Source of the DNA: Acidobacteriota bacterium
GTDB taxonomy: Bacteria; Acidobacteriota; Thermoanaerobaculia; Thermoanaerobaculales; Sulfomarinibacteraceae
Reading direction: 5' to 3'
Assembly (NCBI GenBank): GCA_024641545.1
Contig: JAHECW010000044.1
Coordinates: 1-32,935 of the forward strand
DNA: 32,935 bases
Shown piece by piece: positions 1-32,935 of this stretch (its first letter is position 1; the number at the start of each line of letters is the position of its first letter). The position numbers and the translations under genes were made by a program. Below the pieces are notes generated by a model. That model did no database searches. It was not told the DNA's origin and saw nothing but the letters and a program-made list of their open reading frames with translations.

Positions 1-168
1 GGCTCCCACCGCCGGTAGCCCGGGAGCGCGAAAATCCGCCGGAAACACCGCGGCTTTTCACCACAGAGGCACAGAGATCCAGAGGCATCGCAATCGAGAG
101 TCAGCCACGCGAAACGGGGGGTATTTCTGAACACAGGAAAAACCCGAAACGCCGACTCATTACTGAAT

Positions 169-197
169 GGCATGCTGGGAAGCATGCCGCCACAACG
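169..197. repeat. REP-like hairpin, copy 1
   Basis: Perfect 8-bp stem GGCATGCT/AGCATGCC closed by a GGGA (GNRA-type) loop, followed directly by GCCACAACG. The same layout, a stem with a G-rich loop and then CCACAAYG, recurs at 6698-6726 and 18398-18423. The stem sequence differs between copies while the tail is kept, which resembles bacterial REP palindromes with a fixed flanking tetranucleotide. No REP-associated transposase is in the window. Confidence 0.55.
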
Positions 198-255
198 TCG
201 CAGCGATCGTCGCGGGCGGTCGATGCGTTCAACCCTCTACCAGGCGTTGTGATGG

Positions 256-331
256 TGCGATGGGTCAACAATACGATGCCCTTTGCGCCGGACTTGGCGT
301 GCTTGGCGGTCATTGCGGTGAAAATGCGATG
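256..331. repeat. dispersed ~75-nt element, copy 1
   Basis: This stretch matches 17123-17196 in order and spacing: TGCGATGGGTC at the left end, then CTTTGCG, CTTGGCGT, TTGCGGTGA and a closing TGCGATG. It ends 35 nt from the stop codon of the minus-strand gene to its right, and the second copy ends 10 nt from the stop of another minus-strand gene. The role is unknown. It could be a degenerate mobile repeat or a 3'-end RNA element. Confidence 0.5.
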
Positions 332-366
332 TGATGCTCTCCGACTCTGTGGTGAGATCGCACGCT

Positions 367-1545
367 TTACGGGTGGTACAGCAGAATTCCGTCGAGCGTG
401 TCCTCGAAGGCCGAAACCCAGTGCCTCCACTCGTCGAAAAGGGGCGCAAACGGCGTTCCATCCTCGATGCAGCGCCGCGCCGCCGGCGAACCGGTGAGGA
501 GATCGAGCGCGGGCACCTCGCTGACAAACTCGTAGGGCTCGGCGCGCCACGAGAAACTACCCCGGTTGAGATCGTGGAAGACTCTGAGCAGCTGCAGTCC
601 GAGCGCGACGGGTTCGAGACTAACGCGGTCCGTGACGTGGAGCTCGACGCCGGAACAGACCCGGCCCGCGTGCTTCCCGAACTGGGGACGGAATCGGACC
701 GCACGGAAGGCGACACCCGGAGGATCGAGGGCGCGGAGCCCGGCGGTGACGCCCTCGGCGTCCGCCCACGGCGCCCCGATCAGGTGGAACGGACGGGTCG
801 TCCCGCGCCCCTCGGAGAGGTTCGTCGCCTCGATGAGACACAGCCCCGGGTAGAGCGCCGCCGTTTCGAGGGTCGGCATGTTGGGGCTCGGCGGGACCCA
901 CGGCAGGGTGGTCTCATCCCACCATGCCGCCCGCGACCAATCGCGGCAGGCGGTCACCCCGAGCTCGAGGTTTCCATAACGCTCGCGCCTCAGCAGGAGG
1001 GCGATCTCGCCCAGGGTCAGACCGTGCCGGATCGGGGTCGGGATCTGCGACACGAAGGACTCGCAGCCGGGAGTCACCGGGCCGCCTTCGCGACGAACAC
1101 CGCCGATTGGGTTCGGCCGGTCGAGGACCAGCAGCTGGACGCCGTCCGCTTCACACCCCGCCATGACGGCGTCCATGGTGGCGGCAAAGGTGTAGTACCG
1201 GCTGCCGATGTCGGGAAGATCGACGAGGAGGATGTCGATGCCGCCGAGGTCCTCGGGTCGCGGGCGCAGGGTCGAGGCCGTCGCGCCATAGAGTGACCGC
1301 ACGGGGGCACCGGTCAGACCGTCGCGCTCGTCGTCCACGGTCTCCATGTCCTGGGCCACACCGTCGAGTCCGTGCTCGGGGGCGAAGATCCTCGCCGGCG
1401 GTCCCGCCGCAGCCGCGAGCACGCCTCGCGCGGGGTCGAGCGTTCGGGTCACCGCGGCGTGGTTGGCAAGCAGCGCCCAGCGACGCCCTCTGATGAGGCC
1501 CGGGTCGGCGACGAGGACATCCAGACCGGTGGTCACGCGGGTCAT
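367..1545 (-). CDS. namZ: NamZ-type exo-beta-N-acetylmuramidase (DUF1343 family)
   Basis: 392 residues and full length for the family. Characterised members release N-acetylmuramic acid from peptidoglycan fragments, so the likely role is cell-wall turnover or recycling. Family signatures visible are APEHGLDG (55-62), DIGSRYYTF (112-120), DRPNPIGG (142-149), SPNMPTLETAALYPG (220-234) and EGRGTTRPF (245-253). There is no N-terminal signal peptide, so the enzyme as annotated would be cytoplasmic. The ATG at 1545 has no Shine-Dalgarno site but has TAGGAT six nt upstream, which suggests a leaderless transcript. It is divergent from ribBA. The family call is firm; substrate preference is inferred from the family. 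Confidence 0.85.
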   Translation of the reverse strand: MTRVTTGLDVLVADPGLIRGRRWALLANHAAVTRTLDPARGVLAAAAGPPARIFAPEHGLDGVAQDMETVDDERDGLTGAPVRSLYGATASTLRPRPEDLGGIDILLVDLPDIGSRYYTFAATMDAVMAGCEADGVQLLVLDRPNPIGGVRREGGPVTPGCESFVSQIPTPIRHGLTLGEIALLLRRERYGNLELGVTACRDWSRAAWWDETTLPWVPPSPNMPTLETAALYPGLCLIEATNLSEGRGTTRPFHLIGAPWADAEGVTAGLRALDPPGVAFRAVRFRPQFGKHAGRVCSGVELHVTDRVSLEPVALGLQLLRVFHDLNRGSFSWRAEPYEFVSEVPALDLLTGSPAARRCIEDGTPFAPLFDEWRHWVSAFEDTLDGILLYHP

Positions 1546-1551
1546 GGCAAT

Positions 1552-1557
1552 ATCCTA
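1552..1557 (-). promoter_or_regulatory. -10-like TAGGAT, leaderless start of namZ-like gene
   Basis: On the minus strand TAGGAT is separated from the ATG by six nt (ATTGCC). With transcription starting about seven nt after a -10 box, the mRNA would begin at or next to the start codon. No clear -35 box was seen. Confidence 0.45.
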
Positions 1558-1571
1558 CCGCGGTGAACGCA

Positions 1572-1599
1572 ATTCACAATTCATGGTTCTCAATTCATC
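1572..1599. repeat. heptamer repeat array (ATTCACA type)
   Basis: Four 7-nt units in phase: ATTCACA, ATTCATG, GTTCTCA, ATTCATC. It belongs to the same degenerate heptamer class (roughly RTYNNSA) found at 3029-3184, 12032-12121, 14688-14873 and 16727-16754. It lies between the divergent namZ-like and ribBA genes, and I see no inverted partner here. The following 1620-1700 region contains small GC-rich palindromes such as GGCGGC-A-GGCCGCC. Confidence 0.5.
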
Positions 1600-1792
1600 A
1601 GCACCCGGCGTTCTTTTCGGATCCGCGGCGGCAGGCCGCCACGGGATCTGAAGAAACCGGTAAGACTTGCAGCCCGCACGCCTTCGGGCTACCATTCCAG
1701 ACTCGCGTCCGGTGTTTCGCCACGCAGGTGAGTGCCAGCCGGAACGATCACCCATTGATCACCACCGCAGCGACGGTAACGAGGAGAGCGAA

Positions 1793-3025
1793 GTGACCGA
1801 CGAATTCCTGGAGATTGCCGGCGATGTCTTCATCCCCACCGACGAGGCCATCCGGCGGATCGGTCGCGGCGAACAGATCGTCGTGGTCGACGACGAGGAC
1901 CGCGAGAACGAAGGGGACCTGATCTTCGCCGCCGATGTGGTGACCCCGGAAGCCATCAACTTCATGGCGCGATTCGGGCGCGGCCTGATCTGCGTCGCCA
2001 TGACCTCGGAGCGGTGCGACGAGCTCGACCTCCCGCTGATGGTCGAAAAGAACACCTCGGCGCACGAAACCGCGTTCACCGTCAGCGTCGAAGCCGCCAG
2101 GAACACCACCACCGGTATTTCCGCGCACGACCGCGCCGAGACGGTTCGAGTCCTGGCGGACCCGGCCTCGGTCCCGAACGACCTTCGGCGGCCCGGCCAC
2201 ATGTTCCCTCTGCGCGCGCGTCGCGGCGGGGTTCTCAAACGCGCCGGCCACACCGAAACCGGTGTCGACCTGGCGCAGATGGCGGGTCTCAACCCGGCGG
2301 CGGTTCTGTGCGAGATCATGGATGACGACGGCCAGATGGCCCGGCTGCCGCGCCTGGCGGCGTTCGCCCGAGAGCACGGTCTGGGTCTGACCACCGTGGC
2401 CGATCTCATCGCCTACCGGATGAAGAACGAGAAACTGGTCGAGCAGGTGGCGGGACCCGAGCTGCCCACCGAGTTCGGACGTTTTCGGATCCACGCCTAC
2501 CGCAACAAGGTCAACGGCGAAGAGCATGTGGCTCTGGTCATGGGCGAGATCGATCCGACGGAACCGGTGCTGGTCCGGGTCCACTCCCAGTGTCTGACCG
2601 GCGACGTCTTCGGCTCGGCGCGCTGCGACTGCGGCGTCCAGCTCGATGCAGCCCTGGAGCGCATCGCCATCGAAGGCAAAGGCGTGCTGCTCTACCTGCT
2701 CCAGGAGGGCCGCGGCATCGGACTGTTCAACAAGCTTCGCGCCTACGAGCTCCAGGATCAGGGTCAGGACACCGTGGAGGCGAACCTCCACCTCGGGTTC
2801 AAGGCGGATCCCCGCGACTACGGCACCGGCGCTCAGATTCTCTTCGACCTCGGCGCACGACGCCTGCGGCTGATGACCAACAACCCGACGAAGTTCACCG
2901 CGCTGCGCGGGTACGGCCTGGAAATCGTCGAGCGGGTGTCGCTCGAAATTCCACCCAACGAGACCAACCGCGCCTATCTCGAGACCAAGAAGCTCAAGAT
3001 GGGCCACCTGTTGAAGATGGTCTAG
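1793..3025 (+). CDS. ribBA: bifunctional 3,4-dihydroxy-2-butanone-4-phosphate synthase / GTP cyclohydrolase II
   Basis: 410 residues. It makes the two precursors of riboflavin: dihydroxybutanone phosphate from ribulose 5-phosphate, and the pyrimidine from GTP. The RibB half carries [10 protein letters not shown] (33-42) and RPGHMFPL (133-140). The RibA half has the zinc cysteines C267, C278 and C280 within [16 protein letters not shown], plus EGRGIG (305-310) and NNPTKF (363-368). Both halves look catalytically intact. A longer frame opens at 1667, but GTG at 1793 is preferred because GAGGAG lies about seven nt upstream and the protein then starts at the usual family position. No FMN riboswitch was recognised upstream. 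Other rib genes are not nearby. Confidence 0.95.
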
Positions 3026-3028
3026 AGG

Positions 3029-3184
3029 GTGAGACGTTGGAGGTCAGACGTCAGACGTGAGACGTGAGACGTGAGAAGGTGGAGATTGGAACGTCGATGG
3101 AGCGTCGGGGGATTTCAAAAACGCCCGCCTCACGCGCTTCGCATCTGACTCCTAACGTCCAACTTCTCACGTCTCACCTCTGAC
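3029..3184. repeat. inverted pair of heptamer arrays
   Basis: Left array 3029-3091: nine 7-nt units in strict phase, including GTCAGAC twice and GTGAGAC three times. Right array 3143-3184: six units of the reverse complement (CTCTGAC, GTCTCAC, TTCTCAC and so on). The arrays start three nt after the ribBA stop and could fold into a long imperfect hairpin with a 51-nt loop. This fills most of the 229-nt gap between ribBA and mfd. There is no T-tract, so it is not a classical terminator. Confidence 0.7.
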
Positions 3185-3254
3185 CCCTGCCACCGGCGCA
3201 CCGCCGCAACGGGGTTCTGCAAGAGACCTGTGTAAAGTTGCTGCTTGAGGTTGG

Positions 3255-6200
3255 ATGATGACTGCTCGATCCCCCCTGCCCCTTCCGGATCTGTCCTCGT
3301 TGGTCGAGGCGCTCGGACGCGGCGACGCCCCGCTGGCCGTCGGGGGGGTGGTTCCCGGCGCTCGTTCTCTGGCCGTGGCAGCCCTTGCCGATGGCGGTTG
3401 GCGACCCTCTCTCGCCGCGGTGGTGGTGCCCCACGTCGCGGAGGTCGATGATCTCGCGGCCGGGCTCGAGCTGCTCGCACCCGAGCTCGGCGTGGGACGG
3501 GTTCCGGGCGATCTCTGCGCCCCCTACCATGGCGCCGAACCTCCCCTCGCATCGAGACTCGAGCTGGCCCGACTGCTCCGACGCGTGGCCGAGGGCGAGG
3601 TCCGGGTGGTGGTGGTTCCGGTGCGCGCTCTCCTCGGTGCGCTCCCCCTGCCCGATGCGGTCGCGGCCCAGGTCGAGCGCCTGGTCCCGGGCGAGGTGCT
3701 CGATCAACGACGTCTGGCGGACCGACTCACCGCGGCCGGGTATCGACGCGTCGACCTGGTCGAGGAGGCGGGCGAGTTTGCGGTCCGGGGGTGGGTGGTC
3801 GACATCCACGACGGCGGCGACCATCCGCTGCGGATCGTCCTCGACGATGATCGGATCGCGGAGATCCTCCGTTTCGACGCGGCCAGCCAAAGGACCACCG
3901 GCGAGCCTCTGAGCGAAACGACGCTCTACCCTCTCGATCCGTTCCCGGCCGAACCCGAACGCCTCGCGGTCGTCTCCGACACCCTCGCGCCCGAGTGGCC
4001 GGCCCTCGCCGAAGCCATGCGCTCGGGCGCCGAGCGACGGCTCTGGTGGGCGGCGCTCCACCTCGAAGACGAGGTCACCAGTTGGCTCGATCTCGCCGAT
4101 GTGACGGTGGTCTGCGATCGCGACGATGCGGTCGGCGAGCTCCACCGCTGGCGGCAGGCCCAGGATCGCGAGTGGAAGACCCTGGAAGGGCGCTCGGTCG
4201 CCCTCCCGCCGCCGGATCGGATCCTGCTCGACGCGGCGAGCATCTCCGATCGTCTCGAGACCGCCGATCTCCGCCTCGAGCGTCTCGAGGTCGCCGATGG
4301 TGAAACCAAGTGGTGGCGGATCGCGGCCAGCCCCATGGAGGACTTCTCTCGGCGCATCCCCGATCTCGTTCCCACCCTGCGCAACCGCCGCGCCCAGGAC
4401 CTGACCCAGATTCTGGTGGTCGCCACCAAGGGCGAGGAACGGCGGTTCGAACACCTTCTGAAAGAGGGAGAGGTGGTCCCGGTGGCCGCACCCCCGTCGA
4501 TGGGCGAGGTGTCCATCGTTCAGGCGGGAATCGAGCATGGCTTCGTCGTGCGCGACGGGCTCGCGATCTACGGCCGACGCGATCTCACCGCGGCGCCGCC
4601 GCCGCGTCGGCGCCGCGGCGGGGCCGCGGCCTTTGTCTCCGATCTCCGCGATCTGAGACCCGGAGATACGGTGGTCCACCTCGATCACGGGATCGGCCGG
4701 TTCGATGGCTTCCGCCGGGTCGTGGTGGAGAACCGCGAGCACGAGATGTTGGTCCTCGCCTACCGCGGCGGCGACAATCTCCTGGTTCCCGTCGAACGCG
4801 CGGATCTCATCCAGAAGTACGCGTCGGGGGAGGGCGAGGCCGGCCCGCAGCTCGACCGGCTCGGAGGATCCACCTGGGCCAAACGCAAGGCGAGGGTCAA
4901 GAAGGCGGTCCGCGAGATGGCGGCGGCCCTGCTCCGGTTGGCGGCCGTACGCCGCGGCGCGCGTGGATTCCGGTTTTCGCCCGACTCGCCGTGGCAGCGC
5001 GAGTTCGAGGACGCCTTCGAGTACGAGCTCACCTACGACCAGGACCGGTCGATCTCGGAGATCAAGACCGACATGGAGTCCGACCGCCCCATGGACCGCC
5101 TCCTCTGCGGCGATGTCGGCTACGGCAAGACCGAGGTCGCCATCCGCGCCACCTTCAAGGCGGTCCTCGAGGGCAAACAGGTGGCGGTCCTCGCCCCGAC
5201 CACGATCCTCGTCGGCCAGCACCTCGAGACCTTCCGGCGCCGATTCGCCGGGTTTCCCGTGGAGATCCGGATGCTGTCCCGTTTTGTCTCCGCCAAGGAC
5301 TCCAGGCAGACCCTCGAGGAGCTCGCGCAGGGTCGGGTCGACGTCGTCATCGGCACCCACCGGCTGCTCGGCTCGGATGTCCGTTTCCGCGATCTCGGTC
5401 TCGTCGTCCTCGACGAGGAGCAGCGCTTCGGCGTCGCCCAGAAGGAAAAGCTCAAACAGCTGCGCACCGAGGTCGATGTGGTCTCCATGTCCGCGACTCC
5501 CATCCCGCGCACCCTCAACATGGCCATGAGCGGTCTGCGGGACATCTCGCTCATCGAAACACCACCGGTGAACCGGCAGGCGGTGGAGACCAGCGTCCGC
5601 GAGTTCGCCGAGGACGTGGTCCGCGAGGCCATCCTGTATGAGATGGAACGCGGCGGTCAGGTCTACTTCGTCCACAACCGGGTCAAGTCCATCGGCGCCT
5701 TCGCCGTCTGGCTGCACAAGGTGGTTCCCGAGGCCCGGGTGGTGGTCGGCCACGGCCAGATGTCCGAAGGTCAGCTCGAGAAGTCGATGCGGACCTTCCT
5801 CGACGGCGAGGCGGATGTCCTCCTCGCCACCGCCATCATCGAGAACGGCCTCGACATCCCGAATGCCAACACCCTCCTGGTCAACCGCGCCGACCGTTTC
5901 GGCCTCGCCCAGCTCTACCAGCTTCGCGGCCGGGTCGGCCGTTCCGATCGTCTCGCCTACGCCACCTTCCTGGTGCCTTCGGGTCAGGCGCTGTCGGGCA
6001 CCGCGCGGGCGCGCCTGGCGGCGATCCAGGAGTTCTGCGAGCTCGGAGCGGGGTTTCGCATCGCCGCCCGCGACCTCGAGATCCGCGGAGCCGGGAATCT
6101 CCTCGGCGCCGAGCAGCACGGCTTCATCGAGGCGGTGGGATTTGAAACCTATTGCCAGCTGCTCGAGGAGGCGGTGGCCGAGCTCGAGGGCCGGCCGGCG

Positions 6201-6635
6201 AAGCCGCGGCGAGAGGTCGAGCTCCGGCTCGGGCTCGACCTCCAGCTGCCGGACGCCTACATCTCCGAACCCGAGCTGCGTCTGAGTTTCTACAAGCGGC
6301 TTTCCGCCACCGAGGACGAAGCCTCCGTCACCGAGCTCATGGACGAGATCGTCGACCGCTACGGCCCGTCACCGGCGCAGCTCCGGACGCTGGCGCGGGC
6401 GCAGGGGGTGCGGCTGGCGGCGCAGCGCATCGGGGCGACCGCGGTCCAGAGGAGAAGCGGACGCTGGCGCATCAAGCTCGATCCGGCCGTCGAACCGCCC
6501 GAGAAGCTCGGCGAGGTGCTGACGGGTTGGCCGGAGGCGCTGCTGTCGCCGTCGGGCGAGATCACCGTTCCCTCCGGCCGCCCCGGCGCCGAGATCGACG
6601 AAGTACTCGGGTTGCTCAAGGCGCTCGGGGCCTGA
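3255..6635 (+). CDS. mfd: transcription-repair coupling factor
   Basis: 1126 residues, normal length for Mfd. This ATP-driven translocase removes RNA polymerase stalled at DNA lesions and recruits UvrA. The N-terminal UvrB-like region is followed by the CarD-type polymerase-interaction domain (about 465-545, GDTVVHLDHGIGRFDGF), then the helicase core with Walker A GDVGYGKTE (about 620), DEEQRFG (about 720), SATPIPRTL and a RecG-like LLATAIIENGLDIPNAN motif, and finally the C-terminal TRCF domain. The start is one of two adjacent ATG codons (3255 or 3258) with TGAGG a few nt upstream. It reads as a stand-alone gene downstream of the heptamer repeat. Confidence 0.96.
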   Translation: MMTARSPLPLPDLSSLVEALGRGDAPLAVGGVVPGARSLAVAALADGGWRPSLAAVVVPHVAEVDDLAAGLELLAPELGVGRVPGDLCAPYHGAEPPLASRLELARLLRRVAEGEVRVVVVPVRALLGALPLPDAVAAQVERLVPGEVLDQRRLADRLTAAGYRRVDLVEEAGEFAVRGWVVDIHDGGDHPLRIVLDDDRIAEILRFDAASQRTTGEPLSETTLYPLDPFPAEPERLAVVSDTLAPEWPALAEAMRSGAERRLWWAALHLEDEVTSWLDLADVTVVCDRDDAVGELHRWRQAQDREWKTLEGRSVALPPPDRILLDAASISDRLETADLRLERLEVADGETKWWRIAASPMEDFSRRIPDLVPTLRNRRAQDLTQILVVATKGEERRFEHLLKEGEVVPVAAPPSMGEVSIVQAGIEHGFVVRDGLAIYGRRDLTAAPPPRRRRGGAAAFVSDLRDLRPGDTVVHLDHGIGRFDGFRRVVVENREHEMLVLAYRGGDNLLVPVERADLIQKYASGEGEAGPQLDRLGGSTWAKRKARVKKAVREMAAALLRLAAVRRGARGFRFSPDSPWQREFEDAFEYELTYDQDRSISEIKTDMESDRPMDRLLCGDVGYGKTEVAIRATFKAVLEGKQVAVLAPTTILVGQHLETFRRRFAGFPVEIRMLSRFVSAKDSRQTLEELAQGRVDVVIGTHRLLGSDVRFRDLGLVVLDEEQRFGVAQKEKLKQLRTEVDVVSMSATPIPRTLNMAMSGLRDISLIETPPVNRQAVETSVREFAEDVVREAILYEMERGGQVYFVHNRVKSIGAFAVWLHKVVPEARVVVGHGQMSEGQLEKSMRTFLDGEADVLLATAIIENGLDIPNANTLLVNRADRFGLAQLYQLRGRVGRSDRLAYATFLVPSGQALSGTARARLAAIQEFCELGAGFRIAARDLEIRGAGNLLGAEQHGFIEAVGFETYCQLLEEAVAELEGRPAKPRREVELRLGLDLQLPDAYISEPELRLSFYKRLSATEDEASVTELMDEIVDRYGPSPAQLRTLARAQGVRLAAQRIGATAVQRRSGRWRIKLDPAVEPPEKLGEVLTGWPEALLSPSGEITVPSGRPGAEIDEVLGLLKALGA

Positions 6636-6697
6636 ATCCCGATCCCGGAACCGACACAGCTTCCGGGAAACCGAATACCTCCCCGCAAGGCCGGACA

Positions 6698-6726
6698 GGC
6701 CGGCGGGGGCGCCGGCCCCACAATGG
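6698..6726. repeat. REP-like hairpin, copy 2
   Basis: Stem GGCCGGCG/CGCCGGCC with a GGGG loop (6698-6717), then CCACAATGG (6718-6726). It lies 62 nt after the mfd stop. Similar CACAATGG strings occur again near 6752 and 6840 without a good stem. It could help end the mfd transcript, although no T-run follows. Confidence 0.5.
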
Positions 6727-6876
6727 ACCTCGGTCTCCCGGTACGCCCGCACCACAATGGCGACCCGGAAGGCCGGGGTGGAAGGAAGGCCGTCCGCAGA
6801 ACCTTCGTTCAACCTTGCCACGAATCCGCCTCGCCTGCGTCACAATGGACCGGCAGACTGATCTTGGGAGGCACTC

Positions 6877-7959
6877 ATGGCAGGATCCGAAAAACGACTC
6901 CGCGTGGCTCTGATCTTCGGCGGCCGATCGGGCGAGCACGACGTCAGCGTGGTCTCCGCCAGGTCGGTGGCCGCGGCTCTTGATCCCGGTCGCTACGAAA
7001 TCAGCCCCCTCGCCATCGATCGCGGCGGTCGCTGGGCCGACCCGGCAACCGCCGCACGGGTGCTTGCCGAATCGGGTGACCGCACCGACCGGGTGCTCGC
7101 CTTCGAGGGTCGCGTCCCGCTCGATCCGAGACTTCTCGAGGGCACCATCGACGTCGCCTTCCCCGTCCTCCACGGGCCCTACGGTGAAGACGGCACGATC
7201 CAGGGGCTCTTCGAGATGCTCGATCTTCCCTATGTCGGGTGCGACCCGACCGCGTCCGCGGTGTGCATGGACAAGGCGCTGACCAAGAGACTCCTGGTCC
7301 AGGCAGGCCTGAAGACGGCGGCGTGGGTCGAACTGGATCGGGAAGCTTGGTCCGAAGCCCGGGACGACTGCAGAGCGCGGTGTCTCCGATTGGGCCTGCC
7401 TCTCTTCGTCAAACCGGCGCGCCTCGGATCCTCGGTCGGCATCTCGAGGGTCGCCGAACCGGCAGCGCTCGATGATGCCGTCGAAAAAGCCCTCGGCCAC
7501 GGCAGGACCGTCGTGGTGGAACGCGGCGTCGACGCCCGTGAGATTGAAGTTGCGGTTCTCGGCAACCGACGACCGCGGGCTTCGGTTCCTGGCGAGGTCG
7601 TCTCCGGGCACGAGTTCTACGACTACGACGACAAGTATCTCGACGATTCGTGCGAGCTTCTGGCACCGGCCCCCCTCGAACCCGACCGGACCGCGGCTGC
7701 CCGGCAACTCGCGGTGGAGGTCTACTCGAGCCTCGGCTGCGCCGGGATGGCGCGGGTCGATCTCTTCCTCGAGCGAACCTCGGGTGATTTCTGGGTCAAC
7801 GAGGTCAACACCATCCCGGGGTTCACCTCGATTTCGATGTACCCGAGGCTGTGGACCCTGACCGGCCTTCCCTACCCTGCCCTGCTCGACGAATTGATCC
7901 GCCTCGCCCTCGAGCGCCACCGTGGGGCGCCGGAAGGCAATCGGGCGTCCGCGGGTTGA
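6877..7959 (+). CDS. ddl: D-alanine--D-alanine ligase
   Basis: 360 residues, an ATP-grasp enzyme joining two D-alanines for the peptidoglycan stem peptide in the cytoplasm. Visible signatures are GGRSGEHDVSVVSA (15-28) at the N-terminus, the ATP-grasp segment FVKPARLGSSVGISRV (about 174-189) and the Mg/ATP and second D-Ala site WVNEVNTIPGFTSISMYP (about 306-323). The overall form is the DdlA-like long type. The ATG is preceded by GGGAGG at a good distance. No mur or fts genes flank it, so it lies outside a division/cell-wall cluster. Nothing suggests a D-lactate-specific Van ligase, though specificity cannot be settled by eye. Confidence 0.93.
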   Translation: MAGSEKRLRVALIFGGRSGEHDVSVVSARSVAAALDPGRYEISPLAIDRGGRWADPATAARVLAESGDRTDRVLAFEGRVPLDPRLLEGTIDVAFPVLHGPYGEDGTIQGLFEMLDLPYVGCDPTASAVCMDKALTKRLLVQAGLKTAAWVELDREAWSEARDDCRARCLRLGLPLFVKPARLGSSVGISRVAEPAALDDAVEKALGHGRTVVVERGVDAREIEVAVLGNRRPRASVPGEVVSGHEFYDYDDKYLDDSCELLAPAPLEPDRTAAARQLAVEVYSSLGCAGMARVDLFLERTSGDFWVNEVNTIPGFTSISMYPRLWTLTGLPYPALLDELIRLALERHRGAPEGNRASAG

Positions 7960-8032
7960 CCACGATCGCGTCCCTGGGTGGCGAGACAGGGGCCATGCTC
8001 GTCCGCCCGGGCTCGTGGTGACGAACTGCGGC

Positions 8033-8061
8033 TTGACGATCCCTACCTCAAGGTCTATGTT
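8033..8061 (+). promoter_or_regulatory. sigma70-type promoter of maeB-like gene
   Basis: TTGACG (8033-8038) and TATGTT (8056-8061) are separated by 17 nt, the ideal spacing. The start of transcription would fall near 8068, at the left edge of a perfect inverted repeat (8069-8093). The untranslated leader would be about 50 nt. Confidence 0.6.
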
Positions 8062-8068
8062 CCGCCTT

Positions 8069-8093
8069 GTGAAATTCTTCGCTAGAATTTCAC
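8069..8093. promoter_or_regulatory. perfect inverted repeat at the maeB-like transcription start
   Basis: GTGAAATTCT and AGAATTTCAC are exact reverse complements separated by TCGCT. In DNA this looks like an operator for a dimeric repressor placed at the predicted start site. In RNA it would be a 10-bp hairpin at the very 5' end of the leader, which could protect the mRNA. It is AT-rich against a GC-rich background, which makes chance unlikely. The regulator is unknown. Confidence 0.6.
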
Positions 8094-8118
8094 CCGATCA
8101 CCGTTCCGGAGGCCTGAC

Positions 8119-10383
8119 ATGAAAAAGATCACCCGCGAGGAAGCTCTCGCCTACCATACCGGCAAACGACACGGGAAGACCCAGGTCGTCCCGACCAAAC
8201 CCTGCGTCACCCAGCGCGATCTGTCGCTCGCCTACACGCCCGGCGTCGCCGAACCCTGTCTCGACATCGCCAAAGACCCCGAGCTCGCCTACGAGTACAC
8301 CAACAAGGGCAATCTCGTCGCGGTTGTCTCCAACGGCACCGCGGTGTTGGGACTCGGCAACATCGGCGCGCTCGCCGGCAAACCGGTCATGGAGGGCAAG
8401 GGCGTCCTCTTCAAGCGCTTCGCCGACATCGACGTCTTCGACATCGAGATCGACACCGAGGATCCCAAGGAAGTGATCCGTTTCTGCGAGATGCTCGCTC
8501 CGACCCTCGGCGGGATCAACCTCGAGGACATCAAGGCGCCCGAGTGCTTCGAAATCGAAGAAGCGCTCAAGAAGTCGGTGAACATCCCGGTCTTCCACGA
8601 CGATCAGCACGGGACCGCGATCATTTCCGGCGCCGCGCTGCTCAACGCCGTCGAGGTCGCGGGCAAGAAGCTCGACGAGGTCAAGGTGGTCTTCTGCGGC
8701 GCCGGCGCCTCCGGCATCGCCTGCGCCACCTTCTACCTTTCGCTCGGCGTCAAACCCGAGAATCTGCTCATGGTGGACTCCAAGGGCGTTATCTACAAGG
8801 GCCGCACCGCGGGAATGAACGAGTACAAGGAACGCTTCGCGGTGGAGACCGAGCTGCGGACGCTGAGTGAGGCGATGGTCGGGGCCGATGTCTTCACCGG
8901 AGTCTCGGTCAAGGGCATGGTGACCAAGGAAATGGTCGCCACCATGGCCGAGAACCCGATCATCTTCGCCATGGCCAACCCGGATCCCGAGATCTCGCCC
9001 GAAGAGGTCGCCGAGGTCCGTTCCGACGCCATCATGGCCACCGGTCGCTCGGATTACCCGAACCAGGTCAACAACGTCCTCGGCTTCCCCTTCATTTTCC
9101 GCGGCGCCCTCGACGTCGCCGCCACCGACATCAACGAGGAGATGAAGCTGGCCGCGGCCAAGGCCCTGGCCGGTCTCGCCAAGGAGGACGTCCCGGACAA
9201 GGTGATCCGCGCCTACGGCGGCAAGGCCATCAAGTTCGGCCGAGAGTATCTGATCCCGAAACCCTTCGATCACCGCGTCCTCCTCTGGGAGGCGCCGGCC
9301 GTGGCCGACGCCGCCATCGCCACCGGCGTCGCCCGTAAACCCTACGCATCACGCGAGGAGTACGTCCGCGAGCTGGAAGCACGACTGTCGCGGATCTATG
9401 AGGTCATGCACGTCGTCTTCGATTCCGCAAAACTCGACCCCAAGAGGATCGTCTTCCCCGAAGGTGAAGCTCCTCGAATCGTCCGGGCAGCCAAGATCCT
9501 GGCCGACGAGGGGATCTGCCACCCGATCCTGCTGGGAAATTCGAAGATCGTCAACGCCCTGTTGGAAGAGCACGAGGTGCCGTCGGGCACGGTCGAGGTC
9601 ATCGACCCCCTCAAGGACGGTCGCGCCGAGGACTACGCCCAGAAGCTCTTCGAGATGCGGTGGCGGCACGGGGTCACCGAGCTCGGCGCCAGCAAGCTGC
9701 TCCGCGATCCGATCTACTTCGGCAACATGATGGTCCACTCCAAGGACGCCGACGGCCTCATCGCCGGGATCAACCACTCCTACCCCGAGACCATCCGACC
9801 GGCGCTCCAGATCCACAAGACGCTGCCGGGCGTCCACAAGGCTGCCGGCGTTTATCTCCTCCTCTTCGAGGACCGGATGCTCTTTATCGCCGACACCACC
9901 GTCAACCAGGATCCTTCGGCCGAAGACCTGGCGGAGATCGCCGGCATGGCTTCACGGGTCGCCCGCATCTATTTCGAGGTCGAACCCCGAATCGCCATGC
10001 TCTCGTACTCCAACTTCGGGTCGAACACCGACGGCCGCTCGGAGAAGGTCCGCGAGGCCGTCGCCATCGCCAAGGAACGCTGGCCGCAGTTGGTCATCGA
10101 AGGCGAGATGCAGGCCGACACCGCCGTCGAACCCTCGGTGGCGAGGGAAAGCTTCCCGCTGTCGAGAATCCACGGCGACGCCAACATCCTGGTCTGTCCG
10201 GACCTCGAGTCCGCCAACATCGCCTACAAGCTGCTCTGGCGTCTCGGCAAGGTCGAGGCCATCGGACCGATCCTCACCGGTATCGGCGCCCCGGTGCACG
10301 TGCTCCAGCGCGGAATCGGGGTCGATGACATCGTCAACATGGCCGCTCTCTGTGTGCGCAAGGCGCAACGCTACGGCGACTGA
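8119..10383 (+). CDS. maeB: NADP-dependent malic enzyme with phosphotransacetylase-like domain (MaeB type)
   Basis: 754 residues, the usual size of MaeB. It oxidatively decarboxylates malate to pyruvate, linking C4 acids with pyruvate and NADPH. Malic-enzyme motifs are [11 protein letters not shown] (37-47), [20 protein letters not shown] (71-90), EDIKAPECF (136-144), HDDQHGTAI (160-168) and the nucleotide-binding GAGASG (194-199). From about residue 430 the protein resembles phosphate acetyl/butyryltransferase ([15 protein letters not shown] and downstream), a domain thought to bind acetyl-CoA as an allosteric effector in MaeB. The start has GGAGG seven nt upstream. The upstream promoter and palindrome suggest specific control. 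An intrinsic terminator follows directly. Confidence 0.94.
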
Positions 10384-10406
10384 GCCGGTTCTTCTACTGC
10401 ATCACC

Positions 10407-10438
10407 GCGGCGAGGCCCACCGGCCTCGCCGCTTTTTT
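10407..10438 (+). terminator. intrinsic terminator after maeB-like gene
   Basis: Perfect 11-bp stem GCGGCGAGGCC/GGCCTCGCCGC with a CACC loop, followed by TTTTTT. It starts 23 nt after the stop codon. Confidence 0.92.
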
Positions 10439-10456
10439 CTCGGGTCCGATCGAGCT

Positions 10457-10486
10457 TTGACAGCGATCGAGCACCCCGACTAGAAT
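10457..10486 (+). promoter_or_regulatory. promoter of CsgG-like gene
   Basis: Consensus TTGACA (10457-10462), 18-nt spacer, TAGAAT (10481-10486). The start is expected near 10493, leaving a leader of about 29 nt that contains GAGGAGGA (10508-10515) upstream of the ATG at 10522. This is the best match to a sigma70 promoter in the window. Confidence 0.75.
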
Positions 10487-10521
10487 CATGTGCAATGACT
10501 GCGGTTTGAGGAGGAACACCC

Positions 10522-11436
10522 ATGAAGGCTCTGCATGTCTCGATCCTTGCGCTCATTCTTATCATCGCCATTCCGGTCGCAGCCGAGGACGCGGCGGGGG
10601 GCTTGCGCTACTCGATCACCGTCACAAAATTCGAAAACCAGGCCGGGTGGTACGGCCGGTGGGACATCGGCGACGCCTGGGGCACCGTCCTGACCGATAT
10701 GCTCAACCAGACCGGACAGTTCATCGTCCTCGGCGAGAGCGACATGCGGGGTGCGGCTCTCGACGAGCAGGACTTCGCCGCCTCGGGACGAACCGCCGGC
10801 GGCGCCAAGGCACCGGTGACCGGTCAGATGACCCCGGCCCAACTGCTGGTCAAGGGCGCGATCACCCACGTCCAGGACGACACCGCTTCGGGCGGCGGCG
10901 GGGTCCGGATCAAGGGCTTCAACATCGGCGGGAAGGGCGGCAAGGGCGAGGTCAACGCCACCATCTACGTCGTCGACTCGACCACCGGCATGGTGCTGGC
11001 CTCGACCAGCGTCGTCGGCGTCGCCAAGAAAAAGGGCGCGAATCTCGGCTACTCGACCGGCAGCTGGGGAGCGGCCTTCGGCGGCGAAAAGAACGACAAT
11101 GTCGGCATGGCCGTCCAGGAGGCCTGCGCCCTGGCCGTCGACTTCATCAAGGCGCAGCTGCCGAACATCCAGTGGAGCGGCTCGGTGGTCATGACCAAGG
11201 ATGACAAGGTCTACATCAACCGCGGCTCCCGCGAAGGCGTCTCCGTCGGCCAGCAGTTCACGGTCGGCGAAGCCGAGATCCTCCGCGACCCCGACACCGG
11301 CGAGGTGCTCGACGAGTCGTTGACCGAGGTGGCCGCACTGCAGGTTTCCGAGGTCAAGGAGAAGCTGTCGATCTGCTCCGTCACCTCCGGAGATGCCGGG
11401 GCGGTCGCCAAGGGAATGACCATTCACCTCCGTTGA
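10522..11436 (+). CDS. secreted CsgG-family protein
   Basis: 304 residues. A signal peptide is clear (hydrophobic 5-20, probable cleavage after VAA at 21). The following region resembles CsgG/HfaB-type proteins: an early VTKFEN strand, DMLNQTGQFIVLGESD, LLVKGAITHVQDD and a beta segment ATIYVVDSTTGMVLAS. CsgG proper is an outer-membrane lipoprotein pore for curli, but here there is no lipobox cysteine, so the protein is probably periplasmic or anchored otherwise. A glycine-rich stretch (about 130-145) lies where CsgG forms membrane strands. The C-terminal portion (about 220-304) looks like a small beta domain of the FlgT C-terminal kind. No other curli genes are present. Strong promoter, Shine-Dalgarno site and terminator make it a single-gene unit. 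Confidence 0.7.
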   Translation: MKALHVSILALILIIAIPVAAEDAAGGLRYSITVTKFENQAGWYGRWDIGDAWGTVLTDMLNQTGQFIVLGESDMRGAALDEQDFAASGRTAGGAKAPVTGQMTPAQLLVKGAITHVQDDTASGGGGVRIKGFNIGGKGGKGEVNATIYVVDSTTGMVLASTSVVGVAKKKGANLGYSTGSWGAAFGGEKNDNVGMAVQEACALAVDFIKAQLPNIQWSGSVVMTKDDKVYINRGSREGVSVGQQFTVGEAEILRDPDTGEVLDESLTEVAALQVSEVKEKLSICSVTSGDAGAVAKGMTIHLR

Positions 11437-11460
11437 GGGGAACCGCGAGACGAGTCTGGA

Positions 11461-11491
11461 AAAAACGCGGCGCCGGGCGCCGCGTTTTTCC
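11461..11491. terminator. bidirectional-looking terminator after CsgG-like gene
   Basis: A run of six A, then CGCGGCGC and GCGCCGCG around a 3-nt loop, then five T. The A and T tracts can extend the stem. It starts about 25 nt after the stop of the CsgG-like gene and lies upstream of the next promoter, so it mainly acts on the plus strand. Confidence 0.88.
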
Positions 11492-11523
11492 GTTCAGCAC
11501 CGCGGAACTCTCTTCCCGCCCTG

Positions 11524-11529
11524 TATAAT
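11524..11529 (+). promoter_or_regulatory. consensus -10 TATAAT, leaderless start
   Basis: A perfect TATAAT ends seven nt before the ATG at 11537, so transcription should start at or next to the start codon. It also argues for ATG 11537 over the in-frame GTG at 11531. No convincing -35 box was seen. Confidence 0.6.
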
Positions 11530-11536
11530 CGTGGCA

Positions 11537-12031
11537 ATGACTCGCGAATGCCGCCGCCACCCATCGTCGTCATTGCTCCGGCTCATCGTCTCGATCGCAA
11601 CAGCGGTCGCGGCGGCCGCTGTCTCGGCCCCCGCGCTGGCGCAGGGTTCGGACTGGCGGGTTGTCGACAACCCCTACCAGGAGGACATCGAGTACATCCT
11701 CGGCACGGCCTACCCACCGCAGATCGAGGTCGAGGGTGTCCGCTGGCGCTCGTTTGAGATCGAGGCCCCAGACAGCGCCCTGCTCATCGACGGGGAGGAC
11801 GCCGAGATCGGGGTTGTGCTGGAGTTCGAAAACCGACGCACCAAGAGCGCCAGGATCCTCGTGATTCTCTTGCTTGAAGACGCGGACGGCAATCCCCTCG
11901 ACCGAATCGAGGCGAAACAGTTCAAGCTCGCCGGCGGCCGACTCAAGGAAAGAACCGAGACCGCCACGCTCCCGGCCGCCAACGTCAAGGCCGTGCGCCG
12001 GGTCTACGTCTTTTTCGAGGTCACGAACTAA
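11537..12031 (+). CDS. small secreted protein of unknown function
   Basis: 164 residues. The N-terminus has arginines, a hydrophobic stretch (about 14-31) and a probable signal peptidase site after APALA, giving a mature protein that starts near QGSDW. The mature part is hydrophilic with beta-rich character and a segment of the form VVLEFENRRTKSARILVILLLEDADGNPL, similar in style to small Ig-like or FxLYD-type domains, but I cannot place it in a family. It may act with the CsgG-like protein upstream, although it has its own promoter-like element and a terminator separates the two. Start chosen at ATG 11537. Confidence 0.65.
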   Translation: MTRECRRHPSSSLLRLIVSIATAVAAAAVSAPALAQGSDWRVVDNPYQEDIEYILGTAYPPQIEVEGVRWRSFEIEAPDSALLIDGEDAEIGVVLEFENRRTKSARILVILLLEDADGNPLDRIEAKQFKLAGGRLKERTETATLPAANVKAVRRVYVFFEVTN

Positions 12032-12121
12032 TTCTCAGTTCTCAGTTTTGAGTTATTGGTCGCATCGCAACCTCTCCAGGGCGGAGTGCGATGAAGACTA
12101 ATAGCGAGGAACTGAAACCCA
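12032..12121. repeat. heptamer array and imperfect inverted repeat between convergent genes
   Basis: Heptamers TTCTCAG, TTCTCAG, TTTTGAG, TTATTGG begin right after the stop codon at 12031. The right part, read in reverse complement, has TTTCAGTTCCTCGC then ATTAGTC and CATCGCA, facing ATTGGTC and CATCGCA on the left. The two arms of about 35 nt face each other across a short centre. It fills the gap between the small secreted protein gene and folE, which converge here. Confidence 0.55.
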
Positions 12122-12131
12122 AGAGCTCCTG

Positions 12132-12788
12132 CTACCAGGCCGTCTTGCGGCTCAGAAGCGCCAGGAACTCCTCGCGCACCTTGCGGTCCGCGAAACAGCC
12201 GCGGAGAGCGCTTGTGGTCGTCAGCGCACCGCTCTTCTTGACCCCCCGCATCTCGACGCAGAGGTGGCGGGCCTCGATGACCACCATCACGCCCTGCGGC
12301 TCGAGCCTGCCCCAGAGAAACTCGGCGACCTGCTCGGTGAGGCGTTCCTGGAGCTGCGGCCGTTTCGCGTAGAACTCGAGAATTCTCGGCAGCTTCGACA
12401 GTCCGACGATGGTCTCACCGGGAATGTAGGCGATGTGAGCGTGACCGTAGAAAGGCACGAAGTGGTGGGCGCACATCGAGTAGAAGGGGATCTCCTTCTC
12501 GATCACCATGTGGTGGTAGTCGCCGTCGTTGGGAAAGGTCGTGACCTTGGGCTCGGCGCCCTCACGGAGCCCGTGGAACATCTCCAGATACATCTTGGCC
12601 ACCCGCTCGGGGGTCTCTTCGAAATTGGGGTCGTCGAGGTCGAGGTTGAGCTCCCGCATGATCCCGGCCATGTGGCCGGCCATGCGCTGGACCAGCCCCT
12701 CGTCATCACCCCTGGGGATCGAGTTATCGCCGTTTGCCGCCGGTGATGCGTCCTTGATGATCTTGGATGCCGAATCTTCCATGCACAT
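12132..12788 (-). CDS. folE: GTP cyclohydrolase I
   Basis: 218 residues. It converts GTP to dihydroneopterin triphosphate, the first step of tetrahydrofolate synthesis. Zinc ligands C106 and H109 lie in MCAHHFVPFYGHAHIAYIPG, and C177 in ARHLCVEMRGV. Conserved GLSKLPRI (129-136), RPQLQERLT (143-151) and ALTTTSALRG (188-197) are present. The common CEHH motif reads CAHH here, a change outside the zinc ligands. The frame is open to 12881, but ATG at 12788 is chosen because GGAGGG lies four nt upstream and the extra 31 residues have no family match. It is divergent from rfbD. Confidence 0.94.
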   Translation of the reverse strand: MCMEDSASKIIKDASPAANGDNSIPRGDDEGLVQRMAGHMAGIMRELNLDLDDPNFEETPERVAKMYLEMFHGLREGAEPKVTTFPNDGDYHHMVIEKEIPFYSMCAHHFVPFYGHAHIAYIPGETIVGLSKLPRILEFYAKRPQLQERLTEQVAEFLWGRLEPQGVMVVIEARHLCVEMRGVKKSGALTTTSALRGCFADRKVREEFLALLSRKTAW

Positions 12789-12875
12789 GCAGCCCTCCGC
12801 GTCTCCGTCAGAGACAATCGACCGATCGCCGAGCCTATTCCAATCAACCTCAAAAACCCGAGCATCCGATTCTGC

Positions 12876-12881
12876 TACCAT
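12876..12881 (+). promoter_or_regulatory. -10-like TACCAT, leaderless start of rfbD
   Basis: TACCAT lies eight nt before the rfbD ATG, and there is no Shine-Dalgarno site. It shares the 101-bp gap with the divergent folE start. Confidence 0.45.
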
Positions 12882-12889
12882 CCGCTGCC

Positions 12890-13750
12890 ATGGACGCTCG
12901 CCGACCTCTTCTCGTCACCGGATCATACGGTCAACTCGGCAAGGCGGTCATCGCCGAAGCCGGAGCCCGCGCGATTCCGACCGAAGGCTGCGATGTCGAT
13001 ACCATCGACATCGCGAATCGTGGGGCGGTCACCTCATGGATCATCGAGCGTCGCCCTCGGGCCGTGATCAATTGTGCCGCCTACACCGCAGTGGACGACT
13101 GCGAGGACCACGAGGACGAGGCGCGGGCGGTGAATGCGACCGCGGTCGCCCACCTCGCCGGCGCCTGCAACACGATCGGGTCGAAGCTGATCCAGATCTC
13201 CACCGACTATGTCTTCGACGGAACCGCCAAAAAACCCTACCGCGAAGACGATCCCGTCGCACCGGCGAGCGCCTACGGCCGCACCAAACTGCTCGGCGAA
13301 CAGGCGGCGCGAACCGCCGATGATCATCTGATCGTCCGGACGGCCTGGCTTTACGGTTTCGGCGGACGCCACTTCGTCGGCGCCATCCGGCGCCAGATCG
13401 ACGCCGGGAACCGGCAGCTCAGGGTGGTCGCCGATCAGTTCGGCTCGCCGACCTTCTGCGACGACCTCGCGGCCGCGATCCTCGACCTCGCGGCGGTCGG
13501 TGCATCGGGCACCGTCCACGCCGCCAACACCGGCATCACCTCGTGGCATGGTTTCGCCGCCGAGATTGCGCGTCAGCTCGGCGCCCGGGTCGAGGTGGTC
13601 GCGGTCGCGACCTCGGAGTTTCCCCGGCCCGCCCGCCGACCGGCCTACTCGGGGCTGGACACGTCCCGCCTCGCCGAGCTGATCGGCCGTCGACTGCCGA
13701 CGTGGCAGGACGCCCTGACGCGCTACCTCGGGTCCGCATGCGCATCCTGA
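12890..13750 (+). CDS. rfbD: dTDP-4-dehydrorhamnose reductase
   Basis: 286 residues, the typical size of RmlD. It reduces dTDP-4-keto-L-rhamnose to dTDP-L-rhamnose, the donor for rhamnose in surface polysaccharides. NAD(P)-binding GSYGQLG (11-17), STDYVFDG (104-111) and the catalytic YGRTK (129-133) are present, as is the late GLDTSRLAE segment typical of RmlD. The frame is open upstream from 12767, but ATG 12890 begins at the usual distance before the Rossmann motif. rmlA, rmlB and rmlC are not in the window. The gene overlaps the next one by 13 nt, so the two are co-transcribed. Confidence 0.9.
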   Translation: MDARRPLLVTGSYGQLGKAVIAEAGARAIPTEGCDVDTIDIANRGAVTSWIIERRPRAVINCAAYTAVDDCEDHEDEARAVNATAVAHLAGACNTIGSKLIQISTDYVFDGTAKKPYREDDPVAPASAYGRTKLLGEQAARTADDHLIVRTAWLYGFGGRHFVGAIRRQIDAGNRQLRVVADQFGSPTFCDDLAAAILDLAAVGASGTVHAANTGITSWHGFAAEIARQLGARVEVVAVATSEFPRPARRPAYSGLDTSRLAELIGRRLPTWQDALTRYLGSACAS

Positions 13751-14706
13751 TCACCGGTGTCACCGGTTTTGTCGGTCACCACCTGGCGGCCGAGCTCCGG
13801 GCCAACGACGGCGAGGCCGAAATCTGGGGACTCGCCTGGGGCGAGTACGATCCTGAAGGCCTGCAGCGAGCCGCCCCGGGTATCCGGTTGCTCGATGGAG
13901 ATCTCGTCGATCGCCGGTCCGTCAAACCGATCCTCGACATCGCCAAGCCCGATCTGATCTATCACCTTGCGGCTGCGTCATCGGTGGCGCGATCGTGGGA
14001 TTCTGCGGCGCGCTCTTTGGAAATCAACGCCATCGGAACCGCCCACCTCTTCGATGCGGTGCTCGAGGCGGGGCTCGATCCGGTGGTGGTGGTTTCCTCG
14101 ACCGCCGAGATCTACGGCCGGATCGACGACACCAGCGCAGCGGTCACCGAAGCGGCGCCCCTCGCGCCGATCTCGCCCTACGGAACCTCGAAGGTCGCCC
14201 AGGATCTTCTGACCTCGCAGTACCACGCCGGTCGCGGCCTGGCCACCATCCGCCTGCGCTTCTTCCACCTCACCGGCCCCGGACGACCGCCGCACTTCGT
14301 CGCGTCGTCGTTCGCCCGCCAGATCGCCCGGATGGAGGCAGGCCTCACACCACCGACCCTCGAGGTGGGCAACCTCGATTCGGTCCGCGACTTCACCGAT
14401 GTCCGCGACGCCGTGCGCGCCTGCAGATTGATCGCCGACCGCCGTCACGCGGGCGGCGTCTTCCACGTCTGCACCGGCCGCCCGGTAGCCATTTCCGAGG
14501 TCGTCAGGCTCCTGACCGGGATGAGCAAATGCGAGATCTCGGTCAAGGTCGACGAAAAGCGGACCCGTCCATCCGACATCCCATGGTTGGTCGGCGACCC
14601 GTCGCGGATCGAGGCGGCCACCGGCTGGCGGGCCGAGATTCCCCTCGAGCGGACCCTCCGCGATCTCCTCGACTGGTGGCGGGCAGAGTCGACAGTCGAC
14701 AGTTGA
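13738..14706 (+). CDS. NAD-dependent epimerase/dehydratase, GDP-6-deoxy-D-mannose reductase-like
   Basis: 322 residues of the extended short-chain dehydrogenase family: GVTGFVG (7-13), a Ser/Thr-rich active-site strand VVSSTAEIYG (118-127) and YGTSK (148-152). The segment PLAPISPYGTSKVAQDLL and the following RFFHLTGPG resemble Rmd, which makes GDP-D-rhamnose from GDP-4-keto-6-deoxymannose, more than UDP-galactose epimerases. The partner Gmd is not in the window, so the exact substrate is open. ATG 13738 overlaps the end of rfbD. The stop codon and the last few codons lie inside a heptamer repeat array, so the C-terminal STVDS is encoded by repeat DNA. Confidence 0.75.
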   Translation: MRILITGVTGFVGHHLAAELRANDGEAEIWGLAWGEYDPEGLQRAAPGIRLLDGDLVDRRSVKPILDIAKPDLIYHLAAASSVARSWDSAARSLEINAIGTAHLFDAVLEAGLDPVVVVSSTAEIYGRIDDTSAAVTEAAPLAPISPYGTSKVAQDLLTSQYHAGRGLATIRLRFFHLTGPGRPPHFVASSFARQIARMEAGLTPPTLEVGNLDSVRDFTDVRDAVRACRLIADRRHAGGVFHVCTGRPVAISEVVRLLTGMSKCEISVKVDEKRTRPSDIPWLVGDPSRIEAATGWRAEIPLERTLRDLLDWWRAESTVDS

Positions 14707-14873
14707 CAGTTCCGTTGTAGAACTCTCTTGGCTTGTGCGACCGCGGAATCTTGGAAACGAGCTGCATACCGGGGCGCCATATTTGAAACACAGAGGGCAC
14801 CGATGAAACAACCGACGATTCACCGGTTCACCTGTGATGGAACTGTCGACTGTCGACTTTGAACTGTCGACTT
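14688..14873. repeat. inverted pair of heptamer arrays overlapping a stop codon
   Basis: Left array 14688-14712: GTCGACA, GTCGACA, GTTGACA, GTTC. Right array 14840-14873 carries the reverse complement (CTGTCGA, CTGTCGA, CTTTGAA, CTGTCGA). About 127 nt lie between the arms. The left array contains the TGA stop of the upstream gene. A small CTTCTC-TCTT-GAGAAG hairpin follows at 14871-14886. Confidence 0.7.
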
Positions 14874-14947
14874 CTCTCTTGAGAAGCACGCCCCACCGTG
14901 GCACAGTGTGGCAACGGGATCGCCAGCGAGCCGACCGGGAGGAATGC

Positions 14948-16717
14948 ATGACCGATGACCGCCGAAACCGCGTTGCCCAGTGGGCCTACGACACTCGCGG
15001 AGTCCTCGGACGCTTTCATCTCTGGCTCGACGATGTCGAAGAAACCTGGCTCGGCGATCGGCAGAAGACCGACCACGCATTTGTCGGCGAGTCCCTCGAA
15101 CGGGCCTTCATCATCGCCAACGCGGTGACCGCCATCGGAACCCGGCTCTTCGGCCGGTACGCCGAGGGCAGGGGCCAGGACAAGGCCACCGTCAACCGGG
15201 TCAAGAAGGACGCCGACGCGGTCTCGGCGTATGCGCTGTCGGAGGCGCTCTGGTATCTCACCCGGAATCTCCCCGAGAATCACGCGGTCATGGTGAGCCT
15301 CGGCGAAGGACTCATGCCCAAGGCCGGAGAAACCCCCGAAATGGGTTCCAACCCGCAACTCGGATTCGGCCGGGTCTACGCCCGGCCCCAGGTCGCCCGC
15401 TTTCTCGACCGTCACGTCCACCGGATGCTCAACGAGGACGGGTACGAGTGGCCCGAGTTCTGGCGCGACATCCAGACCGCCGGCATCACGGTCTGGGGCG
15501 CGGCGCTGGACACCCTGGAGAACACCTCCCGCTTTGCCAAAGGGGCGCCCACCGGCGCGCTCGCGGTCTTTCACCTCTTCGACCAACCGCTCAAGGTCGC
15601 CCGTCCGTACGAGGGTTACATGGGCAATCTGATCCTCCCGAGGGACGTCGTCGAACAGGCCGCGGAACGCTCGATCCTCATCGATTTCCTGACCCCGCGC
15701 CGGTTGGTCATGGAAGCGATCCTCGCCACCTATCCGGGGATCAAGGCCGAAAATGTCCATGTCTGGACTCTCGGCGGCCCGTCCCGAAAGCACCGCATCG
15801 GCAAGCTCTGGGATGAGTGGCGCTCCATGGGCGCCCACGTGGTGGAGGACGGCTGGACGGTCCCCGACACCGGGATCCCGGCTTTCACCGAGTCCGGGAC
15901 CTATGCGCCCGTCTATCTGGTCGGGCCTTCCGAGCGCGACGGCGAGCGGCATCTCTTCATCTGCGACGGGTACTCGGCCTCGGCCGAAGCGATGCAGGGG
16001 GCCAGTCTGGATCCGATCCTCGACACCTTCACCTCGATGTGCCTCTTCTCCTCCCGGTTCAACATTCCCTACGACCGCGAACCCCTCCTCATGCGGCTCG
16101 ACCCGGAGGCCGGGGACTATGCCGAGAAGCTGGCCGCGGTGATGGAACAGGAGGTCGAACCCGCCATCGCCGAGATCTATCGCGAAAACCTCCGTGCTGC
16201 CCGGGCGGCCTGCCTTCCCGCCGGCAAGCGGACGGCAACCGCCGACGATTTCTTCCCCAACAAGGAGTGGCGCGTCCTCAGCCTCAGCTCGGCCATGCTC
16301 CCCGACCCCTACACCGGGATGCCCGGGGTCGAGAATGTCGGCGACGGGGTCTACAAGGTCACCACCCGCGCCGCGACCCGCGCCGGCATGCTGGATGTGA
16401 CTCTGACGTTGCGTTTGATGGAGCCCATGGACGAGATGCGGATGGTTTTCTCGCCGCTCCTCGACCGCTTTTACGCCGGCCAGGACTACCGCAAACGGGC
16501 GGTCAAGATCTCCGACTCGGGCCGCATCCGCAACGAACTCCAGACCCTGTGCTCCGAGGCCATCGAATACCTCCCCAACGACCGCATGGTGGTCAACTTC
16601 GATCAGGTGGACGAAGCGGTCCTGCCGACGGACAAGAAAGCGCTCATCCGGGAGGTGCTGGCCTGGTACCAGAAACACCATCCCATCTGGTTCCACTGGC
16701 TCGAGTCGAGGGGGTAG
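14948..16717 (+). CDS. conserved-looking 589-residue protein of unknown function
   Basis: I do not recognise this protein. It has no signal peptide and no membrane segment, so it is probably cytoplasmic. The composition is balanced, with well-formed alternating helices and strands and many aromatic residues (WPEFWRDIQ, WYQKHHPIWFHWLESRG at the C-terminus). Segments that may be diagnostic are AYALSEALWYLTRNLPENHA (about 95-114), NVHVWTLGGPSRKHRIGKLW, VYLVGPSERDGERHLFICDG and LTLRLMEPMDEMRMVFSPLL. Codon use matches neighbouring genes. The frame is open from 14834, but those residues come from repeat DNA; ATG 14948 has GGGAGGA just upstream. It follows the sugar-nucleotide genes but a repeat separates them, so a shared role is unproven. 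Confidence 0.8.
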   Translation: MTDDRRNRVAQWAYDTRGVLGRFHLWLDDVEETWLGDRQKTDHAFVGESLERAFIIANAVTAIGTRLFGRYAEGRGQDKATVNRVKKDADAVSAYALSEALWYLTRNLPENHAVMVSLGEGLMPKAGETPEMGSNPQLGFGRVYARPQVARFLDRHVHRMLNEDGYEWPEFWRDIQTAGITVWGAALDTLENTSRFAKGAPTGALAVFHLFDQPLKVARPYEGYMGNLILPRDVVEQAAERSILIDFLTPRRLVMEAILATYPGIKAENVHVWTLGGPSRKHRIGKLWDEWRSMGAHVVEDGWTVPDTGIPAFTESGTYAPVYLVGPSERDGERHLFICDGYSASAEAMQGASLDPILDTFTSMCLFSSRFNIPYDREPLLMRLDPEAGDYAEKLAAVMEQEVEPAIAEIYRENLRAARAACLPAGKRTATADDFFPNKEWRVLSLSSAMLPDPYTGMPGVENVGDGVYKVTTRAATRAGMLDVTLTLRLMEPMDEMRMVFSPLLDRFYAGQDYRKRAVKISDSGRIRNELQTLCSEAIEYLPNDRMVVNFDQVDEAVLPTDKKALIREVLAWYQKHHPIWFHWLESRG

Positions 16718-16726
16718 CTGACCGAA

Positions 16727-16754
16727 GTCGACAGTTCACAGTCGACGGTCAACA
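16727..16754. repeat. heptamer repeat array (GTCGACA type)
   Basis: Four units in phase: GTCGACA, GTTCACA, GTCGACG, GTCAACA, starting ten nt after the stop codon at 16717. It matches the unit type at 14688-14712. Confidence 0.6.
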
Positions 16755-16862
16755 GCCCATCGCGATAGGACACGGATTCGCGCGGACCGAACTGATGGAC
16801 ACGAATCAGAGGAGCGTCGGCGGCTCTGGACTTCGTGGATCGGCAATCCGGCCGTCAGCGAG

Positions 16863-17037
16863 CTGTTTGAAACACAAAGATCACAAAGAACCACCAAGAA
16901 ACCACGAAGGAATTGACTTGGCTCATCGCAGGTCCTCAGGTGAGGGTGCGTCTCGAGCCTCGGAGGGAGCCCGGGTCAATACTGCGATGCCTGGTGGAGC
17001 CTTCGTCGGTCTTTGTGATCTTGTTGTTTCAAAACAG
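16863..17037. repeat. long imperfect inverted repeat
   Basis: Left arm 16863-16910 reads GCTGTTTGAAACA, then AAGATCACAAAGA, ending CGAAGG. The reverse complement of the right arm 17000-17037 reads GCTGTTTTGAAACA, then AAGATCACAAAGA, ending CGAAGG. Arms of 38-48 nt enclose 89 nt. The arms themselves are built of CACAAAG-like units. It may be a MITE-like remnant or a structured transcript end. Confidence 0.65.
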
Positions 17038-17122
17038 CGGCCCGTTCGGCCTCTCACACCGCGTCATCGGAGAACACCGCTCCATCGAGGTGGCGATTGC
17101 TCGTTCTCTGTAGTGTAAGTGC

Positions 17123-17196
17123 TGCGATGGGTCCAATAGCGACCTTCTTTGCGATGGTCTTGAAGTCCTTGGCGTCTTTGCGGTGAGCCTGCGATG
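17123..17196. repeat. dispersed ~75-nt element, copy 2
   Basis: Same ordered blocks as 256-331: TGCGATGGGTC, CTTTGCG, CTTGGCGT, TTGCGGTGA, TGCGATG. It ends ten nt before the thioesterase stop codon (17207), in the same orientation relative to that gene as copy 1 has to the namZ-like gene. Confidence 0.5.
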
Positions 17197-17206
17197 GATT
17201 CGGTTG

Positions 17207-17602
17207 TCAATCGAGCGTCAACGCTTCGAGCTTGGCCCGCATCTCCGGACCGATCCGCGTCGGTCTGCCCTCGGGTCCGATGTGGGCCATCAGGGTGCGG
17301 GCATCGGCGGCGTGCCGGCCGTTGATCTCGATGCGGTAGGCGAAGACATAGCTCGCACCCTTGAGATCCTCCACCCAGAGCCCGATCCGGACCCGGTCGT
17401 CGATGGTGATCTGGCGGCGGTAGTCGACCTCGACCCGCGCGACGACATACGGAATGTCGATGCCGCCCCCGAATCGATGCCGCCAGAGCTCGGTCCGGGC
17501 GGTCTCGAGATAGGTCACGATGGTGGCGTTGTTGACGTGGCTCTTGGCGTCGATGTCGCGCCATCTCACCTGGATCTCCGTGACGAACGGCAACTGGTCC
17601 AT
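17207..17602 (-). CDS. acyl-CoA thioesterase of the hot-dog (4HBT/YbgC-like) family
   Basis: 131 residues, one hot-dog domain. It is expected to hydrolyse an acyl-CoA or acyl-ACP thioester. The N-terminal RWRDIDAKSHVNNATIVTYL (13-32) matches the family pattern, with D18 in the position of the catalytic aspartate and the HVNN that follows. VEVDYRRQITIDDRVRI and the YVFAYRIEI strand are also typical. No signal peptide. It is divergent from a phosphopantetheinyl transferase gene across only 47 bp, and both have a TANNNT hexamer seven nt from the ATG. Natural substrate unknown. Confidence 0.85.
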   Translation of the reverse strand: MDQLPFVTEIQVRWRDIDAKSHVNNATIVTYLETARTELWRHRFGGGIDIPYVVARVEVDYRRQITIDDRVRIGLWVEDLKGASYVFAYRIEINGRHAADARTLMAHIGPEGRPTRIGPEMRAKLEALTLD

Positions 17603-17609
17603 GGCGGCG

Positions 17610-17615
17610 AGGGTA
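17610..17615 (-). promoter_or_regulatory. -10-like TACCCT, leaderless start of thioesterase gene
   Basis: On the minus strand TACCCT lies seven nt (CGCCGCC) before the ATG at 17602. No Shine-Dalgarno site is present. Confidence 0.4.
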
Positions 17616-17636
17616 GCAGGCGGCGCGGCGCGGCGG

Positions 17637-17642
17637 TAGCAT
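17637..17642 (+). promoter_or_regulatory. -10-like TAGCAT, leaderless start of phosphopantetheinyl transferase gene
   Basis: TAGCAT lies seven nt before the ATG at 17650. It is 21 nt from the opposing -10-like hexamer of the thioesterase gene, so the two divergent promoters would overlap and may compete. Confidence 0.45.
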
Positions 17643-17649
17643 CGGCAGG

Positions 17650-18375
17650 ATGAGCCTCCGCGTACTCCGACTCCGTTGGTCCTTTGTTCCCGACTTCTCG
17701 GGCCTCATGGAGACCTTCCTCCCCCGACTTTCGGCCGAAGAACAGCAACGGGCAATCCGGTTCCGCATCTCCGAGGCACGTCAGCGGTTCATCCTCGCCC
17801 GCGTCATGCTCCGCCATCAGCTCGGCAACGCAAGCGGGGTCGTCCCGGAATCGCTGTCCTTTGCCACCGGCAAACACGGCAAGCCTTTTCTCGACACCCC
17901 CGGGCTGGATCATCCGCCGCACTTCAACTTGACCCACTCTGGAGGTCTCGTCGCGCTCGCCATCGCCGATGACGAGGTCGGGATCGATATCGAGAACGTG
18001 CGCGCGGTCGCCATGGCCCAGCGGTTGGCACACCGCTTCTTCAGCCCGGAAGAACGCAAACACGTCTTCGAGCTCGAGGGCGAGGCCCGGGACCGCGCCT
18101 TCCTCCGCATCTGGACCCAGAAGGAGGCCTACCTCAAGGCCACCGGCCTCGGCGTCGGGATGCCCCTGCGCGGCGTCGAGACCGAGCCCAATCCGGCAAA
18201 GCCCCCCGGTCTTCGGGCCATCGCCGGCGACCGGGAGGAGGCCGCCCGGTGGACGCTCCTCGAGGCGGACATACCGGGAGCCTTGTGCACCGTCGCGGTT
18301 CGCCGACCGGCGGCGACGCTCGAAATCAAACGGTTCACGCCGGCGGATCTGGGCGGACTTCCGGCGGTGCAATAG
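17650..18375 (+). CDS. 4'-phosphopantetheinyl transferase (Sfp type)
   Basis: 241 residues. It moves phosphopantetheine from CoA onto a carrier-protein serine, activating acyl or peptidyl carrier proteins. All Sfp-family signatures are visible: GKPFL (77-81), FNLTHSGG (92-99), VGIDIE (110-115, metal ligands D112 and E115's neighbourhood) and WTQKEAYLKATG (155-166). The length and paired pseudo-domains fit the Sfp rather than the AcpS group. No PKS or NRPS genes are in the window, so it may serve fatty acid synthesis or a distant cluster. Confidence 0.93.
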   Translation: MSLRVLRLRWSFVPDFSGLMETFLPRLSAEEQQRAIRFRISEARQRFILARVMLRHQLGNASGVVPESLSFATGKHGKPFLDTPGLDHPPHFNLTHSGGLVALAIADDEVGIDIENVRAVAMAQRLAHRFFSPEERKHVFELEGEARDRAFLRIWTQKEAYLKATGLGVGMPLRGVETEPNPAKPPGLRAIAGDREEAARWTLLEADIPGALCTVAVRRPAATLEIKRFTPADLGGLPAVQ

Positions 18376-18397
18376 ACAGCCGGGGGAGAAAAACGAG

Positions 18398-18423
18398 GCG
18401 GGCGGGACGCCCGCGCCACAACG
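18398..18423. repeat. REP-like hairpin, copy 3
   Basis: GCGGGC/GCCCGC stem around GGGAC, then GCCACAACG, the same tail as copy 1. It lies 22 nt after the stop of the phosphopantetheinyl transferase gene, between convergent genes. Confidence 0.55.
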
Positions 18424-18446
18424 GCCCCGGCGGGCAACGCGGGGTC

Positions 18447-18514
18447 GCGGGCCAACGATGCTACGCTCGTCTCGCGCACCGGTCGCTCGTTGCGGTTCGC
18501 CATCGCTGGCCCGC
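18447..18514. repeat. 14-bp inverted repeat between convergent genes
   Basis: GCGGGCCAACGATG (18447-18460) and CATCGCTGGCCCGC (18501-18514) pair with one mismatch around a 40-nt loop. The right arm ends eight nt before the stop codon of the minus-strand glycosyltransferase. It could end transcription from either side, but no T-run follows. Confidence 0.6.
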
Positions 18515-18522
18515 GGCGATTC

Positions 18523-19638
18523 CTACCCGCCGACCACCCTCTCGAGCAGCTCGGCCCAGGCTTCGACCACCGGATTCCAGCGGAGCTTCGGGGCGCGCTC
18601 GCGGGCCCGTTGCCGCAGGCGTTCGGCGGTCTCGGGCTCGAGCGCCTCGGCGAGGGCCGCCGCGAGCGCCGGCGGATCGTGCGGCGGGCAGAATAGCGCC
18701 GCGTCGCCGCCGGCTTCCCTCAGCGCCGGGATCGCCGTCGCCACCGACGGCGTCCCGCAGCTGACGGCCTCGGCCAGCGGCAGACCGAAACCCTCGACCT
18801 CGGACGCCAGCGCGAAGACCTCGGCGTGGCGCAGCAGCGCACGGGCATCCTCGCGGCTGACATAGCCGGGCAGATGGATCCGGTCGACCAACGCCGACGC
18901 GTGAATCCGGTCGAGGATGGGTCCGGTCTGCCACCCCTGCCCGCCCGCAATCACGAGATCCGGCGGATCCGGGAGGTTCGCCTGCAGTTGTTCCCATGCC
19001 GCAACCAGGCTCGAGATCCCCTTGCGCGGCTCGATGGTCCCGAGATGGAGCAGATAGCGCCGGCCGGCGGCAAATCGCCCGCGGATCGCTCCCCCGTCAT
19101 CACCCGGGGGAGCCGGTGAGTACCACTCATCGACCCCATAACCGATCCGTTCGAGCTTGGACTCGACCCAGGGAAATGCTGCCAGCAGCTCGGCTTCGGT
19201 GGCGGCGGAACCTGCAACCACCGTCCGGGCCGACTTGAGGGATCGCTCGAGGAAGAGCCTGAAGACGATTCGATTGGCGAAGGTGTGGCGGGCCGGGTGC
19301 GTCCTCGGCGTCAGATCGTGCACCATGGCGACGGCCGGCACCGGGCAACGGTTGGGCAGGATCGCCAACGATCCGACCCAGACATCGGCCGCCAACGCGG
19401 TGAGCTGCCGCGGCACGGTCGTGTTGAGCCACACCGGTCCGAGGACGGACCACCTCGGTGCCGGGATGATCTTCAGATTCGGGTGGCGTTCGTTTTCCTC
19501 CAGCCGAATCGGCTTGGAGGCCATCAGCTGAACCGCAGCCACTCCGCCCCGGGCGAGCCCGCCCATGACCTTTTCGGTCCAGACGCCGACCCCGGTCCGC
19601 CGCCCGACGAGAGCTCGAGCGTCAGACGCGATATTCAT
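18523..19638 (-). CDS. GT4 family glycosyltransferase
   Basis: 371 residues, GT-B fold, retaining type by family. The N-terminal ASDARALVGRRTGVGVWTEK (4-23) carries the glycine-rich acceptor-side loop. GTIEPRKG (200-207) and EGFGLPLAEAVSCGTPSVA (282-300) with the E-x7-E pair (E282, E290) mark the nucleotide-sugar site. Cytosolic, acting on lipid-linked sugars; donor unknown. The frame extends upstream to 19824 but ATG 19638 is the natural start. Its first 17 nt overlap the end of the upstream glycosyltransferase gene, so the pair is translationally coupled. Confidence 0.9.
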   Translation of the reverse strand: MNIASDARALVGRRTGVGVWTEKVMGGLARGGVAAVQLMASKPIRLEENERHPNLKIIPAPRWSVLGPVWLNTTVPRQLTALAADVWVGSLAILPNRCPVPAVAMVHDLTPRTHPARHTFANRIVFRLFLERSLKSARTVVAGSAATEAELLAAFPWVESKLERIGYGVDEWYSPAPPGDDGGAIRGRFAAGRRYLLHLGTIEPRKGISSLVAAWEQLQANLPDPPDLVIAGGQGWQTGPILDRIHASALVDRIHLPGYVSREDARALLRHAEVFALASEVEGFGLPLAEAVSCGTPSVATAIPALREAGGDAALFCPPHDPPALAAALAEALEPETAERLRQRARERAPKLRWNPVVEAWAELLERVVGG

Positions 19639-20914
19639 CGGGCCCGCTCGCCCTTTTCCCGGCCGCTCGCCGGAACACGCCTGCGGTCGCGGCCGCCGCA
19701 TCGTCCCACGAGAATCGCCGTGCGCGCTCCCGACCGAGACCCTGCAGCCGCGCGTGGTGGTCGGCATCCTCGAGGAGCGAGGCGGCCCCGGTGGCGATCC
19801 CGTGGGCGCTCTCGGGATCGACATAGACCCCGGCCGGACCGGCCACCTCGGGCATGGCGGAACGACCGGAGGTCACCACCGGCGTCCCACACGCCATGCT
19901 CTCCAATATCGGTAGCCCGAAGCCCTCGAGCCACGACGGGAAGAGCAGCGCCCTCGCCTGGCGGTAGACCGAGGCCATCCGGACGCGCTCGATGTAGTCG
20001 AGGTGGACGATGCGGTCGCGAACCGGCGATGCTTCGAGCTCGGCGCGGATCGTCTCGGTGCGCCAGCCCCAGCGGCCGGCGACAACCAGCTTGCCGGGAT
20101 AACCCCACTCGGCGAGCAGCGCGAACGCCCGAAGGACGCCGACGACATTCTTGCGCGGCTCGATGGTGGACACGAAGAGTAGATAGTCCGGCGGCAGGGA
20201 GGTGTCGGGTTCCGGGTCGTCGGCCAGGGCGGCGAAATGCGGATCGAGACCTTCGTGGATGGTGTGGATCCGATTCCGGTCGACGTTGAAATGTTCGACG
20301 AGATCGCCGGCGGTCGCCTCCGAAACCGCGATGATCCGCTCGGCCCGACGAAGCGACTTCGGGAATCTCGAGCGAAGTTCTTCCAGGGTCTCCGGCGCCA
20401 CCACTTCGGGCATCACGGCAAAGGCGAGGTCGTGGACCGTGATGACCAGCCGGCGGCCGAAAAACCGCTGCCCCCGCGGCGGCATGAAATTCGGGGCGAA
20501 GATCACGTCGTTGCCGTCGAGCAGACAGAGCACCGGTTCGACAAGGTGACGCAGGAACCACAGCGAGGGCCGCAGCGGAAAGAGAAAATCGTCCGGAACC
20601 TGGTGCGTCCGCAGCCGCATCCGTCGACCGCCGGGCACCGGGGGCGGCTGCTCCCCGGGCGCGAGAAAGGTCTGCGCGTAGAGGTTGAAACAAAGACCGT
20701 CGTCACGCTCGCCGAGGGCGCCCAGGAGGTTCCACTCGTACCAGCCGACGCCGGTCATGGTCTCGGCAAAGGGGAAGATGTCGACTCCGACAACGACCTC
20801 GTCGGTACCGTAGACGATCCAGTCATACGTCCGACGGACGCGGGCTCGAAGGGTCCCCAAGAAGTCACGCCCCACGTGCCCGAGAAAACGCGCAGTGGAG
20901 CGAATACCGGCCAT
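19622..20914 (-). CDS. GT4 family glycosyltransferase
   Basis: 430 residues. The first 40 or so residues form a basic N-terminal extension (RDFLGTLRARVRRTYDW) before the first Rossmann strand VVGVDIFPFAETMTGVGWYEWNLLGAL, which may help membrane contact. STIEPRKN (249-256) and EGFGLPILESMACGTPVV (330-347) define the donor site with E330 and E338. ITVHDLAF (158-165) is typical of mannosyl- and rhamnosyltransferases of this family, but the sugar cannot be assigned. ATG 20914 is chosen over longer open frames because TAAGAT lies eight nt upstream. First gene of a two-gene operon. Confidence 0.9.
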   Translation of the reverse strand: MAGIRSTARFLGHVGRDFLGTLRARVRRTYDWIVYGTDEVVVGVDIFPFAETMTGVGWYEWNLLGALGERDDGLCFNLYAQTFLAPGEQPPPVPGGRRMRLRTHQVPDDFLFPLRPSLWFLRHLVEPVLCLLDGNDVIFAPNFMPPRGQRFFGRRLVITVHDLAFAVMPEVVAPETLEELRSRFPKSLRRAERIIAVSEATAGDLVEHFNVDRNRIHTIHEGLDPHFAALADDPEPDTSLPPDYLLFVSTIEPRKNVVGVLRAFALLAEWGYPGKLVVAGRWGWRTETIRAELEASPVRDRIVHLDYIERVRMASVYRQARALLFPSWLEGFGLPILESMACGTPVVTSGRSAMPEVAGPAGVYVDPESAHGIATGAASLLEDADHHARLQGLGRERARRFSWDDAAAATAGVFRRAAGKRASGPDEYRV

Positions 20915-20922
20915 GGCAGGGG

Positions 20923-20928
20923 ATCTTA
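20923..20928 (-). promoter_or_regulatory. -10-like TAAGAT, leaderless start of glycosyltransferase operon
   Basis: On the minus strand TAAGAT lies eight nt before the ATG at 20914, and no Shine-Dalgarno site is seen. The divergent enoyl-CoA hydratase gene starts 66 nt away. Confidence 0.45.
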
Positions 20929-20967
20929 CACCAAACGCCGGCGGCGGGCCGCGGCCGCTGTCGGTGC

Positions 20968-20973
20968 TACGAT
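20968..20973 (+). promoter_or_regulatory. -10-like TACGAT, leaderless start of enoyl-CoA hydratase gene
   Basis: TACGAT lies seven nt before the ATG at 20981, with no Shine-Dalgarno site. Confidence 0.45.
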
Positions 20974-20980
20974 CGTCCCC

Positions 20981-21772
20981 ATGAAGACCCCCGTTCTCAT
21001 CCATGATGAGGTCGCCGTCAGGGTTCTGACTCTCAACGACCCCGATCGCGCCAACCCGCTGTCATCCGAGCTCGTCCTCGCGCTCACCGACGCCCTCCGG
21101 TCCGCTGCGGACTCGCCGGAGGTCCGGGCCGTCGTTCTCGCCGGCGCCGGACGCCATTTCTCCGCCGGCGCCGATCTGACGGCGCTGCAGCGCCTGGCGA
21201 CCGGGAGCGACCCCGACGGTCTTCGCAGCGACTCGGAAGAGCTGCGCGAGCTCTTCGAGCTGCTGCTCGGCCACCCCAAGCTCACCATCGCGGCGGTTCA
21301 CGGCGCGGCCATCGGCGGCGGCTGCGGTCTCGCCACCGCCTGCGATCTGGTCGTGGCCGAGCCGCGGTCGGTCTTTGCCTACACCGAGGTCACGATCGGC
21401 TATGTTCCGGCCCTGGTGCTGACGTTCCTGACCCGCAGGGTGCCCGGCCATGTCGCCCGCCGTCTGCTGCTCGACCCCGAGCGCATCGCCGGCGAGCGCG
21501 CCGTCGCCCTCGGTCTTGCCGATGAGCTCGCCGAGGAAGGAACCGCCCTCGAACGGGCGCGGGAGCTCGGCCGGGGAATCGCGCGCAAGTGCTCCCCGGC
21601 CGCGATCGCCGCCACCAAGAGGCTGCTCAATGAAACCGTCGGGATGAGCTGGCGCGAGGCCCTCGCCCGCGCCGCCGAGGTCAACGCGTCGCACCGGCTC
21701 CACCCCGAGTGCATCCGGGGTGTGACGACCTTTCTCGAAGAGAAGCGGACGCCGGACTGGTTGGACGATTAG
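20981..21772 (+). CDS. enoyl-CoA hydratase/isomerase family protein
   Basis: 263 residues, crotonase fold. Oxyanion-hole segments GRHFSAGADL (57-66) and IGGGCGLA (111-118) are present, and TEVTIGYVPA (135-144) supplies the second acidic residue E136. The first catalytic glutamate of classical enoyl-CoA hydratase (GGGCELA) is Gly here. This GGGxGL/SEVxLG pattern is seen in methylglutaconyl-CoA hydratase-like members of leucine degradation, so that is the leading guess. No liu or other beta-oxidation gene is adjacent. A short frame extension upstream is ignored because it runs through a promoter-like region and the opposite gene's start. Confidence 0.85.
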   Translation: MKTPVLIHDEVAVRVLTLNDPDRANPLSSELVLALTDALRSAADSPEVRAVVLAGAGRHFSAGADLTALQRLATGSDPDGLRSDSEELRELFELLLGHPKLTIAAVHGAAIGGGCGLATACDLVVAEPRSVFAYTEVTIGYVPALVLTFLTRRVPGHVARRLLLDPERIAGERAVALGLADELAEEGTALERARELGRGIARKCSPAAIAATKRLLNETVGMSWREALARAAEVNASHRLHPECIRGVTTFLEEKRTPDWLDD

Positions 21773-21784
21773 CGTCCCTATCCC

Positions 21785-21826
21785 GCGTCCGCAGCTGTTT
21801 CCGTTTCCGTGGCCGTGGCCGCTACG
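21785..21826. repeat. hexamer repeat array
   Basis: Seven 6-nt units in phase: GCGTCC, GCAGCT, GTTTCC twice, GTGGCC twice, GCTACG. It starts 13 nt after the stop codon. The same unit types form a longer array at 31991-32080. Confidence 0.6.
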
Positions 21827-21855
21827 GAAGCCCCGGGAAGCCAATGACCACCGCC

Positions 21856-21963
21856 CACCGGGGCGTGCCGGGTTTGACATTGTGCTCGCCAAACCAACCC
21901 GGCAAGCCATCGCCTTCCGCACAATGTCATACCGGGCAACCCTCGCGGCACACCGCTCCGGTG
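21856..21963. repeat. imperfect inverted repeat, MITE-like
   Basis: The core arms TTTGACATTGTGC (21873-21885) and GCACAATGTCATA (21919-21931) pair almost perfectly. Pairing resumes outward with CGTGCCG against CGGCAC and CACCGG against CCGGTG at the ends. The whole element is about 108 nt with a 33-nt loop. No target duplication was identified. Confidence 0.55.
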
Positions 21964-22149
21964 CATCTCTCCCGGCAGCGAAACAGGCCGCCGGCGCCCG
22001 AGCAGCGCGGTCGCAATTTTCCCCGTGAACCACTCTCAATCGCGATGGCCTGGCGTGTCGTTGCGACGGATGGTCTTCGCGATCATTGCGATCCGCCCTG
22101 CGCCGCTGTGATTGCTCGGTGGTTCAACCCGAACGTGGGCGGATCCGAG

Positions 22150-23556
22150 CTATCCCCGAGCCTCGTGCAAGGCGAGTCGGAAGGTCCGCCAGAGGATCTT
22201 GAGATCGAGCGCGAGGCTCCAGTTCTCGATGTAGTAGAGATCGTGGACCACGCGTTGGCGGATCGAGGTGTCGCCCCGCAGCCCGTTGACCTGAGCCCAA
22301 CCCGTGAGCCCGGCCCGCACCCGGTGACGAGCCTGGTATTCGGGATACCTGGTCTTGAAACGATCGACGAACTCGGGTTGCTCCGGCCGCGGTCCGACCA
22401 GGGACATGTCGCCCTTGATGACGTTGATCAGCTGCGGCAGCTCATCGAGATTGTAGCGACGCAGAACCGCGCCGACCCTGGTCACCCGCGGGTCGTCCGT
22501 GCGGGTCCACTTGCCCTGACCGTTGGTCTCGTCGTCAATCCGCATCGAGCGGAACTTGTAGAGCTTGAACGACCGGCCGTCGAGGCCCATCCGAACCTGT
22601 GAGTAGAGCACCGGTCCGCCGTCCTCGCGCCTGACCAGCCAGGCGATGATGGGGAAGAGCCAACCCGTGGCGATCAGCAGGCCGAAGGCTCCGACCACAT
22701 CAAACACCCGCTTGACGATCTGATTCCAGCCCTCGAGGGGGATCTGGGTCAGATTGATGATCGGCAGTCCGTCGAGTTCCTCGGTTCCGGCCCGAACGGC
22801 GTAGTACTGGAGAAGATCCGGCACCACCTTGATTTCCACCAGCAACTGCCCGCATCGGCGGATGAGCTTGACCACTCGTTGGTGCGCCGCCATCGGCAGG
22901 GCGATCATCACCTGGTCGATCCGGTGTTCCTGGACGATGACCTCGAGATCTTTCGATGTGCCGAGAACCGGCAACCCGTAGATCTTTCTCTTCTGTTTTC
23001 CCGGGTCGTCGTCGAGAAAGCCGACCACGGTGAATCCATACTCGCGGTGGGCCTGAAGGCTCTTGACGAGGCGTTTGCCGAGAACGCCCGCGCCGACCAC
23101 CAGCACAACCTGGAGGTTCCCGCCGGAGCGCCGGACTCGCCGCAGGATGTCCGAGATCAACCACCGCGAGAACGCCACGAACAGCACATCGATACCGGCG
23201 AAGATCGGCAGGAAGAGACGCGAGTAGGTGAAGTCGGATGGGCGATAGAAGGTCAGGAATGCCGTCAGCAGGATGGTCGCGAGCATGACCGCGAGCAAGA
23301 CGCGCAGCAATTCATCGAAACGGGACCGCAGTCTGCGCCGCTGATAGAGGCCTTGGAAGTAGAAGACCGTCGGCCACAACAGTGCGGTGACGGGGATGAG
23401 CCGAAGGTACATCTCGAAGGGCGGCATGCCCTTGGTGACCGGTTGGATCGGGATGTCGAACCGGATCCAGTACGCCAGAATGATGGCGGCCGCCGTGGCG
23501 AGGACATCGCCCACGAGCTGCAGCATCACTTGGATCTGGCGACGCCGCTGGATCAT
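22150..23556 (-). CDS. polyprenyl-phosphate sugar-1-phosphate transferase (WcaJ/GumD type)
   Basis: 468 residues. It starts polysaccharide repeat units by moving a hexose-1-phosphate, commonly glucose, onto undecaprenyl phosphate. Membrane segments lie at about 11-31, 52-70, 85-103 and 113-130, then a cytosolic Rossmann-like domain with VGAGVLGKRL (154-163), a further hydrophobic segment (288-308) and the catalytic domain with KRVFD (282-286), KFRSM (334-338) and DELPQLINVIKGDMSLVGPR (371-390). Complete length for the family. Its ATG overlaps the stop of the upstream glycosyltransferase by four nt, so it is the last gene of a three-gene operon. The sugar is not determined. Confidence 0.93.
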   Translation of the reverse strand: MIQRRRQIQVMLQLVGDVLATAAAIILAYWIRFDIPIQPVTKGMPPFEMYLRLIPVTALLWPTVFYFQGLYQRRRLRSRFDELLRVLLAVMLATILLTAFLTFYRPSDFTYSRLFLPIFAGIDVLFVAFSRWLISDILRRVRRSGGNLQVVLVVGAGVLGKRLVKSLQAHREYGFTVVGFLDDDPGKQKRKIYGLPVLGTSKDLEVIVQEHRIDQVMIALPMAAHQRVVKLIRRCGQLLVEIKVVPDLLQYYAVRAGTEELDGLPIINLTQIPLEGWNQIVKRVFDVVGAFGLLIATGWLFPIIAWLVRREDGGPVLYSQVRMGLDGRSFKLYKFRSMRIDDETNGQGKWTRTDDPRVTRVGAVLRRYNLDELPQLINVIKGDMSLVGPRPEQPEFVDRFKTRYPEYQARHRVRAGLTGWAQVNGLRGDTSIRQRVVHDLYYIENWSLALDLKILWRTFRLALHEARG

Positions 23557-24647
23557 CCCAACACCCTCCCGAATCCCAGTCGATCGAGGAGAAAGCCGAA
23601 CCGGACCTTGAACCGCTCTCGTGAAAAGAACTCGGCGCGATGCCGCAGGACGGCGGGATCCCAGTCACGGTCGAGGGCCCGGGTGGTTGCGTCCTCGAGG
23701 GCTTCGATCCCCGACTGCTCGGCAAGCTCGCCCTCGATGCCGGAACGCACGACATCCGCGGTACCGGAGGCCGAAAGCCCGATCACCGGCGTGCCGCAGG
23801 CGAGCGCTTCAACCGTGACCATGCCGAAGTCCTCGACGTTGGGAACCAGAACCGCCGCCGCTCGTCGATAGGCGTCACGGAGTTGGTTCCGATCGAGCCA
23901 GCCGAGGAATCGAACATCGGGACCGGCGAGACGCTTGAGCTGCGCCATCCGGGGTCCGGTGCCGACGATTTCCAACGGCCGTCCCAGCCTCTTTGCCACC
24001 TCGATCGCGACCTCCACCCTCTTGTACGGAACAAGAGCCGCGACCGTCAACAGGTTGGATCCGCGCTCGCCGCCCGGGGTGAAGTACTCGGTGGCCACCG
24101 GTGGTGGAAGGACCTCCGCCTGCCGGTTCCAATAGTGTTTGATTCGCCAGGCGACGAGACGCGAATTGGCGATCAGCCGGTCGACCCGGGCCGACGACAC
24201 CATGTCCCACTGCCGAAGTTTCGCCAACCGACTCTCGACCACGGGTTGCAGCAACGACGGGATGCGAGCCGTGTACAACGACCTCTGGTCCCACGCGTAG
24301 CGCATTGGGGTGTGAACATAGCTGAGGTGAAAGGCCCCTGGAGGCGGAATCACCCCCTTGGCAACGCAGTGGCTCGTGGAAATCACGAGATCGGCGTCGG
24401 GAAAGGTGAAGCTCTCCATGGCCGCCGGCATGAGCGGCAGGAGATACCGCCACTTTCTGCCGCCGAACGATGGCGCCTGCAGCCAGGAGGTGTTGATTCG
24501 GCGCTCCTCGAGGGCAGGCATGACCGAACCCTTGCGGTGAACCAGAGTGAAGATGGGCGCCTCGGGAAAGAGCTTGGCGATCTCGTAGAGCACCCACTCT
24601 CCACCGCGCATCCCGGTCAGCCAGTCGTGAACCAGGGCGACCCGCAC
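23553..24647 (-). CDS. GT4 family glycosyltransferase, WbaZ-like
   Basis: 364 residues. The N-terminal VALVHDWLTGMRGGEWVLYE (3-22) and YVHTPMRYAWD (110-120) are typical of a mannosyltransferase-like GT4 subgroup. Donor-site elements are LVPYKR (205-210) and EDFGMVTVEALACGTPVIGL (272-291) with E272 and E280. The start is GTG at 24647, one nt after the stop of the upstream gene, with GGGAGGG nearby; the Shine-Dalgarno site lies inside the end of that gene. Middle gene of the minus operon. Sugar and linkage unknown. Confidence 0.9.
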   Translation of the reverse strand: MRVALVHDWLTGMRGGEWVLYEIAKLFPEAPIFTLVHRKGSVMPALEERRINTSWLQAPSFGGRKWRYLLPLMPAAMESFTFPDADLVISTSHCVAKGVIPPPGAFHLSYVHTPMRYAWDQRSLYTARIPSLLQPVVESRLAKLRQWDMVSSARVDRLIANSRLVAWRIKHYWNRQAEVLPPPVATEYFTPGGERGSNLLTVAALVPYKRVEVAIEVAKRLGRPLEIVGTGPRMAQLKRLAGPDVRFLGWLDRNQLRDAYRRAAAVLVPNVEDFGMVTVEALACGTPVIGLSASGTADVVRSGIEGELAEQSGIEALEDATTRALDRDWDPAVLRHRAEFFSRERFKVRFGFLLDRLGFGRVLG

Positions 24648-24648
24648 C

Positions 24649-25758
24649 TCAGCCCTCCCCCAACGCCCGCCGATACGCTTCGACGGTTTTGTCCACCGTT
24701 CGCTCCCACGTCAACCGTTCGGCCCGACGACGGCCCGCCTCCACCATCCTTCGACGGAGAGGATCATCCACCAAGACCTGCTCCACCGCGCTCGCCACCT
24801 CGTTCACATCGAGGGGATTGACCAACCTCGCCGCATCTTCGCCGAACTCCCGCATGGCGCCCACGTTCGAGGTCACCACCGGCAGCCCTGCGCCCATCGC
24901 CTCGAGAATGGGCAGGCCGAACCCCTCGTAGAGCGAGATGTGCAACAGCACTGCGGCCACATGGTACAACGCCCTCAGGTGACTCTGGGGGACGCGGCCG
25001 AGAAAACGGACCCGATCGATCAATCCGAGACGTGCGGCCCGGGCGGCGAGCCGGCTCGACGGCTCGACACCGCCGACAAAGACGAGTTGGCCGGGGACCC
25101 GGTGCCGACGGACCGCCAGGTGGTAGGCACGCAGCACCACATCGAGGTTCTTGTGCGGTTTGTCGTTGGCCACCACGAGGACGAGGGGCGATTGGAGACC
25201 GTAAAACTCCTTGAGAGCCTCGACCTCGGAGGCGCTGGGCCGCACGGCGAGCTCGGGATCGACACCGTTGGGAATCACCATCAATCGACCCGGGTCGGCC
25301 GAAAAAAGCTTGATGAGATCGCGCCGCGAGGTCCGCGACACGGTGATCACGACCCGTGATCGCCTGAGCGCGGAGCGCAGGACGACCCGGAGATAGAACT
25401 GGGCCAGGCCGGCGCGTCCCTTGGGCGGATAAAACAGCTGGATGACATCGTGAACCGTGGTCACGATGGGCCGGGGCGACAGGGCGGGCACCACATAGTG
25501 CGGTATATGCACCACGTCCACCCGTTCGCGCCAGAGCATGGCCGGCATCTGGATGTGTTCCGCCACCGAGTACCCCTTCGCACCGGCGGTGAGCACCTTC
25601 GCCGAAGGCGCCAGCTCGCTGACCCGTCCCTCGTGGCCGGGGTGGGCAACCACCGTCAACTCCACATCGCGCCGATCCTCCATCCCCCTGAGAATGGAAG
25701 AGAGGTACGTTCCGATCCCGAAATCGGTCAGTTTGCGGGCGTCAACGGCCAATCGCAC
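24649..25758 (-). CDS. GT4 family glycosyltransferase
   Basis: 369 residues from a GTG start at 25758. N-terminal VRLAVDARKLTDFGIGTYL (1-19) holds the acceptor-side loop; TTVHDVIQLF (100-109), ANDKPHKNLDVVLRAY (197-212) and EGFGLPILEAMGAGLPVV (278-295, E278 and E286) complete the family pattern. The frame stays open to 26112, but the upstream part is antisense to another glycosyltransferase and has no domain match. TACAAT six nt before the GTG supports this start. First gene of the minus operon, divergent from the plus operon across 62 bp. Confidence 0.9.
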   Translation of the reverse strand: MRLAVDARKLTDFGIGTYLSSILRGMEDRRDVELTVVAHPGHEGRVSELAPSAKVLTAGAKGYSVAEHIQMPAMLWRERVDVVHIPHYVVPALSPRPIVTTVHDVIQLFYPPKGRAGLAQFYLRVVLRSALRRSRVVITVSRTSRRDLIKLFSADPGRLMVIPNGVDPELAVRPSASEVEALKEFYGLQSPLVLVVANDKPHKNLDVVLRAYHLAVRRHRVPGQLVFVGGVEPSSRLAARAARLGLIDRVRFLGRVPQSHLRALYHVAAVLLHISLYEGFGLPILEAMGAGLPVVTSNVGAMREFGEDAARLVNPLDVNEVASAVEQVLVDDPLRRRMVEAGRRRAERLTWERTVDKTVEAYRRALGEG

Positions 25759-25764
25759 ACCGTC

Positions 25765-25770
25765 ATTGTA
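25765..25770 (-). promoter_or_regulatory. -10-like TACAAT, leaderless GTG start
   Basis: On the minus strand TACAAT lies six nt before GTG 25758. This is the only leaderless-type start in the window that uses GTG. Confidence 0.5.
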
Positions 25771-25806
25771 AGCGCGCCGACTGCAGAAGGCACGACAAGC
25801 CCTCGC

Positions 25807-25812
25807 TATACT
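25807..25812 (+). promoter_or_regulatory. -10-like TATACT upstream of a 17-codon ORF
   Basis: TATACT lies eight nt before an ATG at 25821 that opens a 17-codon ORF, so the transcript of the plus operon probably begins at that ORF and not at the glycosyltransferase start. Confidence 0.5.
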
Positions 25813-25820
25813 GATCTCAG

Positions 25821-25874
25821 ATGAGAGCCTCCAAGACCCGTCCACAACTCGAGACCCGGAAATCGAGCCCATGA
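25821..25874 (+). CDS. 17-residue leader ORF coupled to a glycosyltransferase
   Basis: The ORF reads MRASKTRPQLETRKSSP and ends in TGA that overlaps the next gene's ATG as ATGA (25871-25874). Its ATG sits eight nt after TATACT, as for leaderless starts elsewhere in the window. The glycosyltransferase ATG has no good Shine-Dalgarno site, so ribosomes finishing this ORF may restart on it. The peptide is basic and polar with no known domain. It may matter only as a coupling device, or be a leader peptide. Alternatively it is a non-translated coincidence. Confidence 0.4.
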   Translation: MRASKTRPQLETRKSSP

Positions 25875-26785
25875 CGGCGATCGTCATCCCGTCCCTCGGC
25901 GGCCCGCATTTGAAGAGCTGTCTCGATGCCGTGGCTGCTCTCGACCCGCCGCCGGGACGAATCGTGGTCGTGGTCTCCGGCGGCGCGACCCCGCCGGCCC
26001 GCCGAGCTTCGATCGACGTCCTCGCCACCGGGCGCCGACTCGGCTTCGCCGCCGCCGTCAACGCCGGCATCGACTCTCTCGGGAGCGCCATCGACCGGGT
26101 TGCCCTGGTCAACGACGATGCGGTTCCGGCGCCGGGGTGGCTGGGGCCCCTCGAAGCGGCGCTCGACGCCGACCCCGGTCTCGCAGCGGTTCAGGGGACC
26201 ATCACCGACGCCGCGGGAGCGGCCATCGACGGACGGGGCATCACCCTCGACGAGGTCGCGCTCCCGGTCCAGCTGGACCGCGGTTCCACGCCTGCGCCGG
26301 AACCCGACCGACCGAGACCGGTCATCGCCGTTTCCGGCACCGCGGCGCTCTTTCGAGCTCGGGCGCTGCGTCAAGCGGCCCTCGTCGACGGCGCCATCTT
26401 CGACCTCCGGTTCGGCAGCTATCACGAAGACCTCGATCTCGGTCTCAGGATGCGGCGCCTGGGTTGGAGCGCCGCCTGGGTCCCGGGCGCCTGGGCGAGC
26501 CACGTCGGTTCGGCGACCGGTGCCCGCATGGGCTGGCGCCACCCATGGTGGTTGCTGACCAACCGCTGGCGTGCCCTGGCCGGAAATCTCACGACCGCCG
26601 CCGTCGCGGCCGCCCTTCCAACCCTGCTCCGCGGCGAGCTGCGAGCGGTTCGGACGCTCGCCCGCACCAACCCGCGGGTCATGCCGGCGGCAGCAGCGGC
26701 GATGGCCTGCCTTCCCTGGATCGTGATCCGCTCGCTCGGGCGACCCAGCCCCGGTCCTCGACTCAGCGCCCTGCCGGAGGTTTGA
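25871..26785 (+). CDS. GT2 family glycosyltransferase
   Basis: 304 residues, GT-A fold, inverting type by family. It opens with the usual strand AIVIPSLGGPHLKSCLDAV, has LGFAAAVNAGID (57-68) for nucleotide binding, a DXD-like NDD (81-83) and YHEDLDLGLRMRRLGW (about 178-193) with the probable catalytic acidic residues. The pattern resembles rhamnosyltransferases such as WbbL, which would suit the rfbD gene nearby, but the sugar is inferred. A hydrophobic stretch near the C-terminus (about 255-290) could associate with the membrane. First full gene of the plus operon; two nt separate it from the next. Confidence 0.87.
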   Translation: MTAIVIPSLGGPHLKSCLDAVAALDPPPGRIVVVVSGGATPPARRASIDVLATGRRLGFAAAVNAGIDSLGSAIDRVALVNDDAVPAPGWLGPLEAALDADPGLAAVQGTITDAAGAAIDGRGITLDEVALPVQLDRGSTPAPEPDRPRPVIAVSGTAALFRARALRQAALVDGAIFDLRFGSYHEDLDLGLRMRRLGWSAAWVPGAWASHVGSATGARMGWRHPWWLLTNRWRALAGNLTTAAVAAALPTLLRGELRAVRTLARTNPRVMPAAAAAMACLPWIVIRSLGRPSPGPRLSALPEV

Positions 26786-26787
26786 CG

Positions 26788-27966
26788 ATGCGCGTTCTCT
26801 TCCTGACCGACGATCGACTGGGCCCCGCCATGGCAGGGTCGGCCCTGCGCGCCTGGGAACTGGCAAATGCGCTTGCCGGCGCGGGACACGAGGTACGGCT
26901 CACGGCGGATGGAGGGTCATCCAAACCGCACGACTCGCCCGTCGAGCTCATCGATGCGCCCGACTGGAGCTGGGCCCAGGCCGTGGTCTCACCGCCCTGG
27001 AGCCTCCATCTGCCGGCCTTCACCGGTCGCCATCTTCTGGTGATCGACGGCGCGACGCCGCTGCTCGCCGAGCTCGATGCCATGCCGACGACGCCCGAGA
27101 TTCGACGCCGCCGTCGCACCGCGGCGGCGCGGCTCCCCGTGGCGGCGGCCAGGGCGCATGCCGTGCTCGTGGCCGGCGCGGCGCAGCACGACTGGTGGCG
27201 GGCCGTGTTCCAACGCCGCCCCGCGGTGCCGATTCTCGAGGTCCCGTTCGGGATCCAGGAGCACGATCCACCGGAGGGTTCGGCCGAGGTCATCGGCGTC
27301 CCGGCGGACTGGTCGGTGGTGCTGTGGTGGGGTGGCGTCTGGCCGTGGCTCGACCTCGACACCCTGCTCGCCGCCCGCGCCCGGCTCGGCCGGGTTCCGG
27401 TGAGCATCGTGGTCCCCACCGCAACCAGACCGGGCGGTTCTCTCGCGCAGTTCACCGCGACCGACCTCAACCGGATGGCGGCCCGCTACGCACTGTCGGC
27501 GCCGGAGGTGGTGCCCCTCGAACACTGGGCGCCCTACGACGAGCGCTACCTGACCCTCAACCGGGCCGCGGTCATGGCCTTTCTCCACCAGGCGAGGCCC
27601 GAGGCGGAGCTTTCCTTCCGCACCCGCGCCATGGACGCCCTGTGGTCGGCAACACCCATGCTGCTGTCGTCTGGAGGCGAGGTCGCCCGGCTCGCGGACG
27701 CACTCGGCTGGGGCGAGGTGGTCGAGCCGGGCAACCCGGCGGCGGTCAGCGACGCCCTGAAGAGGCTGCTCCAACCCGAGGAGCACGATCGTCGCCGATC
27801 GGCGATTCTCGAACACCGCGACCACTGGCGGTGGTCGCGGGTCGCGCGTCCGTTGGTGGAGGCCCTTCCGACCCTCGAAACGATTCCCCGGGGCGCGCTC
27901 ACACCTTCGCTTCTCAGGGCGGCGACGACCCTCATCGGCCGCGGCGGACGGGGGCGCCGAGGGTGA
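26788..27966 (+). CDS. GT4-like glycosyltransferase
   Basis: 392 residues. The N-terminus MRVLFLTDDRLGPAMAGSALRAWELANALAGAGHEVRL has the layout of GT-B glycosyltransferases, and the C-terminal part (FRTRAMDALWSATPMLLSS, then GEVVEPGNPAAVSDALKRLL) matches the donor-side end of that fold. The canonical E-x7-E is not obvious, with E and R residues in a different setting, so it is a divergent member. GGAGG lies seven nt before the ATG. A longer frame open from 26137 is rejected because it is antisense-like extension through the previous gene. It overlaps the next gene as GTGA. Confidence 0.75.
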   Translation: MRVLFLTDDRLGPAMAGSALRAWELANALAGAGHEVRLTADGGSSKPHDSPVELIDAPDWSWAQAVVSPPWSLHLPAFTGRHLLVIDGATPLLAELDAMPTTPEIRRRRRTAAARLPVAAARAHAVLVAGAAQHDWWRAVFQRRPAVPILEVPFGIQEHDPPEGSAEVIGVPADWSVVLWWGGVWPWLDLDTLLAARARLGRVPVSIVVPTATRPGGSLAQFTATDLNRMAARYALSAPEVVPLEHWAPYDERYLTLNRAAVMAFLHQARPEAELSFRTRAMDALWSATPMLLSSGGEVARLADALGWGEVVEPGNPAAVSDALKRLLQPEEHDRRRSAILEHRDHWRWSRVARPLVEALPTLETIPRGALTPSLLRAATTLIGRGGRGRRG

Positions 27967-28832
27967 AGGCCGCCGCAGTTGTGGTTCGCTGGCGGGGCGG
28001 TGACGAGGTCGACCGGTGCCTCCGATCGCTCCTCGCGCAGACCGGGCGGCACCTCAGCCGGATCGTCCTGGTCGACTCGGGCTCGGGCGACGGCGGCGCC
28101 GAGCGCCTGGCGGCAGCCTTCCCCGAAATCGAGGTTCTCGCCCTTGCAGAGAACCGCTCATTCGCCCACGCCGCCAACACAGGCGCCGCCGCGACCACCG
28201 AGGAGCTGATCTTCCTGCTCAACCCCGACACCGAGCTCGAGGAGGCCGCCGCGGCCACCCTGGTCGAGGCGCTCGAGGAGCGACCGCGAACCGCCGGGGT
28301 GGCGCCGCTGCTTCTCAACCCGGACGGTTCGGGACAAGATCTCTGGCAGTTGCGTCGTCTTCCCACCGTCGCCCGTCTGGCCACGGGCCGGTCGGGCGCT
28401 CCGGCCTTTTCGACACCGCCGACGACCGCAACCGCCGTCGCCCAACCCGCGGCGGCGGCCTGGATGATCCGGCGCGAGGTGTGGCGGGCGCTCGCGGGTT
28501 TCGACGAGACCTTTGCCCCCGCGTGGTGGGAGGACGTCGATTTCTGCGCCCGGATGGCCTGCCGCCTGGGCACGCCGGATTTCCCGGCCGACCACGGTTT
28601 CGTGGTCGTGCCGCGGGCCCGGGTCCGACATCTCGGCGGATCGAGTCTCGGGGAGCTCGACCGAGCGGCGTTTCTCACCGCTTTCACCGGCAATCTCCTG
28701 CGCTATGCCGCCATCCATCACCCGAAGAACCTGCCGCTGATCCGCACCGGGCTACGATGGTCGCTCGCCGGGCGGGCACTCATCCGACCCCGGCACGCCG
28801 GGATCTATCTCGCGGTGCGACGCGGAATCTGA
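27963..28832 (+). CDS. GT2 family glycosyltransferase
   Basis: 289 residues from a GTG start that overlaps the previous stop (GTGA). VLVDSGSGDGGAERLA (35-50), ENRSFAHAANTGA (63-75), the DXD-like NPDTEL (87-92) and WWEDVDFCARM (about 195-205) are the standard GT2 signatures, again closest in style to rhamnosyltransferases. Last gene of the plus operon. No terminator was recognised after it. The sugar transferred is unknown. Confidence 0.87.
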   Translation: MKAAAVVVRWRGGDEVDRCLRSLLAQTGRHLSRIVLVDSGSGDGGAERLAAAFPEIEVLALAENRSFAHAANTGAAATTEELIFLLNPDTELEEAAAATLVEALEERPRTAGVAPLLLNPDGSGQDLWQLRRLPTVARLATGRSGAPAFSTPPTTATAVAQPAAAAWMIRREVWRALAGFDETFAPAWWEDVDFCARMACRLGTPDFPADHGFVVVPRARVRHLGGSSLGELDRAAFLTAFTGNLLRYAAIHHPKNLPLIRTGLRWSLAGRALIRPRHAGIYLAVRRGI

Positions 28833-28871
28833 AAAATCTTTCGCCCCGAGGCCCCGCCGCGGGAGACACAC

Positions 28872-28883
28872 TGCACCGGTGCA
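28872..28883. promoter_or_regulatory. perfect 12-bp palindrome upstream of KAS III gene
   Basis: TGCACCGGTGCA is self-complementary and lies 40 nt upstream of the -35 box of the next gene. It could be an operator. GC-rich palindromes of this length also arise by chance, so this is weak. Confidence 0.3.
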
Positions 28884-28923
28884 TTTTCTCGATTTCGCGC
28901 GGAAAGTGCCGCCGCAAATGACC

Positions 28924-28951
28924 TTGACCTCGCGAGGATCTGGTGTAGGCT
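28924..28951 (+). promoter_or_regulatory. promoter of KAS III-like gene, leaderless type
   Basis: TTGACC (28924-28929), 16-nt spacer, TAGGCT (28946-28951), then nine nt to the ATG at 28961. The predicted start site leaves only a few nt of leader. This is the leaderless-type start with the clearest -35 box. Confidence 0.6.
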
Positions 28952-28960
28952 CACCCGACT

Positions 28961-30052
28961 ATGACGCTCAAAAACCGTCACACCGTCATCATCGGAACCG
29001 GGGCCTCGATCCCACCAAGGGTGGTTCCCAACCACCACTTCACCGACAACGAGTTCTTCATGGACTACGGCGAGCCCGTAGAGTCCGGCAACAACCGCCG
29101 GATCATCGAAAAGTTCCGCCAGATCACCGACATCGGCGAACGGCGGTACGCCGACGACGACATCATGGCGTCGGATCTGGCGACCGAAGCGGGGTCGGCG
29201 GCCGTCGAGGATGCCGGAATCGATCCCGAGAGCCTCGACTACATCATCGTCGCGCACAACTTCGGCGACATCCTCGCCGACAACCTGCGGTCGGACTTCG
29301 TGCCCTCGCTCGCCGCCAGGGTCAAGCACAACCTCGCCGTCGCCAACCCGGAATGCATCGCCTATGATCTGCCCTTCGGGTGCCCGGGCTGGATCCAGGG
29401 CGTCATCCAGAGCGACTACTTCCTCCGATCCGGCGACGCCTCCCGCGCGCTGGTCATCGGCGCCGAGACCCTCTCCCGGGTTTCCGATCCGCACGACCGC
29501 GACAGCATGATCTACTCCGACGGCGCCGGCGCGGCGGTTCTCGAGGCCCGCGAGGTCGCCGAACCGGTCGGCATCCTCGCCCACGCCGCGCGGTCCGACA
29601 CCATCGACCACGCCAAACTGCTCTGGATGGGCGAGTCCTTCAACCCCGAGTACAAAGACAACACCCTGTTTCTGAAGATGTTCGGGCGCAAGCTCTACAA
29701 CTACGCATTGACCAACGTACCGGGCGTGGTCAAACAGAGCCTGGACCGAGCCGGCCTCGATCTGTCGGCAGTCGCGAAGGTGTTTCTCCACCAGGCCAAC
29801 GCAAAGATGGACGAGGCGATCCTGGTCCGGCTGTTCCGGCTCTACGACGCCGGACAACCCGACACGAAGGCCGTGATGCCGATGTCGATCTCGTGGCTGG
29901 GCAACTCGTCGGTGGCGACGGTTCCGACCCTGCTCGATCTGGTACGCCGGGGCAAAATGGACGGCCACGAGCTCCGAGCGGGCGACGTCGTGGTCTTCGC
30001 CTCGGTCGGCGCGGGGATGAACATCAACTCGGTGGTCTACCGCTGGGTCTAG
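28961..30052 (+). CDS. 3-oxoacyl-ACP synthase III family protein
   Basis: 363 residues, thiolase fold. The KAS III triad is visible: C141 in LPFGCPGW, H277 in FLHQANAKMDEAI and N315 in WLGNSSVATVP. It should condense an acyl-CoA with a malonyl or similar thioester. The N-terminal insertion around 26-50 is longer than in FabH, and the gene is not in a fab cluster but next to an acyl-CoA ligase. It could therefore be a FabH paralogue, a long-chain condensing enzyme or part of a special lipid pathway. OleA-type head-to-head condensation cannot be excluded, but no oleB or oleD follows. Confidence 0.85.
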   Translation: MTLKNRHTVIIGTGASIPPRVVPNHHFTDNEFFMDYGEPVESGNNRRIIEKFRQITDIGERRYADDDIMASDLATEAGSAAVEDAGIDPESLDYIIVAHNFGDILADNLRSDFVPSLAARVKHNLAVANPECIAYDLPFGCPGWIQGVIQSDYFLRSGDASRALVIGAETLSRVSDPHDRDSMIYSDGAGAAVLEAREVAEPVGILAHAARSDTIDHAKLLWMGESFNPEYKDNTLFLKMFGRKLYNYALTNVPGVVKQSLDRAGLDLSAVAKVFLHQANAKMDEAILVRLFRLYDAGQPDTKAVMPMSISWLGNSSVATVPTLLDLVRRGKMDGHELRAGDVVVFASVGAGMNINSVVYRWV

Positions 30053-30097
30053 ATCCCTTTCCGCGCCCCCGGTGGCCCCTGGCCCATGGATTTCCCA

Positions 30098-30114
30098 ATC
30101 AGTACTGATACACT
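30098..30114 (+). promoter_or_regulatory. palindrome overlapping an extended -10 upstream of acyl-CoA ligase gene
   Basis: ATCAGTACTGAT (30098-30109) is a perfect 12-bp palindrome. It overlaps TG-A-TACACT (30106-30114), which fits an extended -10 promoter. A repressor bound there would block the promoter. Fatty-acid genes in many bacteria are controlled by TetR- or GntR-family repressors at such palindromes, but this exact site is not one I can assign. Confidence 0.45.
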
Positions 30115-30188
30115 TTCCGGTGCCGATTTCGGACCGAGGAACGACAGGGGGGACGGTCGCGTCCACCGGGCTTGCCGAGGGGGAAACC

Positions 30189-31985
30189 ATGGAATTCAGA
30201 GACTTCAAGAACATCCACGAGATGCTCTCGCACACGGTCGAGCGGTATCCCGGCAGGGATGCCTATCGCACGATCCTCGACAACGGTTCCATGGAGTCGG
30301 TCAGCTGGACCGAATTCGCCGAACACGTGCGTCGGGTCGGCAAGAGCCTCATCGCCCTCGGCGTCGGCAAGGGCGACAAGGCCAACATCGTCAGTTACTC
30401 GTGTTATCGCTGGGTGCTGACCGATGTCGCTCTCGCCGCCATCGGTTCGGTCACGGTCGGGATCTATCACTCGCTCCTGGCCAAGGACATCGGCTACATC
30501 GTCAAGCACTCGGACGCGGTTCTCGCCTTCGCCGAAGATCCTTCCCAGGTTGCGAAACTCCAGGAGATCCGGGCCGAGATCCCCGCGATCCGGAAAGTCG
30601 TTCTCTTCAAGGGGACACCTCCGCCGGGCGATGACTGGGTCCTGAGCTACGAGGAGTTCCTCGACCTCGGGAAAGACGTGACGGACGAGGCGCTGGACGC
30701 CCGGATCGCCGATGTCGAGGCCGCCGATGTCGCCGCCATCGTCTACACCTCGGGAACCACCGGGATCCCCAAGGGCGCGGTCCTGACCCACGACAACATC
30801 ACCTTCACCGCCCAGTCGGTCTTCGGTTCGACGCAGATCGAAGACGAGGACCACGCCTTCCTGTTCCTCCCTTTGGCGCACATCTTCGCCCGGACCTGCG
30901 TCTTCTCCGCCCTCTTCGCCGGCAGCACGACGACCGTCGCCCGGGGCATCGACACCGTCGCCGAGGACTTCAAGACCGCCCGGCCGCACTGGTTTCCAAG
31001 CGTCCCAAGGATCTACGAGAAGGTCCACACCAAGATCATCTCCGGGGCCCGGGCCAAGGGCGGCATCGCGCTCAAGCTCTTCAACTGGGCGTGCAGAGTC
31101 GGTGATCGGGTCAGCGATCACCTGCTCGCCAAAGAACCCGTACCGTTCGCGACTCGACTCCAGTACGCCATTGCGACCAAGCTGGTCTTCTCCAAGGTCC
31201 AGGCCGCGCTCGGCGGCCGCGTACGCTGGTGCATCAGCGGCGCCGCTCCGCTGGATCCGTCCATCGGCAAGTTCTTCCACGCAGCCGGGGTCCTCATCGT
31301 CGAGGGTATCGGCATGACCGAGAACACCTCGTTCACCAACCTCAACCGTTACGACAACTACCGTTTCGGCTGGGTCGGCCCCACCGGCCCCGGTATCGAG
31401 CAGAAGACGGCGGACGACGGCGAGGTGCTCTACCGCGGCCGCAACATCATGCGCGAGTACTACAAGATGCCCGCCGAGACCGCCGAAACCCTCACCGAGG
31501 ACGGCTGGCAGCACACCGGCGATCTCGGCGCCATCGACGCCGAGGGCTTCCTCAAGATCACCGGCCGCAAGAAGGACCTCATCGTCACCGCCGGCGGCAA
31601 GAACGTGGCGCCGTCGGCCATCGAAGGTCTCGTCGCCACCTCGCCCTACATCTCACAGGTCTGCGTCATCGGCGACCGGCGCAAGTACCTCACCGCGCTC
31701 ATCACCGTCGACGAACCCAACATCCGAGCCTATGCCGCCGAGCACGGCATCGCCGGGAACACCCTCGACGAGCTGCTGGCGAGCGAGGGCGTCAAAGCAC
31801 TGATTCAGAGCGTCGTCGACGAAAAGAACACCCACTTCGCCTCGTTCGAGACGATCAAGAAGTTCCGGCTCCTCGAGGAGTTCTCGATCGAGAACGGGAT
31901 GTTGACGCCGACGCTCAAGGTCAAACGCAACGTCGCCATGGAGCGCTTCGCGGATCTCATCGACGGGATGTACACCGAGGACTGA
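30189..31985 (+). CDS. long-chain acyl-CoA synthetase (FadD15-like)
   Basis: 598 residues, the normal length of long-chain AMP-forming acyl-CoA ligases. It activates fatty acids to acyl-CoA through an acyl-adenylate. The ATP loop YTSGTTGIPKG (186-196), the EGIGMTE motif, DGWQHTGDLG and the hinge ITGRKKDLIVTAGGKNVAP are all present. The C-terminal lysine region lies near TPTLKVKRN. The frame is open from 30072, but ATG 30189 follows GGGGGAAACC, an acceptable Shine-Dalgarno site, and begins at the family start. Downstream of the KAS III gene by 136 nt, with its own promoter-like element. Confidence 0.93.
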   Translation: MEFRDFKNIHEMLSHTVERYPGRDAYRTILDNGSMESVSWTEFAEHVRRVGKSLIALGVGKGDKANIVSYSCYRWVLTDVALAAIGSVTVGIYHSLLAKDIGYIVKHSDAVLAFAEDPSQVAKLQEIRAEIPAIRKVVLFKGTPPPGDDWVLSYEEFLDLGKDVTDEALDARIADVEAADVAAIVYTSGTTGIPKGAVLTHDNITFTAQSVFGSTQIEDEDHAFLFLPLAHIFARTCVFSALFAGSTTTVARGIDTVAEDFKTARPHWFPSVPRIYEKVHTKIISGARAKGGIALKLFNWACRVGDRVSDHLLAKEPVPFATRLQYAIATKLVFSKVQAALGGRVRWCISGAAPLDPSIGKFFHAAGVLIVEGIGMTENTSFTNLNRYDNYRFGWVGPTGPGIEQKTADDGEVLYRGRNIMREYYKMPAETAETLTEDGWQHTGDLGAIDAEGFLKITGRKKDLIVTAGGKNVAPSAIEGLVATSPYISQVCVIGDRRKYLTALITVDEPNIRAYAAEHGIAGNTLDELLASEGVKALIQSVVDEKNTHFASFETIKKFRLLEEFSIENGMLTPTLKVKRNVAMERFADLIDGMYTED

Positions 31986-31990
31986 AACCC

Positions 31991-32080
31991 GCGTCCGAGT
32001 CCGCGTCTGTTTCCGTTCCCGCGTCCGTTCCCGCTTCCGAATCCGGGGCCGGGGCCGTGGCCGGGGCCGAGCTCGAGACC
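31991..32080. repeat. hexamer repeat array, 15 units
   Basis: Fifteen 6-nt units in phase, each beginning with G and most ending CC: GCGTCC, GAGTCC, GTTTCC, GTTCCC, GCTTCC, GAATCC, then GGGGCC and GTGGCC. It starts five nt after the acyl-CoA ligase stop codon and ends five nt before the RND gene's 3' end, filling the convergent gap. Confidence 0.75.
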
Positions 32081-32085
32081 GCCGG

Positions 32086-32935
32086 CTATGCCGGCGTCGT
32101 CGTCCGCTCCCGCCCGCCGAGGAACCACAACCAGCGGCCGAGCTTGGTCTGCAGCGACTCCATGTAGGTGTAGACCACCGGCGTGATGAACAGGGTGAGC
32201 GATTGCGACACCACCAGTCCGCCGACCACAGCGAGACCGAGCGGGCGGCGGGCCTCGGCGCCGGCGCCGAGCCCGAGGGCGATGGGCAGCGTGCCGAAGA
32301 ACGCGGCCATGGTGGTCATCATGATCGGCCGGAAACGAACCATGCACGCCTCGTAGATCGCCTCAGCCGGGGTTCGGCCCCGCTCGCGCTGGGCCTCGAG
32401 CGCGAAGTCGATCATGATGATGCCGTTCTTCTTGACCAGGCCGACGAGCATGATCACGCCGACGAAGGCGTAGATGTTGAGGTCGACGTGGAACAGCAGC
32501 AGGGTGGCGAGGGCGCCGAGACCGGCGAGCGGCAGCGCCGACAGAATCGTGATCGGGTGGATGAAGCTCTCGTAGAGAATGCCCAGCACCATGTAGATGA
32601 CCACGATCGCGAGCGCCAGCAGCAGACCGAGCCCCTGCATCGACGACTGGAAGGCCTGGGCGGTGCCCTGGAAGGTCGCGTTGATGGTGGCCGGCAGCGT
32701 CTCGCGAGCCAGCCGCTCGACCTCGATGGTCGCGGGGCCGAGGGACACACCGGGGGCGAGGTTGAACGAAAGCGTCACCGACGGCACCTGGCCCGAGTGG
32801 TTGACGCTCAGGGGACCGAGGCTCGGGGTCATGCGGACCAGTGAGTCGAGCGGCACCAGCTCTCCGCTCGCGGAGCTGACGTAGAGCAGCGACAGGTCGA
32901 GGATGTCGGTCTGGTACTCCGGCGCAAGCTCCATG
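32086..32935 (-). CDS. RND efflux transporter, 3' part (HAE1/MdtB-MdtC-like), partial
   Basis: About 283 C-terminal residues; the gene continues beyond the right edge, and the ATG at 32934 is internal. Inner-membrane proton-driven pump, usually in a tripartite system with a periplasmic adaptor and an outer-membrane channel. Visible features are a porter-domain tail (SVTLSFNLAPGVSLGPA), five membrane segments and the motifs VGLVKKNGIIMIDFA and MVRFRPIMMTTMAA, followed by RRPLGLAVVGGLVVSQSLTL. These match MdtB/MdtC-type multidrug pumps better than heavy-metal pumps. It converges on the acyl-CoA ligase gene. Adaptor genes would lie upstream, outside the window. Confidence 0.92.
   Translation of the reverse strand, partial: MELAPEYQTDILDLSLLYVSSASGELVPLDSLVRMTPSLGPLSVNHSGQVPSVTLSFNLAPGVSLGPATIEVERLARETLPATINATFQGTAQAFQSSMQGLGLLLALAIVVIYMVLGILYESFIHPITILSALPLAGLGALATLLLFHVDLNIYAFVGVIMLVGLVKKNGIIMIDFALEAQRERGRTPAEAIYEACMVRFRPIMMTTMAAFFGTLPIALGLGAGAEARRPLGLAVVGGLVVSQSLTLFITPVVYTYMESLQTKLGRWLWFLGGRERTTTPA

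Follow-up and report, generated by a model that had tools for sequence, protein, structure and literature searches.

Paired heptamer arrays as probable arms of dispersed palindromic intergenic elements in an Acidobacteriota genome

Bacterial genomes have for decades been seen to contain heptamer repeats, for which slippage or the binding of regulators is usually proposed. Elhai et al. reportedly found in 2008 that the small dispersed repeats (SDRs) of Nostoc are often embedded in heptameric tandem repeats. The sequences reported here have a short dispersed hairpin core within heptameric repeats and would by that description resemble SDRs, although sequences and phylum differ; the Nostoc repeats are probably the nearest described case, and the novelty of a core-plus-heptamer layout hinges on comparison with them. 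SDRs are also cited in PMC3116915. TAACTGA and other heptamer repeats are known from Beggiatoaceae, cyanobacteria and Bacteroidetes, and in the Maribeggiatoa genome 169 TAACTGA sets are direct and one indirect, most being located immediately upstream of start codons (PMC4679880). GGGAATC is a heptamer repeat of Xanthomonas (PMC4692102), and heptamers in general are thought to originate by slippage (PMC4692102, PMC4679880). REPs are small (20 to 40 bp), palindromic, dispersed and non-coding, carry a GTAG or CGTC tag and lie chiefly between convergent and co-directional genes near stop codons, with GTAG REPs accompanied by RAYT transposases (PMC3733652, PMC3116915).

The intergenic arrays that we describe resemble TAACTGA, STRRs and GGGAATC in their head-to-tail 7-nt units, their patchy occurrence in relatives and their variable length and sequence between related strains. 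Unlike TAACTGA, which is direct and precedes start codons, they form inverted pairs around a core, mostly near stop codons, and unlike direct heptamer STRRs they are convergent in 16 of 18 neighbouring cases and nearly fixed in polarity (103:2). They share with REPs and REPINs a short dispersed palindrome, an extragenic location near stop codons and many copies (36 exact cores, control 0), but differ in having heptamer arms on both sides of the core, and inspection of the core and arm ends of aligned elements found no recurrent GTAG or CGTC tag. Lacking the tag, and with no proven link to a transposase, the element is not filed as a REP. Repeats that form hairpins are already known; phased 7-nt arms around an exchangeable core appear to be new among REP/SDR-like palindromic repeats, and no description of inverted, matched, phase-locked arms and module exchange was found among openly licensed papers.

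The window, the whole 32,935-nt stretch of DNA that was analysed, is contig C108 of a 5.38 Mb assembly of 310 contigs (99% complete; genome G000). Around the reported sites lie genes for NamZ, RibBA, Mfd/TRCF, GTP cyclohydrolase I, an NAD-dependent epimerase and a thioesterase, as well as two genes whose products have no Pfam match; the nearest named-genome proteins to RibBA (1793 to 3025) are in Acidobacteria MAGs (71% identity). No Rfam match at gathering score was obtained within the window. The five array sites of the sequence-only reading were all present as described, and the features found at and near them are as follows:

1572 to 1599, minus strand: degenerate single arm, AATTCAC AATTCAT GGTTCTC AATTCAT (13/1000 shuffles)
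3029 to 3084, plus strand: left arm, GTNAGAN family, GTGAGAC GTTGGAG GTCAGAC GTCAGAC GTGAGAC ... (lag-7 score 24, 0/1000 shuffles)
3150 to 3189, minus strand: right inverted arm of the GTNAGAN element, TCCTAAC GTCCAAC TTCTCAC GTCTCAC CTCTGAC; pairs with the 3029 to 3084 arm in the predicted fold
12032 to 12054, plus strand: left arm of an ARTTNNN/CATCGCA element, AGTTCTC AGTTCTC AGTTTTG AGTT (lag-7 score 10, 0/1000 shuffles)
12063 to 12093, no strand assigned: 31-nt core hairpin, CATCGCA...TGCGATG; the genome has 36 cores of this kind
12110 to 12118, minus strand: eroded right arm AACTGAAAC; pairs with the 12032 to 12054 arm in the predicted fold of 12032 to 12121
14687 to 14711, plus strand: left arm, AGTYSAC family, AGTCGAC AGTCGAC AGTTGAC AGTT (lag-7 score 14-15, 0/1000 shuffles)
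14842 to 14873, minus strand: right inverted arm of the AGTYSAC pair, ACTGTCG ACTGTCG ACTTTGA ACTGTCG ACTT (lag-7 score 10)
16726 to 16755, plus strand: degenerate AGTYSAC array, alone not significant (378/1000 shuffles)
16866 to 17035, no strand assigned: second composite palindrome, with 8-9-nt repeat arms TTTGAAACACAAAGATCACAAAG ... CTTTGTGATCTTGTTGTTTCAA and core CATCGCA (16924) ... TGCGATG (16989)

For each site the best lag-7 score was compared with 1000 dinucleotide shuffles of its own gap. The observed score was matched by no shuffle of gaps 3026 to 3299, 12032 to 12131 and 14687 to 14905 and was attained by 13 shuffles of gap 1546 to 1711, four of the five sites thus beating their own background. 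The array at 16727 to 16754 does not do so by itself (378 shuffles of gap 16718 to 17206), and gains weight only because the orthologous gap in the sister species G001 carries a clear, strong AGTTGAC array pair. The pair at 14687 to 14873 also has an array pair of the AGTYSAC type in its orthologous G001 gap, and no inverted partner was found for the arm at 1572 to 1599. The left arm at 3029 begins 4 nt past the ribBA stop codon, that at 12032 directly abuts a stop codon in a convergent gap, and that at 14687 overlaps the end of the upstream gene.

Stretches of G000 totalling 1.05 Mb were analysed for 7-nt phasing and were partly picked by a GTGAGAC match; array density figures rest solely on the unbiased 0.79 Mb outside the window. 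This sample holds 43 intergenic lag-7 arrays vs a mean of 1.1 (maximum 3) in dinucleotide shuffles, a ~40-fold excess that extrapolates to ~280 arrays per genome. The genome-wide excess anticipated from the window is thereby borne out, as is the intergenic bias, with 47 intergenic vs 2 coding lag-7 arrays at a stricter threshold. Control lags 5, 9 and 10 gave 1, 3 and 0 intergenic arrays (0 to 3 across lags 5 and 9 to 11) and lag 8 gave 9, while lags 6 and 12 are likewise elevated (26 arrays each) owing to a separate hexamer class. Hexamer arrays of GATCCCGTTCCC and TCCCAGTCGGTG types were seen in G002 gaps at L195 and L216 and at L161:19560-19680, and the intergenic excess at lags 6 and 12 nearly equals that at lag 7.

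Inverted partners exceed chance, as had been proposed: successive arrays sharing one gap are convergent in 16 of 18 cases, and in the 17 array pairs lying no more than 250 nt apart unit identity is higher in the inverted orientation 15 times and in the direct orientation never, with two ties. The unit sequences, thought at first to be specific to each site, instead group into a few families (ARTTNNN, GTNAGAN and AGTYSAC). Lag-7 arrays were present in 16 of 80 loci from organisms of other phyla, where inverted and direct neighbouring arrays are about equal in number (7 vs 9), so on these data the inverted layout is no general property of bacterial heptamers. ARTTNNN as a universal cross-phylum rule was rejected: of the 54 arrays in these 80 loci, 9 fit it where 7.6 were expected. 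A Bacteroidia MAG carries a 340-nt run of GAATGATGAATGG heptamers (L082, 2547 to 2887), far longer than any in G000.

Printing every array-bearing gap revealed a recurrent inner motif, CATCGCA ... TGCGATG, between arms of the AT type, and the layout of the best-resolved family is (AATTNNN)3-5, CATCGCA, hairpin, TGCGATG, (NNN'AATT)3-5. The CATCGCA 7-mer is overrepresented in intergenic DNA (84 vs 16.5 expected). G000 has 36 CATCGCA/TGCGATG pairs spaced by 15 to 45 nt, and the genus's two other species have 12 and 10; the reversed pattern, used as a control, gives 0 in all three. Many of these cores share a length of exactly 31 nt and have visibly homologous interiors, as in CATCGCACAGTTTCGAGAAACGGTTGCGATG and CATCGCACAGCCTCGAGAAACGGTTGCGATG. 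For a blind test, cores were chosen by the CATCGCA/TGCGATG pattern alone, heptamers being disregarded, and 28 printed cores were judged by inspection. Arms of the AATTNNN type in 7-nt phase (A/T-rich, partly degenerate) flank 25 of them on both sides, the exceptions being one core without arms (L270), one with 8-9-nt arms (L279) and one with a clear right arm only (L269). Flank identity around the blind cores reaches 0.52 at lag 7 and 0.49 at lag 14 but lies between 0.22 and 0.31 at lags 2-6 and 8-13. In the direction leading to the core, on whichever strand, the 3-nt part of the unit is almost always CTC, ATG, CTT, TTG or a close variant, with 103 such forms vs 2 reverse forms; this set was defined after data inspection, an effect that the asymmetry far exceeds.

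We consider it probable, at roughly two chances in three, that most of the heptamer arrays that occur in pairs form the arms of non-coding palindromic elements of ~80-200 bp, dispersed among intergenic regions. On the DNA the element is a long imperfect inverted repeat. Many heptamer repeats of this genome would then become a concrete testable object, namely arms that match each other on palindromic elements whose core is separable. Insertion of a hairpin or core into an existing one-directional array was rejected because both flanks would then run in the same direction, whereas the arms are inverted (103:2). Composite palindromes with 8-9-nt repeat arms of the ACCACGAAGACACGAAGG type around a CATCGCA core were seen at 16866 to 17035 of the window and at L153:11842-11906, with further such arms around that core at L279 near 303 and in G001 (L214, 7440-7700). 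At L171:6451-6752, L143:9623-9928 and L174:7802-7988, a MITE-like sequence with terminal inverted repeats GAGCCTCTTGCAAAAA...TTTTTGCAAGAGGCTC lies within or beside heptamer arms.

The two arms of an element are matched to each other. When each arm is phased independently, own arms agree at 15.7 of 18 positions vs 14.2 with permuted partners (p = 0.0004, n = 12). In the outer helix of a 20-element alignment, 24 cells are changed on both sides vs 14.5 in column shuffles (0/500 reach 24), and 89% of cells are paired vs 30-41% after sliding by 1-3 columns. These tests support matched arms but are not proof of selection for pairing, because their controls leave subfamily structure in place. Predicted folds have z-scores of -5.3 for 12032 to 12121 (0/200 shuffles equally stable), -4.5 for 3041 to 3189 and -4.4 to -9.1 for three further single elements.

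Matching of same-element arms beyond the family level would also be expected if slippage built each array at its own site and template switching across a hairpin wrote the inverted copy, with no dispersed element at all. Slippage is the general origin suggested for heptamers, as cited above, and units do differ between orthologous gaps. However, such a process does not provide for the conserved dispersed core between the arms, and random local units would give both left-arm polarities rather than the one found at nearly all sites; we hold this explanation to be unlikely on balance. The sequence-only reading had itself proposed local amplification with an inversion or hairpin copying. The involvement of a hairpin stands, whereas independent local amplification is not supported, given the conserved core and fixed polarity. 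Copying of a hairpin at the birth of an element may occur, since arms match beyond the family level, but the match falls short of identity and no such step was observed.

Pairs of the GTNAGAN and AGTYSAC families, including that at 3029-3184, are read as further families of the same kind, with less well defined cores. GTNAGAN pairs at other loci enclose dispersed AGCGAGCG-type sequences, and the unit order at 3029 to 3189 is alike from both ends (GTGAGAC GTGAGAA GGTGGAG vs GTGAGAC GTGAGAA GTTGGAC). Placing the GTNAGAN family in the element class is an extrapolation, because its core-first test, run with AGCGAGCG cores, gave a weak result, with a flank identity of 0.355 at lag 7. In a G002 gap orthologous to one in contig C194, the GTNAGAN family is found at the same place, and G001 has an octamer/CATCGCA element there. 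The dispersed repeats CAGCGAGCGAAGCGAGCGCTGACC and CAGCGACCGGAGGGAGCGCTGACC were seen clustered among GTNAGAN arms, at times in tandem (L193:110-220, L160:8598 and 17457, L146:548-605). A resemblance of GTTAGAC to the integron core site, GTTRRRY, was considered and this candidate was dropped, the orientation being reversed and GTGAGAC failing the pattern.

Arrays are located at a median of 32 nt from the nearest stop codon. The share of gaps that hold an array is 17% where the flanking genes converge, 9% where they are co-directional and 3% where they diverge (p = 0.0017 for convergent against divergent). The blind cores with both neighbours called (n = 18) lie in 10 convergent, 7 co-directional and 1 divergent gaps, a convergent excess with p = 0.0002 against 17% convergent gaps. 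This preference, together with the very stable predicted folds and the double changes in the stem, would fit selected 3'-end RNA hairpins, as bidirectional terminators or mRNA stabilisers, that converged on one form with the repeats as tolerated material. Yet a T-run (≥6 T in 8) follows none of 56 arm ends, fold strength is not kept in orthologous gaps, and strict 7-nt phasing and shared unit families are left unexplained, making such convergence distinctly improbable. A canonical intrinsic terminator, that is, a GC-rich stem followed by a T-run, was rejected on the same 0/56.

Orthologous gaps were compared among G000, G001 and G002, as the sequence-only reading had suggested; arrays vary and unit families often differ between the species. 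Of the window's gaps, five hold arrays in G000 as well as in G001, the unit families differing in three, and G002 has no clear arrays in the window's orthologous gaps, which are mostly shorter. Over 28 orthologous gap comparisons neither fold z nor lag-7 score is conserved, the sole trend being that of G000-G001 lag-7 score (rho 0.57, p = 0.07, n = 11), and a conserved structural slot was rejected, both measures being uncorrelated. This lack of conservation argues against an essential function, and the differences between orthologous gaps represent fast turnover. Xanthomonas heptamers likewise vary extensively (PMC4692102).

If paired arrays are arms of palindromic elements, these may have spread in the manner of small, non-autonomous REP/SDR-like repeats and would persist where insertion harms least, just past stop codons. 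Heptamers may be gained and lost through slippage in 7-nt steps, the arms being kept matched by inter-arm pairing or by copying of one arm from the other. Transcription from either side would produce one long hairpin with the heptamers as its outer stem, and in mRNA the elements may act as 3'-end hairpins, in protection or pausing, and not as ordinary intrinsic terminators. Mobility is thus an inference: the orthologous gaps, too diverged to provide an alignable empty site, showed neither an insertion whose flanks could be aligned nor a target duplication. Element gain and loss, arm growth and effects on transcript ends are testable now, and a covariance model finds the element.

Element abundance is patchy among relatives, with covariance-model matches in 10 of 60. 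Strand-hits, which are rough counts as 78 candidates were scored per genome and most elements are tallied on both strands, number 76 in G000, 47 in G015, 26 in G019, 12 in G002, 11 in G001, 9 in G006, 8 in G012 and 4 in G016, and at most one in each remaining relative. Counts of GARTKAK doublets are 118 in G000, 295 in G006 and 670 in G012, whereas most sister genera have none or nearly none. G000, G006, G012, G015 and G019 are array-rich, and the sister genomes G004, G007, G010 and G011 array-poor. The sister genus g5 combines the same AATT{TTG,CTC,ATG,CTT} arms with a different core, similar in length, whose left side is C-rich and whose right side is G-rich (for example AATT-cccgcccaacctccctgagcaccgaggaggtggtggt-AATT). 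In G002 the CATCGCA core has AGTTNNN arms, with AACT on the opposite side, and in G001 AGTTGAC arms lie beside CATCGCA and 8-9-nt repeats. Arms and core are therefore separable modules that vary independently between lineages. A dedicated activity might build inverted, phase-locked heptamer arrays outward from hairpins and so make arms and cores interchangeable. With ARTTNNN arms found around unrelated cores in two genera, and one core bearing different arms in sister species, neither would be a mere passenger of the other. We think such an activity improbable, but if true it would represent a novel mechanism of repeat formation.

Convergent polarity and a unit family common to both arms would also be accounted for by a repeating-template polymerase, telomerase- or reverse-transcriptase-like, that adds heptamers to both 3' ends at a broken or hairpin-ended site. 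We assign this a very low probability: the dispersed core is left unexplained, and there was no RVT_1 match in the array-bearing G000, G002, G006, G017 and G019, leaving a reverse-transcriptase link unsupported. A Y1/RAYT link is also unsupported, as Y1 gene number does not track element number (2 in G000, 0 in the incomplete yet element-rich G019 and several in element-free genomes); no mobilising enzyme was identified in these checks for RVT_1 and Y1 transposase. Because sister lineages exchange arms and cores, the maintenance of the 7-nt phase can be tested directly in a single small clade. In G019 (L285, L254, L291), CATCGCA is itself tandemly repeated and grades into CAGGTCT/TCGCAGG heptamers, suggesting that the core of one lineage may be the heptamer of another.

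Follow-up and report, generated by a model that had tools for sequence, protein, structure and literature searches.

The family-2 glycosyltransferase gene at positions 25871-26785 of the window, i.e., the whole stretch of 32,935 nucleotides analyzed here, is preceded by a 17-codon open reading frame that is probably a functional, ordinary case of the RTGA-coupled leaderless mini-ORFs, found here in a new lineage. As contig C108, the window is part of a genome of 5.38 Mb (G000) that belongs with the Thermoanaerobaculia (Acidobacteriota). We favor, with moderate confidence and on comparative grounds, a reading in which ribosomes load in a leaderless manner on the ATG at 25821, stop at an ATGA and reinitiate on the glycosyltransferase ATG. 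RNA polymerase would start approximately 7-9 nt past a TATACT box, the 70S ribosome would load on the 5′-terminal AUG, and a disposable peptide of 17 residues would be made, the sequence of which would be irrelevant. Termination at the TGA (25872-25874) would then be followed by reinitiation on the overlapping AUG at 25871 without a Shine-Dalgarno (SD) site, and the mini-ORF would be a device delivering ribosomes to the glycosyltransferase.

The arrangement given in the initial annotation is found exactly in the sequence. On the plus strand, TATACT (25807-25812), assigned as -10 box of the glycosyltransferase promoter, is followed by eight nucleotides (GATCTCAG), the ATG at 25821 and 17 codons (MRASKTRPQLETRKSSP), and the presumably leaderless frame (25821-25874) closes with a TGA overlapping the glycosyltransferase start as ATGA (25871-25874). 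The glycosyltransferase itself has 304 aa, matches the models PF13641/PF13632/PF00535, and its frame has no further ATG, GTG or TTG start upstream of 25871. Judged in part from synteny, it presumably forms an operon with two genes on the same strand, one of ~392 aa (26788-27966), which starts 3 nt past the end of the glycosyltransferase gene, and one of ~283 aa (27981-28832). The mini-ORF lies in the 112-nt gap between the glycosyltransferase and a divergent GT4-type glycosyltransferase gene on the minus strand (24649-25758, assigned by Pfam). According to a -10/start scan, this neighbor is presumably leaderless as well, with the -10-like TACAAT (25765-25770, minus strand) 6 nt before its GTG start at 25758. 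Among 16 orthologous loci, the scan revealed a GTG or ATG start 6-7 nt past TACAAT or TAGAAT in five (L001, L002, L003, L006, and L009).

Leaderless mRNAs are likely to exist in this genome, since TATANT located 6-9 nt before an ATG outnumbers the reversed control about twofold (52 vs. 24) and mostly opens real genes: 36 of the 51 classified matches (18/30 and 18/21) lead into frames with a minimum of 100 aa, among them what we take to be thymidylate kinase and other recognizable genes. In a 421-kb sample of the genome, which comprises 337 called genes, -10-like boxes matching in five or all six positions lie at distances of 6, 7, 8, and 9 nt from candidate starts in 8, 6, 5, and 4 cases, respectively, compared to 0-4 at other distances, and 23 of the 337 genes have a strong -10 box 6-9 nt before the start. 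An in-silico survey puts the mean share of leaderless genes in Acidobacteria at 13.3% (PMC3160421). The spacing between 25807 and 25821 is therefore meaningful and more than chance, and a -10 box 8 nt upstream of the ATG, at a spacing that is enriched before gene starts, serves as a proxy for an RTG at the 5′ end; the ATG at 25821 would presumably be the 5′ end of the transcript or lie no more than one or two bases from it. As no -35 element is evident by eye at this promoter, and a single strong hexamer at one locus tells little, the transcript might also start elsewhere or from a second promoter, with TATACT and the ATG at 25821 not being a functional start. However, this is improbable, because each of the 13 orthologous leaders with the promoter directly 5′ of the gene has TATACT or TATAAT at a distance of 6-9 nt from an ATG, and because the -10/RTG scan of the three genomes of the genus, described below, revealed no further site that would make the glycosyltransferase start leaderless. 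As a separate observation, TATANT-N6-9-GTG is rarer than its reversed control in the sister genome G001 (19 and 22 vs. 29 and 33), unlike in G000 and G002.

The glycosyltransferase start has no SD site, as already stated in the initial annotation, since its pairing to the anti-SD tail, for which a sequence was assumed, is no better than random level. The duplex energy is -3.5 kcal/mol, which is equaled or exceeded by 42% of 2000 random positions, and the corresponding values are -5.0 (30%) and -1.7 (78%) in the two sister genomes G001 and G002; the median over 326 gene starts is -5.6.

In these two other genomes of the genus, which carry the glycosyltransferase with 74 and 65% identity and in the same divergent gene pair, both the short frame and its overlap are kept. 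The leader of G001 reads TATACT-N9-ATG, 17 codons (MTTINSDPPFITRDSGR) and ATGA, and that of G002 TATACT-N8-ATG, 17 codons (MVQPPSPTRRVARPLPW) and GTGA. In all three members the mini-ORF ATG is located 50 nt before the glycosyltransferase start, and no member has lost the frame next to an intact glycosyltransferase gene. The peptides share no sequence, and the identity of the spacers is only 55, 34, and 28%, with 28-34% in the comparisons to G002. As the spacer identity is low and the distance is nevertheless constant, the peptide is free to change, whereas the ATG, the length and the overlap are kept; by a rough estimate, three adjacent sites would survive by luck at 34% identity with a chance of ~4%. 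The short frame and the overlap by themselves are not remarkable, as it is the relatives that give them weight. Of the 205 genes whose upstream region is free, 27 have some ATG mini-ORF that overlaps the start, and the open spacer frame proves little, because shuffled spacers of the three genomes stay open with a chance of 0.71, 0.56, and 0.90. Likewise, a constant 50-nt spacing together with a Thr codon (ACN) next to the start codon is enough to produce the NTGA stop. Moreover, the three genus members have one common ancestor and, together with the fourth case in G019 described below, the mini-ORF therefore stands for one or two events and not for four.

Among 20 genomes of the family, 16 have an ortholog of the glycosyltransferase (E ≤ 1e-45); two named relatives that were found by protein search are MAGs of the Thermoanaerobaculia/Thermoanaerobaculales. 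The start is by its geometry leaderless in nine of the orthologs, NTGA-coupled to a mini-ORF in four and NTGA-coupled to a long gene in three, and an independent SD-led leader was found in none of the 16. In eight genomes (G015, G006, G017, G012, G008, G013, G016, and G003) an ATG 6-7 nt past TATACT or TATAAT is the in-frame start, with an additional ATG 2 nt after the -10 box in G003, and in G004 the leaderless ATG is in frame with the glycosyltransferase and adds an extension of ~19 residues. Most other genera thus lack the short frame because the same leaderless ATG serves there as the glycosyltransferase start. The mini-ORFs ending in NTGA comprise 17 codons in G000, G001, and G002 and 15 codons in G019, where the geometry is leaderless, the stop is an ATGA and the glycosyltransferase start shows moderate SD-like pairing (-6.5). 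Since G019 groups by genus with the directly leaderless genomes, the mini-ORF may have arisen twice, the resolution of the glycosyltransferase tree being insufficient to tell one origin from two. In G007, G009, and G010, which represent three genera, the glycosyltransferase is NTGA-coupled to a long upstream gene, which in G007 starts itself with TATACT-N9-ATG and ends with a GTGA on the glycosyltransferase. In the three genera, this gene of ~1,150 codons (L038:6173-9697 in G007) separates the divergent promoter from the glycosyltransferase. It has relatives in 17 of the 20 family genomes, mostly elsewhere in the genome, with none in G000 and those of G001 and G002 at other loci, and no peptide similarity to the mini-ORF was seen. 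GT2-like genes at 14 loci outside the family, in other families and orders, were looked at by eye only and are probably not orthologous.

That the same ATG is an in-frame start in 9 of 16 orthologs also fits with the assumption that the ATG at 25821 is the relic of an old leaderless glycosyltransferase start, to which a leader of ~50 nt was added, so that ribosomes would enter directly and SD-independently at 25871 and translation of the mini-ORF would be noise or would not occur at all. The frame is likely to be open by chance and the leaders of G000 and G001 are not unusually folded, which both agree with such a relic. However, none of the three genus members has lost the ATG, nor has G019, despite the 28-34% spacer identity in the G002 comparisons, neither an SD site nor an A/U-rich leader has taken its place, and three other genera couple the glycosyltransferase via NTGA to a long gene; we therefore regard a relic as unlikely, although as the most serious alternative to reinitiation. 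A single N-terminally extended protein, made from the leaderless ATG via frameshift or a non-standard start, would resemble the in-frame extension of G004. This is very improbable, since in every one of the three genus members the two starts, 50 nt apart, are in different frames, no slippery sequence is visible by eye and N-terminal extensions are not conserved.

The series of starts further allows a broader, more tentative reading, in which the fixed leaderless promoter with its AUG might be an interchangeable dock for loading ribosomes, the glycosyltransferase never having gained an SD-led leader. What would be exchanged behind this AUG is the glycosyltransferase itself, an in-frame extension, a mini-ORF with NTGA, or the gene of ~1,150 codons with NTGA, and the 17-codon ORF may be either an inserted spacer that preserved the coupling or the collapsed remnant of an upstream gene.

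The initial annotation had also suggested that Arg and Lys codons of the mini-ORF might sense translation. Five of 17 codons encode Arg or Lys in the window, as would suit an attenuator that responds to translation or charged tRNA, but only two and three of 17 do so in the two sisters, and the three genomes have no stretch of codons for one sensed amino acid in common. As in addition the peptides are unrelated, the leader matches no Rfam family, no fold is common to all three leaders and the product is a sugar transferase, this idea is not supported and an attenuator is the least probable of the alternatives. Compared to shuffled sequences, the folding of the leader has z values of 0.56 in G000, 0.17 in G001, and -3.11 in G002. 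Unfolding of a hidden start by translation of the mini-ORF is therefore less likely for the leaders of G000 and G001, which do not fold better than their shuffled versions, whereas the value of G002 makes this possible there.

Leaderless small ORFs coupled by RTGA are known from mycobacteria, where some of them retain the architecture although the peptide varies (Shell et al., 2015; PMC4633059), and were described there on the basis of mapped transcript starts and ribosome profiling, with an enrichment of coupling (23 of 220 vs. 32 of 1000 random cases; PMC4633059). The mini-ORF resembles those ORFs, for which a 5′-terminal RTG, 5-50 codons, a TGA within RTGA and an unconserved peptide are described (Fig. 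6B of PMC4633059): its 17 codons lie within 5-50 amino acids, its TGA is part of an RTGA at the downstream start in the window as well as in G001, G002, and G019, and its architecture is constant in the genus while the peptide diverges. It differs from the mycobacterial cases, as far as these are presented in Shell et al. (2015; PMC4633059), in the phylum, in the comparative nature of the evidence, and in that a family-wide enrichment is not established. In E. coli, mRNAs with a 5′-uAUG likewise have a 5′-terminal AUG that opens a short ORF before the gene (Beck et al., 2016; PMC4965119), but the genes described there have a downstream SD site, which the glycosyltransferase lacks. The stop/start overlap ATGA is shared with overlapping gene pairs undergoing termination-reinitiation; however, the upstream partner is here a leaderless frame of 17 codons instead of a protein gene. 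The idea that a short uORF delivers ribosomes to the next gene is stated in a review of 2025 (PMC12548453), and a literature search in open-access titles and the openings of abstracts gave no report of a leaderless coupled mini-ORF for Acidobacteriota. From the proposal of the initial annotation, a leaderless promoter driving the gene by termination-reinitiation, the geometry, the lack of an SD site and the conservation in the genus hold, and the transcript start, the translation of the mini-ORF and the reinitiation are what we infer. Leaderless mini-ORF coupling as described in mycobacteria would thereby be carried over to an uncultured lineage of Acidobacteriota, and the family offers a natural series with a single promoter and the same gene, where termination-reinitiation and direct leaderless initiation would substitute for one another and which makes the ribosome-delivery role of mini-ORFs testable by reporters.

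Family-wide, TATACT-N6-9-ATG followed by RTGA occurs 94 and 105 times vs. 16 and 14 times for the reversed pattern, and with a control spacing of 13-16 nt between TATACT and ATG there are 51 and 29 matches. Mini-ORFs with an in-frame RTGA make up 11 of 92 and 11 of 76 typed matches at leaderless spacing and 5 of 41 and 10 of 28 at the control spacing. The family-wide count and, in view of the shuffles, the openness of the spacers were rejected as general proof; leaderless spacing brings no clear excess of coupled mini-ORFs over the control, and we claim no statistically enriched class for the family. Leaving out G014:C133, where the contig ends (one of 22 in-frame matches), and the duplicate control G009:C158, we judged 17 of 21 candidates at leaderless spacing to be followed by a plausible gene vs. 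6-8 of 14 controls. This comparison is suggestive of an enrichment at best, because GT2 (four times), GAPDH (three times) and an ABC gene (twice) recur among the 17. The GAPDH leaders carry a GGAGG-type SD site in all 18 family genomes examined and only four of them have an RTGA-coupled leaderless mini-ORF, which starts with ATG in G010, G014, and G011 and with GTG in G009 (frame assigned by eye); the remaining leaders examined have the SD site and no in-frame leaderless RTG. The mini-ORF is thus optional at GAPDH, where the in-frame leaderless RTG comes and goes beside a constant SD site, and these leaders are closer to the E. coli 5′-uAUG case as described (PMC4965119) than the glycosyltransferase leader is.

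The four GAPDH mini-ORFs (L208, L209, L211, and L212 in G010, G014, G011, and G009, respectively) have 8-9 codons, run across the SD site and end in ATGA. At L124 and L182 (G013 and G008), a leaderless mini-ORF of 14 codons with similar peptides (MDRKEAAADHFEAG and MDRREAVAEYFGVG) is joined via ATGA to an ABC ATPase gene, for which no SD site is evident. Further candidates were discarded. The 17-mer at L088, L118, and L119, which is conserved in all three genus members, resembles a leaderless mini-ORF but falls in the end of another gene's frame, presumably that of a BamA-like outer-membrane protein, upstream of an SD-led gene. The polygalacturonase-like match at L077 has a better SD-led start further downstream, and GGAGG precedes the GTG start of the thiolase match at L120. 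The thiolase gene starts at L120 (G000:C7) and L066 (G000:C112) are near-identical, each with a leaderless frame of 22 codons overlapping the SD-led GTG, and these duplicates are possibly strain variants in the assembly.
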